This document shows, piece after piece, positions 1 through 64,000 of a stretch of 64,000 nucleotides of DNA (within the stretch, counting starts at the first letter, position 1; every line of letters starts with the position of its first letter). Under the pieces are notes generated by a model, which searched no databases, was not told the DNA's origin, and was given only the letters and a program-made list of their open reading frames with translations. The translations under genes were made by a program, and so were the position numbers. The stretch comes from Pegethrix bostrychoides GSE-TBD4-15B. Its GTDB lineage: Bacteria; Cyanobacteriota; Cyanobacteriia; Elainellales; Elainellaceae. Location: the NCBI GenBank assembly GCA_019359155.1, contig JAHHHV010000006.1, positions 1-64,000 of the forward strand, read 5' to 3'.

Positions 1-112
1 ATCACAGAGGTCGGCAAAGGCTTCGACGATAGCAAGTTGAGGCATCGAGGTCAGGGTTTGAGAGATGGCCTAACTACCATATCAGTTTCACAATTGGAAT
101 GAAATAGCCCTG
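1..112 (-). mobile_element. Probable end of an insertion sequence with the start of its minus-strand transposase
   Basis: A minus-strand reading frame begins at ATG 45-43 and runs off the left edge, giving 15 visible residues (MPQLAIVEAFADLCD). The spacing of hydrophobic and acidic residues resembles the N-terminus of ISAs1/H-repeat-type transposases, but that is recall-based inference from a very short stretch. On the minus strand the segment would begin with CAGGGC at 112-107, which looks like an IS terminus. The plus-strand frame of the truncated membrane protein becomes open right at this point. Only one end is visible, so no target duplication can be checked. It could instead be the start of an ordinary minus-strand gene. 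Confidence 0.35.
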
Positions 113-453
113 GGTTAGATCAATACCGTAATCCAAAGTATAAAGAGACACTTTTACCTGTCTCTGTGGGAGCATTTAAACCTGCAATTGGAGCTTTTCT
201 TGGCATATTTGTGTTTGCACTGATTAGTTCTACTTTGCTACCCGTAACAATTTCTAAAGACGAAACAAAACCCATTAATCGCTGGTTGGCATTTCTTGCC
301 ATTTCTTTTGTTGTCGGGTTCAGCGAAAGGTTAGCAAATGATGTGGTAAGCAAAGCGGAACAGATTGTACCAGGTGGTAAACCTTCACAAAGAAGTAATG
401 TGTCTTCCGAGGCAGAACTTCTTACTACTGAGAAGGAAAATAAAAATCAGTAA
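113..453 (+). pseudogene. 3' fragment of a cyanobacterial membrane protein, 5' end missing
   Basis: The frame is open from about 103 to the stop at 451-453, but has no good start until a GTG at 166. Protein-like sequence already exists upstream of that GTG (residues such as QYRNPKYKETLLPVS), so the GTG product of 95 aa is probably the C-terminal part of a longer protein. Two hydrophobic segments are visible, one around IGAFLGIFVFALISSTLLP and one around WLAFLAISFVVGF. They are followed by a polar tail rich in Ser, Glu and Lys. The function is not recognised. The break coincides with the putative IS end at 112, so I interpret it as a gene cut by an insertion. Confidence 0.5.
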
Positions 454-489
454 TTTTAAGATAAGCGACAGCAGTCTAACATAGCATCT

Positions 490-639
490 GAGCTGGACGG
501 AGTCGACCTCTCCCAAACCCACGTCTTTGAAACCTGCAACACGACTTGGAACATGGGCATCGGCGCTATCTTCGGACTCTTGGGCAGCAAAGCCGCCGAC
601 CTGCTGGACGAAGATCACGACAGCCATGACGATGAATAA
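490..639 (+). pseudogene. Remnant reading frame, 49 codons, no start codon
   Basis: A plus-strand frame is open from 460 to the TAA at 637-639, and from 490 it reads like real protein. It contains TWNMGIGAIFGLLGSKAADL followed by an acidic and His-rich tail ending HDSHDDE. The only ATG is internal, at 555. The glycine-rich hydrophobic stretch plus acidic tail suggests the end of a small membrane or secreted protein. It lies in the same frame as the truncated membrane protein upstream, separated by two stops. I do not recognise a family; it could be a decayed gene or a small gene using a non-standard start. Confidence 0.25.
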
Positions 640-666
640 ACAGTCAGCCAGCCACCCCAAACCCTC

Positions 667-735
667 GCGCTTCATGCTTTTTGCTGCGAGCGTCAGCCTC
701 AGAGCATCATCAGCCAAGCAAAAAGCATGAAGCGC
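667..735. repeat. Perfect 19-bp inverted repeat with 31-nt loop
   Basis: Positions 667-685 and 717-735 are exact reverse complements. The arms begin GCGCTTCATG and contain a run of five T (or A on the other arm). A third partial copy of the inner half (caagcaaaaag) follows at about 736-746. There is no U-run after the stem, so it is not a classic rho-independent terminator. It lies in about 300 bases with no convincing gene, downstream of two gene fragments. A strong RNA hairpin, a palindromic mobile-repeat end or a bidirectional transcription block would all fit. Confidence 0.85.
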
Positions 736-941
736 CAAGCAAAAAGACTCAGCGTTCCAGCTATTTGCATCAGCTTCCATGCTCAGAACATCGCCCAACA
801 AGCTCAGAACATCGGCGTTGCACCAACCGTGTAAATCAAGCCGCATCCCAGCCAGGAGTGACTATAACAAGCTATAACTCTCGTACTTGAGAATGTTCTG
901 ACTATGCAAAGAAAATGATACTGTCAATGCAGCCAGATCTA

Positions 942-2282
942 TTAGACCTGCTCAATCAGCACATACAAAAAGGCATCAAGCTGGTTGAGCAACTGCTGCA
1001 CTGCTGTAAACGCCTGCACTTCGCTTAGCGGTTCGAGCGTTGCCAAGTTGAGGGGATGAATCTGACGGTAGCGCTGCACCAGTGCAGCAATCGGCTGCGG
1101 ACTCTCCCAGAGCGGCAGCAGGCAGGCAGCAAGCTTGGCCTGAAGGAATACGGGCGCGAACACCGGAGTTTTAATCTGCTGGCTAATTTCAAACGGCTGG
1201 GCAGCTTTAATGCAGCGAATCAGCTCTGCTTTAAACGGTTCGGTGCAGAGCTGCGGATGGAGATGAACACGAGCCTGCTGCCAGTCGGCTGTGCTCCAGT
1301 CATCTACCGGAACGCCAGTTGGAGACTCAGGATGCGTACACCAGAAGTCGAGCAGGCGGTGGACGGGGTGCATCAGCTCAAACAATTGCAGCTTTTCGGG
1401 CAGCGTTGCGCTAGCCAAACTCATCGCCCAAAACGCAGGCAGATCTTCAGGATCTTGAAACAGTTCGGTGATGTCCCAATGTCGCCAGTCGGTCATGCTG
1501 ATTAAATCTAAATCAGCCTGCTCCAGCATCTCAAACAAATCTGTCATGCTGTACCCTGTATCGCCCCGGAACAGAAAGTTCATGGCCAGCACTTCTTTAA
1601 GCTGCTCTGGCGACGCAGCATCTCTGTTCTGCTGAGTCCAAGTTTCCACCTTCAACCGCACCTCTGGTTTGAGTGCCTTCATGGTTTCGATAACGATCGT
1701 CTCCTCAAACTCTTCGGGGTTATTTTCCATCAGCCCCATGAGTCTGAACAACGCCTGAGCGCGGTAGAAGGCAAATCGTTGGTGCAGGCTATGCAGATTG
1801 GTGCGAATAATCCCGTCTGGCTTCAGCACTGATTTCAGCGCCTGGAGTCCGGCCACCGGATCGGGCAGCAGATACAGCACCTCGTCGCAGTTGATATAGT
1901 CAAATTGCAGCCCTAGATTCCCCACCTCTTCCAGCTTGGCCTGATGAAACTCAGCCTGGTCAAACCCGTGATAAGCCAACCGCTGCCGCGCCATCAGAAT
2001 CGACTGCTCAGAGAGATCAATGCCAACAATTTTGGCACCTGGATTGGCCTCCGCCAAGATCAGCGCATGGTAGCCAGAGCCACAGCCCGCGTCCAAAATC
2101 AGCTTGCCCTCGGTTTGCGTCACGCGACGATGGCGCAGATAGTAAGCGGTCACTAAATTATGGCTAAACAGCTCTTCGTAGCTTTCTTTTGCCGACTGCT
2201 CCAGCGGCGTGCGCGGATAGGGCCCGTAGTCAAACTGCTGCCGAATTTTGTCGTAGTCTCTCCAGTCTGTTGCTGTCACCAT
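942..2282 (-). CDS. Class I SAM-dependent methyltransferase, two-domain (paralogue B)
   Basis: A 446-aa protein with an N-terminal Rossmann-fold methyltransferase domain. Motif I, LDAGCGSG, is at residues 63-70, and the acidic end of beta-2 follows in VGIDLSEQS. A later INCDEVLYLLPDP stretch corresponds to motif II. After about residue 230 there is a long helical C-terminal region with repeated Trp and Leu-Pro segments (LLPLWESPQPIAALVQRY). It resembles the regulatory-type extension found on a group of bacterial methyltransferases. The substrate is unknown. It lies 44 bases downstream of a close paralogue on the same strand, so the two are probably co-transcribed. The ATG at 2282 gives an N-terminus (KIRQQFDYGPYPRTPLE) that aligns with the paralogue. 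Confidence 0.8.
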   Translation of the reverse strand: MVTATDWRDYDKIRQQFDYGPYPRTPLEQSAKESYEELFSHNLVTAYYLRHRRVTQTEGKLILDAGCGSGYHALILAEANPGAKIVGIDLSEQSILMARQRLAYHGFDQAEFHQAKLEEVGNLGLQFDYINCDEVLYLLPDPVAGLQALKSVLKPDGIIRTNLHSLHQRFAFYRAQALFRLMGLMENNPEEFEETIVIETMKALKPEVRLKVETWTQQNRDAASPEQLKEVLAMNFLFRGDTGYSMTDLFEMLEQADLDLISMTDWRHWDITELFQDPEDLPAFWAMSLASATLPEKLQLFELMHPVHRLLDFWCTHPESPTGVPVDDWSTADWQQARVHLHPQLCTEPFKAELIRCIKAAQPFEISQQIKTPVFAPVFLQAKLAACLLPLWESPQPIAALVQRYRQIHPLNLATLEPLSEVQAFTAVQQLLNQLDAFLYVLIEQV

Positions 2283-2326
2283 AGGGTTGATTGGCGTAGA
2301 TAGATTTTAGATCATAACTATGAAAT

Positions 2327-3685
2327 TTAAGAGCGCTCTAGCAGAACGTACAGGTATATTTCAAGGCGACGGAGGAGATCTTTAACGGTCGTAAAGGCAG
2401 CCTCGGTTCCAATTGGCTCCAGCGTCACCGGATCGACCGGGTTGCTGCGCTGGTAGCGCTCCACTAATACGGCAATCGGCTGCGGACTCTCCCAGAGTGG
2501 CAGTAAGCAGGCAGCTAGATTCGCCTCTAGCACAATTGGGCTGTTTGTCGGCAGCTTCACCTGCTGGCTAATCTCAAACGGCTTGGCTCGCTCGATCGCG
2601 CTCAGCAGACTCTCTTTAAGGATTTGGTTTTGCAGGTGCGGATGCAGATGCGCTACCACCCGCCGCCAGTCTGCCTCGCTCCAGTCACTCACAGATATGG
2701 CTTGATCCATATCAGGATGCGTACACCAGAAATCCAGCAGCCGATGCACCGGATGCAGTAGCTCAAACACATGCAGCCTGTCTCGTAGTGATGCCTCAGC
2801 CAAACTCAGATCCCAGAAAGCAGGCAGATTATCGGCATCTTTAAACAGATCCATAATTTCCCACTGCCGCCAGTTGACCATGCTGATCAACTCCAGATTG
2901 GCCTGCTCCAGCATGTCAAACAGATCGAGAATGCTGTAGCCCTTATCACCCACTAGCAGAAAGTTGGTGGCAATCAGCTCTCGCATCTTTTCGAGTTCCA
3001 GATTGCTGATCCGCATCTGCTGCCAGGTTTCTTCTTTCAACTGAGTGGCTGGCTTCAAACTGTTCATGGTTTCTAGAACCACTTCCGCCTCAAATTCTCC
3101 AGGCGACTCATCCAGCAGCCCCATAAACTTAAATAATTCCTGCGCCTGGTAGAGCCGCGCCCGCTGATATTTGCTGTGCAGGTTGGCGCGGAGAATCCCC
3201 TTTGGCTTTAGCACTGACTTCAGCGCCTCCAGTCCAGCCACCGGATCAGGCAGCAGGTAGAGCGTTTCGTCGCAGCTAATATAATCAAACTCTAGGCCGA
3301 GCTGCTTGATGTCATAGAGACTGAGCTGATGAAATTCACCGCCAGCCAGCTGATGAAATTCAAACCGCTGCCGCGCCAGCTTCACCGACTGCTCAGAGAG
3401 ATCAACTCCAATGATCTTTGCGCCGGGATTGGCCGCAGCCAGCACCACCGCCTTGTAGCCAGAGCCACAGCCCGCATCCAAAATTAGCCTGTCCTGCATA
3501 TCAATTACATGATGGTGATGCAGGTAGTAGGGGGTAACCAGGCTGTTTTGAAAAAACCGCTCAAAATCGTCTTTTGGAAAGCCTTCTAGCGGAATGCGAG
3601 GGTAAGGCTCAGCGTCAAACTGCTGCCGAATTTTTTCCTGTTCGCTCAATCCTACCGTCATTCCCAACTCTCGCTCTGCATCCAT
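2327..3685 (-). CDS. Class I SAM-dependent methyltransferase, two-domain (paralogue A)
   Basis: A 452-aa protein clearly homologous along its whole length to the gene just downstream. It has the same KIRQQFDAEPYPRIPLE opening, motif I LDAGCGSG, an ISCDETLYLLPDP motif II region and a C-terminal helical extension with LLPLWESPQPIAVLVERYQ. The catalytic domain should bind S-adenosylmethionine; the acceptor cannot be inferred. The pair arose by tandem duplication followed by substantial divergence, with most strongly conserved blocks in the SAM site and C-terminal extension. It is the first gene of the two-gene unit; about 210 bases separate its start from the divergent peptidase gene. An internal ATG at residue 9 is an alternative start. 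Confidence 0.8.
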   Translation of the reverse strand: MDAERELGMTVGLSEQEKIRQQFDAEPYPRIPLEGFPKDDFERFFQNSLVTPYYLHHHHVIDMQDRLILDAGCGSGYKAVVLAAANPGAKIIGVDLSEQSVKLARQRFEFHQLAGGEFHQLSLYDIKQLGLEFDYISCDETLYLLPDPVAGLEALKSVLKPKGILRANLHSKYQRARLYQAQELFKFMGLLDESPGEFEAEVVLETMNSLKPATQLKEETWQQMRISNLELEKMRELIATNFLLVGDKGYSILDLFDMLEQANLELISMVNWRQWEIMDLFKDADNLPAFWDLSLAEASLRDRLHVFELLHPVHRLLDFWCTHPDMDQAISVSDWSEADWRRVVAHLHPHLQNQILKESLLSAIERAKPFEISQQVKLPTNSPIVLEANLAACLLPLWESPQPIAVLVERYQRSNPVDPVTLEPIGTEAAFTTVKDLLRRLEIYLYVLLERS

Positions 3686-3898
3686 GCTGCCCCCTGCGGC
3701 TGACGTATCTGAAGCCTACCCCAAAATTTTCGGGTTTTAACAACCTACCTCAGACTGATTTAAAGATCGATTGAGTCGATGACTCTCCGCCTTTTTTTGG
3801 AGATGTCTGTTAAAAACGTTACACTTATAAAAATTAACTGACGGGTTGCTGACGGTTCAGCTAACGGTACTGCTCACTCAAACTGAGGATAAGGTGAT

Positions 3899-5191
3899 TT
3901 GGTCGCACTTTTAAAGACACCCCTTGCTGATAATGCATCGTTTCCAGCTCGCCACCACAAGTTTAAGAACGGGCTGTCGCTGATTCATCAGCAGGTGGCG
4001 ATGCCGGTTGTCACGGTGGATGTCTGGGTGAAGGCAGGCGCTGCGGTCGAACCCGAAGCCTGGTCAGGCATGGCGCATTTTCTGGAGCATATGATTTTTA
4101 AGGGCACGCCTCGCCTCGCCCCCGGCAGCTTTGACCAGATCATTGAAACCAGAGGTGGTTCGACCAACGCCGCCACCAGTCACGACTACGCCCACTTTTT
4201 TATCAGCACCGCCGCTGCCGACTTTGCCGAGACGCTGCCGCATCTGGCCGACCTGCTGCTCCATGCCGTCATCCCTGACGCTGAGTTTGAGCGCGAGCGC
4301 CACGTAGTGCTCGAAGAAATCCGCCAGTCCTATGACGATCCCGACAGCATTGGCTTTCAGGCGCTACTCTCCACGCTCTACCCAACGCATCCTTACGGAC
4401 AGCCGATTTTGGGCGATGCGGCCAGCCTGCTAGAGCGCACGCCCCAGGAAATGCGCTGGTTTCATCAGGCGCACTATCAGCCGGACAACATGACCGTAGT
4501 GGTGGTGGGCGATGTCTCTTGGGAGCAGGCGTTAGAGCAGGTGAGCCGAGGGTTCGCCGAGTTCCCAACACGCGCCGACTGTCCGCGTCCTAGCCCCAGC
4601 CCAGAGCTGCCGCTGAGCCAGATTCGTCGTCGGGACTTGACGCTGCCTCGGCTCGAAATGGCGCGGCTGTTTTTGGGCTGGAAGGTTCCCGGTGTGGAGT
4701 CACTGCGCGCGGCCTACGGTTTAGATCTGCTGTCGGCCTTAATTGCTGGCTCGCGGACTTCGCGGCTGGTGCGGGAGCTGCGCGAGGAGCGGGGGCTGGT
4801 GCAGGAGATTTGCGGCGGCTTTTCGCTCCAGCGCGACTCCAGCCTGTTTGCGCTGACGGCTTGGCTGGAGCCGGAGCAGCTTGACCCCGTCGAAGCAATC
4901 ATTGGCGATCGGCTCTCGGAATTGGCGGCAGTTCCGGTCAGCGCAGCCGAACTCCAGCGCTGCCAGCGGCTACTCTGTAACGACTACGCCTTCTCCACCG
5001 AAACCGCAGGCCAGTTGGCTGGACTCTACGGCTACTACAGCGCCATTGCCCAGCCAGAGCTAGCAGTCGCCTACCCGCAGGTGATTGCCGACTTTGAGCC
5101 TGCCGAACTGCAAGTCTTGGCCAGCGAATATCTGTCGCCGCTGCGCTATGCGGCTGTCACCCTGCGGCCAGCCAGTGCCGAAGATTGTTAA
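3899..5191 (+). CDS. M16 family zinc peptidase, catalytic subunit
   Basis: A 430-aa insulinase-superfamily peptidase. The inverted zinc motif HxxEH is intact at residues 60-64 (HFLEH), and the third ligand glutamate is expected at about 139-140 in RHVVLEEIRQ. The C-terminal half contains LREERGLVQE where partner subunits have the GLxY substrate-binding motif, so it lacks the usual Tyr. By analogy with two-subunit M16B enzymes it should work with the next gene product, cutting small peptides inside a clam-shell chamber. It starts at TTG 3899, with purine-rich GAGGATAAGG upstream; no ATG is suitable. There is no signal peptide, so it should be cytoplasmic. Confidence 0.88.
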   Translation: MVALLKTPLADNASFPARHHKFKNGLSLIHQQVAMPVVTVDVWVKAGAAVEPEAWSGMAHFLEHMIFKGTPRLAPGSFDQIIETRGGSTNAATSHDYAHFFISTAAADFAETLPHLADLLLHAVIPDAEFERERHVVLEEIRQSYDDPDSIGFQALLSTLYPTHPYGQPILGDAASLLERTPQEMRWFHQAHYQPDNMTVVVVGDVSWEQALEQVSRGFAEFPTRADCPRPSPSPELPLSQIRRRDLTLPRLEMARLFLGWKVPGVESLRAAYGLDLLSALIAGSRTSRLVRELREERGLVQEICGGFSLQRDSSLFALTAWLEPEQLDPVEAIIGDRLSELAAVPVSAAELQRCQRLLCNDYAFSTETAGQLAGLYGYYSAIAQPELAVAYPQVIADFEPAELQVLASEYLSPLRYAAVTLRPASAEDC

Positions 5192-5230
5192 CGTAGATTA
5201 AGATAAATACACCAGATAGATTTATCTTCA

Positions 5231-5291
5231 CCGTAATCAAGACTGCAATTAAGACCGTAATCAAGACTTGTAATTAAGACCGTAATCAAGC
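5231..5291 (+). repeat. Three short direct repeats between the M16 genes
   Basis: The 11-mer ccgtaatcaag occurs three times in about 60 bases between the two M16 genes, with related aattaag spacers. The copies are imperfect in their flanks. It looks like local tandem duplication in a spacer, one of many such cases in this window. Confidence 0.8.
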
Positions 5292-5317
5292 CAGCGGGCG
5301 TTTACAAAGATCAACGC

Positions 5318-6652
5318 ATGACAATTCAACAGACCACCACAGAGACTTTGCAAAACCGCAGAATTCACCGCTCGATGTTCAACAACGGCATAGTGCTGCT
5401 AGCGGTTGAAAATCCGGCGGCGGATATCGTGGCGGCGCGTGTCTATATCCGGGCGGGTGGACGCTATGAGCCTCTGTCCGAGGCAGGGCTGTCCAACCTG
5501 CTGGCCTCGGTGATCACCAAAGGCACGCAGCGGCTCTCTTCCCAGCAAATTGCCGAGCAGGTTGAGGCCGTTGGAGCCGGTATGGGCGCAGATGCCTCTG
5601 CCGACTATTGCCTAATGAGCCTCAAAACAGTTTCGGCAGATTTTGGTCAAATGCTGCGGCTGCTGGCTGAAATTATGCGAACCCCGGCTTTTCCGGCAGC
5701 CGAAGTCGAGCTAGAGCGCAAGCTGACGCTGCAAGGGATTCGTTCGATGCAGGAGCAGCCGTTTTCGGTTGCCAACGCCCAGCTACGGCAGATTCTGTAC
5801 GGCCAGCATCCCTACGGCACTTCCAGTCTGGGGACTGAGGAAACCGTGGCGCAGCTCAGCCCCGCTGCCCTGCATCGCTATCACCAGACCTATTTTCGAC
5901 CAGACAATCTGGTGATCAGCATTGTGGGGCGAATTGACCCTACTGCTGCCGCTAGCCTGGTCGATCAGTGCTTTGGCGACTGGCAGAACCCGCAGGCCGA
6001 ACTGCCAGCGCTCAACCTGCCTGCTGTGACGGTTCACCCCCAGAGCGCCATCACGCTGCAAGATACGCAGCAGGCAATTGTGATGCTGGGCTATCTGGCC
6101 GCCGCCGTGCAGGAGTCTGACCATATTCCTTTGAAGCTGCTCAACACCTATCTGGGCAGCGGCCTGTCGAGTCGGCTGTTTGTGGAGCTGCGCGAAAAGC
6201 GGGGGCTGGCCTACGATGTCTCGGCCTTTTACCCAACTCGCATCGACACCTCGCATTTTGTCACCTATATTGGCACCGCGCCCGAAAATACGGCAACGGC
6301 CATGGAAGGGCTGCACCATGAGGTGCAGCGGCTGCATGAAACCCTGCTCACTCCAGAAGAGCTGCAGTCAGCCAAAAACAAGCTGCTGGGTCAGTACGCG
6401 CTGGGCAAGCAAACCAACGGCCAGATTGCCCAGATCTTTGGCTGGTACGAAATGCTGAACTTGGGCGTTCTGTACGACGAGCAGTTTCAGCAGCAGGTGG
6501 CCGAGGTGACTGCCGCCGATATTCAGCAGGCTGTCCAGCGTCATTTGACCCGCCCCTATCTGTCGCTGGTCGGGCCAGAGTCGGCAGTCAACCTAGCTGA
6601 AGATGTCGCCAATCGGCTGGTGGAGGGCAATACTCTAGCTGCCGTGGGCTAG
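5318..6652 (+). CDS. M16 family peptidase-like, non-catalytic partner subunit
   Basis: A 444-aa M16 homologue. At the position of the zinc motif it reads N-L-L-A-S (residues 60-64) in place of H-x-x-E-H, so it cannot bind zinc. It keeps the substrate-binding R/Y element in LREKRGLAYDV at about residues 291-301, which the upstream subunit lacks. The two together therefore supply one complete active site. This is the arrangement of mitochondrial processing peptidase and of bacterial two-chain M16B peptidases. It lies 126 bases after the catalytic gene in the same direction, so co-expression is likely. The start is ATG 5318. Confidence 0.87.
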   Translation: MTIQQTTTETLQNRRIHRSMFNNGIVLLAVENPAADIVAARVYIRAGGRYEPLSEAGLSNLLASVITKGTQRLSSQQIAEQVEAVGAGMGADASADYCLMSLKTVSADFGQMLRLLAEIMRTPAFPAAEVELERKLTLQGIRSMQEQPFSVANAQLRQILYGQHPYGTSSLGTEETVAQLSPAALHRYHQTYFRPDNLVISIVGRIDPTAAASLVDQCFGDWQNPQAELPALNLPAVTVHPQSAITLQDTQQAIVMLGYLAAAVQESDHIPLKLLNTYLGSGLSSRLFVELREKRGLAYDVSAFYPTRIDTSHFVTYIGTAPENTATAMEGLHHEVQRLHETLLTPEELQSAKNKLLGQYALGKQTNGQIAQIFGWYEMLNLGVLYDEQFQQQVAEVTAADIQQAVQRHLTRPYLSLVGPESAVNLAEDVANRLVEGNTLAAVG

Positions 6653-6717
6653 CCTGCCCGAACTAGCCACTGAAACTAGCTACTGATTCATCTGTTTCGC
6701 CAACATCCAGACGTGAC

Positions 6718-7086
6718 ATGACCCAGACTTATCAAATTAAAATCTACGACCGCCAGAAAAATCTTCACTATACGGTTCAGGTTCCTGCCGACCGCTACGT
6801 GCTGATGAGCGCCGAAGCACAGGCTGTTGAGCTACCTTTTTCCTGCCGCAACGGAGCCTGCACCACCTGTGCCGTTCGCGTTTTGTCAGGTGAGATTGCT
6901 CAGCCGGAAGCCGTGGGCCTCTCGCCCAAACTGCGTGCCGACGGCTATGCCCTGCTCTGCGTTAGCTATCCCTGCTCCAACCTAGAGGTTGAAACCCAGG
7001 ATGAGGATGAAGTCTACGAGCTGCAATTTGGCCGTCACTTTGGCAGAGGGCGAGTCAGAGCTGGTCTGCCGCTAGACGAAGAGTAG
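6718..7086 (+). CDS. Plant-type 2Fe-2S ferredoxin with C-terminal extension
   Basis: A 122-aa electron carrier of the plant/cyanobacterial [2Fe-2S] type. The four cluster cysteines are at 43, 48, 51 and 81 in a C-x4-C-x2-C-x29-C pattern (FSCRNGACTTCAVRV, then YALLC). The core is followed by about 35 residues beyond the usual fold, ending in a basic then acidic tail, as in the alternative ferredoxins often called FdC-type. That makes it less likely to be the main photosynthetic PetF. An extra Cys at residue 86 is not part of the cluster pattern. It sits 65 bases after the M16 pair and 51 bases before an IMPase-family gene, in a plus-strand run. Confidence 0.9.
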   Translation: MTQTYQIKIYDRQKNLHYTVQVPADRYVLMSAEAQAVELPFSCRNGACTTCAVRVLSGEIAQPEAVGLSPKLRADGYALLCVSYPCSNLEVETQDEDEVYELQFGRHFGRGRVRAGLPLDEE

Positions 7087-7137
7087 TTTGGGTTTCCGAC
7101 TAATTTTTAACTTTTTCAGCAGTTTTTTAGCCAGGTT

Positions 7138-7953
7138 ATGACGTTGCAACACCTGCTCGATATTGCTACGGAAGCAGCGCTAGCGGGTGGCGCAGTGCTG
7201 CAAGCCTATGCTGGCAAGGTCAACATCCGCGAAAAAGGGCGGATGGGCGATCTGGTCACAGAGGCTGACCGAGCTGCCGAAGCCGCAATCCTGGACGTGG
7301 TTCAGCGACATTGTCCAACGCACCAGATCCTGGCTGAAGAGTCGGGCGCGCAGGGGACAGCCAGCGACTATCTCTGGGCAATTGACCCGCTCGACGGCAC
7401 CACCAACTACGCCCATCAATATCCGTTTTATGCCAGCTCCGTCGGGCTGCTGATTCAGGGCAAGCCCAGCGTCGGCGTCATTTTTGACCCGACTCGGCAA
7501 GAGCTGTTTCGAGCCGCGACTGGCCTGGGAGCGACGCTGAACCGCCAGCCGATCCGGGTGTCATCGATCGCCAGCCTGAACCAGAGCCTCCTGGTCACGG
7601 GCTTTGCTTACGACCGCCACGAAACCCCTGACAACAACTACGCCGAGTTTTGCCACTTTAGTCATCTGAGCCAGGGCGTGCGGCGGGGCGGGGCAGCAGC
7701 GCTAGACTTGGCCTATGTGGCCTGCGGCAGGCTAGACGGCTTCTGGGAGCGCGGCCTCTCGGCTTGGGATATGGCGGCGGGCGCGGTGCTGGTAGCTGAA
7801 GCGGGTGGTCAGGTCACGGCCTATGACCAGAGCGAGTTTGTGATTGAGTCGGGGCGAATTTTGGCCAGCAACGGAGCGCTGCATCAGGCGATGAGTCAAG
7901 AACTGTTTCAGGTAAAGCCCCTGCCGTCAGCCTGCCTACCCAAATTAGCCTGA
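7138..7953 (+). CDS. Inositol monophosphatase family phosphatase
   Basis: A 271-aa Mg2+-dependent, Li+-sensitive-type sugar phosphatase of the IMPase/FBPase fold. Metal-binding motifs are visible: LAEESG at about 65-70, WAIDPLDGTT at 80-89 with the two Asp ligands, and WDMAAGAVLVAEAGG near residues 210-224. The likely substrate is a phosphorylated polyol such as inositol-1-phosphate or histidinol phosphate. Its place two genes upstream of hisZ makes a histidinol-phosphate phosphatase role worth considering, but that is inference. The ATG at 7138 fits the family length. Confidence 0.88.
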   Translation: MTLQHLLDIATEAALAGGAVLQAYAGKVNIREKGRMGDLVTEADRAAEAAILDVVQRHCPTHQILAEESGAQGTASDYLWAIDPLDGTTNYAHQYPFYASSVGLLIQGKPSVGVIFDPTRQELFRAATGLGATLNRQPIRVSSIASLNQSLLVTGFAYDRHETPDNNYAEFCHFSHLSQGVRRGGAAALDLAYVACGRLDGFWERGLSAWDMAAGAVLVAEAGGQVTAYDQSEFVIESGRILASNGALHQAMSQELFQVKPLPSACLPKLA

Positions 7954-8052
7954 ATCTGGCTCAGATCCATCCTGTGAGTGCACAGCTTTTTTGAGTCAGT
8001 CAAAGTACACTAGAAGAATTCTAGATGCAAGGCAGCGCGTGGAATCAGCAGC

Positions 8053-9042
8053 ATGTCGTTAAAAATCGAGCAGGGTCTGTTTAATTTAGACTTCGTGGAT
8101 CACCATGCTATTTTGGGCGCGCCAGTTGACGCAGATCTCAAAGAGATTCGCAAGCGCTACCTGGGAATTGCGCGGCTACTGCATCCTGACAGCGCCATGC
8201 TGGAGAGCGGAGCCGACCGTCAGCTCGCCGCCGAATATCTCTCGAAGTTGGTCAACCCAGCCTACGAAAAGCTCTCCCAAGAAAAAAGCAATACAGAGCA
8301 TGCGGTGCTGCTGCGTCTCAAAGGTCAGCAGGCGCTCAAGCAGCAGGATACAGTCGTCTTGACCAGCGATTCAGCCCGTCAGGTCGCCTCTTCCAGCGAT
8401 ATCGACAGCGCCTATAAAGCTGCCCTGCGCGACCTCACCCAAAATCAATATCGGCAGCTCGACCGTGCCCTAGAACTGACTGGCCAAATTAGCGAACTCA
8501 ACCTGGTCTACCTGATGCGGAAGGAGAGCCGGGGAGACATGAGCGCTCGACGGCAGGGAGCACCAGTCAGTGCTGCATCTGAGGGCGGCACTGCATCAGG
8601 AATGCCCCGCACATTTTCGCGATCTACGCCCAATCCAGCCGCGCCGCCGCCGCCCAAAGAGACGCTGGTTTCGGCCTATCTCCGCCGCGCTGCCGGATTT
8701 GAAACCAAGCAGGACTATCCGCGTGCCATCCTAGAGTTGCGGGATGCCCTGAAGCTAGAGCCGACCAACAGCGCCTGCCATAGTCAGTTGGGGGTGATCT
8801 ACCTCAAGACCAATCAGGCGACGATGGCCAAAATCCATTTCAACAAGGCGCTGGAGCTGAATCCTGAAGATGCTGTAGCACTGGAGGGCAAGCGTCGTCT
8901 CGAAGGCCCTAGCGCCAAGTCCGATCCCAAAGCTAAGGCTGCGAGTAAGCCCGGAGCAAGCAAGCCTGCGGGCAAATCTAGCTCCAAAGAAGAGAAGGGC
9001 GGCGGCGGCCTATTTGGGCTATTTGGTGGCAAAAAGAAATAA
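8053..9042 (+). CDS. J-domain protein with C-terminal TPR repeats
   Basis: A 329-aa protein. Residues about 16-75 form a J-domain with the essential HPD tripeptide at 44-46 (RLLHPDSAM), so it should stimulate a DnaK-type chaperone ATPase. A long Ser/Pro-rich linker follows. At about 215-285 come two or three tetratricopeptide-type repeats (RAILELRDALKLEPTNSAC, then AKIHFNKALELNPEDAVAL). The C-terminus is Lys/Ser/Gly-rich and ends in a GGLFGLFGGKKK-type tail. No zinc-finger or C-terminal DnaJ domains are present, so it is a specialised co-chaperone or assembly factor, not canonical DnaJ. The client is unknown. Confidence 0.8.
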   Translation: MSLKIEQGLFNLDFVDHHAILGAPVDADLKEIRKRYLGIARLLHPDSAMLESGADRQLAAEYLSKLVNPAYEKLSQEKSNTEHAVLLRLKGQQALKQQDTVVLTSDSARQVASSSDIDSAYKAALRDLTQNQYRQLDRALELTGQISELNLVYLMRKESRGDMSARRQGAPVSAASEGGTASGMPRTFSRSTPNPAAPPPPKETLVSAYLRRAAGFETKQDYPRAILELRDALKLEPTNSACHSQLGVIYLKTNQATMAKIHFNKALELNPEDAVALEGKRRLEGPSAKSDPKAKAASKPGASKPAGKSSSKEEKGGGGLFGLFGGKKK

Positions 9043-9091
9043 AGTTGTTTGAGAGATTATTTCTGATAGAGATTATAACGAGTCAAACACG

Positions 9092-10297
9092 ATGGTTTAT
9101 CAACCGCCCGTTGGGGCGAGAGATCTGTTCCCAATTGAGGTGGCTCAAAACCGCTGGATTGAAGATCGCTTGCAGCAGGTGTTCCAGGGCTGGGGCTATC
9201 ACCAGATTATTACCTCAACTCTAGAGCGAATTGAGACGCTGCTAGCGGGCGGCGCGATTCAGCCCGCAACGCTGATGCAGCTTCAAGACCGCGAGGGCCA
9301 ATTTTTGGGGCTACGGCCAGAGCTGACGGCCTCGATTGCCAGAGCTGCTGCCACGCGCCTGACGGCCTATCCTCAGCGCCTCTACTACAGCGCCAACGTC
9401 TTTCGGCGAGGGCTGCGGCAAGAGTCCTATCAGGCTGGGGTGGAGCTGCTGGGTGCAGGTGGCTTGGCGGCAGATGCCGAGATTCTACTGCTGCTGTTTG
9501 ACTGTTTGCACAGTCTAGAGCTGGAGCAGACGAGCGTTATTTTGGGCGAGGCTGGACTGACACGATCCCTGCTGTTGGCCTTTCCCGAACCGCAGCGGGC
9601 GCAGGTGCGGCAGGCGATTGCCCGACTCGACCGACTCGCCCTCGAAGCGCTGCCACTTTCCGCTGAGTTGCAGCAGCTGGCTCTGATGCTGTTTGACCTG
9701 CGCGGCCAGCCTGCTCAGGTGTTGCAGCAGGTTTCACAGCTCAATCTAAACCTGGAGCAACGCGCCAGCGTCAGTCGGCTCAAGGCGCTGATTGAGCTGC
9801 TAGAGTCCAGCCAGGACTGGAGGCCGCCGCTGATTCTCGACCTGAGCCTGATTCAAACCTTTGATTACTACACAGGCATTGTGTTTGAGGCAGTCAGTGC
9901 TCAGCGCATTTTGGGGCAGGGCGGGCGCTACGACCAGCTTTTGGGGCTGTATCATCCGCAGCGCCAGAGCCAACCCGGCATTGGCTTTGTGCTCAACCTG
10001 GAGGAGCTGCATCAGGTGCTGCTGCCCAAAGGTGCTCTGCCTGCCCAAATTGCCCCCAGCGACTGGCTGGTGATTCCAGCCACGCCTGACGCTCAAGCCG
10101 CCGCCTTTGCCTATGCTCAAAAGCTGCGTGAGTCAGCGCATCTGGTCCGGGTAGAGCTACAGCTAGCCCAGCAGTCGCCCGACGAGGTTCGCAGCTATGC
10201 CGCAGCGCGACGCATCAAGCAGGTGGCCTGGGTAGATGCAGCGGGGATGCCGCAGATTGAGTCGCTGGCGCAGGTTTCGCAGCAGGTACTGCAATGA
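9092..10297 (+). CDS. hisZ: ATP phosphoribosyltransferase regulatory subunit HisZ
   Basis: A 401-aa histidyl-tRNA-synthetase-like protein with the class II core (PPVGARDLFPIE at the N-terminus, then LRPELTASIARAAATRL, YYSANVFRRG and a GGRYDQLLG-type motif). It lacks the full anticodon-binding domain and tRNA-charging role of HisS. Proteins of this kind, in species with a short-form HisG, form a hetero-octamer that catalyses and regulates the first step of histidine synthesis. It begins 49 bases after the J-domain gene, suggesting operon membership. hisG itself is not in the window. Confidence 0.88.
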   Translation: MVYQPPVGARDLFPIEVAQNRWIEDRLQQVFQGWGYHQIITSTLERIETLLAGGAIQPATLMQLQDREGQFLGLRPELTASIARAAATRLTAYPQRLYYSANVFRRGLRQESYQAGVELLGAGGLAADAEILLLLFDCLHSLELEQTSVILGEAGLTRSLLLAFPEPQRAQVRQAIARLDRLALEALPLSAELQQLALMLFDLRGQPAQVLQQVSQLNLNLEQRASVSRLKALIELLESSQDWRPPLILDLSLIQTFDYYTGIVFEAVSAQRILGQGGRYDQLLGLYHPQRQSQPGIGFVLNLEELHQVLLPKGALPAQIAPSDWLVIPATPDAQAAAFAYAQKLRESAHLVRVELQLAQQSPDEVRSYAAARRIKQVAWVDAAGMPQIESLAQVSQQVLQ

Positions 10298-10538
10298 ATG
10301 GGAGCCAGAGCTAGAGCCAGAGCCATCAGCCCAAATGCCGTCTATTGACTCGCTGGTTGCTGAGCTCCTGACCAGCCTGAGCCAAAATATCAGGAAACCT
10401 TCACTTCAATCCGCCAGTTCCAGATCAGAAGCCGCTCAGAGTTGGTTAAAATGTTCTGGACTAACAGTTTTGTGAGAGTATTTTTTGTGCGCTAGCAGGG
10501 CAGCTTGCCCCAATCCCATACCGCCCAATTTCAAACCT

Positions 10539-11603
10539 ATGCCGAAGACCTCTGATTTGCACGTTGTTGAAAATCGACCGTTGATTAGCCCTGCCACGCT
10601 GCATGGCGAGCTGCCCCTAACCGACCGCGCCGCGACGCTGGTGGCCGAAACGCGCTATCGGATTCGCAATATTTTGCAGAATGAAGACCGTCGCCTGCTG
10701 GTGATTGTCGGCCCCTGCTCCATCCATGACGTGGAGGCCGCCTATCGCTACGGCGAAAAGCTGATTGGGCTGCGGCGCGAGCTAGAAGACGATTTAGAAA
10801 TCGTCATGCGAGTCTACTTTGAGAAGCCGCGCACCACCATCGGCTGGAAAGGCTTGATCAACGATCCGCACCTCAACGACAGCTACGACATCAACACGGG
10901 ACTGCGGCTAGCTCGCAAAATTCTGCTCGATCTAGCCGAGCTAGGGCTGCCTGCAGCAACTGAACTGCTCGACCCAATCATTCCGCAGTATATTGCCGAC
11001 GTCATTTCCTGGACGGCAATTGGGGCGCGCACTACTGAAAGCCAGACTCACCGAGAAATGGCGTCAGGGCTTTCGATGCCGATTGGGTTTAAAAATAACA
11101 CTGACGGCAGTTTGCTGGCTGCGGCCAACGCCATGCTCGCCGCCAGTCAGCCGCACCGCTTTTTGGGCATCAACCCGGACGGGCTGGCCAGCATTGTCAC
11201 CACTACTGGCAATCCGGACGGCCACTTGGTGCTCAGAGGCGGCAAGCCAGGAGCCAACTATGACGCAACGCATGTGCAGCATGCCGCTGGACAGCTAGCC
11301 GCGCTCAACCTCAACCCACGTCTGATGGTGGACTGTAGCCACGACAACTCCAACAAAGATTACAGGCAGCAGCCGCTAGTGCTGCAAAATGTGGCCGAGC
11401 AGTTGGCGGCAGGATCGCGGCAGATTATGGGCGTGATGGTGGAAAGCCATCTGGTAGCAGGTAAGCAGCCGATCCCCAAAGATCTCAGCCAGCTGGTCTA
11501 TGGTCAGAGCATTACTGACGGCTGCGTGGACTTTGAGACAACGGCGACAATGCTGCGCTCCGTAGCACAGGCCGTTCGCTCCAACGTTCTGCAAATCCAC
11601 TGA
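10539..11603 (+). CDS. 3-deoxy-7-phosphoheptulonate synthase (DAHP synthase, class I)
   Basis: A 354-aa enzyme that condenses phosphoenolpyruvate and erythrose-4-phosphate, the entry step of the shikimate pathway. It is of the AroF/AroG/AroH type: a VGPCSIHD motif near the N-terminus, the KPRTTIGWKGLINDP substrate-binding segment, GARTTESQTHREMASG, VDCSHDNSNKD and a C-terminal SITDGCVDF. The frame extends upstream to a TTG at 10485, but the ATG at 10539 gives the N-terminal length normal for the family and is preferred. Feedback specificity (Phe, Tyr or Trp) cannot be read here. A clear terminator follows about 55 bases after the stop. Confidence 0.92.
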   Translation: MPKTSDLHVVENRPLISPATLHGELPLTDRAATLVAETRYRIRNILQNEDRRLLVIVGPCSIHDVEAAYRYGEKLIGLRRELEDDLEIVMRVYFEKPRTTIGWKGLINDPHLNDSYDINTGLRLARKILLDLAELGLPAATELLDPIIPQYIADVISWTAIGARTTESQTHREMASGLSMPIGFKNNTDGSLLAAANAMLAASQPHRFLGINPDGLASIVTTTGNPDGHLVLRGGKPGANYDATHVQHAAGQLAALNLNPRLMVDCSHDNSNKDYRQQPLVLQNVAEQLAAGSRQIMGVMVESHLVAGKQPIPKDLSQLVYGQSITDGCVDFETTATMLRSVAQAVRSNVLQIH

Positions 11604-11658
11604 TTTTTCGGGCTTCGATAAGCAATTCGATACTCGAAATAACTCGGTAGCTTTGAGT

Positions 11659-11707
11659 AAATCGCACCCAAGGTCGATCAACGGATCGTTCGTAGGTGCG
11701 ATTTTTT
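11659..11707 (+). terminator. Rho-independent-type terminator after DAHP synthase
   Basis: aaatcgcacc at 11659-11668 pairs with ggtgcgattt at 11695-11704, and a T run extends to 11707. A smaller internal hairpin (cgatc/gatcg) lies inside the loop. It is positioned to end transcription of the plus-strand gene run. Confidence 0.75.
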
Positions 11708-11926
11708 GGTGCTCACTTTGTAACAGACATAGACCGCAGATCTGATTCCTGATTCATCATCGAATCTTATTTGATTCAAGAAAACTTGAAAAATCTAGCT
11801 TCGGATTGACGGAAAGGCCAGCAAAATTTGGGAAGACTGATAGTACAGGAGTGAAGAGCTGCCGCTAGCGGTATTTGCCATACTCCTCGCACTTTTCCCT
11901 TATCTATTATCTATCCGACGCTAGCC

Positions 11927-12106
11927 ATGAATGACCCTAAGTTCAAAATTCAATTTCCGATCTGGCAGTTTTTAAATCAGCCGATCTTTGATGCCAAAAC
12001 CCCGCTCGTGCTGAATCCGAGCCGATTCTGGCAGCACTACCAAATCACGCATTTAGAGCGCTGCTGGGGCAGAGCCTATCGACCAGAACAGCGTTTCCGC
12101 AGCTAG
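11927..12106 (+). CDS. Small conserved-looking protein, 59 aa
   Basis: ATG 11927 to TAG 12104-12106 encodes 59 residues. The composition is convincingly protein-like: aromatic and hydrophobic residues are evenly spaced (IQFPIWQFLNQPIFDAKTP), followed by a basic Trp/Arg-rich tail (ERCWGRAYRPEQRFRS). There is no signal peptide or membrane segment. Support for transcription comes from a terminator hairpin 74 bases after the stop, on the same strand. No good Shine-Dalgarno sequence is visible. I do not recognise the family. Confidence 0.55.
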   Translation: MNDPKFKIQFPIWQFLNQPIFDAKTPLVLNPSRFWQHYQITHLERCWGRAYRPEQRFRS

Positions 12107-12179
12107 TGCAATAGATTTGGCTGACTCGATCTACCTGTCAATCTACTGGATAACATCCTGTGAAAGATATCGTTTAGTG

Positions 12180-12212
12180 ACGCGAAGGTAATATCTTCGC
12201 GTTATTTATTTT
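12180..12212 (+). terminator. Terminator hairpin after the 59-aa gene
   Basis: acgcgaag (12180-12187) pairs perfectly with cttcgcgt (12195-12202) across a 7-nt loop, followed by the T-rich tatttatttt. It lies between convergent genes and the T-rich side faces the plus strand. Confidence 0.7.
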
Positions 12213-12250
12213 AACGCTTTCAATAAAGCATTGAACTAGAACCTCTAGTC

Positions 12251-13222
12251 TTAAGAACGCTGCGAGAGATATTTATTCAGGAACGGCAAAATACTGTCGG
12301 CAAGCTGATCGGCATATTCTTCATGCAGAGCCAGCGAACCCGGTAGACGCAAAATCTGCATGCCCACACCCGAAAAATGCGCCAAAATCTCCATCTCGGC
12401 TAGTGATTTAACAGGCGTTTGCTCCCCAATGACCAGCATCACCGGCGCGGGCAGCGGCGGCTGGAAATAGTCGAAAAACTGGCTGCGCTGTCGCACCGGA
12501 TCCAGTCCGCCCGTCACAAAAGCAGCTGAGGCAAACCGTCCGCCTCGGCGCTGGGTGGTCTGCCATTTTTCCTGCATCAGCGCTGGGGTGAAAAAGGTGG
12601 GATTGGCAAAGACATGTCGTGCCGCCATCCAGCGCAGAAACCAGGGCGAGGTGTTTAACCAATAGAGCAGCTGGCCAATCAGCGGCAGGTTGATAAGTTC
12701 TCTAAGCAGGCGGTAGAACCAGCGGTGTTCACCCATTGCGGTCGGCAGCGGCCCTCGCCAAGTTGGGGCAACCAGCACAATCCAAGACCAGGCTGCGCGA
12801 GATTTCTGGGCGAGCTGCATCACGTAGCCGGCTGCATGTCCGGCTGCGATCACCACGACAGGTTCGCGGAAGACTGCCCGCACAAAGTCTTTCAAAAAAG
12901 CGTGATAGACCTCTGGGCTATAGGAAATGCCGGGACGAGCCGAATCACCAAATCCAACCCAGTCCAGCGTGATCACCTGAAAGCGCTCTGCCAGCCGAGT
13001 TGCCAATCCATGCATTTCGCCGCGAGTTGAAATACTGCTGAAGGCGGGCAGCAGTAGTATAGGCTGACCTGAGCCAAGCACTTCGTAGGTTGCCGTAATA
13101 GACTGTTTGCGCCAATTCCAATGAAATTCGTGAAGTTCTCCACCAATGGCTGGACTAACGGGATGCATAACGGCTGCTGAGGGTAGATGAGGCGATTGGA
13201 GCGGGAAACCTGGCAGGGGCAA
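12251..13222 (-). CDS. Alpha/beta-hydrolase fold protein lacking the nucleophilic serine
   Basis: A 323-aa protein with the fold's landmarks: PILLLPAFSS after strand 3, an oxyanion-type region, LDWVGFGDSARP, and a late LVIGEQTPVK segment before a final LHEEYADQLADSI that supplies the usual His. At the nucleophile elbow the sequence is G-H-A-A-G (residues 128-132), so Ala130 stands where Ser, Asp or Cys is needed for hydrolysis. I checked this against the DNA of the minus strand. It may be a non-hydrolytic family member, for example a binding, isomerase-like or scaffolding protein. The start at 13222 places the core at a normal distance. An internal ATG at residue 19 is an alternative. Confidence 0.75.
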   Translation of the reverse strand: MPLPGFPLQSPHLPSAAVMHPVSPAIGGELHEFHWNWRKQSITATYEVLGSGQPILLLPAFSSISTRGEMHGLATRLAERFQVITLDWVGFGDSARPGISYSPEVYHAFLKDFVRAVFREPVVVIAAGHAAGYVMQLAQKSRAAWSWIVLVAPTWRGPLPTAMGEHRWFYRLLRELINLPLIGQLLYWLNTSPWFLRWMAARHVFANPTFFTPALMQEKWQTTQRRGGRFASAAFVTGGLDPVRQRSQFFDYFQPPLPAPVMLVIGEQTPVKSLAEMEILAHFSGVGMQILRLPGSLALHEEYADQLADSILPFLNKYLSQRS

Positions 13223-13544
13223 AACTAGAGGCAGAATGGCTGAATGCTCAGACGCTACTCTATCCTATGCCGATCTGTAGCCTTTACTCCTAAGTCTTTG
13301 CCAGTTTTTCGGCTGACTTTGAATCTAGATTTCTCCTGTTAAGAAGTTTGTACTGTGCTAAATCGGGGTTGACTTTAGCCGGAAATATAGTACATTTGTT
13401 TTAGTCTAAGTCGTACTAAAAGCTTGGTACAGCTTGGCGGTCTAACGGCCAGCTGATAACGGTCAGTTTGACGGTAAAGCGTAACGGTAAAGCACAGGTG
13501 AGCAGCTATGTCACAGCAACTCTCAGATCCGCTCGACGGTTCAG
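13223..13544. other. Divergent intergenic region with an inverted repeat
   Basis: About 320 bases separate the hydrolase start (minus) from a small plus-strand ORF. No gene is supported. The region holds the inverted repeat at 13399-13421 and short duplications of cggtaaagc near 13470-13495. Confidence 0.5.
13399..13421. promoter_or_regulatory. 7-bp inverted repeat, possible operator
   Basis: ttttagt (13399-13405) and actaaaa (13415-13421) are perfect reverse complements separated by 9 bases. This geometry suits a dimeric regulator. The site lies in the divergent spacer between the hydrolase and the 48-aa ORF. No regulator can be assigned. Confidence 0.35.
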
Positions 13545-13691
13545 ATGCAGTCAGGCCAAACGCAGTCTAACTCGCTGCTAGCGCAGACCCGGCAGCTATT
13601 CCAGCACCAAGGTTCAAACGCTGAGCTGATGGCTCAAATTATGAGCGCAATTCGAGCGTTGCATCAGCTCAGCGAGCCGCCGCAGGTTTGA
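13545..13691 (+). CDS. Possible small protein, 48 aa
   Basis: ATG 13545 to TGA 13689-13691 encodes 48 residues, Gln/Ser-rich at the start and then amphipathic (LLAQTRQLFQ, LMAQIMSAIRALHQLSEPP), consistent with one or two helices. A different frame opens at ATG 13508 with a plausible 20-residue peptide, so a frameshifted longer gene is possible. A strong plus-strand terminator lies 114 bases after the stop, which supports a transcript here. No family is recognised. Confidence 0.35.
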   Translation: MQSGQTQSNSLLAQTRQLFQHQGSNAELMAQIMSAIRALHQLSEPPQV

Positions 13692-13804
13692 GCAGTAACG
13701 GCTGTTAGGCTCTAAACTAACAGCCCAGATTTGTCAGCCTTACTCTCCTCACAGTTCAGATCACAGTTCACAAACCCTCTACACAACTCCGTTCAGTTCC
13801 TGGT

Positions 13805-13838
13805 GCGATTGCTCTACCTTGAGAGCAATCGCTTTTTT
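13805..13838 (+). terminator. Strong rho-independent terminator
   Basis: gcgattgctct (13805-13815) pairs perfectly with agagcaatcgc (13822-13832) over a 6-nt loop, followed by six T (13833-13838). It faces the plus strand, just before the convergent phosphoketolase-like gene ends. Confidence 0.85.
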
Positions 13839-13868
13839 GTTCAGCGCTGTTTAACTTAGCTCATTAAC

Positions 13869-16061
13869 TTAGCTTAAGAGCGCCTTGGCTCGATCCACCA
13901 AGTGCTCAGCCGTGATGCCGTTGAAGGCCATTAGCGCTCCGGCGCTGGCCGTCGTTTCGCCGCGCTTCCAGGCTACCGTGTCCCGCCGAATGCGGCTGCG
14001 GAGCATAATTGGCTCTAGCATCCCGCTGGCTCCGCCGGTTATTCCAATCAAGGCATCGCCGCCAAAAAATTGCTCAAATCCAGCGTCATCGAGGAAGTGC
14101 TCATCCGGCAGTGAGCAGCTGTCAGCAGCGACATCGCTCGGTCGGTAGAGCCGACGCGGACTCACTACTGAGACAATCCGGCTGCCAATCCCAGCGGTGG
14201 CAAGCTGAGCCGCCGCCTCATAGACCGGCATCAGCGTCATGTCGCCTACCACGGCAAAGACAACCCTGCTGCTGCCCGGAGTTTCCTGAAGCAGCATTGC
14301 GCCATCTTGCAGCGCCTGCCGAGTCTGGGCTAGCGTTGTGCGAATTGGCAGCGGCGACTTGCTGGCCGTGATTACAATGCCTTTATTGCGGGTTGAAACA
14401 GCCCAGTCAAAGCAAACCTGGATGCTGTTGGCATCGGGCGGGAACAGCGGAAAGATATTGCCGTTGCGGATCATCGCCGCAAAGTAAGCTTCGATTTCTG
14501 GCCGCTGATGTGTCCAGCCGTTGCGCCCCTGCTCCAGCGCCCCTGCTGTAAACAGGCAGATGGTCGAAGGCGTAGAGCGGCGCAGTTCGGCCATCGCCTG
14601 CGTCACAGTTTGCCAAATCGGCAGGCCGTTGATTGCAAAGGACTCATAGGAGCACCAGAGGCTGCGCGACCCAAACAGCGCTAACCCGACCGCCAAGCCC
14701 GCGCAGGCATCTTCGCTCAGCGGCTCGTAGACCTGGCCGCCGGGACTCTGGTTGTAGAGCGGATCTTCAGTCGGGTGGATGATCTTGAGCGCTTGGTTGA
14801 TATTGGCAATTGCCGAAGCTTCGTTGCCATCGGCGTTGGTGACCAGGTAGGCCGGGTCTTGCTGCCCGACATAGGCCACGAGCGCTCCCATAGCCGTGGT
14901 CGAAATCTTGGCTTCGCCGCTGGCATATTCTTGCAGCGGCAGCTGTCCCAAATCTGGCAGCGGTAGCTCCGACTCAGTGACGGCAACCTGGCTGGCCGAG
15001 CCGCCCGCTGCCCGCTCGCAGTTGGTGCGGACGAGTTCCCAGACGGCAGCAGGCATGGCGTTGGCTTGCAGCGCCGCGATGATCTCCGGGTTTTCCAGCG
15101 TGTGATGGCCATAGAGATTGTGCGATTTGGCTCCGCGTGCATGTACCCCCGCCCCCTTCAGCTGCTTGATGATAAACACCGTCAGCTGGCCGCTCAGCGC
15201 CGATTTTGCCGCTGCATCCACCCCGCTCAACACCGCTTGAGTAAAGGCTAAGCGCTGCTCAAACGAACAGGCTGTGCTGTCGGCAAATGCGCCTTGGTTT
15301 TGGTCGTCAAATGCTTTAGCATCCACTAGCACGACGTTCTCAAAGCCGTTGCCCTGCCAGTAGGCAATCATCTCAGCGTTGGTTTTCAGTGACACCATGC
15401 TGTGGTGCTCTTGCGAGAAGCCATTCCAGACCAGCACGGGCAAAAAATTAGTGGCGCTGGGAAAGGCTGTATGGAAATGCGCCATGCTGCTCATCGGGTA
15501 GGGTTCGCCCATGCCGCCGTCGCCCATCGTAAACGGAAACAGCGTGCCGGGATGCAGCTTGGCTGCCGCCATGGCGAAATGCTGCCCCTGGCCCAGCGGC
15601 CCTGCCGGAGCCAGAATGCCGGGAATATAGCCCGACAGATGCCCCAATAGCCCATGCTGCTCGCGAAAGCGGTCGCGCAGCTCCTGCACGGTTTTGATCC
15701 CCATGGCTTCGAGCGAGCGGTCGAGGAACATGGCGCTGTAAAACCCGGGCGCGTGATGCCCCACTTCGGTGGCAATGTTTTTGTGACCCAGCATCACCAG
15801 CGCGGCATAGGCCTCGGTTTGGCTGGCAAACCCACCGGGATGTCCAGAGGCTTTGCTGGCGGTAACTTGCAGCGTCAGGTAGCGCAGCGCATCAGCGTAG
15901 AGCAGGGTTTGGTAAACGGCGGCAGGGTCAGTGGGTGCAGCGATGGCTTTGCTGCCAGCGGCAATGCTCGGCGTTTTGCCATAAGTCTCAAACTGGGGCG
16001 GCAGCTCGCCGAAATATTGGATTCCTTCACAGAAAGCTGGAACCTGAGTGGTGGCAACCAT
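13869..16061 (-). CDS. Transketolase/phosphoketolase-like thiamine-diphosphate enzyme
   Basis: A 730-aa ThDP enzyme. The N-terminal half looks transketolase-like: KASGHPGG at about 70-77, GPLGQG at 154-159, and the ThDP motif GDG at 180-182 followed by an LVWNGF segment. The C-terminal half is closer to phosphoketolases: CSYESF and NGWTHQRPE correspond to the conserved YEAF and NGFSHQDP elements. It is shorter than the usual 790-820 aa of phosphoketolases. Cyanobacteria often carry a homologue of about this size beside a classical phosphoketolase. The substrate is presumably a sugar phosphate such as xylulose-5-phosphate, and the exact reaction is unproven. The start is ATG 16061; alternative downstream starts would remove little. 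Confidence 0.72.
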   Translation of the reverse strand: MVATTQVPAFCEGIQYFGELPPQFETYGKTPSIAAGSKAIAAPTDPAAVYQTLLYADALRYLTLQVTASKASGHPGGFASQTEAYAALVMLGHKNIATEVGHHAPGFYSAMFLDRSLEAMGIKTVQELRDRFREQHGLLGHLSGYIPGILAPAGPLGQGQHFAMAAAKLHPGTLFPFTMGDGGMGEPYPMSSMAHFHTAFPSATNFLPVLVWNGFSQEHHSMVSLKTNAEMIAYWQGNGFENVVLVDAKAFDDQNQGAFADSTACSFEQRLAFTQAVLSGVDAAAKSALSGQLTVFIIKQLKGAGVHARGAKSHNLYGHHTLENPEIIAALQANAMPAAVWELVRTNCERAAGGSASQVAVTESELPLPDLGQLPLQEYASGEAKISTTAMGALVAYVGQQDPAYLVTNADGNEASAIANINQALKIIHPTEDPLYNQSPGGQVYEPLSEDACAGLAVGLALFGSRSLWCSYESFAINGLPIWQTVTQAMAELRRSTPSTICLFTAGALEQGRNGWTHQRPEIEAYFAAMIRNGNIFPLFPPDANSIQVCFDWAVSTRNKGIVITASKSPLPIRTTLAQTRQALQDGAMLLQETPGSSRVVFAVVGDMTLMPVYEAAAQLATAGIGSRIVSVVSPRRLYRPSDVAADSCSLPDEHFLDDAGFEQFFGGDALIGITGGASGMLEPIMLRSRIRRDTVAWKRGETTASAGALMAFNGITAEHLVDRAKALLS

Positions 16062-16288
16062 AGCGTAGACCTCTTCTATAAAAAGCTCAGCACAAAACTT
16101 CAGAGCAAAAAACTCCAGAACAAAAGCTGAGGCAACAGTCGGCTCACTTTAGCGCGTTGCTGTTTCTGCGCTGCTGTTTCTGCTGGGTTTTGCGTTTCTT
16201 AATAATCGATCCTATCGCTTGATGTGCCAGTTCTGAATACAGAAATTTCGATGCTAGAAATAGCTGAGGGTCATAGGCTGAGGATAAG

Positions 16289-17695
16289 CTAAAGCTCTTC
16301 TGCCGCCTCACCGCCCACCACCACATTCTGAATCCGTAGGCTGGGGCCACCGCAGCCAACCGCGAGACCGTTCTGGCCAGCCTTGCCGCAGCCGCCTGAC
16401 TCGTCCCAGTAAAAATCATCACCAATCGCCTCAATGTCGGCCAGCGTGCTGAACACATTTCCCGACAGGTTGACATCTCGCACGGGTTCGGCAATTTGAC
16501 CGTCGCGGATCATCCAGGCTTCGCCTGCGGCAAAGGTAAACATCTCGCCGTTGGTCATGCCGCCAATCCAGTTGCGAGCATAGACTCCCTCTGTAATGCC
16601 GTCGAATAGATCGGGCACAGGCGTTTGGCCGCGCTCAATCCAGGTGTTAGTCATTCGCACCACGGGCGGGTAGTGATAGTTGAGGCAGCGGGCGTTGCCG
16701 GTGACCTTTTCGCCCAGCTTGCCTGCGGTTTCGCGTGAATGCAGCCGCCCCACCAGCGCACCATCTTTGATGAGCTGCGTGGTGGTAGCGGGTACGCCCT
16801 CATCATCATAAAAGTAGCTGCCCCGGTGGCCTGCCGGAGCTGCGCCGTCAAAAATTTGTAGATCACAGGATCCAAACTGCCGCCCTAGCGTCATCACCTC
16901 CATCAGATCTGGGTTCTCATAGATCATATCGGCTTCCGAAAGATGGCCAAACGCCTCATGCACAAACAGTCCCGTCAAAATTGGGTCAATCACCACCGTA
17001 TAGCTGTTGCCCTTCACAGGCGGCAGCGACAGGGCGTTCACAGCCCGCTGAGCGGCACTTTGCACCTGTTCGTCCAGCTGTGCCAGATCCTCGTAGGCTT
17101 TGCGAGAGCCGATGGTTTCGCGTCCGGTCTGCACGGTTTCGCCGTCGCGGGCAGTGGCTGCAAACCGCATCTCCAGATCTACCCAAGACTGCTCAATCAG
17201 CGTCCCGTCTGAGGTGGCCAGCACCACGCGCTGATTGCTGTCGCCGTAGCGCACTGAGGTCGTGGCAATCCGGTCGTCTACACTGCGTAAAATCTCGCCA
17301 TAGCGGCTGCAGAGCGCTTTTTTCTGAACCAGCGGGATTTGGCGCGGATCGGTGCCCAGCAGAGGCAGGCGGCAGATCGCCTGTACGGGATCAACCGCAG
17401 CCAGCAGGGTTTCTTCGTCGCCAACTAGCCGCGCTGCCGCAATCGCCGTCTCAATTTGCTCCGCTAAGCTGGCCAGTCGGTTGAAGCTGGCAAAACCCCA
17501 GCCGCCTTTGTAGCAAGCCCGCACCTGTCCACCAATCGACAGCCCTTCGCTCAGGGTTTCGATTTTGTCACCGCGCAGCAAAATGTCGGTGCCTTCTGCT
17601 TCTTCTAACCGAATCGCCAGATAGTCAACCTGCGAGCGATAGCGGCCAATCAGGTCGGCCAGTAAATTTTGGGTATCAGCGAGCGGAGTCGGCAT
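16289..17695 (-). CDS. tldD: TldD family metalloprotease
   Basis: A 468-aa protein of the TldD/PmbA family. The HExxxH metal motif is at residues 246-251 (HEAFGH), followed by LSEADMIYENPD. The C-terminal domain has the conserved NWIGGMTNGEMFTF and RDVNLSGNVF segments. With a TldE/PmbA partner, such proteins form a heterodimeric chamber that degrades unfolded peptides and in some species processes modified peptides. The partner gene is not in this window. No signal peptide is seen, so it is cytoplasmic. The start is ATG 17695. Confidence 0.9.
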   Translation of the reverse strand: MPTPLADTQNLLADLIGRYRSQVDYLAIRLEEAEGTDILLRGDKIETLSEGLSIGGQVRACYKGGWGFASFNRLASLAEQIETAIAAARLVGDEETLLAAVDPVQAICRLPLLGTDPRQIPLVQKKALCSRYGEILRSVDDRIATTSVRYGDSNQRVVLATSDGTLIEQSWVDLEMRFAATARDGETVQTGRETIGSRKAYEDLAQLDEQVQSAAQRAVNALSLPPVKGNSYTVVIDPILTGLFVHEAFGHLSEADMIYENPDLMEVMTLGRQFGSCDLQIFDGAAPAGHRGSYFYDDEGVPATTTQLIKDGALVGRLHSRETAGKLGEKVTGNARCLNYHYPPVVRMTNTWIERGQTPVPDLFDGITEGVYARNWIGGMTNGEMFTFAAGEAWMIRDGQIAEPVRDVNLSGNVFSTLADIEAIGDDFYWDESGGCGKAGQNGLAVGCGGPSLRIQNVVVGGEAAEEL

Positions 17696-17859
17696 AGGAT
17701 TAAGGCTGGTTAAATTGAGGCTAGTTCAGGACTTATCGAAGCGTTTATAAAAGGCTGATCTACAAAAAATTCTGATATCTTGCAGGTATCTTGCAGACTG
17801 CCTGTTACAGCAGGTCTGAGCTACAGCAGGTCTGAACTGCCTCACCCAATCATCAAAAA

Positions 17860-18477
17860 ATGCGGATCACCATGCAGGATCTCTGTCACGATAACAAAAA
17901 CAGCGCCCCGATCGAGCCGGTCAATCGCGCTGTCCTCACCCGCCGCTGCCTCCAGATAGAGTTGCTGCTGTTGCTTGGGTTGAGCTTCAGCGCTCCAGCT
18001 TGGGCGATTGACCGCCCTACGCTGAACCTGCTGACGCGACCGCTGGAGCCAGCGCTGTTTGAAGCCGATGCGGCGCTTGATCCCAGCATTGTCACGCCCG
18101 ATCAAATCAACCAGTCTGGCTTGACTCCCCCCAGCCTTTGGTGGAAACGGCAGCAGTTTGGCAGTGATTTGATTACCTACTGGCTGGCCTATCCTGCTGA
18201 GGCGGAGATGCCTCAGCGGGTTGATCTGATTGTCGAGCAGCAGGTTTGGGAGGAATACCAATATTTGCAGCGCTATACGTTTATGAATCAGTTTGGCACA
18301 ACGGCCAAAGATTTTGGCTACAGCACGCGCGTCTTTAATTCGCGGGGAGAACTGCTGGGAGCGCATATCTGTCGGTTCAGTCCGGCGGTCACTAATCTGA
18401 ACGCGCCATGCAGCATTTTTCTCAACCCCAACGGGCGAGGGGCGTTTCGAGGCAGCGCTTCGACTGGCGCGCTCTAG
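17860..18477 (+). CDS. Secreted or periplasmic protein of unknown function
   Basis: A 205-aa protein with a hydrophobic segment at about residues 34-48 (ELLLLLGLSFSAPAWA). A signal-peptidase I site is likely after A-W-A, leaving a mature chain of about 155 residues. The N-terminal region before it is long, so the true start could be the second ATG at 17872. The mature part has conserved-looking aromatic motifs (PPSLWWKRQQFG, YWLAYP, EYQYLQRYTFMNQFGT) and a C-terminal CRFSP...APCSIFLN pair of cysteines that could form a disulfide. I recognise it only as a cyanobacterial-type conserved protein. Its stop lies 17 bases from the stop of the convergent lipoprotein gene. Confidence 0.7.
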   Translation: MRITMQDLCHDNKNSAPIEPVNRAVLTRRCLQIELLLLLGLSFSAPAWAIDRPTLNLLTRPLEPALFEADAALDPSIVTPDQINQSGLTPPSLWWKRQQFGSDLITYWLAYPAEAEMPQRVDLIVEQQVWEEYQYLQRYTFMNQFGTTAKDFGYSTRVFNSRGELLGAHICRFSPAVTNLNAPCSIFLNPNGRGAFRGSASTGAL

Positions 18478-18494
18478 GTTTCTGGCTCGCTGAA

Positions 18495-19715
18495 TTAGGT
18501 CGCTTGAACCATCTGCCGTACCGCAGTCCAGAGACGGCGATAGGCTTCGGGATCGCTGAGGGGCAGCAGAAACTCGCTGCGCTCAACGGCACTGCTGGGC
18601 GGCAGCAGCACTGCTCGCTTTTGGAGACTCGGCGAGAGCAGGTCGCGGTTGAGCAGCAGCAGGGGCGAAGCTGCCGCGCTCAGCAGCGAAATTTGGGCGG
18701 CTATTTCGGGCTGCCAGCAAAATTCTAGCCACTGGATAAGGCTGGGCGGCAGGTTTGGGCTAGCTTGATTCTGATTCTGATTTTGAGCCGGGTTCCCAGC
18801 CTGCGCCTGTGCTGCCGGACGCACCCAGAGATCAGCGCTCAACAAGCTGCCGCTGGCCGGAGCAACAGCCGCAATCCGCCGATCGCGCTCAGCAATGGGC
18901 AAGACCTCAGTAGACCAGCCCACAGCCAGCCAGCTATCGCCCAACATCAGCGGCTGGAGATAGTCAGTCGAGCTATAGAACTTAACCTGCTGCTGGAGCG
19001 CTTCTAGCTCGTTGGTTAAGGCTGGAGCCTGACTCAAATCAGCCAGGTTGGCGGACTGGCCCAGCTTTTTGAGCGTCAGACCAATCGTGGCTCTGGCGCT
19101 GTCTAACAGCGAAATCTGCCGCCTTAACTCTGGTCGCCACAGATCTGACCAGTCGCTGGGCTGCCAGCCGAGCTGCTCGAAGCGCTCCACGTTGTAAGCG
19201 ATGACCAGGCTACTCCAGCGATAGGGCGCGCCCCAGATCTGTCCAGTCGGACTAGGCTGCCCTTGTGAGTCACGGCGCACGAGCTGCTGCATCACCAGCG
19301 GCAGCTGCGACCAGCCCGCTAAGGATTCGAGCGGCAGGGGCTGAATCAACTTTTGCTGAATCGCAGCGCTCAGCCAATAGTCACCCAGCATGATCAGGTC
19401 GTCAATTGGCGTGGGACGGGTGGTTCCCGGCAGGCTAATTCGAGGCGGCGGAGCCGGATTTTTCCAGGTTTGCAGCAGCTCAAACAGATCGGCTAGCTGT
19501 GGGCTGACAACGAACTTAACTGCCCCCAAGGGCGAGGCAGAATTTGCTTCTGGCTCTATCGCCAGCCGTCGCTGAAACTCCTGCAAAATCTGGGCTGGCA
19601 CTGCGTCATCTAAGACGCGAATCCGCAGCGCCTGACTCGGAGCGCGACATCCGCTCAGCAGATAGTTCAGGCTAGCTAGTCCTGCTGCAACCAGCAGGGA
19701 TCGTCGGTTCAACAT
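18495..19715 (-). CDS. Lipoprotein of the extracellular solute-binding protein family
   Basis: A 406-aa protein with a lipobox (LLSGC, Cys23) after a short Arg-Arg-containing hydrophobic leader, so it is probably lipid-anchored. The fold is that of the PotD-like polyamine/Fe-type binding proteins. Visible landmarks are a segment with WGAPYRWSSLVIAYN, WSDLWRPELRRQISLLDSARATIG, and GDSWLAVGWSTEVLP. The ligand is unknown. No ABC permease or ATPase lies nearby, so it is either an orphan binding protein or has partners elsewhere. A short NQNQNQ repeat interrupts the C-terminal region. Confidence 0.78.
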   Translation of the reverse strand: MLNRRSLLVAAGLASLNYLLSGCRAPSQALRIRVLDDAVPAQILQEFQRRLAIEPEANSASPLGAVKFVVSPQLADLFELLQTWKNPAPPPRISLPGTTRPTPIDDLIMLGDYWLSAAIQQKLIQPLPLESLAGWSQLPLVMQQLVRRDSQGQPSPTGQIWGAPYRWSSLVIAYNVERFEQLGWQPSDWSDLWRPELRRQISLLDSARATIGLTLKKLGQSANLADLSQAPALTNELEALQQQVKFYSSTDYLQPLMLGDSWLAVGWSTEVLPIAERDRRIAAVAPASGSLLSADLWVRPAAQAQAGNPAQNQNQNQASPNLPPSLIQWLEFCWQPEIAAQISLLSAAASPLLLLNRDLLSPSLQKRAVLLPPSSAVERSEFLLPLSDPEAYRRLWTAVRQMVQAT

Positions 19716-19998
19716 AGTTTTACTGAGTTTGCAGATCGATGCTTATTGGGTGCTTATTCGCTGATTTCTGATCATCTCATTCTGTTGATCAATCTGGCTC
19801 GAAAGTTCGCTCAGAGCAAAACCTACTGCCAACCTACTGTCGAGTAATCCAATTACTAGCCCCTAACTAGCCTCTAATTGACGGGACTCCATTGATCCCT
19901 ATCAAAAGTTAAATGATTCAGGAATATCCGGGGTAAATCCCTTCTTGCTCTCTAAGATATAGGACATATGTTTTAAGTTTAAGGAAGTAGAGTAGCCA

Positions 19999-20391
19999 AT
20001 GGATTTACTCCAAGACCAAGTTTCAGCATTGAGTGGCAAGGTGGATAGCCTGCATCAAATGCTTGAGCAATTGGGAAGCCAGACGGCTGAAATGTTGTCA
20101 TCCCTCAAGCGCTCTGAGCGTTCCTCTGAATTGTTCCCCTCATCCGCAGCCTCTGAATCCGCAGGCCGACAGACCTATCAAGCCTATCAGAGCCGACAAA
20201 GTCTGTTTGATAGCGCCATGGAGCATAAGGATATTCTGTCTGACGTACTCCAGCTCGATAGCGAAGCGCAAAGTGCTGATCGCGGCATCACCCCCGAAAT
20301 TCAGATTCAGCGGCTGACAGCGCAGCTCACAGCCGCCTACAACCGGATTGCTGCGCTTGAGGAGCAGCTGATTGCAAAGCGCATTCAGTAG
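19999..20391 (+). CDS. Coiled-coil protein of unknown function
   Basis: A 130-aa protein. The N-terminal 35 residues form a heptad-like coiled coil (LLQDQVSALSGKVDSLHQML) and a second one ends the protein (IQRLTAQLTAAYNRIAALEEQL). The middle is Ser-rich and polar. GGAAG-like purines (aaggaag) precede ATG 19999 at normal distance. It is probably a small oligomeric scaffold or cell-envelope/division accessory; that is inference from composition only. It is followed by a short imperfect repeat of cattcaggagc at 20394-20416. Confidence 0.6.
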   Translation: MDLLQDQVSALSGKVDSLHQMLEQLGSQTAEMLSSLKRSERSSELFPSSAASESAGRQTYQAYQSRQSLFDSAMEHKDILSDVLQLDSEAQSADRGITPEIQIQRLTAQLTAAYNRIAALEEQLIAKRIQ

Positions 20392-20530
20392 TCCATTCAG
20401 GAGCGCATTCAGGAGCAAAGTTGCTGAATGCTTGCGTGAGTTGGATAGGCTCTAGGTTGGCGCAGGGCAGGTCAGCCAAGCTTCTGACCCGCTTTTTGGG
20501 AAAGTGGCGCACCCCTGACTACCGCTACAG

Positions 20531-21937
20531 TTATGTCTGAGGTTCGAGCCAAGCCAAACAGCGATTTGCCAGTCCAGCACTTAGCCTTTGCAGACAGCAG
20601 CTACCTGCACAGATGGCCGCCAGATAAATTGGGAAGGTGAGCCAGAGACTCCCTCTAAACAGCATGAAGTCAAACTTGTACATGAACATGCCGTGTAGCA
20701 GGTAGATCTCAAAAGAAATACTGCCCAGCGCTGCCAAGAACAGAGAGCGTAGCTGACATTTGACCAGCAGCGTTAGCAGGAGGGTGACTGCTGCAAAACT
20801 GACGATGCCCGTCAGGTTATGCGTCGCGCTATACAGCAGGATGCCGACGGATTCCCAGCCTAAGCTGCTGTTGTAATTGAGCAAAACAAAGCCTGCTGCC
20901 AGCGTCAGCGCGGCCTGGTTGGGGGAAAACCGCAGCCGCCACAGCATTCGCCTATAACGACAGACGGCTAGCCCAACGGGTAGACTTATCAAACCTAGCG
21001 CCACCAGCTTCAGTCCTAGACTAGCCTTGAGCAGAGTCGGCAGATGGTGAAACCCCACTGCCCAGCTTAGCAGCGCCAGAGTGAACCCAATCAGAGCAAC
21101 AGGCGGCTGTTTTGTGAGCAATTCCAGGCTGAGGCTTTGCCTCAGCCTCTGTTCTCCTAGCCAGTAGCCAACCGGAAAACCAAAGGCGCTCATCTTCCAG
21201 ACCAGCGGATTGGGGAGGCTGAACAGCAGGAGCGGCATACCGAATAGCAGCCAATATTTAAGGCGCGGTGAAAGTTGAGTCTGAAATAGAATATAGGCTA
21301 CAAAATACCAGAAGAACAGAAATGGGATGAACCAGAGGTTTCGATCGACAGCCTGAAGATCAAAGAAAATTTGGCTCAGGCGAATCATGGGGTTGACATC
21401 TGGACTGAGATTGAGCAGATGGCTCAGCGCTATTTCTAGCAGCATTGCCAGCAAGACCGGAATCCCGACTCGAATCAGTCTGTGTAACCAAAACTGCTCC
21501 GTGCCTCGACTATTGAGCGAGACTGCAATCCCAAATCCTGAAAGTATCAAAAATAGAATGACTCCGATATAGCCAGAGTCCTGAAACAAGAACAGATCTG
21601 AAGCCTGCTCAACTGTATGCACACTCAGATGATTAAGAACAACCAGCAAAATCGCAATCCCCTTGATCTGCCGGGTCTGAAGATTGGATAAAACTTCATC
21701 TCGGCGATGCTTTAGCGTCAGTCCGCTCAAGGCTAACAGCATTAGCGTCAGCGTCAGCGTGGTCGGTACGGGATACGGAACTGGTATCTTAACAAGATCA
21801 TGATTGAGAAACAGTGGCGCAGATAGAGATATGGGAGATACTGTGAATATTAGCGTTAACGAACTGCCACACAAAGCAGCGGTAGACAAAATCACTGAAT
21901 GCGATCTCCAAACTAACTTGAGCAGGTCGTAACCCAC
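20531..21937 (-). CDS. Acyltransferase family 3 integral membrane protein
   Basis: A 468-aa protein with about ten or more hydrophobic segments. The signature N-terminal region of the OafA/NodX-type acyltransferase family is recognisable: RQIKGIAILLVVLNHLS, then GYIGVILFLILSGFGIAV and FWLHRLIRVGIPVL. Such enzymes transfer acyl groups to surface sugars or lipids across the membrane. The conserved His-Arg elements of the first loops are only partly visible. About 70 residues including an extra hydrophobic segment precede the family core, so the start could be further in. Its substrate is unknown and no polysaccharide genes adjoin it. Confidence 0.75.
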   Translation of the reverse strand: MGYDLLKLVWRSHSVILSTAALCGSSLTLIFTVSPISLSAPLFLNHDLVKIPVPYPVPTTLTLTLMLLALSGLTLKHRRDEVLSNLQTRQIKGIAILLVVLNHLSVHTVEQASDLFLFQDSGYIGVILFLILSGFGIAVSLNSRGTEQFWLHRLIRVGIPVLLAMLLEIALSHLLNLSPDVNPMIRLSQIFFDLQAVDRNLWFIPFLFFWYFVAYILFQTQLSPRLKYWLLFGMPLLLFSLPNPLVWKMSAFGFPVGYWLGEQRLRQSLSLELLTKQPPVALIGFTLALLSWAVGFHHLPTLLKASLGLKLVALGLISLPVGLAVCRYRRMLWRLRFSPNQAALTLAAGFVLLNYNSSLGWESVGILLYSATHNLTGIVSFAAVTLLLTLLVKCQLRSLFLAALGSISFEIYLLHGMFMYKFDFMLFRGSLWLTFPIYLAAICAGSCCLQRLSAGLANRCLAWLEPQT

Positions 21938-22269
21938 TCAGCCCTAGACCAAACTAGATCACGCTAGATCACAACAGTGAACAGGTATTTCTCGCAGCTA
22001 CAGCTGCTCTAGATTCGCTATCTGAATCCGTTCTCAGCCCAGTACAGAGAGTGAGCCATGTAAATCAACCCAGTAAATTAACTCGATATTTGTTCGATAC
22101 ATACAATATTCGATAGCTGCCTATGCCAAAGCGCAGAACTAAGCCGTAGCTATCAGTTGGGAACTGCTAGGTCGGGAACGCCAGATCGGGAACGTTACAC
22201 CTCCAGATTAGAGGAATACTCCAAAAATTAGCTCTTGTCTAGATCGCGTTCGATCGCTTCACCGAAAGT
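21938..22269. other. Intergenic region, no gene seen
   Basis: About 330 bases upstream of the acyltransferase start and beyond the CobT-like stop. It holds no supported ORF or RNA. A small duplication of tcgggaacg occurs near 22170-22195. Confidence 0.5.
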
Positions 22270-23403
22270 TTATGATTTGCCGCTTCGCTGGAGTGGCTCG
22301 GCGCTCTGATTTTGAAACAGCTCGTCAGCCAATTGATCGATCGCCCGCAGCAGATCAGCCTGCTCCCAATGCTGATAGAGATGAGCTGCGATGGCGCTGC
22401 CACCAGCTCCTACCCCTTCTTTGACATAGCCCTGCTCGTAGGCTTGCAGCGCCGGATGCCGAGAATCTGCAAAGCTGAGCTGCGTAGCAATCAAGGGCGC
22501 TTGCAGTAAATTGGCCAGACCCACCGTATCACCTGTGACATCTTCAGCCACCCAGCGCGTCGTGCCCACCAGCACCTGCTCCGGCTGCCAGTCGAGACAG
22601 TCGGCTTGGGCAATCGTCCGCATCAGCGCATATACCGCCAGCATTTGCGTGCCGCCCGCCAGCAGCACCCCGCCATGCCGACTCGCCGCCAGCGCCATCC
22701 CCGCCACCACGCCCTGCATCGGATCGCCAATTGCCGCCCAGAGCGCCAGCGGATGCAGCTGAGCAGTCGGCAGCTTTGCTAGTCCAGCCTGCACTAAGTC
22801 GCGCTTCTGCTGGTGGTTGCAAACGGGGTGGCTGCTGTTGACCTTGCCATCTGCCGCCCAGCCCAGTCCCATCAGCAACGCCAGGGCGGTCGTTGTGCCG
22901 CCAACCACACATTCTGACAGCACCAGATAGGGATGCGCTGCGGCTAGTTTTTCTCCCCAGATCCAGCCCTGCGCAAACAAATGCTGAGCGGTCGCCAGAT
23001 CCAGCGCGTTAGCACGGCTAAGGCAGCGAGCCGGACTGCCGCCCAGATCAATGGCTGACACTGAAGGTGAAATTGGCAGCCCCGCGTTAAAGAGCGCCAG
23101 CGGAATCTGCTGAGCGCTCAAGACTGCCCGCGTGATTAAAACAGGCGAGGCTCCAGCCTGAAGCGGCGGCAGCGGATAGGTGGGCTGGGCGCTCACCCCA
23201 CGCCCCAAAAATTCGGCATCTGCCAGCGCCGTGTACCTACGGTCGTCAGGCGTGGCTCCAGCGGCTGAAATACCGGGAATCAAGCCCGTCTCGGTGAAGC
23301 CCAGCACGCAGGCAAATAGCGGCAGCAGTCCGTCAAACCGCGCTAGCCAGCCTTGAGCCAGCCGAAACTGGGCTGAATCGGGCGGAGAATAGAGTTGGAT
23401 CAT
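22270..23403 (-). CDS. CobT-like nicotinate-nucleotide phosphoribosyltransferase family protein
   Basis: A 377-aa protein of the archaeal/cyanobacterial branch related to nicotinate-nucleotide:dimethylbenzimidazole phosphoribosyltransferase. The Gly-rich motifs are visible (TETGLIPGISAAGATPDDRR, LSECVVGGTTTALALLMGLG, GGVLLAGGTQMLAVYA). In cobalamin synthesis this family activates the lower-ligand base as an alpha-riboside phosphate. Cyanobacteria make pseudocobalamin with adenine as lower base, so the acceptor may be adenine; this is inference. Its start lies 4 bases from the end of the upstream DUF2232 gene, implying co-transcription. No other cob genes are in the window. Confidence 0.78.
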   Translation of the reverse strand: MIQLYSPPDSAQFRLAQGWLARFDGLLPLFACVLGFTETGLIPGISAAGATPDDRRYTALADAEFLGRGVSAQPTYPLPPLQAGASPVLITRAVLSAQQIPLALFNAGLPISPSVSAIDLGGSPARCLSRANALDLATAQHLFAQGWIWGEKLAAAHPYLVLSECVVGGTTTALALLMGLGWAADGKVNSSHPVCNHQQKRDLVQAGLAKLPTAQLHPLALWAAIGDPMQGVVAGMALAASRHGGVLLAGGTQMLAVYALMRTIAQADCLDWQPEQVLVGTTRWVAEDVTGDTVGLANLLQAPLIATQLSFADSRHPALQAYEQGYVKEGVGAGGSAIAAHLYQHWEQADLLRAIDQLADELFQNQSAEPLQRSGKS

Positions 23404-23407
23404 GCCG

Positions 23408-24238
23408 CTATTTCTGTTCGTCCATCAACACCTGCACCCAGCGCGGCGGATTGGGAATTGGGTTGCCGAGCCGCTCTAACAGCAGCCATGCCGCTAAATG
23501 CACCGTAAACAGATAGATAAAATCACTGCACAGCACGACTGCCAGCGTCACAATCTGCACGGTGGTCAAGTTGATTTCGCCCAAGTCTCCCAGCCCCAGC
23601 AGCCCCCAGTCAATCAGCTTGCTCAGCCCCCACTGGATCAAATCGGTAATGCGGTTGGTCAGGTAGCTCCAGAGGTCTTCGCCCAAAAACAGCGAGAGCA
23701 GCGCCATCCGCAGAAAGAAGCCAAAGCTAGCAATCAGCGTGCCGAGGCTAATCGAAGTCAGCCAAGGGGCACGGCGCCGCCACATTGCCCCGAGCTGCAC
23801 GCCCAAAAGGGCATAGGGCACAAAAAACAGCAAGCTGAGATATGGCCCCATCAGCACCGAGAGCAGCAGCCCGCAGACAACCGCAGACATCCAGGCGGCT
23901 CGATTCCCCCAGCGCAGATAGACTAGGGCAATCGGCACCGGGAACAGAATCCGCATCCAGGGGCCAATGCTGAGGTAGTAGCTGACCAGCCAGAGCAGGC
24001 TAGCCGTACTAGATAAAAAGGCAGTCTCCACCATCATCAGCGGGGCTGCAGTTGAGAGGTTGGGCTGAAGAGGCTGGGCTAATTCGGCTTCTGGCAGCTC
24101 TGCACTGTAGCTCAAACTCGCTTCTGCTTCCGCCAATTCTTGCTCCAGTCGCTCCAGATCGAAGCCGCGAGGGTTTGAGGCTGCGTCTTGATCAGGGGAA
24201 TTTGAAGAACTGCTCATGCCAACGTTTCCATCGCTCAT
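23408..24238 (-). CDS. DUF2232 family integral membrane protein
   Basis: A 276-aa protein. The first 65 residues are acidic and soluble (LEQELAEAEASLSYSAELPE). They are followed by six or so transmembrane segments with the spacing of DUF2232 proteins (GPWMRILFPVPIALVYLRWG, AAWMSAVVCGLLLSVLMGPY, LLFFVPYALLGVQLGAMW). The C-terminal loop ends NPIPNPPRWVQVLMDEQ. The family resembles the S-components of ECF vitamin transporters in topology, and the adjacent cobamide gene makes that attractive, but no direct evidence exists. It is the first gene of the pair with the CobT-like gene. Confidence 0.75.
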   Translation of the reverse strand: MSDGNVGMSSSSNSPDQDAASNPRGFDLERLEQELAEAEASLSYSAELPEAELAQPLQPNLSTAAPLMMVETAFLSSTASLLWLVSYYLSIGPWMRILFPVPIALVYLRWGNRAAWMSAVVCGLLLSVLMGPYLSLLFFVPYALLGVQLGAMWRRRAPWLTSISLGTLIASFGFFLRMALLSLFLGEDLWSYLTNRITDLIQWGLSKLIDWGLLGLGDLGEINLTTVQIVTLAVVLCSDFIYLFTVHLAAWLLLERLGNPIPNPPRWVQVLMDEQK

Positions 24239-24344
24239 CTCTTGCCGGGGTCGCAGATCTAGTGCAAATCTGTCGCAAATCTACTGTATCGCGATCTTAA
24301 ACTCTAGCTCAGTCAACCAGCTCAGTCAGCCAGCTCAGCCAGCG

Positions 24345-24371
24345 AAAAAGGCTCCAACTGTTGCTGGAGCC
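24345..24371 (-). terminator. Terminator downstream of tRNA-Pro
   Basis: On the minus strand, ggctcca (24371-24365) pairs with tggagcc (24356-24350) and is followed by TTTTT (24349-24345). It lies 28 bases beyond the tRNA 3' end in the direction of tRNA transcription. Confidence 0.8.
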
Positions 24372-24398
24372 TCACATTAAAACTTTCGTTTCACTCAA

Positions 24399-24472
24399 TC
24401 GGAGCGACAGGATTTGAACCTGCGACCCCTACTACCCCAAAGTAGTGCGCTACCAAGCTGCGCTACGCCCCG
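24399..24472 (-). tRNA. tRNA-Pro, anticodon GGG
   Basis: A 74-nt cloverleaf on the minus strand, with an acceptor stem CGGGGCG/CGCTCCG containing one G-U. The D arm is GCGCAGCTTGGTAGCGC. The anticodon stem CTACT/AGTAG flanks the loop TTGGGGT, placing GGG at positions 34-36. The T arm is GCAGGTTCAAATCCTGT, and the discriminator is A. CCA is not encoded directly after it. The GGG anticodon reads the Pro codons CCC and CCU. Confidence 0.95.
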
Positions 24473-24821
24473 ATGTGTTTAGTGCTTGATCAGCATAGCA
24501 TATGTGACCACAGCCTGACAGGGGGCATCCAAGACCATCCAAACAGCTCTCTCGCCTCTAGATTCGGCGGCACTACTAGGTTCCAAATTATTGCCGTCAG
24601 TCTGCCTATTGTCACACCAGACTATTGTCACACCAGAGGCTAAGATATTTTTGATCAAGGTTTTCTGGGTCACATACCCCGCAGTCTGTTGGATAAATAT
24701 AGATCGGGACGCAAATTGGGGACGCAGCTAAAGCGCAACAGCAATGCTAGCAGGAATGATAGGTAACTTCTCAGAATTGCTGAAAAGTACAGAATGTGAA
24801 ATCCAGCAATCTACTAGGAAT
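24473..24821. other. Intergenic region upstream of tRNA-Pro
   Basis: About 350 bases without a supported gene. A 16-bp sequence (ctattgtcacaccaga) is tandemly duplicated exactly at 24606-24621 and 24622-24637. The tRNA promoter should lie in the first part. Confidence 0.5.
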
Positions 24822-25181
24822 CTAAAACAGCTTCAAAGTTTGAACGGCTTGCAGCAATTCGGCAGTGGCGGATTCGTCCCACTCTGCTTCTGCACGCCGT
24901 CCACTGAGCAAAATTAAGCGCAGTCGGTAGCGATCTGGATAGCCTTCTACTTCCATCCAGAGCAGACCCGTTTCAGCTTCGCAGCTAATCCGCTCTTCGG
25001 ACATTAGCTCTGTCTGCATTTGCGCCATGGTTGCGGCCAAATCCAGCAGCAAGTGGCTAAAATCCTCTAGCTCGGCAGCAGTTAGCTCCACCGCCCAGCT
25101 TTCGGTTCCCACCAGCCCCGCAAAATCAGCCGTCGCATCCCAGCCCAGCCGCCAGCCCGCTCCAGATTTAAGCTGTCGCAT
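24822..25181 (-). CDS. DUF1818 family protein
   Basis: A 119-aa cytoplasmic protein of a small cyanobacterial/plastid family. Recognisable segments are LKSGAGWRLGWDATADFAGLVG, SWAVELTAAELEDFSHLLLDL, MSEERISCEAETGLLWMEVEG and RLILLSGRRAEAEWDE. The function is unknown. The frame extends 11 codons further to 25214, which would overlap the upstream gene. The internal ATG at 25181 matches where family members begin and removes the overlap, so I prefer it. It is downstream of a membrane-anchored protein, 7 bases away, and probably co-transcribed with it. Confidence 0.8.
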   Translation of the reverse strand: MRQLKSGAGWRLGWDATADFAGLVGTESWAVELTAAELEDFSHLLLDLAATMAQMQTELMSEERISCEAETGLLWMEVEGYPDRYRLRLILLSGRRAEAEWDESATAELLQAVQTLKLF

Positions 25182-25188
25182 TTGCCAA

Positions 25189-25809
25189 TCAGGGCTGCAA
25201 GAGCTGAGCGTCACCGGGCTGTGGCTGGCGAGGAAAGCGGGAGGGCGGCGTGGGACTAGGCGTAGGGATGGCTGGAGCAGGTGCAGGGCTGGGTTCAGAA
25301 CTAGGGCTGGCGGAGGCTGGCGGCGTCTGAGGCGTGAAGCTAGCGGCCAGCAAATCGACGATTGCGGTACGCTGCGCCAGCGTTAGGTGCTGGATCGCAG
25401 CAATATCGCCCTCCATCGGGTTTTTGCGAAGTGCAGAGCCGCTGGGATAAGTTTCGGGTTCGATTCGCTCGTTTACGTCCAGATAGTCGGCCAGCGTCAG
25501 CTTCCAGTCAAGCCGAAAGTTGGGAGGGCGGCTTTTGGCGTAGATGTGATAGCGAATCAGGCGGCTAACTAACGTGTTGTTGGCAGAGACGCGGCCTGTC
25601 TGGTCATTGACATACTCATTTTCCAGCGGTAGACCGGGAATCTGCTGATAAACCTGCTCAGCAATCTGCTCAATCTGGGCAGATTGCGCCAGCGTCAGTT
25701 GGGATACAGGCCAATAGAGGTTAAGCAATCCTGCCAAAAATAAACCCAGACCCATCAGCGCCAGCGGCTTGAGTGACCTGAACAATCGAGCTGAGCTGGA
25801 AGAGCGCAT
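25189..25809 (-). CDS. Membrane-anchored protein of unknown function with Pro-rich tail
   Basis: A 206-aa protein. A single hydrophobic segment at about residues 14-33 (LKPLALMGLGLFLAGLLNLYWP) is either an uncleaved anchor or a signal peptide. A periplasmic or lumenal domain of about 125 residues follows (IAEQVYQQIPGLPLENEYVN, LVSRLIRYHIYAKSRPPNFRLDWKLTLADYL). The last 50 residues are a low-complexity Ser/Pro/Ala tail. The folded part looks conserved but is not one I can name. It lies between rpoZ and the DUF1818 gene with 5-7 base gaps, so all three probably form one transcript. Confidence 0.68.
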   Translation of the reverse strand: MRSSSSARLFRSLKPLALMGLGLFLAGLLNLYWPVSQLTLAQSAQIEQIAEQVYQQIPGLPLENEYVNDQTGRVSANNTLVSRLIRYHIYAKSRPPNFRLDWKLTLADYLDVNERIEPETYPSGSALRKNPMEGDIAAIQHLTLAQRTAIVDLLAASFTPQTPPASASPSSEPSPAPAPAIPTPSPTPPSRFPRQPQPGDAQLLQP

Positions 25810-25814
25810 CAGGG

Positions 25815-26042
25815 CTATTCACCAATGATTTCAGGCTGGGTCAGCTCATCCGACATCTCCATGATGGCGCGGATCACCGGCTTCATTTTGTGATCGTCGA
25901 GGTTGTCGAATTCCTGGTAGCGATTGCGCTGGGCGCGGTTGGCCACCTGTACTGTGATCCGGTAGCGATTGGAGGCCGCGTCAATTAGATCCTCGGCTCG
26001 ACGCATGAGCTGGGTGGTGTCAATATTGTTGCGCTTCAGCAT
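25815..26042 (-). CDS. rpoZ: RNA polymerase omega subunit
   Basis: A 75-aa protein with the cyanobacterial omega pattern: [35 protein letters not shown] and a C-terminal [20 protein letters not shown]. It binds the beta-prime subunit and assists core assembly; in cyanobacteria it also affects sigma-factor recruitment. The frame has an ATG five codons upstream (26057), but the MLKR start matches the family. Confidence 0.92.
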
Positions 26043-26086
26043 TTGCCTATTCTCCAAAAGGTTGTTTCAGTCTACCAACAGGCTAA

Positions 26087-26707
26087 TTATTTCGCCTTGG
26101 TTTTTTTGGCTTTGCTGGCGCTCTTGACTTCGCTGACCTGCGGCTCGCTGGCTTTGGATTTGGCCGCAGCCTTGCGGGCGGTGCCATTCGCAACAGTTAA
26201 CTCTAGGGGAGCCTGCAAATGTGCTTCCAAGAACCAAAGGCGCTTGTCGATGGCGCGGGAGATCTCGGTGTAGAGATCGGCGGTGTCGGCATCGCCCATG
26301 TCATCTGTGGCATCGATTTCTGCGCGGAGGCTCTTGCCATAGGCTGCATAGCGATCAGCCAGCGCCACGACATGTTCTTTGCCCTCCAAAATATCAAACG
26401 GATATTCGGGGAGCTGAGACTGACTGGCCGCCACCCGCGCTGTACCAAAGGCCACGCCGCCCAGAGCCGTGATCCGCTCTGCCACCATGTCAATATACTC
26501 TTCTAGCTCAGAGGCCAGCTCGTCGAACAGCTCATGCAGCTGGTAGAAGTCCATGCCTTTGACGTTCCAGTGCGCCTGCTTCACCTGGGTTTTCAGATCC
26601 AGCGTCGAGGCGAGCGTTTGGTTTAAGCTGCCAATCACCTCTAGGCGAGTTTCAGCAGGCATATCAATCCGAGTGGAATGAAGCTGACTACGACCATTGC
26701 TACCCAT
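26087..26707 (-). CDS. dps: Dps family ferritin-like DNA-protection protein
   Basis: A 206-aa mini-ferritin. The inter-subunit ferroxidase ligands are all present: His46, His58, Asp62, Asp73 and Glu77 (QAHWNVKG, FYQLHELFDEL, YIDMVAERI). It should oxidise and store iron using peroxide as a 12-mer. The C-terminus carries a 30-residue Lys/Ala/Ser tail (KSASKAKKTKAK at the end), which resembles DNA-binding extensions on some Dps proteins and is longer than in minimal members. The first 15 residues before MPAETRLEV may be dispensable. Its stop is 44 bases from the rpoZ start, same strand. Confidence 0.9.
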   Translation of the reverse strand: MGSNGRSQLHSTRIDMPAETRLEVIGSLNQTLASTLDLKTQVKQAHWNVKGMDFYQLHELFDELASELEEYIDMVAERITALGGVAFGTARVAASQSQLPEYPFDILEGKEHVVALADRYAAYGKSLRAEIDATDDMGDADTADLYTEISRAIDKRLWFLEAHLQAPLELTVANGTARKAAAKSKASEPQVSEVKSASKAKKTKAK

Positions 26708-26966
26708 GAGCCTTACTCCTAATTCAAACTTGTGCGACCTTGTCCAAACTTAGCAATTCAGAACAGTAACCCTAGCAGCCCTTATAGCCCCTAAAATTTA
26801 TAACCCCTAAAACTTGTAGCCCCTAAAAACAGCGTACTCTCACCAAGGCTGAGGATGGCAAGAGCAACAGAAACTAGATAGCCCTTTCAAGGATACCGCA
26901 ATCAATTCTCTCTAGTCTAGCTTTTAAGCTGAGACGCTTATGCGGAATGAAGCGCTGGGAGGGCAG

Positions 26967-27200
26967 TCAGGGTAACGTTTGCCAAGCCTGCGCCACAATG
27001 TCGCTGAGCCAGCGCCGCGAATCTCGATCGAGCAGGCTATCGTCAGCTAGCACCTCGGCGCGCAGATCTTCTAAGGTTTGCCCTTTGGAGCGAGCGATTT
27101 GCACCACGCCCGCGATAGCGGTGGCGATTAGCTCTTCGCTGACGGGCTTTTGCTTGAGTTCGACAATTTCTTGCGGATTGGCGGGGATGGGGTAGTCCAT
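26967..27200 (-). CDS. Small conserved cyanobacterial-type protein, 77 aa
   Basis: A 77-aa soluble protein beginning MDYPIPANPQEIVELKQKPV, with helical segments (ELIATAIAGVVQIARSKGQT, LEDLRAEVLADDSLLDRDSR) and ending WLSDIVAQAWQTL. Codon and residue usage are like its neighbours. The pattern is reminiscent of short cyanobacterial proteins of unknown role. It stands alone, about 260 bases from dps, and its promoter would lie in the 218-bp gap shared with the divergent flavoprotein gene. Confidence 0.68.
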   Translation of the reverse strand: MDYPIPANPQEIVELKQKPVSEELIATAIAGVVQIARSKGQTLEDLRAEVLADDSLLDRDSRRWLSDIVAQAWQTLP

Positions 27201-27418
27201 GTCTCTAGTGGGCAGCGGCAGCCTGTGAGGGAGTAGAGGAGTATCAGAACGCGGTTAAAATCCTGAAAACAGCCCAAACAAAATGAGAGCCATGTAAAAT
27301 TTGTGAAGCGATTCAGGTATTCCCGGAAGTGTAGCGCAGAATCCAGGGCTGTCAACCCGAACTTATGCAGGAAATTTGGTTTCGTTTGAAAAGTTTATCG
27401 GAGATTTAGAATTGGGTG

Positions 27419-29512
27419 ATGAAAGAGCTGCTCTACCTGGAGATTCCGACATCTGATATCGCTGCCGTGCGGGACTGGCTCCAGCAGGTTTCGCTACCGA
27501 CGACGAGTGAGGTAACCCAGCAGGCTACCCCAGACGGATTTCGACTCTGCTTTACTGGGACTACTGGAGCTATCGGAACAGCCGACGAACTTTCGGTCTT
27601 TACCTGGTCACTCCAGCGCACCACCTATCTCAAAGCTTTTCGCTGGACAGATCGACCTCTGCTGCAGGAGCGCGAGATTCTCCAGAGCCTGAGCCAGCAA
27701 ATCCGCGCTCGGTTCCCGCATCATTATCCGCAGCCGCCAGCTCTCACGTCTGCATCAATTTTTGAGTCGCTGCACGAGCGCTACCCGCAGACGGTGCATT
27801 ATTTCCAGAAAATGCCGAATGGCGAAGCGCATCTCAACCGCGTTTACTGGTGGGAGCAGCGCTGGCGGGAGGGCGTACAAAATCCGCAGCAGCCCAAGCA
27901 GGTGATTTTTTCAGCCGATTCCCGACCTGAGCCAGCACTGCAAGACCAATTTCAAGACCAATCTCAAGATCAGTACGACTTAATTTACGTGGGCGGGGCG
28001 CTGGGCGTAATCCATGCAGCGGTGATGGCGCGTCTGGGCTACCGGGTGCTGCTGCTAGAGCGTCTGCCGTTTGGCCGGATGAACCGCGAGTGGAACATTT
28101 CGCGGGCGGAGTTTCAGAGCTTGATCGAGCTCGGTTTATTCACGGCGGCGGAGTTTGAGAGCCTGATTGCTGCCGAATATCAGGACGGCTTCCACAAGTT
28201 TTTTGATGCCAATAATCCGCCGCAGTGCAAGGCTCCTGTGCTGCATACGCCCACCGTACTTAACATCGCCATTGATGCCGAGAAGCTGCTGAAGCTCTCT
28301 GGCGAAAAGCTGCGGGCGGCGGGCGGCGACATCTGGGACGAAACCGAATTTCTGCGGGCTGAGATTGGCTCTGAGTGCGTCACCGTCCAAACAACCCATC
28401 TGCCCAGCCAGCAGGCGCGACAGGCCAGCGGCAGGCTGTTGGTAGATGCGATGGGCACGGCTTCTCCAATTGCTTGGCAGCTCAACGGTGGACGCGCCTT
28501 CGACAGCGTTTGCCCGACAGTCGGCGCGGTGATTGACGGCGGCTTTGAGCCAGGAGTTTGGGATGCGCGGTTTGGCGATGTGCTCAACAGTCACGGCGAT
28601 ATTTCACGCGGGCGGCAGCTAATCTGGGAGCTCTTTCCGGGGCGCGGCAGCGAGCTAACTTTCTATCTGTTTCACTACCATCAGGTGCATCCCGAAAATC
28701 CGGGTTCGCTGCTGGAGATGTACGAAGATTTTTTCACGATTCTGCCCGAATACCGCCGCTGCGATCCCGAAAAGCTGATCTGGAAAAAGCCAACCTTTGG
28801 CTATATTCCTGGTCACTTCAGCATTCGAGCCAGTGATCGCCAGGTTGCCTTCGACCGCCTGATCGCAATTGGGGATGCCGCCTCGCTGCAATCGCCGCTG
28901 GTGTTTACCGGCTTTGGCTCGCTGGTACGGAACCTGCCCCGCCTCACGGATCTGCTGGACACAGCACTGCGCCACGATTTGCTCCAGGCCAAGCACCTCA
29001 CCCAGATCCGCGCCTTCCAAAGCAATATCTCCGTCACCTGGCTATTTTCTAAGGGCATGATGGTGCCCACGGGCAGGTTCATTGCCCCGGAGCGGGTGAA
29101 CGCCATGCTCAACACCTTCTTTGGCATTCTGGCTGAGCAGCCGCCAGAGCTAGCCGATCGGTTTGTCAAAGATCGAGCGGGCTGGCTGCCGTTTAACCGG
29201 ATGGCGCTGCAAGCCGCATGGCGCAACCCAGCGCTGCTGCTCTGGATCTGGGAGCTAGCGGGCGCTCGCGATCTGCTGCGCTGGCTGGGTAGCTATATCA
29301 ACTTCACGCTAAGCGCCCTGCTGAGCTGGCTGTTAGGCTGGCTGCCCAGCTTTGCCAACCAAATTCAGCCCTGGCTGGAGCCGCGCTATCCGGCAGTCTG
29401 GCTCTGGCTCTTGGCGCAGAGCTACGCACTCACCTACGGAGTCGGCCAGCCGCAGTCTAAATCAGCACCGCCTCAGCCCCATCTGCGCGTCAAGCCTGAA
29501 AGCCCAGTCTAG
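27419..29512 (+). CDS. Lycopene cyclase CruA/CruP family flavoprotein
   Basis: A 697-aa FAD-dependent protein. About 185 N-terminal residues of uncertain fold precede a Rossmann FAD motif at about 192-196 (YVGGALGVIHAAVMARLG, then LLLERLPFGRMNREWNISRA). Later motifs (LLVDAMGTASPIAWQLNGG, IGDAASLQSPLVFTGFGSL) match CruA/CruP lycopene cyclase homologues, which make cyclic carotenoids or act in related redox-neutral chemistry. Length and the FHYHQVHPENPG segment favour the CruA side, but I cannot separate CruA from CruP with certainty. A C-terminal hydrophobic region (LSALLSWLLGWLPSF) may touch the membrane. The preferred start is ATG 27419 rather than the GTG just before it. A DQFQDQSQDQ linker precedes the FAD domain. 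Confidence 0.72.
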   Translation: MKELLYLEIPTSDIAAVRDWLQQVSLPTTSEVTQQATPDGFRLCFTGTTGAIGTADELSVFTWSLQRTTYLKAFRWTDRPLLQEREILQSLSQQIRARFPHHYPQPPALTSASIFESLHERYPQTVHYFQKMPNGEAHLNRVYWWEQRWREGVQNPQQPKQVIFSADSRPEPALQDQFQDQSQDQYDLIYVGGALGVIHAAVMARLGYRVLLLERLPFGRMNREWNISRAEFQSLIELGLFTAAEFESLIAAEYQDGFHKFFDANNPPQCKAPVLHTPTVLNIAIDAEKLLKLSGEKLRAAGGDIWDETEFLRAEIGSECVTVQTTHLPSQQARQASGRLLVDAMGTASPIAWQLNGGRAFDSVCPTVGAVIDGGFEPGVWDARFGDVLNSHGDISRGRQLIWELFPGRGSELTFYLFHYHQVHPENPGSLLEMYEDFFTILPEYRRCDPEKLIWKKPTFGYIPGHFSIRASDRQVAFDRLIAIGDAASLQSPLVFTGFGSLVRNLPRLTDLLDTALRHDLLQAKHLTQIRAFQSNISVTWLFSKGMMVPTGRFIAPERVNAMLNTFFGILAEQPPELADRFVKDRAGWLPFNRMALQAAWRNPALLLWIWELAGARDLLRWLGSYINFTLSALLSWLLGWLPSFANQIQPWLEPRYPAVWLWLLAQSYALTYGVGQPQSKSAPPQPHLRVKPESPV

Positions 29513-29520
29513 CCAAAACC

Positions 29521-29714
29521 TGCCACTGGCTGCGGTTTTATGACGCTCAGGGAAATCTGGTGCCGCTGCCTGAAGAAGCCGCACAGCGGCGGGTGAAGCT
29601 GCTCAAGCGCAGACAGAACAAGAGCGGCAGAGAGCCGAGCGACTGTCTGCGCATCTGCGGCAGCATTGCCTAGATTGCCGCTCAGATAGAATTGACAAAT
29701 GTTTAGCAGATTGA
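29521..29714 (+). pseudogene. C-terminal remnant of a Uma2 family endonuclease, frameshifted
   Basis: One frame reads WLRFYDAQGNLVPLPEEAAQ from 29527, the usual end of the Uma2 nuclease domain. The coiled-coil tail continues in another frame as QAQTEQERQRAERLSAHLRQ to a stop at 29712-29714. The frame change lies near 29605-29611. The catalytic part of the domain is absent. Uma2 proteins (PD-(D/E)XK fold) are abundant in cyanobacterial genomes and often decay. The start is lost, so no product is expected. Confidence 0.65.
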
Positions 29715-29729
29715 ATCTAGGCCAGTTGT

Positions 29730-31661
29730 ATGACCCTTAGTTCAGCTCTCTCCCATGGCGACACTTCAGCTGCACCCGTCCAGCACCCGCTCGAACCCCT
29801 GACTGGGGCTGAGGTGGAGGCGGCTGTAGCCATCGTCCGAACTGCCCAACAGGTTGGCTCTACCTATCGTTTCCCCTGCGTGACGCTGCATGAGCCGCCC
29901 AAAGACTTGGTGCTGCATTTTCGGGCGGGCGATCCGGTTGAGCGCGAAGCCTTTTTGATTTTGCTGGATAACGCCACGGGCAACACCTACGAAGCCGTGG
30001 TGTCGATTTCGCAGCAGCAGGTCAAGTCCTGGCAGCAGATTCCTGGCGTGCAGCCCAATATCATGGCGGATGAGCTGTCTGAGTGCGAGGCCGTGGTCAA
30101 GGCGCACCCTGAGTTTCAGGCGGCGCTGGCGAAGCGGGGCATCAGCGATCTCGATCTGGTGGTGGTTGATCCCTGGGCGATTGGTAACTTTGGCTTCGAG
30201 GATGAACTGGGGCTGCGGCTCTCGCGCTGCCTCTGCTACCTGCGCCAGACACCCGACGGCAACTTCTACGCCCGCCCGATTGACGGCCTCGTGCCCGTCG
30301 TCGATCTCAACGCCATGCAGGTGCTAAAGATTGAAGATTTAGGCGTTGTGCCGATTCCGCCGGAGCCTAGCGAATATGCGGCCCGGTTCATCCCAAATCA
30401 GCGTCAGGACATCAAGCCGCTACAAATCACTCAGCCTGAAGGCCCTAGCTTTGAAGTAGAAGGGCATTGGATTCGCTGGCAGAAGTGGCAGTTTCGGATT
30501 GGCTTCACGCCGCGCGAAGGGCTAGTGCTCTACACCGTCGGCTATGAAGATCAGGGGCAGCTGCGCTCGATTCTCTACCGGGCTTCGATGGCTGAAATGG
30601 TTGTGCCCTACGGCGATCCGCGCCCACAGCATTTCCGCAAAAATGCCTTTGACCTGGGCGAACATGGCGTGGGGATGCTGGCCAACTCGCTGAAGCTGGG
30701 CTGCGACTGTCTGGGCGAAATCCGCTACTTTGACGCGGTGCTGACCAACAGCCGGGGCAAGGTAGCGATCACCGAAAACGCAGTTTGCCTGCATGAAGAA
30801 GACTTTGGCACGCTCTGGAAGCATACCGACTGGCGCTTGGATGAAGTCGAGGTGCGGCGGTCGCGGCGGCTGGTGATTTCGTTTGTGGCCACAGTAGACA
30901 ACTACGAATACGGCTTTTTCTGGTACTTCTATCAGGATGGATCGATTCAGTATGAAGTCAAGCTGACCGGGATTTTGCTCTGCGGGGCGTTGGCCGATCA
31001 GCCTAAATACGGCACGCTGGTTGCTCCCGAACTCAACGCCATCAGCCATCAGCACTTTTTCTGTATGCGGCTGGACTTTGACCTAGATGGTCGGGATAAC
31101 TCGGTTTACGAGGTGAACAGCGAGGCAGAACCGATGGGGCCAGCCAATCCCTACGGCAACGCTTTCTATGCCCAGCCAACTCTGTTGGAGCGCGAGCAAG
31201 CTGCCCAGCGACTGATCGACCCGCTCAAAGGGCGTTACTGGAAAATCGTCAATCCCAACGTCACGAACCGTCTGGGGCAGCCCGTTGGCTTCAAGCTCGC
31301 GCCTGGTGAAAACGTGCTGCCCTTTGCCCACCCGGACTCGCCAATTCTGCGGCGAGCAGGCTTTATGACGCGGCATCTCTGGGTCACGCCCTACGAAGCT
31401 ACCGAGCGCTACCCGGCAGGCGACTATCCCAACCAGCATTCTGGTGGCGAGGGGTTGCCCCAATGGACGCAGGCCGACCGCGCCATTGACAATACTGATC
31501 TAGTCGTCTGGTACAACTTCGGGCATCACCACATCCCCCGCCCAGAAGACTTCCCGGTGATGCCGACCGCCTATTCCGGGTTCATGCTCAAGCCGGTCGG
31601 CTTTTTTGATGCCAGTCCTGCGCTGGACGTGCCGCCCAGCGAAAAGCCCACCTGTCACTAG
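29730..31661 (+). CDS. Copper amine oxidase (primary-amine oxidase)
   Basis: A 643-aa quinoprotein that oxidises primary amines to aldehydes with release of ammonia and H2O2. Tyr392 in the NYEY motif is the precursor of topaquinone. Asp308 (AFDLGEHGVG) is the predicted catalytic base. Copper ligands are His440, His442 (SHQHFFCMRLD) and His601 (HHHIPRPEDFPVM). All are intact, so it should be active. No signal peptide is visible, so it is predicted cytoplasmic. The ATG at 29730 gives a normal family length. It may allow use of amines such as tyramine or phenylethylamine as nitrogen source; the substrate is not determinable. Confidence 0.93.
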   Translation: MTLSSALSHGDTSAAPVQHPLEPLTGAEVEAAVAIVRTAQQVGSTYRFPCVTLHEPPKDLVLHFRAGDPVEREAFLILLDNATGNTYEAVVSISQQQVKSWQQIPGVQPNIMADELSECEAVVKAHPEFQAALAKRGISDLDLVVVDPWAIGNFGFEDELGLRLSRCLCYLRQTPDGNFYARPIDGLVPVVDLNAMQVLKIEDLGVVPIPPEPSEYAARFIPNQRQDIKPLQITQPEGPSFEVEGHWIRWQKWQFRIGFTPREGLVLYTVGYEDQGQLRSILYRASMAEMVVPYGDPRPQHFRKNAFDLGEHGVGMLANSLKLGCDCLGEIRYFDAVLTNSRGKVAITENAVCLHEEDFGTLWKHTDWRLDEVEVRRSRRLVISFVATVDNYEYGFFWYFYQDGSIQYEVKLTGILLCGALADQPKYGTLVAPELNAISHQHFFCMRLDFDLDGRDNSVYEVNSEAEPMGPANPYGNAFYAQPTLLEREQAAQRLIDPLKGRYWKIVNPNVTNRLGQPVGFKLAPGENVLPFAHPDSPILRRAGFMTRHLWVTPYEATERYPAGDYPNQHSGGEGLPQWTQADRAIDNTDLVVWYNFGHHHIPRPEDFPVMPTAYSGFMLKPVGFFDASPALDVPPSEKPTCH

Positions 31662-31695
31662 GCGCTGTCTGTGACTAGACGCTAAAAGCGAGCTG

Positions 31696-34308
31696 CTAAA
31701 ACGGAATCCGGAAGCTGCGTTCGCCGCTGGTGCTCTCCTGCACCACCAGTGTCAGGCGGCTCTTGTCAAGTCCAGGACGATCCAGCAGGTAGATCTGGCC
31801 GCTCAGCCCTTTGCCGGGTTCTAGCATGGTGCCAACCTCGCTGGTGAACAGCACCCGCGAGCGGTAAATCTGGCCGTTCTCGTCTTTGGACTCAGCATAG
31901 AGCGGGCCAAAGCCAAAGCCACGTCCGCTGCGGTTTTGAATCCAGAGGTTGGCGACAAACTTGCCATCGGCTTCAGTGCGCGTGCCGTCGATCCAGATTG
32001 CCACGTTATCCAACGTCTGGGTCGCTGAAGTCAGAACGCTGCCTGCAACCCACTGGCGATCGACTTGCAGTGGACTCGTGGCTGGGGTTCGCGGCGTTTG
32101 TCTAGGCGTGATTGAGGGAACCGGAGCACGGCTGGAGCGCGACTGTGGCCTAGAGGCGGGACGCTGAGCGGGTCGGGTCGGGGTCGCCTGCTGCCGCACT
32201 GCCGCAGTCTGACGGGGCGCAGCAGATCGAGCGGGTGTGGCAGTCTGCTGCACTGAAGTAGATGATCGGGCGACGGTCGATCGGGCGGCAGTGGCCGATG
32301 GGGCGGCAGTGCGAACCGGAGTGGCAGTAATGCTGCGGGCATCTGTTGCGGCAGGTGAAGCAGCTGATTTGGCAGCTGTCGCGGGGGACACCATCGCCGT
32401 TAGCTTGAGGTTGACGGCATCCAACCGTGCCTGGTATTCCCGAATCTTAGCTGCCGCGCTGCTGCTGGCGAAGCTGTCTTTAGGGACGGCAGACAGCGTG
32501 GCCAAAGACCGCCGCCACTGTAGCTGAGCTGCCTCATACTGCGAGTAGGTCTTGGCAATATTGGTTTGTTCAATCGCTCTTTGGGCTTCAGCTTCAGCTC
32601 GGCTGAGCAGCTGCGTGGCTCTCGACTGCTTCTCCAAATTTTCGTCTAGCTTGGCCAGTAGCGTCTGATAGCGCGGCAAGACAAGATGCGCTGAAGCATA
32701 GCCTTTGAAACCGCTCGAAAAGGCATTGAGCTGAGCGACCGAATCCGCCAATTTCTGACGAGCCTGCTGGAGTCCAGTCAGATCACGAGCCTGACTCAGC
32801 AGCAGTCCGGCACTATCAGCCTGTTGAATGGCCTGCTGATATTGACTTTCGCTCACAGCATCAGCCGCGCAGTTGCTCAAAACCCCGCAGAGTGAAGCAA
32901 TATGCGGCGAACGAATCCCCAGGGTTGCCCCGCCCAGCGGCAGGAGTGCCAAAACGCTCAGCGTCAAGACTCGACGCAGCGAGAACCGACTGCTGGGCGA
33001 GTTGCCCAATTGGTCTTGGGGGGGCTGCGTCAGCGATTGGGGCAGCTGGCGTATGGATTTCTGGATTAGCGACTGGAGCGATGCTTGAGATTTGATCTGA
33101 GATCTAATCTGGGATGTGATGGGCAGGAGCGCTGCTTCAAGTTGGGTGCGGGCCTCTGGAGTGGCTGCAACAATCTCTAGACTGCTCAGCGCACTGCTCT
33201 GTGAACTGCTCTGTGAGTCGATTGGCGACTCTATAACTCCAGCCTGCGCTGCTGCGAGAGGCAATTCCGCCAGTTCAGCTGTCGCGCCCGCCATCACACC
33301 CTCTGCCGCAGTTACTTCAAGGGAGTTTAGCTCTGATGCGGCAGGAGCCTCAAACCAGCGAGCCCCGGTCTTCTGACGCAATGAGCGAGCCGGACGAGTT
33401 GCTGACTGACGCGAGCTAGCCTGGATGAGTGAAGTCAGTGACTCTAGCGGTGCCAGCGCCTGCAAAATGGCCTGCGCCGACGCATAGCGTTCTTGAGGCT
33501 TATCGGCCATCATCTGGCTCAAAACCTGGGCAAACTGCGGGTCGAGCCGCACCTGATTCTGCCACTTCCATTCCAGCGACTTGGCATCCATCAATAGGTT
33601 GGGTGGCTTGCCAGTCAGCAGCACCACGGCTGTCACGGCTAGCGCATAGAGATCGCTACGAGGTGAGCATTGCCCCATGCGGATCTGCTCGTAGGGTGCA
33701 TAGCCAAATTTGCCAACCGAGACTGAGGCCTGGATCAAGCCGTCTGGATCATGCGGGTTGACTAGATGCAGATGCGGAATAATTTGCTTGACCACGCCAA
33801 AGTCAATCAGCACGGGCAGCTGCGACCCTCGCTTCAGCATGATGTTGTCGGGAGAAATATCGCGATGAACAATATTTTTGCCATGCAGATAGTCCAGAAC
33901 GTTGAGCAGATTTTTCAGCCAGAGCAAAACTTCGCTTTGGCTAAAGCTACAGCCCTGCCGCTGGCGCTCTTGCAGCAGTCGCCAGTAGGTTTTGCCGTCA
34001 ATATATTCTTGAGCAATGAACAGTCGCTCTTCGGCCTCAAATCCAGCAAAGAACTGCGGGATCTGGATATGGTCAAGCTGGTGCAGCGTTTCGGCCTCAC
34101 GCTGAAACAGCTCTCGAAGCTTCTGCGATACCACCGGGTCGGCCTGAGCATTTGGCACAAATTCTTTCAGCACGCAAAGCTCATTGAACCGCTGCTCATC
34201 AGCCGCCAAATAAGTGCGGCCAAAGCCGCCGCGTCCCAGCGTGCATTGAATCCGATAGCGCCTGTCAACGATTGCTCCGGGCGCTAGCTCTGCTCCTGCC
34301 GTTACCAT
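31696..34308 (-). CDS. Membrane-anchored Ser/Thr protein kinase
   Basis: An 870-aa receptor-like kinase. The Hanks-type kinase domain occupies about 15-285: Gly loop LGRGGFGRTY (24-33), catalytic Lys48, HRDISPDN (148-155) and DFG (169-171). A Ser/Ala/Gln-rich juxtamembrane region follows, then one transmembrane segment near 445-465 (VLTLSVLALLPLGGATLGI). An extracytoplasmic helical stretch comes next (QQADSAGLLLSQARDLTGLQ), then a Thr/Arg/Pro-rich linker. The last 130 residues form a beta-rich domain (VDRQWVAGSVLTSATQTLDN, YLLDRPGLDKSRLTLVVQES) that may sense a ligand. It lies 112 bases downstream of the HetZ-related gene on the same strand. Confidence 0.88.
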   Translation of the reverse strand: MVTAGAELAPGAIVDRRYRIQCTLGRGGFGRTYLAADEQRFNELCVLKEFVPNAQADPVVSQKLRELFQREAETLHQLDHIQIPQFFAGFEAEERLFIAQEYIDGKTYWRLLQERQRQGCSFSQSEVLLWLKNLLNVLDYLHGKNIVHRDISPDNIMLKRGSQLPVLIDFGVVKQIIPHLHLVNPHDPDGLIQASVSVGKFGYAPYEQIRMGQCSPRSDLYALAVTAVVLLTGKPPNLLMDAKSLEWKWQNQVRLDPQFAQVLSQMMADKPQERYASAQAILQALAPLESLTSLIQASSRQSATRPARSLRQKTGARWFEAPAASELNSLEVTAAEGVMAGATAELAELPLAAAQAGVIESPIDSQSSSQSSALSSLEIVAATPEARTQLEAALLPITSQIRSQIKSQASLQSLIQKSIRQLPQSLTQPPQDQLGNSPSSRFSLRRVLTLSVLALLPLGGATLGIRSPHIASLCGVLSNCAADAVSESQYQQAIQQADSAGLLLSQARDLTGLQQARQKLADSVAQLNAFSSGFKGYASAHLVLPRYQTLLAKLDENLEKQSRATQLLSRAEAEAQRAIEQTNIAKTYSQYEAAQLQWRRSLATLSAVPKDSFASSSAAAKIREYQARLDAVNLKLTAMVSPATAAKSAASPAATDARSITATPVRTAAPSATAARSTVARSSTSVQQTATPARSAAPRQTAAVRQQATPTRPAQRPASRPQSRSSRAPVPSITPRQTPRTPATSPLQVDRQWVAGSVLTSATQTLDNVAIWIDGTRTEADGKFVANLWIQNRSGRGFGFGPLYAESKDENGQIYRSRVLFTSEVGTMLEPGKGLSGQIYLLDRPGLDKSRLTLVVQESTSGERSFRIPF

Positions 34309-34420
34309 TTAGCTCCTCGCCAGTTGGACTACAGCTACAAAAAATCCAGACCGCTGACATCATCTCATCTCTTGCTGATTTTGGGTATCAGGTTTTGGGG
34401 ATCGGGCGGCTCTGTAGGCA

Positions 34421-35794
34421 CTAGGCATCGGCCACATCTGGAGCAGATCCATTGTTCCGCACCTGCCAAGCCAGATCGAGCAGGTGAACCCAGCGCTTTT
34501 GGACTTGTTTTAGCGTGCATTTGAGCAGTTTGGCAATCTCCGAATCCTCAAGCTGCTTGCCTTTTAGCTCCAGCAGCTGGCTTTCCTCAGCGCTGAGGCG
34601 AGAGATAAACAGCTGCCACTGGAGCTGCGAAAGCCCTAGATTCTGGTCAATGTCAGCGCCCAGCCACTGATGCACCAGCTGCCAACGGTGTGACTTAGCA
34701 AACTTTTCGACGTGATACTTAAACCGCTGCTGCAAATAGTCGCGCTCACGCGGAGATAGCTCCAAGATCTCGTCAATTTCGGGGGCTGAGCAGTCCTTGA
34801 GCTTGAGCACCAGATACTTGACGCAGTTCTCCTGCCCCTGCTCCTCTAGATACTCAATCAGCTCTATAATCACCCGGTCGCGGATCACTGAGTCAGTCGG
34901 GTCGATACTGTCAGAAACCATCTGTTCGCGCACCTGCTGCACCATCGGCGAGCGGCTGTGCATCTCAGCTTCTTCGCCCTTGGCCGACTCCATGGCCATG
35001 TCTAGATCGATGGCGGCTTCAGGCGGCTGACGATTGGCGTGAGTCTGGGCGCGCAAGACCACAAGCTGCTGTTTACGCGCTCCCGGCAGAGCAATGCGTC
35101 GCTTGGCATAGAGTTCGGTAAAGGCCATGTATTCGGCGAGTTCTAGGCGGGTGCGAGGCTGATAGGTTTCCGGCAGCTGGTTTTCGCGCCGAAAAGCTTT
35201 GAGCGCCTCAATGTAAAAGCCCTGAAGGAAATCTTCAATCGCCGTATAGCGCCCCGCGAAGCCGAGCTGCGCCTGCGGAGGCGCAATATGCCGATAGACC
35301 ACGGTGCTGAGATGGCTGTGCAGCTCGACTCGTCCCTGACGCGAACCCAGCCGATAGTAGTTGAGGCAGCGCTGCATCCGTAGCCCTGCTAGATATGTCT
35401 TTGTGCCCTCAATATCGCCTGAAGTTTGAATCCGGTCGCTCTTACTGCAAACCCGCTCAACTTCAACCGCAATCCGGGTCACGACTGCCTGCACCGAGGC
35501 TGACGGAGCGGGCAGTTCGGCCTGATATTCACGCAGCAGAGCTTCGACGAGCGCGGTTGGCAGGCTCTGATCTGGGTTCTGATCTGGGTTCTGATCTGGC
35601 TGAGCTAGGACAGATTCTCTAGGCTCTAGAGATCCTGAATCTGCTGCAATTTTGTCCTGAGGATGGAGATTAGAACTGTTAGAAGATACAGGGGTTGGGG
35701 ACAGGGGAACGAGGGCTGGTGACATCTCTGGGGAAGCAGCTTCTGTGCCGTCGATAGGGCTAGAGGAACTCAAATCTTCAGGTTCGACATTCAT
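34421..35794 (-). CDS. HetZ-related protein
   Basis: A 457-aa protein. The first 85 residues are low complexity with a repeated DQNPDQNPDQ element. The core matches HetZ-related cyanobacterial proteins: LNYYRLGSRQGRVELHSHLS, IAPPQAQLGFAGRYTAIEDF, YQPRTRLELAEYMAFTELYA, SPRERDYLQQRFKYHVEKFA. It ends in a sigma-4-like helix-turn-helix (LKGKQLEDSEIAKLLKCT). HetZ itself controls early heterocyst differentiation, but relatives occur in strains without heterocysts, so a general transcription-regulator role is safer. It lies upstream of, and is probably co-transcribed with, the Ser/Thr kinase gene. The true start could be downstream of the low-complexity leader. Confidence 0.78.
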   Translation of the reverse strand: MNVEPEDLSSSSPIDGTEAASPEMSPALVPLSPTPVSSNSSNLHPQDKIAADSGSLEPRESVLAQPDQNPDQNPDQSLPTALVEALLREYQAELPAPSASVQAVVTRIAVEVERVCSKSDRIQTSGDIEGTKTYLAGLRMQRCLNYYRLGSRQGRVELHSHLSTVVYRHIAPPQAQLGFAGRYTAIEDFLQGFYIEALKAFRRENQLPETYQPRTRLELAEYMAFTELYAKRRIALPGARKQQLVVLRAQTHANRQPPEAAIDLDMAMESAKGEEAEMHSRSPMVQQVREQMVSDSIDPTDSVIRDRVIIELIEYLEEQGQENCVKYLVLKLKDCSAPEIDEILELSPRERDYLQQRFKYHVEKFAKSHRWQLVHQWLGADIDQNLGLSQLQWQLFISRLSAEESQLLELKGKQLEDSEIAKLLKCTLKQVQKRWVHLLDLAWQVRNNGSAPDVADA

Positions 35795-36375
35795 GGCGGG
35801 GTCTGGTAATGCACGACAGCGGGTAGAGTGACGCAGAGTCAGGTATCTGAGCTGATATTGAGCTGGTTCTGAGCTGATACTGATACTGAATAGCTATGAC
35901 TTTGCGGACTTGCAGAAGTTCACAGCTAAAGCGCTTTAGACAGTTTCTTCTAGACAGCTTTAAATTCAAATCATTTCAAATTCAAACGGTCTCAAATGGC
36001 CAAATCCGGTTTCATTCCGCTTTTTGTCTCTACAACGCAGCTTGGTCAGACTGCGAACTTTTTAAAAAAATAGAGTCAATCTTTAAACTGACTACAAATG
36101 ACTACAAACTAACTACTGAGTCTTTTAAGTCTTTTACCTTGCCGTAGATTCGGGACTCATACCGTACTCATACTGGTCTCATACCGTCCAGTATGCTAAA
36201 AGATGTCACGTACCGGGGAACGCTTATCCGTAGTTTCACCAAATGGCCTAGAAAGATGTGGAATCTGTGAGGCTGCTGGCTGGGTTGAATCCGGAGTTCT
36301 TGGGTTTGGGTTCTTGAGTTTTACAGCTTGGCTTAAGCAGGCCAGTCTTTCAACTGGCTCCAACCCCGCAAGCTG
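35795..36375. other. Intergenic region with short repeats, no gene seen
   Basis: About 580 bases between the HetZ-related start and the YciO stop. It is AT-richer than the neighbouring genes and contains small duplications (caaattcaaa near 35960-35990; gactacaaa near 36090-36110; actcatacc/ctcatacc near 36155-36185). Frames here look like chance ORFs. The HetZ promoter should lie in the left part. Confidence 0.5.
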
Positions 36376-37026
36376 TTATCCCGAATCCATCTCAGCAAAT
36401 TCTAGATCAGCGACTGCTTCCCAGCCCAAGCCTTTTCGTACCACAACAGGCGATTCAGCCGTCAAGTCAATAATTGTGGAGACGCGATAGCCCACGGTAG
36501 ACTGATCGTCGATGATCAAATCCACAGATTTATCAAGCTGATCAAATAGCTCAACTGCTGAAAGCCTGGTGTCAGTCGCCAGAGCGCTGGGAGCCGAGGT
36601 GGAAATAATCGGGTTGCCTAGGCCGTTGAGCAAGGCCTGGGAGATCGGATGGTCGGGGACGCGGATGCCGGTTGTTTTACGCTTCGGACTCATCACCAGT
36701 CGGGGCACGAGCTTGGTGGCGGGCAGCAAAAACGTATAGGTGCCCGGAATCAGCCGCTTGATCAGGCGATAGGCGGCATCGCTCACCTGGGCATAGGCGG
36801 CAATATTGGAAAGCGAAGGGCAGAGAAAGGTGAGCGGCTTATCGTTGGAGAGCTGCTTGATCCGCCGCAGCCGCTCGATCGCGGACTTGGAGTTGAGATC
36901 GCAGCCGATCGCATAGACTGTATCGGTGGGGTAGAGGATCACAGCTCCGGCCTGAAGCGCTTTACAGATTTGGGCGACTTGATAGGTCTGCGGATTGGTG
37001 GAATGAAGTTGGTAAACTGTTGCCAT
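36376..37026 (-). CDS. yciO: YciO-type member of the Sua5/YrdC/TsaC family
   Basis: A 216-aa YrdC-fold protein. It shares the family N-terminus (ILYPTDTVYAIGCDLNSKSA, IKQLSNDKPLTFLCPSLSNI). It follows the YciO subtype in GTYTFLLPATKLVPRLVMSP, KRKTTGIRVPDHPISQALL and the STSAPSA stretch where true TsaC proteins have an S-x-N-x-S-G motif. YciO binds nucleotide and RNA; its threonylcarbamoylation activity is weak or uncertain. The frame opens at 37089, but ATG 37026 (MATVYQLHST) matches the family and leaves a 55-base divergent spacer to larC. A canonical TsaC is encoded at 43091-43717. Confidence 0.8.
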   Translation of the reverse strand: MATVYQLHSTNPQTYQVAQICKALQAGAVILYPTDTVYAIGCDLNSKSAIERLRRIKQLSNDKPLTFLCPSLSNIAAYAQVSDAAYRLIKRLIPGTYTFLLPATKLVPRLVMSPKRKTTGIRVPDHPISQALLNGLGNPIISTSAPSALATDTRLSAVELFDQLDKSVDLIIDDQSTVGYRVSTIIDLTAESPVVVRKGLGWEAVADLEFAEMDSG

Positions 37027-37081
37027 GGCCTGATTCTCTGACCCAAACGGTATAATTTTGACGCTGTAATCTGGCGCTGCA

Positions 37082-38581
37082 ATGCTCACAAAAGCTGGCT
37101 ATCTCGATTGTCCCACCGGCATCTCTGGGGATATGTGCCTGGGAGCGCTCATTCATGCAGGGCTGCCCTTGGCGCACCTAACGCAAGAGCTAGCACGGTT
37201 GGGCATTGCCGAAGAATACCATCTGCACGCCCAGCCTGTGCATCGCAACGCGCAGCAGGCCACAAAATTTGACGTTGAGCTAACTCAGTCTGCAGGCGGG
37301 TCTGCCACAGCGCACCGGCATAGTCATGCTGAACACAATCATGCTCACAATCATGCGGGACAGAGCCATGCGGGACAGAGCCACGCGCACCGTCACGACG
37401 AGAATCACGACGAGAATCACGACGAGAATTCTGCGCTCACAGCGGATTCTCTAGCATCATATCCAGCATCGCAGGCAAGCCGCAGGCTGCCCGAAATCGA
37501 GGCGCTGATTCGAGCCTCAGGACTCTCCCATCGCGTTGTCACCCAGAGCATAGCCGTATTCCAACGACTGGCCAAAGCAGAAGGCGCGGTGCATGGCATT
37601 CCACCCGAACAGGTGCATTTCCACGAGGTGGGGGCGACGGATGCCATTGTCGATATTGTTGGCACCTGTATTGGACTAGAGTATCTGGGCATTGAGCGGC
37701 TTTACTGCTCAGCTCTGCCGGTTGGCGGCGGTACAGTTTGGGCGGCACATGGTCGGTTGCCAGTGCCCGCTCCAGCCGTATTAAAACTCTGGGAGCTGGG
37801 GCAGGTTCCAATCTATAGCAACGGCATCGAGCGGGAGCTGGTCACTCCCACAGGGGCGGCGCTTGTCACCGTTCTAGCCAGTCGGTTTGGGTCACCACCG
37901 CCAATGCGCCTCCAGATGGTAGGGCTGGGTGCAGGCAGCAAAGAGCTGGCGATCCCGAATATTCTGCGGCTCTGGATTGGGGAAGCCGAGCTAGCTGGTT
38001 CAGAAGCAGCCTTCTCTTTAACCGGATCTTCAACAAACAGAATGCCCTGGCCTGAGCCGCAGAGCAGCTCCCAGATTGACTCTCAGATTACCTGTCAGAT
38101 TACCTCCCAGACTGGCACGAGCTTGCAGCAAACCGTAGCCGTTCTAGAAACGCAAATCGACGACCTCAACCCTCAAGCAGTTGGCTATGTGATGGCAGAG
38201 CTGCTGAAAGCGGGGGCGCTGGACGTGTTCACGCAGGGCATCGGCATGAAAAAATCGCGCCCCGGCATCCTGCTCAGCGTCATCTGCGAGCCAGAGCGGG
38301 TGAGTCACTGTGAGTCAATTTTGTTTCGGGAAACCACAACGCTGGGCATTCGTTGCAGTCAGCAGCAGCGCACGGCTCTGAGTCGTAATCTACAGGCAGT
38401 CAGCACAAAATATGGCAACGTGCAGGTAAAGGTTGCCGGCCAGTCGGGCGCTGTTGTGAATGTTCAACCTGAGTATGAAGACTGTGCCCAGCTAGCTCGG
38501 CAGCATCAGGTGCCTTGGCGTGAAGTGCATCGGCTGGCGCTACAGTCCTGGTACGCCCAGACTGAGTCGCCTAGCGATTAG
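37082..38581 (+). CDS. larC: Nickel-pincer cofactor biosynthesis protein LarC
   Basis: A 499-aa metallo-transferase-like protein (formerly DUF111) that inserts nickel, with CTP, into the pincer cofactor of lactate racemase-type enzymes. Motifs are GYLDCPTGISGDMCLGALI at the N-terminus, VHFHEVGATDAIVDIVGTC, GGTVWAAHGRLPVPAPAVL, and QIDDLNPQAVGYVMAELL in the C-terminal part. An insertion at about 78-118 is extremely His-rich with repeated HAGQS and HDEN units, suited to nickel storage. Here LarC1 and LarC2 lie in one uninterrupted frame, unlike lactobacilli, where a programmed frameshift joins them. larB and larE are not in the window. A second repeated linker (SQIDSQITCQITSQ) lies near 330-345. 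Confidence 0.88.
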   Translation: MLTKAGYLDCPTGISGDMCLGALIHAGLPLAHLTQELARLGIAEEYHLHAQPVHRNAQQATKFDVELTQSAGGSATAHRHSHAEHNHAHNHAGQSHAGQSHAHRHDENHDENHDENSALTADSLASYPASQASRRLPEIEALIRASGLSHRVVTQSIAVFQRLAKAEGAVHGIPPEQVHFHEVGATDAIVDIVGTCIGLEYLGIERLYCSALPVGGGTVWAAHGRLPVPAPAVLKLWELGQVPIYSNGIERELVTPTGAALVTVLASRFGSPPPMRLQMVGLGAGSKELAIPNILRLWIGEAELAGSEAAFSLTGSSTNRMPWPEPQSSSQIDSQITCQITSQTGTSLQQTVAVLETQIDDLNPQAVGYVMAELLKAGALDVFTQGIGMKKSRPGILLSVICEPERVSHCESILFRETTTLGIRCSQQQRTALSRNLQAVSTKYGNVQVKVAGQSGAVVNVQPEYEDCAQLARQHQVPWREVHRLALQSWYAQTESPSD

Positions 38582-38639
38582 TTATCAAGTCTGAGTTATA
38601 TCAAGCCTGAGTGACAAGTCAAATGGGTTGTCGAACAGC

Positions 38640-39101
38640 TTATGCAAACAAAGGCTGCCTGACTCGGCCTTTCACCTGCTTACAGAGCCTAAGTTCGGTG
38701 CCTTCCGGATTCCAATGCACATGGTCAAACACCTGGCGCAGAATAAACAATCCGCGTCCACATTCGTCAACTTCGCTGATACTACTTTTGGCATCATCTA
38801 GGCTATCACCCGAAGAGCCGCAGCAGATCGGCTCGAAGCCTTTTCCTTGATCGGAGATGACCCACCAGTGCTGATCTTCTAGAATGAAGAACTCGACTAG
38901 AACAGTCTTCCCTGGGTCAAGATTATTTCCATGCTTGGCCGCATTGACCAAAGCTTCCTGTAGACCTAGCCGCACCTCCAGCTGCCATCGCTGAGGGACA
39001 TCCGCTAGCAGCAGGTCTAGGACAGGACAAAGATAAAGCGTGGAGGCAAAACTAACCGTGCCCCATCTCCGACTGGTTGGACGAAGTGAAATTGCAATCA
39101 C
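38640..39101 (-). CDS. Anti-sigma regulatory factor-type ATPase (HATPase_c)
   Basis: A 153-aa protein of the RsbW/SpoIIAB-like GHKL kinase group. N box: LGLQEALVNAAKHGNN; G1: VISDQGKGFEP; G2: ECGRGLFILRQVFD. These bind ATP and in relatives phosphorylate an anti-sigma antagonist or sequester a sigma factor. The N-terminus (FASTLYLCPVLDLLLADVPQRW) follows a cyanobacterial subtype. No sigma factor or antagonist is adjacent, so the target is unknown. It converges with larC, 58 bases apart. Confidence 0.82.
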   Translation of the reverse strand: MIAISLRPTSRRWGTVSFASTLYLCPVLDLLLADVPQRWQLEVRLGLQEALVNAAKHGNNLDPGKTVLVEFFILEDQHWWVISDQGKGFEPICCGSSGDSLDDAKSSISEVDECGRGLFILRQVFDHVHWNPEGTELRLCKQVKGRVRQPLFA

Positions 39102-39968
39102 TCAGAGAACCTCAAAGCCTTCAAATGGATCAACAGCCGCTCAAAGAGACTCCCATCTCGCTGAACCCACTCATACATATGCCATGCCGCTGAGTCGAAA
39201 GGCTAAATGCAGGTCTACAGCCAAATGATCAGGAGCTACTGAAACCTGCTTTTACAATAACTTGACAAGAATTCCGGACTAAAAGCTGGAACAACAAATT
39301 TGATAAAACGAGTTTTAATTGACGCTCATCCCATAATTATTCATCCATATCACTTAATAGTACCACACCTCCGCATCCTACTGAAAGCCTGGTAGTCGTT
39401 CTGCTCAGCGGTAGTTCTTTTGTATTGAAGGCAACTAGTGTTGAGCAGCCGACTTGATGTTGATGCAAATAGATGCAAACCTCTGGTAAATGTTCTGGAC
39501 TCAACCTCAACCTCAACCTCAGCGAAAACTTGTGATGTTTCAGTGAACTTAGTGAATTGGAGATAGCATTTTTGCTATGAAAATGCCAACCTAGCAGGAA
39601 CAGGATGCTGCTACTGAATGTCATCTAAACTGCGAGTTTTGCATCTTGAGCTCTACCTTGAGCTGGATGCAGCGTTCTCTCTAGCACCCTTAACTGACTA
39701 GTGAACTGACTAGCGCACGTAATCGATAACCTAAATCAACGGCTTCAGCGAGCGGCTCAATCCACCATCTGATGTTTGAGCCTTCTATTCGTGAGCTTTT
39801 CGTTGGGTTTTATCAGTAATTTAGCTGACTCGTCATGTATCATTTAATATGGTTATCTTAGAGAGTTGCTCGAGAGAGTTGATCGGTTCGCAGCTTGACC
39901 TTAATGACTGGCAAAATCGGCATCTAATATACTTGGCCTTGAGGATTGATCGAGAAGGAGCATTACGA
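39102..39968. other. Long intergenic region, no gene supported
   Basis: About 870 bases. Frames on both strands are short and of unconvincing composition; one minus-strand 95-codon frame at 39337-39624 has no recognisable domain. An imperfect hexamer repeat (caacct, four units) lies near 39503-39524. The segment 39849-39968 reads in frame with the following glycosyltransferase, but the RBS indicates translation begins at 39969. Upstream regulatory sequence of that gene must lie here. Confidence 0.45.
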
Positions 39969-40826
39969 ATGGGCAGCATCAAGTTACTGAACACGGTCAT
40001 AGACAACCTGTCGATGAGCGAGCTGCTCCAGCAGTTGAAGCGCGGTGTCGTGTTCACGCCGAATGTCGATCACCTAGTCAGGCTTCAGCGCGATCGAGAG
40101 TTTTTTGAGACCTACCAAGGCGCGGACTATCGCACCTGCGACAGTAAAATTCTTTACTATGTCGCCCGCCTGCTAGGTTCTCCGGTCTGCGAGAAGATAT
40201 CTGGCTCAGATCTATTTCCTGCTTTCTACTGGCATCATCGCCAAAATGCCGATATCAAGATCTTTTTGTTGGGCGCAGCTGAAGGTGTCGCAGTCGAGGC
40301 ACAGCAGCGGATTAATAATAAGGTTGGGCGAGAGATTATAGTAGGAGCCCATTCTCCTTCCTACGGCTTTGAGAAAAGCGAGGCTGAATGCCAGAAGCTG
40401 GTGGAGCTAGTCAATCAATCGGGCGCTAACGTGCTGGCTGTCGGCGTTGGTTCACCGAAGCAGGAAAAATTTATCTATAAGTATCGGCAGCAGTTCAAGC
40501 AGATTGATATTTTTCTGGCCATTGGAGCCACAATTGATTTTGAGGCGGGCAACGTCAGCCGTGCCCCAAAGTGGGTTAGCGAACTCGGCTTAGAATGGCT
40601 CTATCGGCTGCTCTCAGAACCCAAGCGTCTCTGGAGACGCTACCTAGTTGATGGGCCTGCGTTCTTCTGGTACGTGCTGCTTCAGCTACTCCAGCGCTAC
40701 AAGAATCCGTTTACCGAAGCTGAGCTACCCCGCGAATTCAGTCAATCTGAGATGGTTAAAGCTGAGATGTCCAAAGCTGAGCAGGCTCAGGTCAAACCTG
40801 TCAACTGCGATAGTCTGCTGATTTAG
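39969..40826 (+). CDS. WecG/TagA/CpsF family glycosyltransferase
   Basis: A 285-aa glycosyltransferase (GT26) of the type that adds N-acetylmannosamine(uronate) or a related sugar to undecaprenyl-linked intermediates. Key segments are VFTPNVDHLVRLQRD, a CDSKILYYVARLLG stretch, KISGSDLFPAF, FLLGAAEGVA, VGVGSPKQEKFI and GATIDFEAGNVSRAPKW. The C-terminal LLSEPKRLWRRYLVDGPAFFWYV helix is the membrane-association region. The frame is open from 39849, but AAGGAG about 9 bases before ATG 39969 plus the family N-terminus (LLNTVIDNLSM) fix this start. A short repeated MVKAEMSKAE tail ends the protein. Confidence 0.88.
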   Translation: MGSIKLLNTVIDNLSMSELLQQLKRGVVFTPNVDHLVRLQRDREFFETYQGADYRTCDSKILYYVARLLGSPVCEKISGSDLFPAFYWHHRQNADIKIFLLGAAEGVAVEAQQRINNKVGREIIVGAHSPSYGFEKSEAECQKLVELVNQSGANVLAVGVGSPKQEKFIYKYRQQFKQIDIFLAIGATIDFEAGNVSRAPKWVSELGLEWLYRLLSEPKRLWRRYLVDGPAFFWYVLLQLLQRYKNPFTEAELPREFSQSEMVKAEMSKAEQAQVKPVNCDSLLI

Positions 40827-41108
40827 GCGTTAATTTCGGCGTTATCTGAGCGCTAAGCTGAAGGCTTCAGCCAAGATATTCTGCTTGGCCTGCTCAAGCT
40901 ACATCCCAACTTGCTTTGGCAAGGCGCTAGGTTACAAGCATCTAGTCCAAAGGTAGAAAGCTGCAACTGCGGGTACAATCTAGATCAATTAACCGTCCCT
41001 ACTATAACCGTCGCGCAACCATCACGTCTGTTGCGCCCATGGTGAACCCATGGCTGAATCCATGACAATGACTGGCTGGATTGCTAGCTTCGAGACCCCA
41101 CGCTACAC

Positions 41109-41900
41109 ATGTCAATCCAAAGATTTTCTCTAGCAGCAGTTCAGCAAATTAGGCGATACATTCAAAATGCGCTGGTGATCGATGTCGCTAAGCAGGCGCA
41201 GCCTTGGGTGGGGCTAGAAGAGGCTGATGAGGTTCCAGAACCGGTCTCCATTGATGATTTGAGCGGCATATTTGCCTTTGGCGGTCTGTCTGCTGAAGAA
41301 ATCGCGGTGCCGCAGTCGCAGTCGCGCTGGCTGCTGAGTACTGTCAACCCCGCTTCAGCTTTGCTCAAGCTGCCTGGCATTACCTTGAAGCCCGACTGGC
41401 GACTAGTGAGCTATCTCTACCAAGACCGTGATAGCAGTGCTGGGCTAGTGTTTGCCCTGCCCGAATCGCTAGCTACCACGGCTCGACTCGAACAAGCCAA
41501 AGCTGCCAGCAGCACGCTGAAGCAGCCGCCCCAACCCGAAGGCGCTCTATCTGACTTTATGGAAGCCATTGAGGGAGATCGCTCCAACGTTTCGTTCCTG
41601 GTTGCCTCATTGCTCTGCCGCGAGCTGCGGGAGTTTGGCGCTAGGGGGCACTACCAGAGCTGGACACACCATCGGCTGGTGGATGCTGTCCCGGCGCAGG
41701 TGAAATGGCAGTGGCAGGGCGACCCGCCCAAAGACCTAACCCCCAAAGTGAAGCTGATGCCAGATGGTCAGGCCATTGTCGAGTTCTTCTCCTGTCGGGT
41801 TGCGGCTGGCATTGCCATATATCGACACCTTGATCAGTACCCGGCAGCTCAATATAAGCTAAAGCGGCTCGATAAGCTGCTCGCCAAAGCCCAGCGCTAA
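41109..41900 (+). CDS. Conserved-looking cytoplasmic protein of unknown function
   Basis: A 263-aa protein with no signal peptide, membrane segment or recognised motif. The order of segments (VDAVPAQVKWQWQGDPPKDL, VEFFSCRVAAGIAIYRHLDQ, LKRLDKLLAKAQ at the end) looks like a folded alpha/beta protein, and composition is like neighbouring housekeeping genes. It precedes hppD by 115 bases on the same strand, with only a modest gap, so they might share a transcript. I do not recognise the family. Confidence 0.68.
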   Translation: MSIQRFSLAAVQQIRRYIQNALVIDVAKQAQPWVGLEEADEVPEPVSIDDLSGIFAFGGLSAEEIAVPQSQSRWLLSTVNPASALLKLPGITLKPDWRLVSYLYQDRDSSAGLVFALPESLATTARLEQAKAASSTLKQPPQPEGALSDFMEAIEGDRSNVSFLVASLLCRELREFGARGHYQSWTHHRLVDAVPAQVKWQWQGDPPKDLTPKVKLMPDGQAIVEFFSCRVAAGIAIYRHLDQYPAAQYKLKRLDKLLAKAQR

Positions 41901-42015
41901 ACTAAGCATCTGAGAAAAATAAAACTCTGTCTCAAGTCAGGTTGTCTTAGTGCAATCGATCGAATAAGCTAGGGTGCTTTGATTGAACCGCCGACGTGAA
42001 TCGAGAACGGCTCAG

Positions 42016-43101
42016 ATGCAAATTGACCATATCCACTTTTATGCTGAAGACGCTCAGCGCTGGCAAACTTGGTTTACGCAAAAGTGGGGGTTGCAGACGG
42101 TTCAGCAAGTTGACTGTCTAGCAGATTCACCGGCAGCTCCGGCCACTCCATCGGCAGTCGTTGAAGCTGGCGCAGTTCGGCTAAAATTTTCTGCGCCCAG
42201 CTCAGAGAATTGCCCGGTGTCCCGCTATCTCGATCAGCATCCGGCAGGCGTTGCGGATCTGGCCTTTTGCGTCACCAGCTTAGAGGCATTTTTGCGGCGG
42301 GCTGTCCAGCTCAAAGCCGAAATCTTGCAGCCTGTTTATTGGGGGAGGGATGCGTTTGGATCATTTAGGGCGGCCTGCATCCGAGGCTGGGGCGACCTGC
42401 GCCATACGTTGATTGAGCGCAGCCAGCCTCAGGGTATAGACCGAGCTGCCGCAACGACTGACTGGCTGGGCATCGACCATGTGGTGTTAAACGTAGAGCA
42501 GGGCAGTCTGGGGCAAGCGGTCTGCTGGTATGAGCAGCTCTTCGGCTTCCAGCGTTGTCAAAACTTTGCGATTCAGACCGCCTATTCGGCGCTTTGCAGT
42601 CAGGTGTTGCGCCATCCCGACAGCGGGTTTCAGATGCCGATTAATGAACCAGCCTCGGCTAGCTCTCAAATCCAGGAGTTTTTAGACTGGAATCGCGGCT
42701 CTGGCATTCAGCATATTGCGCTGCGGGTGAGGCAAATTTTGCCACTAATTGAGCAGATGCGTCAGAACGGCATTGCTTTTTTGACCGTGCCCAGCAGCTA
42801 CTATGAGCAGCTGGCTCAGCGACCTGGCCTTGCGCTGACCGCCAGCGAGCAGGCGGCAGTGGCTCAGCAGGAAGTGCTAGTAGACTGGCGGCTTGACGGC
42901 TCGGAGGCGCTACTGCTACAAGCCTTTACGCAGCCGATTTTTGAGCAGCCCACTTTTTTCTTTGAGCTAATTGAGCGCCGCAGATGCCCAATTAGCCAGC
43001 GGTTTGCAGAAGGCTTCGGCGAGGGTAATTTTCAGGCGCTATTTGAGGCGATCGAGCGCGAGCAAATCAAGAGAGGTGGCCTACCTGGCGCTAGAGCCTG
43101 A
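42016..43101 (+). CDS. hppD: 4-hydroxyphenylpyruvate dioxygenase
   Basis: A 361-aa non-haem iron enzyme converting 4-hydroxyphenylpyruvate to homogentisate, the head-group precursor of tocopherols in cyanobacteria. Iron ligands are visible as His155 (GIDHVVLN), His233 (GIQHIALRV) and Glu317 (FFELIERR). The sequence follows the divergent cyanobacterial type of the enzyme rather than the common bacterial or plant form. The frame is open to TTG 41983, but ATG 42016 (MQIDHIHFYAED) matches the family start. It overlaps the 3' end of the convergent tsaC by 11 bases. Confidence 0.9.
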   Translation: MQIDHIHFYAEDAQRWQTWFTQKWGLQTVQQVDCLADSPAAPATPSAVVEAGAVRLKFSAPSSENCPVSRYLDQHPAGVADLAFCVTSLEAFLRRAVQLKAEILQPVYWGRDAFGSFRAACIRGWGDLRHTLIERSQPQGIDRAAATTDWLGIDHVVLNVEQGSLGQAVCWYEQLFGFQRCQNFAIQTAYSALCSQVLRHPDSGFQMPINEPASASSQIQEFLDWNRGSGIQHIALRVRQILPLIEQMRQNGIAFLTVPSSYYEQLAQRPGLALTASEQAAVAQQEVLVDWRLDGSEALLLQAFTQPIFEQPTFFFELIERRRCPISQRFAEGFGEGNFQALFEAIEREQIKRGGLPGARA

Positions 43102-43717
43102 TCTGTCCCTGCCGCAAAATCTGCCAGCCTTGAGCAGTCCATTTCGCTACGGTTGAGGGTTGCCCCGATCCTGACGTGTAATCTGATCCCGCTACTGATC
43201 CTTCTACTGATCTCTTTAACTGGGCTAGGGCAGCGGTTGAGAGGGTCAGCACTTCGGGAAACTGCTGATTGATCTGATCGAAGTCGAGCAGAGCTGGCTG
43301 CCCTGATCGGTTGACGCTGGTTGTCGCCAAGGGCTGGCTTTGCGCTAGGATCTGCCGCGCAACTGGGTGGTTGGGCACGCGCAGTCCAACTGTTGTTGGA
43401 TCGGAAGGGTTGAGCGCACTGGGCAGGCGAGGGCTGGCTGGCAACACGAGAGTCAGCGCACCAGGCCAATATTGGGCGGCGACCTGCTGCCAGAGACTCA
43501 GCTCGGTCGCGTCACCCTGCACGTAGTCCCACAGATCGGCGGCGCTGGCACCCATCAAAATCAGCGGCTTTGACTCACTGCGCTGCTTGGCGGCATAGAT
43601 CAAGCCTGCAGCATCTGGGCGACTGGCCAAGGCGGGTACGGTGTCGGTAGGGAAGCTAATTAACGCCTGCCCAGAGCGGACGGCGGCAATCAGGTCAGGT
43701 AGAGAGGTCTGGGGCAT
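43091..43717 (-). CDS. tsaC: L-threonylcarbamoyladenylate synthase TsaC
   Basis: A 208-aa YrdC-fold enzyme that makes threonylcarbamoyl-AMP from Thr, bicarbonate and ATP for the t6A37 tRNA modification. Motifs: ALISFPTDTVPALASRP, YAAKQRSESKPLILMGAS, YWPGALTLVLPA, VGLRVPNHPVARQI and TTSVNRSGQPA, the last being the S-x-N-x-S-G signature. The frame starts at 43741 but the ATG at 43717 (MPQTSLPDLIAAV) is better supported. It lies 89 bases (66 from the longer frame) after prmC on the same strand; prmC-tsaC pairing is common in bacteria and supports the identity. Confidence 0.87.
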   Translation of the reverse strand: MPQTSLPDLIAAVRSGQALISFPTDTVPALASRPDAAGLIYAAKQRSESKPLILMGASAADLWDYVQGDATELSLWQQVAAQYWPGALTLVLPASPRLPSALNPSDPTTVGLRVPNHPVARQILAQSQPLATTSVNRSGQPALLDFDQINQQFPEVLTLSTAALAQLKRSVEGSVAGSDYTSGSGQPSTVAKWTAQGWQILRQGQIRL

Positions 43718-43806
43718 ATTGCAGGAAGCAGCTGGATACAAGAATAGATGCAGAAGACACAGAAATAGACACAGAGATAGATGCAGAGCTATAGAGGCTA
43801 CAAGGC

Positions 43807-44727
43807 TCAGCGGCGATAGGCCAGCACAAATCGCTCAATTCCAGCCAGATCGCGGTGAACTTGCAAATCACGATAGTCCCCCTGCTGTTCTAGGATCTGC
43901 ACCACAGCTGGAGCCTGACCTGTCATTAGCTCAATCAGCCACAGCCCGCCCGGAACCAAAAACTCTGGAGCCTGCCAAACAAGCTGACGAATGCAGTCGA
44001 GGCCGTCCAAACCGCCATCTAGCGCCAGATGCGGCTCGTGCTCAGCAACTTCGGGCTGGAGCTGAGCCAGCATGTCGTGAGGAATATAGGGCGGGTTGGA
44101 GAGCATGGCGCTAAGCTGTCCGCGCAGCTGAGCCAGTGGCGCGAACCAAGAGCCGCAGTAGAACTCAACTGAGAGCTGGAGCCGCTGGGCGTTCCGTTCA
44201 GCAACTTGCAGCGCCGCCGCGCTAGAATCCACGGCATGAATTGTTGCTTCTGCAAAAGCATCGGCCAAGCCCAGAGCAATCGCGCCGCTGCCTGTCCCCA
44301 GATCGACCCAGTGGCCAGAGCGCAAAGTGACGGGTGCGGTTTTGGCCAGATCGATCAGCAGCTCGGTTTCGGGGCGCGGAATCAGCACGGCGGGCGAGAC
44401 GGCGAGCGAAAACTGTCGCCAAGGCGCTTCTCCAGCCAAATACTGCACGGGCACTCTGGCCTGAATTCGCTGCTGCCAGCGCTGTTCAAGTTCGGCCAGC
44501 GACCAGTTGAGCCGCAGATCCACCTGCTTGAAAGTCTCCAGTCTGAGGCTGAGTCGATCCAGTCCGGCAGCTTGCAAGAGCCAGTCTAGCTCAGCTTTCG
44601 GCAGTGCCGCTTGGGCGGCCTGGATCTGAGCCTGCTGTCGCCAGTGCCACAGGTCGTGGCCAGAGACGTGATGGGATGGCGCTGAAGGCATGATGGCTTG
44701 CGAAAACTCTTGTTGCCATCTTGCCAT
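43807..44727 (-). CDS. prmC: Peptide chain release factor N5-glutamine methyltransferase PrmC
   Basis: A 306-aa SAM-dependent enzyme that methylates the Gln of the GGQ motif in RF1 and RF2. IPRPETE is at about 116-122, motif I DLGTGSG at 142-148, and the catalytic NPPY at 211-214. The N-terminal helical domain (DLWHWRQQAQIQAAQAALPK) binds release factors. GAGG precedes ATG 44727 at good spacing, so I keep it, although a second ATG at 44691 is possible. It is followed by tsaC. Confidence 0.92.
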   Translation of the reverse strand: MARWQQEFSQAIMPSAPSHHVSGHDLWHWRQQAQIQAAQAALPKAELDWLLQAAGLDRLSLRLETFKQVDLRLNWSLAELEQRWQQRIQARVPVQYLAGEAPWRQFSLAVSPAVLIPRPETELLIDLAKTAPVTLRSGHWVDLGTGSGAIALGLADAFAEATIHAVDSSAAALQVAERNAQRLQLSVEFYCGSWFAPLAQLRGQLSAMLSNPPYIPHDMLAQLQPEVAEHEPHLALDGGLDGLDCIRQLVWQAPEFLVPGGLWLIELMTGQAPAVVQILEQQGDYRDLQVHRDLAGIERFVLAYRR

Positions 44728-44884
44728 GCCCGCCTCGATTCAACCAAGTTAGATTGAGCAAATCTAAGTAGAGATGAATTTGCGTTGAATTTGCGTTGAT
44801 CCAGATGCGCTGATGCCGACGACTGCCGATCCGCTGCGTTAAAGTAGCTGTACATAAACATACAGTTGAGAAGTTAGGAAAACC

Positions 44885-45355
44885 ATGCAGCCGGGATCTC
44901 AACCTGAACTACTGTCTCACAGGCGGTTTTTGCGGCTAGTTCTGAAGCGAATTGTTCAAGTATGCCGTCGGGCTGCGACATTGACCGCCGAATCTATGCT
45001 GATCCTGCTTTGCTCTGGAGGTCTGCTGCTTCGCGGTCTAAATCTGTCGTTCGCTTCTGGGCAACTTGTCATTAACGGCGTGCCGCTCTCGATTATTGCG
45101 GCATTTCTGCGAGACAAAATCGCCCGCAGAGCCTATTTCCGCCAAAATCGTCGGGCACTGCACGATCGACTCTGGGCAATGGGCATTGAAGAACAGATTA
45201 AGGATTTTTATCGACATCAGATCTCGGATGAAATAGAACTAGATCGATATATTCATCAGCTGCTTTATGACCGCACAGGATACGTTGGCAGAGACTATCA
45301 GGTTAACACTGAGGGTACTCTACTGCTGAAGGCTAAAGCTGAGAGAATTGGCTGA
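44885..45355 (+). CDS. Protein of unknown function with one hydrophobic segment
   Basis: A 156-aa protein. AGGA precedes ATG 44885 at good spacing. A basic N-terminus (RRFLRLVLKRIVQVCRRA) leads into a hydrophobic stretch (ESMLILLCSGGLLLRGLNLS) at about 36-55, probably a membrane anchor. The rest is helical and charged (AAFLRDKIARRAYFRQNRRA, IEEQIKDFYRHQISDEIELD). No family is recognised. It converges on pcrA, 61 bases away. Confidence 0.6.
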   Translation: MQPGSQPELLSHRRFLRLVLKRIVQVCRRAATLTAESMLILLCSGGLLLRGLNLSFASGQLVINGVPLSIIAAFLRDKIARRAYFRQNRRALHDRLWAMGIEEQIKDFYRHQISDEIELDRYIHQLLYDRTGYVGRDYQVNTEGTLLLKAKAERIG

Positions 45356-45416
45356 GAGATAGTTAAACCAAAAGCAAATTTGATTTGAGATTCTCGACTG
45401 CAATTTATCTTTTGGC

Positions 45417-47756
45417 TCAATCCGTTCGCTGTAAGGGCGTGACTTTCGGATCGATGATTTTGCGTCCGATGCTGGGGAACTTGATGGAAAGGCAGATTTT
45501 GTTGCCTGCCCCGAAAATATGCGTCACTTCACCATCCCCAAACGCCTTGTGAACCACCCGGTCGCCCACTGTCCAGTCGTCTGCATGGCTATTGGGAGCG
45601 TTGAGCACCTCTCGCTTCAGCTCCCGAATGGGTTGAGTCAGACGCTTGGGAATCGCGGCAGCCGTGTTGCTCAGCAGCAGTTCACTCGGCAGCTCAGCCA
45701 AAAATAGCGACGGGCTGGCGGGTTCGCGGCTACCATAGAGGCGACGCTCGCGGGCATAGCTAATAAACAGCCGCTCTTTGGCGCGGGTGATGCCAACATA
45801 GCAGAGTCGCCGCTCTTCTTCGAGCGCCTTGGGATCTTCCAGTGAACGGTAGTTGGGGAATAGCCCTTGCTCTAGCCCCACCAAAAACACGACCGGAAAC
45901 TCTAGCCCCTTCGAGGAATGCAGTGTCATCATTGAAACTTTAGCCTGCTGCTCTGGCAGATTGTCTAGATCTGAGGCCAGTGACGCATTTGCCAAAAACA
46001 GCATCAGGCTAGACTCTTCGTTGTTTTCTTCAAACAGCGTCACGGCATTGTACAGCTCCTGTACGTTTTGCAACCGATCTAGCGCTTCATCGTTGCCCTG
46101 TTGCTTCAAGTCCTCGACATAGCCCGAATCTTCGAGAATACCCTGCACGATTTCTGAGGCGGAAAGCTCGCTGGCACGATCCTGCCACTGTTGCAGCATT
46201 TGGGCAAAGGCAATAACGGGCTTAGCCGAGCGTCCGGCCACAGTCTGCACCAGCGTCTCGTCGCTAAGCGTCTGCCAGAGCGAGGTGCCCAACTGGCTAG
46301 CGGCAGCTTCGAGACGGTCAATCGTCGCCTTGCCGATGCCGCGCCGGGGCGTATTGATAATTCGCTTCAGGCTAATCGTATCGTCTGGGTTGGCGATTAC
46401 CCGTAGATAGGCCAGCACATCTTTAATTTCGCGGCGGTCATAGAAGCGCAGACCGCCAACCACCGTGTAGGGCACGCCATACTGCACCAGCACTTCTTCA
46501 AAGGCGCGGGACTGGGCGTTGGTGCGGTAGAGAATGGCAAAGCTGCCCCAGTCTAGCTCCGGATGGGTCAACTCCATCTGGCGGAGCTGACCGACGACGA
46601 AGCTAGCCTCAGAGGTTTCGTCCTCAGCGCGATAGCAGTAGATTGATTCACCTGCCCCGCGTGTCGGGCGCAGCACCTTGTCGATCCGCTCAGTGTTGTT
46701 GTCGATCAGCTCGTTGGCTGCCTGCAAAATATTTTCGGTGGAGCGGTAGTTTTCTTCTAGCTTGACCATGCTGCGCGTGTCGTCATCCGGCAGGCTGTCA
46801 CCAAAATCCTGCTGGAAGTTCATCAAAATTGTGAAGTCAGCCGCCCGAAATGAATAGATCGACTGATCCGCGTCGCCTACTACAAATACCGAGCGATGGT
46901 TCCAATCATTAAACTGACTGGTGCTAACACCGTTCGTCACAATTAATCGAATTAAATCATACTGTGTTCGATTTGTGTCTTGGTATTCGTCTACCAGCAC
47001 ATGCCGAAATCTTCTGTGCCAATAGTCCAACACCTGTTCATTTTGGCGAAACAGCTGCACCGGAATTAAAATCAAATCATCAAAATCTAGGGCGTTATTG
47101 TTGGCCAATGCCTCTAGATATCTGGCGTAGATATCGCCAATTACCCGACCGCGATAGTTGTCCTGCTCCCGCTCAAATTCCGCTGGAGATAGCCCCTGAT
47201 TTTTGGCATTACTAATCGCGTAGCGCACCGAACGCGGCTCAAATTTTTTGTCATCCAGGTTGGCGTTCACCACCAGCTGCTTGATCAAGCCCTGCGCGTC
47301 TGACTCATCCAAAATCGAAAAGTTGCGGTTCCAGCGACGGCCATTTTGCCCCTGGTATTTCTCAATGTCAAACCGCAGAATCCGGGCGCAGAGGGCGTGA
47401 AACGTGCCAATCCAGAGATTTTTGGTGATTTTTTTGTAGATCTGTGATTTGAGCCGAGTCTGCTCCACCGGGTAGAGCGCCTCCAGCGGCTTGCCGTGCT
47501 GTGCCTGCGCCTCCTGTTCGGCAAACAGCCGCTCAATGCGCTCCTTCATTTCACGGGCGGCTTTGTTGGTAAAGGTCACCGCCAGAATATTTTCTGGATC
47601 GACGCGATGGGTTAACACCAGATTGGCAATCCGGTAGGTGAGGGCGCGAGTCTTGCCGGAGCCAGCGCCAGCCACCACTAGCAGCGGCCCGCAAAAATGC
47701 TCGACGGCCTGCCGCTGCGAGGGATTGAGATGGCTGAGAAAGTCAACTTGAGGCAT
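45417..47756 (-). CDS. pcrA: ATP-dependent DNA helicase PcrA/UvrD
   Basis: A 779-aa superfamily 1A 3'-5' helicase. Motif I/Walker A is AGAGSGKTRAL near residue 30. Motif II is VDEYQDTNRTQ, motif III VGDADQSIYSFR, motif IV LEENYRSTENIL, motif V MTLHSSKGLEFPVVFL and motif VI CYVGITRAKERLFIS. The C-terminal DDWTVGDRVVHKAFGDGEVT domain is the Tudor-like fold typical of PcrA that can contact RNA polymerase. It acts in nucleotide-excision and replication-fork repair. The start is ATG 47756. Confidence 0.95.
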   Translation of the reverse strand: MPQVDFLSHLNPSQRQAVEHFCGPLLVVAGAGSGKTRALTYRIANLVLTHRVDPENILAVTFTNKAAREMKERIERLFAEQEAQAQHGKPLEALYPVEQTRLKSQIYKKITKNLWIGTFHALCARILRFDIEKYQGQNGRRWNRNFSILDESDAQGLIKQLVVNANLDDKKFEPRSVRYAISNAKNQGLSPAEFEREQDNYRGRVIGDIYARYLEALANNNALDFDDLILIPVQLFRQNEQVLDYWHRRFRHVLVDEYQDTNRTQYDLIRLIVTNGVSTSQFNDWNHRSVFVVGDADQSIYSFRAADFTILMNFQQDFGDSLPDDDTRSMVKLEENYRSTENILQAANELIDNNTERIDKVLRPTRGAGESIYCYRAEDETSEASFVVGQLRQMELTHPELDWGSFAILYRTNAQSRAFEEVLVQYGVPYTVVGGLRFYDRREIKDVLAYLRVIANPDDTISLKRIINTPRRGIGKATIDRLEAAASQLGTSLWQTLSDETLVQTVAGRSAKPVIAFAQMLQQWQDRASELSASEIVQGILEDSGYVEDLKQQGNDEALDRLQNVQELYNAVTLFEENNEESSLMLFLANASLASDLDNLPEQQAKVSMMTLHSSKGLEFPVVFLVGLEQGLFPNYRSLEDPKALEEERRLCYVGITRAKERLFISYARERRLYGSREPASPSLFLAELPSELLLSNTAAAIPKRLTQPIRELKREVLNAPNSHADDWTVGDRVVHKAFGDGEVTHIFGAGNKICLSIKFPSIGRKIIDPKVTPLQRTD

Positions 47757-47800
47757 GGTTACACCGCTTCGAGGCGTTCGCTAGTCAAGCGTATCGTATT

Positions 47801-47866
47801 TGGCGAAACTCTGAGCAGCGAAACCCTGAGCAGCGAAACCCTGAGCAGCGAAACCCTGGGCAGCGA
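47801..47866 (+). repeat. 15-bp tandem repeat, about four units
   Basis: The unit gagcagcgaaaccct is repeated three times almost exactly, flanked by partial variants (cgaaactct before, gggcagcga after). It is in the spacer just upstream of pcrA. It probably arose by slippage or unequal recombination; copy number could vary among strains. Confidence 0.9.
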
Positions 47867-48014
47867 TTAAATCTGCCTTGTGGGTCATGCTAGGTTAGAA
47901 GTGCTTGACTGCAACCCGTTCTAGCCGATGAGGCCGAGACCATGGTTGCTCAGAGGTTTCTCAGATTCGGGGAACCGATCTGAGCTAATTTATCCAGAGC
48001 GCGACGGTCAGCGC

Positions 48015-48137
48015 ATGGCGGATACCCCCCAGCAGTTTCGCTGGATTTTGACGATTCAGCAAAATATTGTCTGGATGCTAAACGATATCCAGTGGAACTC
48101 AGGAACTGTAGCCCCAAATCTGGAAGCCGAAAGCTAG
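48015..48137 (+). CDS. Possible small protein, 40 aa
   Basis: From ATG 48015 the frame reads MADTPQQFRWILTIQQNIVW and ends in NLEAES, with a plausible amphipathic helix. The same frame opens further upstream at ATG 47928, but that portion has unconvincing composition. There is no clear ribosome-binding site. It converges on the DUF4347 gene. Confidence 0.25.
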   Translation: MADTPQQFRWILTIQQNIVWMLNDIQWNSGTVAPNLEAES

Positions 48138-48150
48138 CTGAACCCTGAGG

Positions 48151-48714
48151 CTAGAGCAATGTCTCATAAGCCGCCATTGTCTCGAGGTTAAACGCGAGAG
48201 CTGTTTGGCAGGGCAGGGTTTGTACCTCCAGCTTCCAGTTGCCGCCCGTCAATAGGCCACCCGTTTTGCTGCGCGATGCGGCTACCCTAGCGCTAGTCAG
48301 CTCGCTCAAATGCCCCACAAATTCTTCGCCGCGTACCCCTTTGGCCACCTCAGAACCATAGATCAGCAGCTCAGCGTCAGACCCCAAAGCATTACTCCAA
48401 ATCGTCAGATCCCAGACATAGCGCTCCAGCGTGTTAAGGCTGAGTGCCGTATTGCCAAGCTGAAAGCTGCTCACGGTGCCGGGAGAAATCAGATGAATGC
48501 AGGAGAGATCGCGCCGCTTGCGCAACACCTGCGTAATTTGCTCAACGCCATCTTGCTGAGCGTTCAACACCAGCATCTCTACTCCCGCTCTGACTCCAGC
48601 GGCAAGCGTTGCATATTGCTGTACGGACATATCGATAAACGCAATTTCACGCCCCGAAACTGGGTTGACAGGCATTGCTGGGAGGGTGATCTCTGTGTTT
48701 GGACGATATCTCAT
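48151..48714 (-). CDS. Free-standing DUF4347 domain protein with altered putative active site
   Basis: A 187-aa protein made almost entirely of one DUF4347 domain (GREIAFIDMSVQQYATLAAG, GVEQITQVLRKRRDLSCIHL, GNTALSLNTLERYV, WKLEVQTL at the end). In cyanobacteria this domain usually starts very large secreted Ca-binding or adhesin-like proteins. The typical forms have an IVSHG motif and a later LLLYGC motif, resembling the His/Cys of caspase-like folds. Here they read LISPG and LLIYGS, so both residues are replaced, as I checked in the DNA. No signal peptide or downstream repeats are present. It may be a fragment kept as a binding module, or a decaying gene. An IS3 remnant starts 43 bases upstream. 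Confidence 0.75.
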   Translation of the reverse strand: MRYRPNTEITLPAMPVNPVSGREIAFIDMSVQQYATLAAGVRAGVEMLVLNAQQDGVEQITQVLRKRRDLSCIHLISPGTVSSFQLGNTALSLNTLERYVWDLTIWSNALGSDAELLIYGSEVAKGVRGEEFVGHLSELTSARVAASRSKTGGLLTGGNWKLEVQTLPCQTALAFNLETMAAYETLL

Positions 48715-48756
48715 ACCCTATACCGAGCGCCAGTTATGCAGTGAGATTATGCAGCA

Positions 48757-49079
48757 TGAGGTGGATCCGAAAAACTGGACAGGTCGCTAAGCTGGTCGCT
48801 AAGCTCCTCATTGCGCAACTGGGAGAGGAGTATCTCATGGCAAACAAACGCAAACAATACAACCCACAATTCAAGGCCAGAGTCACCTACGCACTGCGTG
48901 CAGGCTGCGCCAAAGATGTGAAGTCATGCCTTCAGCAGTTTGTCAGTATGCTTGCCAACTCTAGCGGCTAGAATTAGCCCACTGGTTTGAGCTAAGCTGA
49001 TTCCAATCCAGCAGTCTCCACGCTCAATTTCTTCAAAACAGCAGTGCTTCTGTTTTTTTGGACGAATCCCCCCATTTCA
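48757..49079 (+). mobile_element. Degenerate IS3-family element remnant
   Basis: The left end begins TGAGGTGGATCCGAAAAACT at 48757, typical of IS3-family termini. A matching but degraded right end lies at about 49050-49079 (on the minus strand, TGAAATGGGGGGAT...). Between them only about 320 bases remain, including the start of orfA. The transposase catalytic part is missing, so the element cannot move by itself. The 3-base flanks (gca and tca) do not match, so target duplication is not confirmed. Confidence 0.6.
48837..48971 (+). pseudogene. Truncated and frameshifted IS3 orfA
   Basis: GGAGAGGAG precedes ATG 48837. The product begins MANKRKQYNPQFKARV, the classic opening of IS3-family orfA helix-turn-helix proteins. 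After that point the original frame appears shifted: a better match (CEVMPSAVCQYACQL) continues in another frame. The reading frame stops at 48969-48971. Confidence 0.7.
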
Positions 49080-49162
49080 TCAGCTACCACCTCGTCTGTA
49101 TCGACAGCTTGCGCTTCCTGGTTATGCACCAATTGTCCTTTGACAGCGGCTCGTACAGCAGC

Positions 49163-50149
<987 letters not shown>

Positions 50150-50232
50150 AGCAAATACCTGTTTAGTCCTGTTTAGTAATGTTGATCAGATGAGTGATCA
50201 TGATGATTGATTCAGAGAGCTTGAACCTGCAC

Positions 50233-50826
50233 CTATCGGCTTACTCCAGCCTGTGTCTGATGCTGCAACTGCGCGATCAGCTTTGATATTTGGTCACGAT
50301 CAAAATGGCGCAGCAGGGCTTGGGCAGCGGCTTCTGGCTCTAACGGCAGCGGCACTTGATGAGGACATATCTCGGCTGCAACCCTGGCTGCAACCATTGC
50401 GTCATAGGCTGGAATTTGGCGCGCTGCCTGTTCATCAGTAATGCCCTGAGCGCTAAGTTCTTTGTAGAAGGCAATTTTCTTGCTGATTACCTCAAGGCTT
50501 TGATTGAGCGCTTGCTGATTGGCCATGACCGCATCATAGTGCTGCTCCAACAGGATACGTCTCTGCGGCGCTGTCGAAATTCCCTGGCGGCGAAGTTCGG
50601 CGAACTGCTGCATTTGCCGAATTGGCATTTTGGTATCCCGCAGTCTCGTCAGGAACTGAATCGAGGCTAGATCATCAGCGGCATATTGACGATGACCATT
50701 CGGATCTCGATGGACTGCATCCAGCAGGTTCATCCGCTCGTAGTACCGCAAGGTGTGAGCGCTGACTCCCGTTTGCCGAGCTGCTTCCTGAACCGTGAGC
50801 CTTTGCATCATGTGCATGTGAACCAT
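50233..50826 (-). CDS. MerR family transcriptional regulator
   Basis: A 197-aa regulator. The MerR winged helix-turn-helix is at the N-terminus (LTVQEAARQTGVSAHTLRYY, then NGHRQYAADDLASIQFL), followed by a coiled-coil dimerisation helix and a C-terminal region with a single Cys in AAEICPHQVP. That single Cys suggests a thiol- or aldehyde-sensing NmlR/AdhR type, not a metal sensor. A frame extends to ATG 50853, but its own promoter's -10 ends only 8 bases before it. Start codons at 50826 or below leave a normal leader, so I chose 50826. It should autoregulate and activate the aldo/keto reductase. Confidence 0.85.
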   Translation of the reverse strand: MVHMHMMQRLTVQEAARQTGVSAHTLRYYERMNLLDAVHRDPNGHRQYAADDLASIQFLTRLRDTKMPIRQMQQFAELRRQGISTAPQRRILLEQHYDAVMANQQALNQSLEVISKKIAFYKELSAQGITDEQAARQIPAYDAMVAARVAAEICPHQVPLPLEPEAAAQALLRHFDRDQISKLIAQLQHQTQAGVSR

Positions 50827-50860
50827 GACCGTTTGAACCCTGATGCTTTCCATGAACTCA

Positions 50861-50891
50861 ACTTTAAGGGTTAGAGTGCGCTCTAAGTCAA
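50861..50891 (-). promoter_or_regulatory. MerR-type promoter with 19-bp spacer and palindromic operator
   Basis: On the minus strand, -35 TTGACT (50891-50886) and -10 TAAAGT (50866-50861) are separated by 19 bp. This is the overlong spacer characteristic of MerR-activated promoters. The spacer holds a near-palindrome at 50886-50871, TTAGAGCGCACTCTAA, with 6-bp perfect arms. Transcription should begin near 50854. Confidence 0.85.
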
Positions 50892-50940
50892 GCCCTGATC
50901 GTTAGATTCTGATCAGAGTTTCGTCAGAGTCTCGTCAGGC

Positions 50941-51873
50941 TCAGAGTGCTCCTGGCATTTTCCGTAGACCCAACCGTATCAGGCCATATTCTAAAAAACT
51001 TTGCGGGCGATATCGCAACGTTAGCAGGAGCGAACTCAACGTCAGCTTCATTTGACCGGCCTTGAGGTATTTGATGAGATCAAAGAGCAGATACGGGCTG
51101 TAGACCTTTTGCCAGTGAACCCTGCCCTGTTGATATGCGATCTCATACTCAGGAGAGTCTTGCAGCTTGGGCTTTTGCTTATCGAGCACCTGAAGCGAAG
51201 CTAGCAGATGTTGCGTTGACCGAACGCGATGAGAAACGCTATCGTCGCGGTTGCGATATTCAACCACCGGCTGATTGTGGCAAAATCCCGGATAGGCTGC
51301 GGCTAAGCGCAGATACAGATCATAGTCTTCAGCCACCGTTAGGCTCGGATCAAACCCGCCAATCGCCTCAAACGCCTGTCGCTGAATCATCAGCCGCGCG
51401 GGTGGGTGAATTGAATCCCCCTGTAACAGCTTGGGATAGTACGGCGGTTCATAATGCTGCTCCAATGCCGACAGCTGAGCGTGCTCAATCAGCTCACCCT
51501 TGACATCAATATTGCGGCAAAGCCCAAAGACAAAACCACTCTGAGGCCGTGCGGCAAATGCTGCTAAGCCCAGCTCAAGCGCCTGGGGCAGCAGCCGATC
51601 GTCATGATCCAAAAATACGATGTAGTCTCCCTGACTGGCAGCCGCAGCCGTATTGCGGGAGCGCGATACGCCCTGCTGAGCTTGCCGCAAATAGCGCAGC
51701 TGCGGATAGCGGCTGACAATTTGCGGGGTGGCATCCGTTGAGCCATCGTCTACGACAATAATCTCGTCAGCCACTACCGTTTGAGCCAGCACAGACTCAA
51801 CAGCTTCTGTTAGAAACTGCTCGCCGTTGTGGCAGGGAATGATTACCGATACGCTGTGATTCGGACGATTCAC
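50941..51873 (-). CDS. Family 2 glycosyltransferase
   Basis: A 310-aa GT-A fold glycosyltransferase. VSVIIPCHNGEQFL opens the protein, followed by EIIVVDDGSTDATPQI and a DxD-type LDHDDRLLP. A later FDPSLTVAEDYDLYLRLAAA segment contains the ED catalytic-base region. The C-terminus has only weak hydrophobicity, so it is probably soluble or peripheral. It likely adds a sugar to a surface polysaccharide or glycolipid. No other polysaccharide genes adjoin it. Confidence 0.88.
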   Translation of the reverse strand: MNRPNHSVSVIIPCHNGEQFLTEAVESVLAQTVVADEIIVVDDGSTDATPQIVSRYPQLRYLRQAQQGVSRSRNTAAAASQGDYIVFLDHDDRLLPQALELGLAAFAARPQSGFVFGLCRNIDVKGELIEHAQLSALEQHYEPPYYPKLLQGDSIHPPARLMIQRQAFEAIGGFDPSLTVAEDYDLYLRLAAAYPGFCHNQPVVEYRNRDDSVSHRVRSTQHLLASLQVLDKQKPKLQDSPEYEIAYQQGRVHWQKVYSPYLLFDLIKYLKAGQMKLTLSSLLLTLRYRPQSFLEYGLIRLGLRKMPGAL

Positions 51874-52155
51874 GCCAGCCCCCAGTGCAGTTCACTCTCA
51901 AGTTTACTGCTTTACCGGATCACGAGTTTGCGTCACCACTTTGCATCACAATTTGCATCACAAAAAAGAGCAGCCCCGCCCGCTGACCCGAAGGTGGCAT
52001 GGACGAGGCTGGAGACGCAGTTAGGAGGTATCGTGATCATCTAAAATAAGGGCAAAACGCAAATTTTGGGCTGCGCTTAACAAGTTCTTAAGCAATGATG
52101 CAGATCTGGCTCGTTTTATGGCCAATTCTGTAGGATTGTTTACAAATCTTTTCCC

Positions 52156-53175
52156 TTACTCCACGCGATAGCCCAAGTCATTCAAATGCTGCCGCGACTG
52201 TCGCCACCTGGGCTGCACTTTGACAAACAGCTCAATATAGACCTTGCCCATAATCAGCTTCTGGATCTGCTGCCTTGCACCCGTGCCAATCTCCCGCATC
52301 ATGCTGCCGCCCTTGCCGATCAAAATGCCCTTTTGGGAAGCTCGCTCCACATAGACCGTTGCCAAAATCCGGGTAATCTGGCTGTCTTCTTCCACCCGGT
52401 CAATGGTAACCGCCACCGAATGCGGCACTTCCTCACGGGTTAGCGCCAAAATCTGCTCGCGAACCAGCTCGCCCATGATAAATCGCTCTGGCTGGTCGGT
52501 GACGAGATCGGGTGGGTAGTAGTAGGGGCCTGGATCAAGCCGCTCAACAATCTGAGCTTGCAGTTGCTCTAGGCCGTCCCCCGTCAGCGCCGAGAATTTG
52601 GCGACTGTCCAGCCATGCTCTGCGGCTAGCGCCTGATAGCTGTCGTCGAGTGGCTGTGCGTCAGGGGGCTGCTGATCCGCTTTATTAATGCCGAGCAGCA
52701 CTGGCACTGAACTCTGGCTGAGCAGATTGACCACATAGCGATCGCCACCGCCTGCCAGCACGCCACCATCCACCACAAACAGCAGCAGATCGACCGAATC
52801 GATGGCAATTTGAGCATTTTTGACGAGCACCGACCCTAGCTCGTGATGCGGCTTATGGATACCAGGAGTATCCACAAAAATGATTTGGGCGGTGGGCAGG
52901 GTGAGGATGCCGCGCAGTCGGTTGCGGGTGGTTTGGGCGATTGGCGAGGTGATGGCGATCTTTTGGCCAACGAGCTGGTTCATCAGGGTCGATTTACCCA
53001 CGTTGGGGCGACCGACAATGCCGACAAAGCCTGACTTGAAGTCGGGCGGAGCGCTGGGGATCAACAGATCTGCGCCGAAGTCTAGCTGCGCTGATGTCTC
53101 TGGCGCTTCCATCGCTTTGAACTGATCGGGCGCTTTGAACTGATCGGGCGGCTGATCCGGGGTGGGGTTACTCAT
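52156..53175 (-). CDS. era: GTPase Era
   Basis: A 339-aa ribosome-biogenesis GTPase acting in 16S rRNA maturation. G1 GRPNVGKS is at 55-62, G3 DTPG at 102-105 and G4 NKAD at 164-167. The C-terminal KH RNA-binding domain (YVERASQKGILIGKGGSMMR, then FVKVQPRWRQ) completes it. The first 45 residues are an unusual acidic/Pro-rich leader containing a duplicated DQFKAPDQFKA element, so the functional start may be the ATG at residue 22. It is divergent from dnaN across the putative origin. Confidence 0.93.
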   Translation of the reverse strand: MSNPTPDQPPDQFKAPDQFKAMEAPETSAQLDFGADLLIPSAPPDFKSGFVGIVGRPNVGKSTLMNQLVGQKIAITSPIAQTTRNRLRGILTLPTAQIIFVDTPGIHKPHHELGSVLVKNAQIAIDSVDLLLFVVDGGVLAGGGDRYVVNLLSQSSVPVLLGINKADQQPPDAQPLDDSYQALAAEHGWTVAKFSALTGDGLEQLQAQIVERLDPGPYYYPPDLVTDQPERFIMGELVREQILALTREEVPHSVAVTIDRVEEDSQITRILATVYVERASQKGILIGKGGSMMREIGTGARQQIQKLIMGKVYIELFVKVQPRWRQSRQHLNDLGYRVE

Positions 53176-53194
53176 TCCAGTATTTTAGGCGGAT

Positions 53195-53640
53195 CTGAGC
53201 TGTGGAAAAGCAGAGATTTTCTGTGGAAAAGTCTGTGCAAAAGCTGTGGAGAACCCAGATCAAATCGGGGCGATTTTCAGCAAGCACCGCTAGCTGTGGA
53301 GAACTGTTCTAGTTTTCCAATAGTTTCCCACAGGCGCTGAGCGACTCAACCTGTTCTATATCAGGCATCCTGGCAAGTTATCCCCAGTTTCCACAGCCTC
53401 TACTACTACTAGATCTCTTTAAAACTATTTCAGAATATAAGGATCAGGCGATCAAAAAAATGATCGATTCGCAGGTTTTCGAGCAGATGAGCCGAAAATC
53501 TCTGCAACGAAATCTACGCTTGGCGTTACGATTGCGCTTCGATCAGTTACGATCAACGTCCAAATTCCCCAGTTCGAGATCTAGTTTCAAGATCTAGTTT
53601 CGAGATCCCGCTCAAGACCCATTGCACCCCCATTATTCGA
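53195..53640. other. Predicted chromosomal replication origin (oriC)
   Basis: The 470-base spacer between era and dnaN holds a dense cluster of DnaA-box-like 9-mers. On the minus strand TTTTCCACA is at 53209-53201 and 53230-53222. TTTTGCACA (53242-53234), TTCTCCACA (53253-53245) and TTCTCCACA (53303-53295) follow. On the plus strand TTTCCCACA (53324-53332), TTATCCCCA (53378-53386) and GTTTCCACA (53387-53395) are present. An AT-rich segment with a CGATCA-A6-TGATCG palindrome (53449-53466) follows and could be the unwinding element. Cyanobacterial origins have been described next to dnaN with TTTTCCACA boxes. The dnaN promoter must overlap this region. Confidence 0.75.
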
Positions 53641-53646
53641 TCAGCT

Positions 53647-54786
53647 ATGAAACTTATTTGCAACCAGAGCGAGCTAAACCAACATCTGTCCCTTGTCTGT
53701 CGCGTTGTGCCCTCGCGCCCTAGCCATCCGGTTTTGGCCAACCTGCTGCTCTGTGCCAGCGAGGAAAACCAGCAGATTAGCCTCACCGGGTTTGACCTGA
53801 GCCTGGGGGTGCAAACGAGCTTTGGGGCGCAGGTGGAACAGGCGGGCAAGCTGACCCTCCCGGCCAAGCTGCTCAGCGATATTGTCTCGCGTCTGCCGGA
53901 AGGCCAAATCACCTTGGACGACTCGGAATCCGAAATGGTAACGCTCACCTGCTCGTCGGGGCGCTACCAGATGCGCGGCATGGGAGCTGAAGAATTCCCG
54001 GAGCTCCCGTCGATCTCGGAGGCGGAAGTGACGCTTTTGCCTGTGGATGCGCTCACCGAGGGGCTGCGCGGCTCGCTGTTTGCCACGAGCGGCGATGAGT
54101 CGAAGCAGGTGCTGACGGGTGTGCATCTGACCGCTGAGGCTGACGGGCTGGAGTTTGCAGCGACTGATGGCCACCGCCTCGCCGTGGTGCAGACGGTTGA
54201 ATCAGAGGGCGAGACGGCTAGCGCAGAAGCCCGCAGCCTAGACGTGACGGTTCCGGCTAAGGCGCTGCGCGAGCTGGAGCGGATGATTCAAATCAATCCG
54301 GGGAGCCTAGCGGTGGCTGTCAAGTTTGATCAGGGGCAGCTCGTCTGTGAATGGGCAAACCAGCGGCTCACTAGCCGTCTGCTAGAGGGCCAGTACCCCA
54401 ACTATCGTCAGCTGATTCCGCGTCAGTTCACGCGCCAAATGACGGTCGAGCGGCGGCTGTTTGTCGGGACGCTGGAGCGGATTGGGGTGCTGGCGGATCA
54501 GAAAAACAGCATTGTGAAACTGACGCTGGATGGGGCTAAGCAGGAGATTGTGCTGTCGGTGGAGGCGCAGGATGTGGGCAATGGCCGTGAGGCGATTCCG
54601 GCTCAGATTTCGGGTGAGGATCTAGAAATTGCCTTTAACGTCCGCTATTTGTTGGAAGGGCTGAAAGCCTTCAATACCACCGATGTGCAGATGCAGTTTA
54701 ATGCGGCGACTAGTCCCTCGGTGCTGAACCCAGTAGGCGGCATGAAGATGACCTATCTGGTGATGCCAGTGCAGGTGCGGAGTTGA
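53647..54786 (+). CDS. dnaN: DNA polymerase III beta sliding clamp
   Basis: A 379-aa ring-forming processivity clamp. It starts with the typical MKLICNQSELNQHLSLVCRV. The three-domain landmarks are TGFDLSLGVQTSF, LTGVHLTAEADGLEFAATDG, HRLAVV, EGQYPNYRQLIPRQ, and the C-terminal hydrophobic-pocket MTYLVMPVQVR ending. It has normal family length. It is oriented away from the putative origin. Confidence 0.96.
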   Translation: MKLICNQSELNQHLSLVCRVVPSRPSHPVLANLLLCASEENQQISLTGFDLSLGVQTSFGAQVEQAGKLTLPAKLLSDIVSRLPEGQITLDDSESEMVTLTCSSGRYQMRGMGAEEFPELPSISEAEVTLLPVDALTEGLRGSLFATSGDESKQVLTGVHLTAEADGLEFAATDGHRLAVVQTVESEGETASAEARSLDVTVPAKALRELERMIQINPGSLAVAVKFDQGQLVCEWANQRLTSRLLEGQYPNYRQLIPRQFTRQMTVERRLFVGTLERIGVLADQKNSIVKLTLDGAKQEIVLSVEAQDVGNGREAIPAQISGEDLEIAFNVRYLLEGLKAFNTTDVQMQFNAATSPSVLNPVGGMKMTYLVMPVQVRS

Positions 54787-55148
54787 TTTTTACCGTCTGT
54801 GATGATCCAAAGCAGTTTATATGCGCTATAAACATCTGCTCCCAATAATCGCAGATGAGCTGTCGCAATAACGAAGCCTGATCCTTATCGGGTTTTCTGC
54901 GATGGCCGCTGCTAATCTGTCCGCAAACAAGCTTTATTAGGGTAAACGTGCATTCTACGCCAGAATCTTTATTTAGTTTTGGAGCTAAATAAAAAGCCCA
55001 ACAGTTCAATTGCGAATCTGTTAATTCACAAACCGTTGAGCCATGTTTTTCGATAAGTGAGTGTATCAGTTTAGTCCATATTTTTCAACGGGTTTTGTAT
55101 TAGCGATTCTTATCGAACTGTGTCAACCTTTCCAAAATAAGGAACACT
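54787..55148. other. Intergenic region downstream of dnaN
   Basis: About 360 bases. A small palindrome (gtttata/tataaac, 54815-54833, loop tgcgc) lies 28 bases after the dnaN stop. A minus-strand frame in 54710-55009 overlaps dnaN and has no domain, so I do not call it a gene. Confidence 0.5.
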
Positions 55149-55421
55149 ATGCAACAAGATCGGGATCCGCAGAATTTACAACGTCTGTTTTCAATGCTTT
55201 CGACTCTTCTCTCAATGCTTTCAACTCTTCTAAAAGAAGTTCTAGATCTGAAGCAGCAATTCTCTGAGTTGCAAGCTGATCATGCCAACCTGTCCCATGA
55301 TGTTCGTATTAAAATGAGTTCGTGCCGGGATCGGCTAGCAGAAGCTGAAAGCCTGCCAGTTTGGGACAATGGAGAAATCTCCTCAAAAGCTGATTGGTTG
55401 GACATGGATGAGGAAACCTAA
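55149..55421 (+). CDS. Small coiled-coil protein, 90 aa
   Basis: AAGGA precedes ATG 55149 at good spacing. The N-terminal half is a Leu-rich amphipathic helix with an internal duplication (MLSTLLSMLSTLLK) that reflects a tandem duplication in the DNA at about 55191-55230. A coiled coil (EVLDLKQQFSELQADHANLS) and a short acidic C-terminus follow. No family is recognised. The RNA hairpin at 55454-55494 probably ends its transcript. Confidence 0.6.
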   Translation: MQQDRDPQNLQRLFSMLSTLLSMLSTLLKEVLDLKQQFSELQADHANLSHDVRIKMSSCRDRLAEAESLPVWDNGEISSKADWLDMDEET

Positions 55422-55453
55422 AATTAGGTTGACCGCTCACGCTCCTATACACC

Positions 55454-55494
55454 CTGTACTGTGAATGCAGCTTCTTGTTGCGTTCGCAGTACAG
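55454..55494 (+). terminator. Long stem-loop, terminator-like without U-run
   Basis: ctgtactg (55454-55461) pairs with cagtacag (55487-55494), and the stem continues inward for seven more pairs to 55468/55480 with an 11-nt loop. Two of the inner pairs are G-U in RNA transcribed from the plus strand and would be A-C mismatches in minus-strand RNA. The structure therefore favours a plus-strand transcript, that of the 90-aa gene. No U-run follows. Confidence 0.5.
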
Positions 55495-55527
55495 AATCTT
55501 AGCCATCTGATTTCTGAGCGCTAGGCG

Positions 55528-55719
55528 CTATCTCAACTGAATTTCTGATTCTAGCGGCGGATCAAACACCACAATAAATTTCCCTTTTGGCTCTAATTGA
55601 CGCAGAACCTTTGCATAACCCTCGGCATCAGATGCTTTGTAGAAGCGACACAGAACGGCTCGTTGCATATTGGGCAATAGACGAATCACAGCCCAATGAT
55701 TTAAGCGCTCTGCCGCCAC
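55528..55719 (-). CDS. Small conserved cyanobacterial-type protein, 63 aa
   Basis: A 63-aa protein reading NHWAVIRLLPNMQRAVLCRF followed by YAKVLRQLEPKGKFIVVFDP. The beta-alpha-beta pattern and the VVFDPP ending resemble a family of tiny cyanobacterial proteins I have seen annotated only as hypothetical. The start is ATG 55719; the residues before NHWAV are few. It is convergent with the 90-aa gene. Confidence 0.65.
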   Translation of the reverse strand: MAAERLNHWAVIRLLPNMQRAVLCRFYKASDAEGYAKVLRQLEPKGKFIVVFDPPLESEIQLR

Positions 55720-55855
55720 GTCTGCCTATGATCTACCATATATCAATCTGGCCAGACTCTAACCCTATCAGATCGACGACTTTAGACTGGGTGATTACCG
55801 ACTCGGTTTTAGCTATGCTAGGAGCAGAACTGTCGCGGCTTGAGGTAGATAATTA

Positions 55856-56107
55856 ATGTTAAATATCGCGCTTCCAGACCAAATTCTGGCATTTGTTGAA
55901 GAGCAGGCGACGGCAGCTGGCTTCAATACTGCGAGTGAATATATCTATCGATTGATTTTGCGTGAGCAAGAGCGACCATCTCAACAAAATCGAATTGAAT
56001 CGCTATTGCTGAGCGGGTTAGAGAGTGGTGAACCTGTCGAGGCAACGGATGATTGGTGGGCACAGAAGCGCACTCAGCTTGAGCGAACTCACCATCCGGA
56101 CGCATGA
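55856..56107 (+). CDS. ParD-type ribbon-helix-helix antitoxin
   Basis: An 83-aa protein with the ParD/CopG pattern: LNIALPDQILAFVEEQATAA as the RHH strand and helix, then GFNTASEYIYRLILREQER. The C-terminal half (LLLSGLESGEPVEATDDWWA) is the toxin-binding tail. Antitoxins of this type bind DNA as dimers and neutralise ParE gyrase toxins. The toxin gene overlaps its stop by 4 bases (ATGA) but is truncated, so this is an orphan antitoxin that may still repress its own promoter. Confidence 0.85.
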   Translation: MLNIALPDQILAFVEEQATAAGFNTASEYIYRLILREQERPSQQNRIESLLLSGLESGEPVEATDDWWAQKRTQLERTHHPDA

Positions 56108-56187
56108 CTAAACGCATTGTTCTTAGGCCGAAAGCCAGTCAGGATTTGGACGCTCATTTTGCCAGCCTTTTGGAAAACGAAGCATGA
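56104..56187 (+). pseudogene. Truncated ParE-type toxin, 27 codons
   Basis: The frame begins MTKRIVLRPKASQDLDAHFA, the standard N-terminus of ParE/RelE-family toxins, coupled to the antitoxin by an ATGA overlap. It stops at TGA 56185-56187 after 27 residues, against about 95 in the family. I see no continuation in the other frames, so the rest of the gene is deleted, not merely frameshifted. No active toxin is expected. Confidence 0.75.
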
Positions 56188-56272
56188 TCTGCAATTGCTT
56201 CAGCTCTATCTGTTCTGTCACCAACTCTGTCAAAATATAATTCACCATACGAGCCTTTTGGCATACTAGCAA

Positions 56273-56827
56273 CTATTCTCCGTCGGCTGGCTCTGTGTGA
56301 TCTGCTGGAGCTTCAGCGGTTGGCTGAGCGGGCGATAGACTTGAAAAGATCTGTTCAATCAGATATTTTGCTTTCTCATCCAGCCTCAGCCAGTCGATTT
56401 CCCCCAGATCGTCAATTAAGCTTACGTCAACCGTGACAATCATGTCTTGATCCATCGCGTTTAAGACCGGGCTGTAGTTGCGAAAGCAGACCTGATAGCA
56501 GAGCTGCCAAATATCGACCGTAATTTGTCGGTCGCCTTTTTTGAGGCAGAGCAGGTAGCTCATCTGCGGGCTGGGCAGACGAGCCAGCTCTTCTTCAATG
56601 GCCTCAGCTTCGGCGGCCGAGGCCGAGGCCAAACGCTGTTGAAGCTCCATCACCTGCGTCTGCGTCTCCTCAGGCACTGCCTCTAGCCAGACTGGTATTT
56701 CCTGATAGCTGCTCTGCCAAGTCGTCTGCTCAAGCTGCTTGCGGATATTGTCCAGCACGCGGATGAACACAGGCTGCATCAGCAGTTCTGCCTGTTCCCA
56801 GGCTCGGATATCAGCAAATTTTGGCAT
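56273..56827 (-). CDS. Cytoplasmic protein of unknown function, 184 aa
   Basis: An acidic soluble protein of 184 aa. It starts MPKFADIRAWEQAELLMQPV; a longer frame to 56896 adds 23 residues of unlikely composition. It contains a helical region (VMELQQRLASASAAEAEAIE), then SPQMSYLLCLKKGDRQITVD and VDVSLIDDLGEIDWLRLDEK segments, and a low-complexity Glu/Pro/Ala C-terminus. No family is recognised. It follows the 538-aa gene on the same strand, 71 bases away, so they are likely co-transcribed. Confidence 0.65.
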   Translation of the reverse strand: MPKFADIRAWEQAELLMQPVFIRVLDNIRKQLEQTTWQSSYQEIPVWLEAVPEETQTQVMELQQRLASASAAEAEAIEEELARLPSPQMSYLLCLKKGDRQITVDIWQLCYQVCFRNYSPVLNAMDQDMIVTVDVSLIDDLGEIDWLRLDEKAKYLIEQIFSSLSPAQPTAEAPADHTEPADGE

Positions 56828-56898
56828 CTTGACAGCTTCCCGACCGTTGGACTCGCTAGATCTAGCGATGAGATCAATCATACTAAACCGCTTCACCG

Positions 56899-58515
56899 CT
56901 AGACCAACCTGCGCTCCAGCTTCAGTGTCTCTCCGGGCTGAAGCTGCTGCACCTGCGGAGTCAGGTCAAGCCAACCCTGGAGTTGTCCCACCTGAAACGT
57001 GCGGCTCATCACCACATAGATCGAAGTCTGGTCGCAGCCAATCCCCGCCGAAACGACCGAGCGCCAGTCTTTGGCATAGAGTTCGTCATGCACCTGCCAG
57101 CCTCCTTCCGACCAACGTAGGCAGCGCTCAAACTGAAACGGCGCGGCGCGTTTGCCGACAATCAAAACTTTCTGCAAAATCCTGCGAATCAAGTTGGGGT
57201 TAAATCGCCCTACGCTCAGCATGACCAGCCGCAAAATCATCAGGTTGAGCGGAGTCATCTGCTTTTGCTTTGCCCAACCGAGCTGTCCCCGAATCCAGAT
57301 TTCATCCTCGTTCACCTCCAGCGTATAGTCCCCCACCAGATGCCCTACTGCATTTTTGAGCTGGCCGTCCTGCCGCACCTGTACCGAAAACTGCGTATCG
57401 GAAGCCACCAGCTGCTGATTGCAGAACAGCTTGAATGCACCGCCCTTGTTCAGCGCCAGATAGAGTTCTTGGTTTTGCCTGCGGTCAATCAGCAACCGCG
57501 CCTGCTTCAGCCAAACGCGACCCTGAGGCTGGGGGCGCAGCGGCGGACGCTCAGCCACAAAATCCTGCCAGCTTAGCAAATAGTTCCAGGTGTGATGTCC
57601 AATAATGTGATCGTCTGCGTAGCAGGAGGCTTTGCCATGCGCCAGCCCCGTCAAAAACCGATCGTTGATGGCTAGCGCCTCTGGCAGCCAGCGCCCGACT
57701 AGCTCGAAGCCGTGCGGGAAAAAGTTATAGGTGTTGCGACTGGTATATTCGCCGCCAAACGAGCCGTCTGGATGCGAGAAGTGAGCCGCCAGCCGCACGG
57801 CTTTAATCAGCGATTCTTTGATCAGTGAAGTCTTCAAATGCTGGTCGGCGTTGAGGTCACAGATGCGGGCTAAGCAAGAAATTGTCAGCGTGTGATAGCC
57901 CGGATCGCAGCCCTCATATTCCTGAAACCAGCCTTCTTCGTTTTGCCAGTCAAACACCTGCTCTAGCCGCTCTGCCTTGGCTTTATCCCAGCGGTTGGAC
58001 TGGAGTAGACGCGACAGCAGCTCTAGGCAAAGCACAATTAGCGCCTGATGGTTCGTTAGCCTGCCGCTTTCCTGGTGCTGAGCTAGCCAGTCGGCTCGCT
58101 TGCTGAAAAAAGCTAGCATTGCTGGATCGTAAAAGCCTAGCCGCGTATAGCTTTCAATGCAGGCAAACAGTGAAAAAGCTGCTGCTCCGCCCGCCCGCTC
58201 AAACGGAAAATAGTCGTCGCAGGAGCCATCTGGATGAGCGCTCTGTGACGCATATCGGATACCAGCAGCGACCCATTCTCTGAGCGCTTGCTGATGATAA
58301 AAAGGATTTTCTGGAATATCTGTCTCGTAGGCTAGAGCTAACGGCAGCACAAACTCTTGCGACATACCGCTGGGAAAATCAATGATCTTATACTGCCAAA
58401 AGTTGCGGTCAAAACAGCCGTAGGTGGGGCTGTGCGGATTGCGATCCTGCAAGGTGAGGATTTTGGGAATCTGAGCTAGGGCTTCGCGAGCGAACAGGTC
58501 TTTCATGCTGGGCAA
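56899..58515 (-). CDS. Large protein of unknown function, possibly an alpha/alpha-toroid plus beta-sandwich
   Basis: A 538-aa protein without signal peptide or membrane segments. The first 320 residues have repeated helical pairs with conserved aromatic/His positions (HPDGSCDDYFPFERAGGAAA, WFQEYEGCDPGYHTLTISCL, HPDGSFGGEYTSRNTYNFFP). These recall the toroid of polysaccharide-active or terpenoid-cyclase-like enzymes. The last 200 residues are beta-rich (WIRGQLGWAKQKQMTPL, GIGCDQTSIYVVMSRTF). The layout resembles heparinase/lyase-type proteins, but I cannot see a catalytic signature and do not assign an activity. It heads a two-gene unit with the 184-aa gene. Confidence 0.65.
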   Translation of the reverse strand: MPSMKDLFAREALAQIPKILTLQDRNPHSPTYGCFDRNFWQYKIIDFPSGMSQEFVLPLALAYETDIPENPFYHQQALREWVAAGIRYASQSAHPDGSCDDYFPFERAGGAAAFSLFACIESYTRLGFYDPAMLAFFSKRADWLAQHQESGRLTNHQALIVLCLELLSRLLQSNRWDKAKAERLEQVFDWQNEEGWFQEYEGCDPGYHTLTISCLARICDLNADQHLKTSLIKESLIKAVRLAAHFSHPDGSFGGEYTSRNTYNFFPHGFELVGRWLPEALAINDRFLTGLAHGKASCYADDHIIGHHTWNYLLSWQDFVAERPPLRPQPQGRVWLKQARLLIDRRQNQELYLALNKGGAFKLFCNQQLVASDTQFSVQVRQDGQLKNAVGHLVGDYTLEVNEDEIWIRGQLGWAKQKQMTPLNLMILRLVMLSVGRFNPNLIRRILQKVLIVGKRAAPFQFERCLRWSEGGWQVHDELYAKDWRSVVSAGIGCDQTSIYVVMSRTFQVGQLQGWLDLTPQVQQLQPGETLKLERRLV

Positions 58516-58810
58516 ACAGTCTGGGCAAACAGTTCAGACTCTCTCACAATAGCATCAGCATACAGCCTGAATGGCCGCGATTAGTACTGTGAACTGAGTA
58601 CTATACAACTTAGTACTGTGCAAACTCCTGTTCATCGACTTCGCTGAGGCGCAGGCAGAAAACGCAGAGATTTACAGTCGCATTCCTATAGTTCAGCCTG
58701 CTCGTTTGGCGTAGCTGAACATTTGTCTGTTTCGAGAGCGTGCTCGAATTCGCCCGTTGGGGTCAGGTGCAGCGCCATTGCTGAACGAATGCAGCCTGAC
58801 CCCGCCGAGC

Positions 58811-59011
58811 CTATCGTAACAGCAGCGTCATATAGCGTCCGTTGGCAAATGGTGCAGGCATCAGCGGCGAGAACTGGCTGCGGTCGCTCACCATCTGCCG
58901 CACGTACATTTCGCTGATGATGTGGTTGACTTGCTCTCTTGTGCCGACTATCCAAATCTGCGCTCGCTCGTCATGCGGCTCCGGCAGACGTTCGTTGAAC
59001 TCTGTAGACAT
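58811..59011 (-). CDS. Small conserved cyanobacterial-type protein, 66 aa
   Basis: A 66-aa soluble protein beginning MSTEFNERLPEPHDERAQIW, then a beta-alpha core (IVGTREQVNHIISEMYVRQM) and a C-terminal FANGRYMTLLLR. Residue pattern and codon use suggest a real gene, similar to short cyanobacterial proteins of unknown function. It is isolated, with about 300 bases to the gene on its left. Confidence 0.65.
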   Translation of the reverse strand: MSTEFNERLPEPHDERAQIWIVGTREQVNHIISEMYVRQMVSDRSQFSPLMPAPFANGRYMTLLLR

Positions 59012-59468
59012 GATTATTTGCCTCGTATTTTGGGTTATGAGTTTGAAAGCTCAAGGCGTAGAGTCACCTAACCACATGCGTGTAAAACGAAGCGAGCGCG
59101 ATGTAAAATCGACTCAGCCTTGCCTTCCGTGACGAGCGGGAGGCCGGGTTAGCTGGCTAGTTGTGTTCCACCACTTCTAGTCAGCGACGCCTTAAGCTTT
59201 TGCGTGTCCTGACTGCTTCACGCAATCAGTTGGAAGATCATAAGCTGAAACTCTGGTTTAGCGCAAGTGGGGATAGAAGAATTCTTTACGTTTGGTGAGC
59301 TTTGGCTGAGCAGGCGACTTATCTAAAGAATTGCTGAAGCATATCTGCCCAAATGGATATGAGGGCTAATATGCGGATAGCTGTACGTCTACATAGTAGT
59401 TAGACCCATATTCTGAAACATCAGCTTTTTCGTCATAAAGACAGCAAATCTGTAACTAGGTAACTGTT
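59012..59468. other. Intergenic region upstream of the P450
   Basis: About 460 bases with no supported gene. The composition shifts towards lower GC in the right half, matching the P450 gene. It may hold the boundary of the putatively acquired segment. Confidence 0.45.
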
Positions 59469-60860
59469 ATGTCACTCCCCAATGGACCAAAAACTCCGGC
59501 AGTTTGGCAAATGTTCTATTGGATTATCAGGCCATTTTCATTTATGCGTAGCTGTACTCATGATTATGGCGACTGCTTCACGGTAATGCTGGGTGAGAAA
59601 TTTGCTCCCGTCGTCTTCTTTAGTCATCCTCAAGCCCTACAAACCATTTTGACTAGCGATGATTCCAAGATGTTTGATGCTCCTGGTGAGCTAAACGGTC
59701 TATTTGAACCATTTCTAGGAACGCAATCTGTGATTGGGTTAAGTGGCGATCGCCACCGCAGAATGCGTCAGCTGATGATGCCCCCGTTTCATGGAGAACG
59801 GATGCGTTCCTACGGACAAATCATTGGCGACATTACTGACGATGTGATACGCGAATGGACTGTTGATAAATCCTTCTCAGTTCGAGAGTCGATGCAAGCT
59901 GTTTCCATGCGAACGATCCTGGGGGCTGTGTTCGGTTTAGCCGAGGGACCTCGCTATCAGCAACTAGAGAAACTTCTGGGAACCATGCTCAATGAAATGA
60001 GTAACCCCTTGAGCGTCAGCCTCCTCTATTTTCCAATCCTCCGTCAGGATTTAGGGTCACTGAGTCCATGGGGCAACTTTGTCCGTAAACGACAACAAAT
60101 AGACCAGATCATCTACGAAGAGATTTCAGAGCGGCGAACACAGCCCAATGATTCTCGTAACGATATCCTCACTTTGCTCATGTCTGCCCGTGATGAAGCA
60201 GGTGAGCCTATGACGGATGTGGAGTTGCGCGATGAGTTAATGACGCTTTTAGTCGCTGGTCATGAAACAACTGCCACCGCTCTAACTTGGGCATTGTATT
60301 GGATTCACAAATTTCCCAACGTTCGCCAGCAACTTTTGCAAGAGCTTGAGGGAATGGAGGTTCCCCTTGATCCCAACGCTCTTTTGCGTCTCCCTTATCT
60401 GGATGCAGTCTGTTGTGAAACGCTACGGATTTACCCTGTGGGAATGCTGACTTTTCCACGGGTTGTTAGATCGTCTGTTGAGTTGATGGGTCACTCACTT
60501 GAACCTGAAACTATTGTGATCGGTTCGATCTATCTCGCCCATCGCCGCAAGGATGTCTACCCAGATCCGGAGCAATTTAGACCAGAACGCTTTTTGGAAC
60601 GTCAATTTACTCCGTTTGAATATTTGCCTTTTGGCGGGGGTAGTCGGCGTTGTATTGGTATGGCGTTTGCTCAATTTGAAATGAAAGTGGTTTTGAGCAG
60701 AATCTTGTCACAGGTTGAACTAGGACTAGCTGATACCCGTTCAGTGCAACCAGTACGCCGAGGTTTGACATCAGGAGTATCTCCAGTACAACTGGTCGTC
60801 AAAGGCTACAATCCTACTAAGCTGTCTCGAAGAGACTATCACGACTCGCTACTCAATTGA
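59469..60860 (+). CDS. Cytochrome P450 (CYP110-like)
   Basis: A 463-aa haem monooxygenase. The I-helix AGHETTATALTW gives the oxygen-activation threonine. The K-helix is ETLRIYP. The haem-binding loop is FGGGSRRCIG with Cys395. The N-terminus (MSLPNGPKTPAVWQMFYWII) and general pattern resemble the CYP110 group common in cyanobacteria, which hydroxylate fatty acids or terpenes. The substrate is not determinable. GC content and codon use are lower than in the main part of the window, and it contains a HIP1 octamer (59746-59753). No ferredoxin reductase is adjacent. Confidence 0.92.
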   Translation: MSLPNGPKTPAVWQMFYWIIRPFSFMRSCTHDYGDCFTVMLGEKFAPVVFFSHPQALQTILTSDDSKMFDAPGELNGLFEPFLGTQSVIGLSGDRHRRMRQLMMPPFHGERMRSYGQIIGDITDDVIREWTVDKSFSVRESMQAVSMRTILGAVFGLAEGPRYQQLEKLLGTMLNEMSNPLSVSLLYFPILRQDLGSLSPWGNFVRKRQQIDQIIYEEISERRTQPNDSRNDILTLLMSARDEAGEPMTDVELRDELMTLLVAGHETTATALTWALYWIHKFPNVRQQLLQELEGMEVPLDPNALLRLPYLDAVCCETLRIYPVGMLTFPRVVRSSVELMGHSLEPETIVIGSIYLAHRRKDVYPDPEQFRPERFLERQFTPFEYLPFGGGSRRCIGMAFAQFEMKVVLSRILSQVELGLADTRSVQPVRRGLTSGVSPVQLVVKGYNPTKLSRRDYHDSLLN

Positions 60861-60862
60861 AT

Positions 60863-61036
60863 AGCATACACGCAACACGTCCGAGAATCTACGCCCTACT
60901 GGCACTGGGAACGGAGTGGAAAAACCTGGAACAAGCGATCGAACAAATTAATCAACATCCATTGAAGCAAAATGTGATCGCCCGTCTGAATCGAGACTTG
61001 AAATCTGTCAGCAGCGATGAGCAGCCAATTCACTGA
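60863..61036 (+). pseudogene. Probable 3' gene remnant after the P450
   Basis: A plus-strand frame from 60863 to TGA 61034-61036 reads like protein (PRIYALLALGTEWKNLEQAI, then HPLKQNVIARLNRDLKSV) but has no start codon and lies in a different frame from the P450. It overlaps the last 29 bases of the convergent histidine kinase gene. I interpret it as the end of a gene lost during rearrangement; the family is not recognised. Confidence 0.4.
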
Positions 61037-64000
61037 TTGCCAGAATCAGTTGATCGGAGTCGATGGGTTTGACAATATGGCGTTGAAAGCTAGCTGCAAT
61101 AGCGCTTTGTTGATTCAGTTCTCCAGCGTAGGCGGTGATGGCGATCGCAGGAAGATCCTGTCCGCGATCGCTGGCTCGAATGGCGCGCATTAGATCATAT
61201 CCATCCATCTCCGGCATACCAACATCACTTAATAGAATATTGGGTCGCAACTGTTCTAGGACTTGCAACGCTTCTGCGGCAGTTGAAGCAGTCGTAACGC
61301 GCGCGCCGTTTTGTTCTAGCAAAAATGCTAGAAGGTCAAGCGTATCAGGATCATCATCCACAATCAAAGCGTGAATGCCAGCCAACGGCAACGTGGGAAG
61401 CGGCAAAACTGGAGCTGCTGAGACTGCCGAACTCACCGCGTTTAATCCCGGAATCTGAAATGTGAAGGTGGCTCCGTAGCCTTCTCCAGCGCTTTCTGCC
61501 CAAATGGTGCCGCCATGTAGCTCAACGAGCTGACGAGCGATTGCCAGTCCCAGCCCTAATCCGCCAAACTTGCGGGTTGTGGAGCCATCTGCCTGGCGGA
61601 AATACTCAAACACATGAGGCACAAACGCCGGATTGATCCCGCTGCCGCTGTCGATAATTTGAACTCGTGCGTGGTGATCAAACTGGGTCAGTCGAATCTC
61701 AATCCGTCCCGCTTCGTCGGTAAACTTGACTGCATTGGACAGCAGATTCCAGACAACCTGCTGTAAGCGACCCGGATCGCCAGCCACCTGCCGCACCTGA
61801 TCCTCGATCGTGACTTCAAATTGGATCTGTTTGGCTTCTGCGGCGAGCCGTACAGTTTCGAGGGCAGCAGAAATCACAGTGGCTAGATTGACGGGCGTGG
61901 CGTTGAGGGTGAGCTTGCCGCGCATGATCTGGGAAATGTCGAGCAGGTCATCGATCAGCTGCGCTTGCAGTTTGGCATTGCGCTCGATCGTGGCCAGGGC
62001 GCTGAGGGTGCGGTCTTGATCGAAATGCCGAGTTTGTAGCAGGCGCGCCCAGCCCAGGATGGGGTTGAGGGGGGTGCGAAGTTCGTGGGAGAGGACGGCG
62101 AGAAATTCGTCTTTGAGGCGATCGGCTTGACGGAGTTGCTCGGTTTGCTGTTGCAGAGAATTGACCAGATTGGTGCGTTCTAGCGCGATCGCGATTTGAT
62201 CGCAGATGGCCTGCAATAATTCGGTCTCGTCGGTTGTAAAGTGCGATCGGCGACAGCTGCCGAACGACAAAGTGCCGAAGAGTTGGCCTTGAGAAATCAA
62301 CGGCTGAATCGAATAGGCCGCCACTCCCAGGTTTTTGATCAAGACGACCTTCGGATTATCAGAATTTTGCACATCTGAGAGCACGATTTGCTGCCGCTGT
62401 TGCACTGTGACACCACAGATGGCTTGAGCGAGGGATAAGTACTCGATCTCGCTGGCGATTGCAGGCTCAATGCCACCGTAAGCCGCTAAACGCATGCGAG
62501 CATCTGGATTTGAAGTCGCGTCTTCGACCACGTAATTTAAGTAAAGGTCAAGCTCTAATAGCCCTTCCAGATTTTCAAAGAGTCTGTCAATCAGCGTCAG
62601 CGGCTCTGTGCTAACCAGCAGTTCTTTCACCGTATCGTAGAGCAGTTCGACATGATCTTTACTGGTTTTGAGGGCAGTCTCAGATGCCTTGCGGCTGGTG
62701 ATGTCGCGCGATACGGATAATAATCGTTCGACATTGCCCTGGGCATCTAAAATTGGACTGACCTGGACTTCCCACCATTTGGGAATGCCGTCCGCTGTGG
62801 GGCAATATCCCTCAAATTGACTTGAGCCGCCTGCCTTGGCGATTGCAATGGCCTGTTCCGCGGCTTGGCGATCGCTGTCGCTCCAAAACTCGATCCACTG
62901 ACATAGGGCAAAGCGAGCAAAGTCACAAATTCCCATTTGCACCTGTCCGCCCGGATTCATGTAGAGCAGCTGCCCGTCTAGGTTGAGCACTTTAATGCAC
63001 TCGGAGGTGCTTTCTAAAATTTTGCGAACGAAGAGTTCACTGTCGCGCAGTTCAGCTTCGACGCGCTGACGTTCGGCTAATTCGATCTGCGATCGCTGAT
63101 AGAGTTCGGCTTGCTGAATGGCCGTGCCAACCTGGGTTGAAAGCTGCTTCAGCAGCTCGATCTCGGCGGTCTGCCAGGCTCGCGGTGCTGCACAGTGATG
63201 CGCAATCAGCAATCCCCAAAGCTGATCGCTCTGGAGAATCGGCACCACTAGGTTGGCCTGCACCTGAAACTCTGCCAGCATTTCAACGTGGCAAGGATTG
63301 AGTTCTGCGGAATGAATATCGGCGATCGCGGTGACTCGCCCCTGCTGATATTGCCTGACAAAGGTCGTGACCAAACAGGGATCGAGCATCGTGGTGGATA
63401 AAACCGATCTCCAGTCTGCTCCGACAGATTCAGCGATCACCGTGCCCGACCAATCGGGATTGAAGCGAAAGATCAGCACCCGATCGGTGTCGAATAACTG
63501 CCGCACTTCTTCGACTGTGGTGGTGAGAATCGTCGCCAGATCGAGCGATTGACGGATCTGTTGGGCAATTTGGGCGACCAATCGTTCCCGCTCTTGGCTT
63601 TGACGCAACCGGAGGCGTAGCTCTGTTTTGTCGATCGCATCTGTGATCGCGGCTTGCAAACTAGCGGTTGTTATGTTGCCTTTGATTAAATAATCTTCGG
63701 CTCCTGCTTTGAGCAGCCGGACTGCTAGCGTTTCGCTGCCCTGCCCAGTAACCAGCATGATTGGCACATAGTATGAACGCTGCTGTTGCATGATTTGCAG
63801 CAGCTCAAGTCCTTCATAGTCTGGCAAGCTGTAGTCGAGCAGCACCGCATCTAGTTCAACCTGCTGGTAAATCTCTAATGCCTCTGCTCCGGTTTCTGCT
63901 TCTAAAATTCGGTAGCGATAGCGGTGATCTTGATTCAGGTAGCGGCGAAAGGTTTCCCGATCTTCGAGACAGTCATCGACAATCAGCACGGTGCGCTGCG
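61008..64000 (-). CDS. Hybrid sensor histidine kinase, partial at right edge
   Basis: At least 996 residues; the frame is open to the edge (QRTVLIVDD), so a few N-terminal codons are missing. Domain order: response-regulator receiver (LLDYSLPD), a GAF domain, a PAS domain with PAC (YMNPGG to DITSRK), a second GAF, then HisKA with the phospho-acceptor His in VLSHELRTPLNPILGW. HATPase_c (VWNLLSNAVKF, DSGSGI, GGLGLGLAI) and a C-terminal receiver (LLSDVGMPEMDGYD) follow. It is a cytoplasmic or peripheral phosphorelay protein that integrates several signals. No output regulator is visible. It has seven HIP1 octamers, unlike the rest of the window. Confidence 0.9.
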   Translation of the reverse strand, partial: QRTVLIVDDCLEDRETFRRYLNQDHRYRYRILEAETGAEALEIYQQVELDAVLLDYSLPDYEGLELLQIMQQQRSYYVPIMLVTGQGSETLAVRLLKAGAEDYLIKGNITTASLQAAITDAIDKTELRLRLRQSQERERLVAQIAQQIRQSLDLATILTTTVEEVRQLFDTDRVLIFRFNPDWSGTVIAESVGADWRSVLSTTMLDPCLVTTFVRQYQQGRVTAIADIHSAELNPCHVEMLAEFQVQANLVVPILQSDQLWGLLIAHHCAAPRAWQTAEIELLKQLSTQVGTAIQQAELYQRSQIELAERQRVEAELRDSELFVRKILESTSECIKVLNLDGQLLYMNPGGQVQMGICDFARFALCQWIEFWSDSDRQAAEQAIAIAKAGGSSQFEGYCPTADGIPKWWEVQVSPILDAQGNVERLLSVSRDITSRKASETALKTSKDHVELLYDTVKELLVSTEPLTLIDRLFENLEGLLELDLYLNYVVEDATSNPDARMRLAAYGGIEPAIASEIEYLSLAQAICGVTVQQRQQIVLSDVQNSDNPKVVLIKNLGVAAYSIQPLISQGQLFGTLSFGSCRRSHFTTDETELLQAICDQIAIALERTNLVNSLQQQTEQLRQADRLKDEFLAVLSHELRTPLNPILGWARLLQTRHFDQDRTLSALATIERNAKLQAQLIDDLLDISQIMRGKLTLNATPVNLATVISAALETVRLAAEAKQIQFEVTIEDQVRQVAGDPGRLQQVVWNLLSNAVKFTDEAGRIEIRLTQFDHHARVQIIDSGSGINPAFVPHVFEYFRQADGSTTRKFGGLGLGLAIARQLVELHGGTIWAESAGEGYGATFTFQIPGLNAVSSAVSAAPVLPLPTLPLAGIHALIVDDDPDTLDLLAFLLEQNGARVTTASTAAEALQVLEQLRPNILLSDVGMPEMDGYDLMRAIRASDRGQDLPAIAITAYAGELNQQSAIAASFQRHIVKPIDSDQLILAISELAAHRC

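Follow-up and report, generated by a model that had tools for sequence, protein, structure and literature searches.

The spacer between era and dnaN in the cyanobacterium Pegethrix bostrychoides GSE-TBD4-15B is very probably the chromosomal origin of replication (oriC), and an origin of a known kind; we put the probability of this reading at about 0.9. The spacer lies in a window of 64,000 nucleotides, the whole stretch of DNA that was analysed (contig JAHHHV010000006.1 of assembly GCA_019359155.1). A first-pass annotation of the window had proposed it as the likely origin, and the proposal is now supported by a cluster of DnaA boxes, the neighboring dnaN, DnaA-trios in register, AT-rich DNA, an intact dnaA gene, and recurrence at all family loci scored. 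The sequence shows these elements, their order, spacing, and conservation, and a signature that the genome contains once; by analogy with studies of other bacteria, we infer that DnaA would bind, melt the DNA, and start replication at the era–dnaN spacer.

A cluster of DnaA boxes upstream of dnaN

We define a DnaA box as a 9-mer with at most one mismatch to TTWTCCACA. The features of the locus are as follows.

52156..53175, minus strand: era, GTPase Era, 339 aa (NCBIfam and Pfam models)
53176..53646, no strand: era–dnaN intergenic region, proposed oriC, 471 bp
53201..53209, minus strand: DnaA box TTTTCCACA, perfect, left arm
53222..53230, minus strand: DnaA box TTTTCCACA, perfect, left arm, 21 bp from the box at 53201
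53234..53242, minus strand: DnaA box TTTTGCACA, left arm
53245..53253, minus strand: DnaA box TTCTCCACA, left arm
53295..53303, minus strand: DnaA box TTCTCCACA, left arm
53324..53332, plus strand: DnaA box TTTCCCACA, right arm
53378..53386, plus strand: DnaA box TTATCCCCA, right arm, first of the tandem pair
53387..53395, plus strand: DnaA box GTTTCCACA, right arm, second of the tandem pair
53396..53399, no strand: GCCT spacer between box pair and trios
53400..53411, minus strand: four DnaA-trios, 3'-GAT-5' x4, plus strand CTACTACTACTA (motif as defined in excerpts of PMC8287927)
53410..53459, no strand: AT-rich stretch, 72% AT, the peak of the spacer; likely the first DNA to melt
53449-53466: palindrome CGATCA-AAAAAA-TGATCG
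53647..54786, plus strand: dnaN, DNA polymerase III beta clamp, 379 aa (NCBIfam and Pfam models)

The proposed origin is directly upstream of dnaN (start at 53647), and the strands of the two genes, named from NCBIfam models, agree with the claim that era and dnaN diverge from it. Eight 9-mers had been reported within about 200 bases, and eight boxes do span 195 bp (53201-53395): five on the minus strand form the left arm, and three on the plus strand form the right arm. Two are perfect, and the other six carry one mismatch. The whole window contains 26 boxes, with at most one per 250-bp stretch outside the spacer; when it was shuffled 100 times under a first-order Markov model, no 250 bp had more than three. 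The density is thus far above chance, as the first-pass annotation had it. A stricter pattern, a pair of same-strand boxes separated by 3-33 bp, occurs at two places in the genome (reversed control: 0), with two overlapping matches in the era–dnaN spacer and three at C67:12281-12354, beside guaA. Equal box density elsewhere had been named as an objection to the origin; this one rival cluster exists, but it is without the box-and-trio signature described below.

The annotated palindrome with 6-bp arms around an A6 tract is present, but it is absent from five aligned relatives, and a part for it in the origin finds no support. GATC occurs 12 times in the 471 bp, a density reached in just 0.11% of the window's stretches, and ten of these sites fall in the right half (53412-53646). 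The relatives are mixed in this respect, with GATC above the genome's own background in only 27 of 43 loci. A second, less strictly conserved block in the alignment of spacers, TCAGTTACGATCAACGTCC with its flanks at 53541-53562, about 90 bp before dnaN, is perhaps the promoter or operator of dnaN. At the gathering score, Rfam gave no structured RNA match in 52000-55500.

A putative box-and-trio unwinding element

The decisive part of the spacer, overlooked in the first-pass annotation, is the DnaA-trio element at 53400-53411. Excerpts of PMC8287927 define the basal unwinding system (BUS) by three parts (DnaA boxes, a spacer, and DnaA-trios) and report that DnaA of Synechococcus elongatus, in vitro, separates the strands of the box-and-trio DNA of that species. 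Such a system has a box at most 16 bp from at least three trios; here, the last box ends at 53395 and four trios run from 53400. The AT-rich stretch announced after the boxes is also there. In the proposed sequence of events, DnaA would occupy the boxes of both arms, at 53201-53303 on the minus strand (left) and at 53324-53395 on the plus strand (right); a DnaA filament would grow from the tandem pair at 53378-53395 onto the four trios and open the AT-rich DNA past them, where the helicase would be loaded.

We searched for this arrangement as a signature (TTTCCMCA, 3-5 nt, CTAMTACTAM), with the reversed pattern as control. The 5.72-Mb genome of P. bostrychoides has a single match, C6:53388-53409. 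Across the class, 89 of 155 genomes have the signature, with 90 matches counted whatever their neighbor genes and none for the control; among dnaN loci of the relatives and P. bostrychoides, 20 of 30 have it. Since the signature is missed in 66 of the 155 genomes and 10 of the 30 dnaN loci, its absence elsewhere says little.

Conservation in relatives and likeness to known origins

All 22 family loci that could be scored (L005-L026, P. bostrychoides included) have at least 4 boxes in 250 bp upstream of dnaN; the family comprises 25 genomes, three of which have no scorable dnaN locus and are left out of this count. The usual layout is one of minus-strand boxes about 21 bp apart followed by plus-strand boxes that are spaced by about 11, 53, and 9 bp. 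A divergent era was found at dnaN in six genomes (G000-G004 and G017), in a survey where most dnaN loci had at most 1.5 kb of upstream sequence, and era is not a general feature of the origin's neighborhood. In an alignment of six spacers (P. bostrychoides, four of the same genus, and G017), 57 of 78 positions within 53378-53455 are invariant versus 62 of 393 elsewhere: the tandem boxes, trios, and first AT-rich part are the best-conserved portion of the spacer.

Farther afield, many dnaN loci among L087-L114, mostly Nostocales (Nostoc and kin), are without an upstream box cluster, and four loci in this range (L091, L094, L099, and L103) keep an identical six-box set at dnaN. According to excerpts of PMC5987646, N. 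punctiforme likewise has no cluster upstream of dnaN and carries a box cluster a few genes off.

Excerpts of PMC4674748 place origins beside dnaN, with TTTTCCACA boxes, in most cyanobacteria examined. The spacer resembles the dnaN-linked oriC of Synechococcus elongatus PCC 7942, Anabaena PCC 7120, and Cyanothece ATCC 51142 in its cluster of TTTTCCACA-type boxes beside dnaN, and that of Cyanothece ATCC 51142 also in the AT-rich stretch (PMC4674748, in part). It differs from them in having era as its other neighbor, in the single mismatch carried by six of its eight boxes, and in the placement of dnaA on another contig. With the BUS of Bacillus subtilis oriC and others, it shares tandem boxes, a short spacer, and 3'-GAT-5' trios (PMC8287927, in part); unlike the strict consensus, its pair reads TTATCCCCA/GTTTCCACA, and the element is a candidate BUS by sequence.

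The dnaA gene and GC skew

P. bostrychoides has one copy of dnaA, intact and on contig C71, and its product has all three Pfam domains (N-terminal, AAA+, and DNA-binding); the 15 kb around the gene contain no box cluster. The DnaA C-terminal domain is found in 151 of the 155 class genomes. The four genomes without a DnaA match have neither signature nor phased array, and two of them are just 62% and 83% complete.

The genome is in 92 contigs, so a cumulative skew curve is impossible, and no skew turn is visible at 53.3 kb within the window. Skew was therefore sampled in three single-contig genomes (G006, G011, and G042), with 20 stretches of 20 kb (0.4 Mb) from each. The family members G006 and G011 gave no origin signal at the dnaN site (p 0.217 and p 0.798, respectively), and their skew is irregular, as is described for cyanobacteria in excerpts of PMC7198777, PMC4907049, and PMC5987646. 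For G042, which belongs to another, more distant family, the origin position estimated from sampled skew and the signature site are no more than about 202 kb apart (permutation p 0.001). In G042, the signature lies some 0.6 kb from dnaA and not beside dnaN, which was not found in the first 20 kb. For the P. bostrychoides site, skew speaks neither for nor against. In 1.2 Mb sampled from these three genomes, same-strand clusters of at least 3 boxes were confined to four places: the putative origin of each genome, which adjoins dnaN in G006 and G011 and coincides with the signature in G042, and one DUF2811 array of the kind described below.

Alternative readings of the spacer

Some cyanobacteria keep dnaA and yet replicate independently of DnaA and oriC (PMC7198777, in part), so the use of this origin in this strain is unproven. 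The spacer could be an ancestral oriC that still binds DnaA, in a cyanobacterium (perhaps polyploid, as many are) whose replication has come to begin at another site or at many. Dependence on DnaA and oriC has been lost several times in cyanobacteria, with irregular skew, according to excerpts of PMC7198777; the sampled skew of G006 and G011 would fit such a loss, as would the degeneracy of several boxes in the spacer. What counts against a disused origin is that it would not need conserved boxes, trios, or AT-rich DNA, and these are the most conserved parts of the spacer; dnaA, moreover, is intact. We regard this reading as improbable, though it is the most serious competitor of an active oriC.

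Far less probable still is that the boxes serve DnaA as an operator for regulating transcription of dnaN and era, a role compatible with oriC. Their position between two divergent genes suggests it, but an operator needs neither trios nor an AT-rich block, era is not the usual neighbor, and there is no sigma-70-like promoter match in 53100-53700, which is weak evidence. The least credible alternative places the true origin at the guaA cluster (C67:12281-12354). Its boxes are stronger, four perfect ones against two of eight in the era–dnaN spacer, and this is a point against the latter as oriC; yet the guaA cluster is without the box-and-trio signature and lies between convergent genes in this genome, and a dnaN cluster coexists with a guaA- or TIGR04376-side array in all 22 family genomes whose dnaN locus could be scored. 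An active oriC in the era–dnaN spacer remains our preferred reading.

Phased DnaA-box arrays away from the origin

Two loci outside the window carry recurrent arrays of phased same-strand DnaA boxes, mostly 20-22 bp apart and without the trio signature. One is downstream of guaA or its convergent neighbor; the other lies upstream of DUF2811 and hemJ genes. In P. bostrychoides, they are as follows.

C67:12281-12354 (L002:8282-8355), one strand: guaA array, four perfect boxes, 21-22 bp spacing
C80:55473-55591 (L213): hemJ-side array, one perfect TTATCCACA and four one-mismatch boxes

We searched for guaA, the TIGR04376 gene, and hemJ in 40 relatives (P. bostrychoides included) and scored the best 30 loci of each. 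Same-strand clusters of at least 3 boxes occur downstream of guaA in 17 of these 30 loci, downstream of TIGR04376 in 13 of 30, and upstream of hemJ in 26 of 30, always in the direction typical of their kind (17/17, 13/13, and 26/26); guaA and TIGR04376 each showed one extra cluster in the opposite direction. No clusters occur on the opposite flanks of these 90 loci, and the trio signature is absent from all 90.

The guaA array of P. bostrychoides is flanked by guaA and a helicase-like gene convergent to it. Six genomes have guaA and the TIGR04376 gene as convergent neighbors, with the array between them; the other family members have it at one gene or the other. A guaA/TIGR04376 array is present in all 25 family genomes: 24 have at least 3 boxes, and the exception, G024, has two phased boxes and one reversed. 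Outside the family, these loci are often without an array. The spacers between boxes of the guaA array are variable, save for the bases adjoining the boxes, as expected if the boxes alone are kept. That convergent genes flank this array in several genomes argues against its serving as a promoter; it may act as a roadblock to transcription.

The hemJ-side array is present in 24 of 25 family genomes, the exception being G017, which has two boxes, and the DUF2811 gene is found in 27 of the best 30 hemJ loci. The array of P. bostrychoides at this place is mostly degenerate, chiefly of TTTTCCCCA-type boxes; most relatives have better boxes.

Class-wide, a pattern of three phased boxes occurs in 66 of 155 genomes (reversed control: 0). 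Of the 70 distinct array places listed outside the family, 39 were picked by hand and fetched, some of them from closely related genomes. Four adjoin dnaN, 7 lie downstream of guaA, 20 lie upstream of a DUF2811 gene, and 8 are elsewhere. The last group comprises one place beside a cation-efflux gene that elsewhere flanks the guaA array and seven beside other genes, including L270, where the guaA match is just 29% and was counted as other. Only the four dnaN places have the trio signature. Genomes with and without the box-and-trio signature have phased arrays in 42/89 and 21/66 cases (Fisher p 0.069), a comparison that is uncorrected for kinship, leaves out G032, G091, and G117 (whose only array is beside dnaN), includes arrays whose place off oriC is not confirmed in every case, and allows no conclusion.

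At the 20 distant DUF2811 places, the array is 245-660 bp upstream of the start, and its main cluster runs in the direction of the gene in 20 of 20. The DUF2811 gene is followed by hemJ in one place and by a flavin amine-oxidoreductase gene, which we take to be protoporphyrinogen oxidase, in three; in the other 16, neither was found within the 4.5-kb stretch. On the other side of the array, a gene in L256 and L293 was read by eye as trpB. We also considered DUF2811 as a ribbon-helix-helix protein, and no such match appeared in Pfam at E up to 10 (five proteins) or in a PDB profile search.

Resemblance to datA/DARS-type loci

Outside oriC, clusters of DnaA boxes in Bacillus subtilis reportedly regulate initiation, to go by the title of Okumura 2012, and the cyanobacterial clusters share with them a position outside oriC. 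Another likeness is to datA, DARS1, and DARS2 of Escherichia coli, which are small clusters of 3-6 DnaA boxes at conserved places off oriC (PMC4585315, in part). Loci of the datA/DARS type are marked by an effect on the DnaA-ATP/ADP ratio, with IHF or Fis, and by DnaA binding in vivo. Both the guaA and the DUF2811 arrays are conserved box clusters outside oriC, small and at conserved places, and in this they resemble datA/DARS-type or DnaA-box-cluster loci; unlike the E. coli loci, they consist of same-strand boxes with a phasing of mostly 20-22 bp. As phased, predicted DnaA-binding loci without an unwinding element, they could hold DnaA or alter its nucleotide state, and the DUF2811 array could steer transcription.

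In an open-licence library, searches turned up work on cyanobacterial oriC, but no report of guaA or DUF2811 arrays and no paper with the word DUF2811. Most subscription papers are outside this search, so the novelty of the arrays is provisional.

Implications for cyanobacterial replication

The origin itself is ordinary, but its position is now given to the base, its putative unwinding element can be targeted by mutation, and the signature gave a single match in a draft of 92 contigs, where whole-genome skew cannot be computed. As to the arrays, we would give even odds to a broader proposal: that many cyanobacteria have, besides oriC, two old DnaA-binding control loci, an array downstream of guaA (in several genomes before a convergent gene) and an array upstream of the small DUF2811 gene (next to hemJ in the family studied here). 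Both would hold or re-charge DnaA and so set the chromosome copy number in cells that are often polyploid. The target of the guaA array, flanked as it is by convergent genes, would be DnaA itself and not a promoter; the array at DUF2811 may, in addition, couple a small uncharacterised protein to the replication cycle. If DnaA binds them, the arrays would provide concrete loci for asking how polyploid cyanobacteria restrain DnaA.
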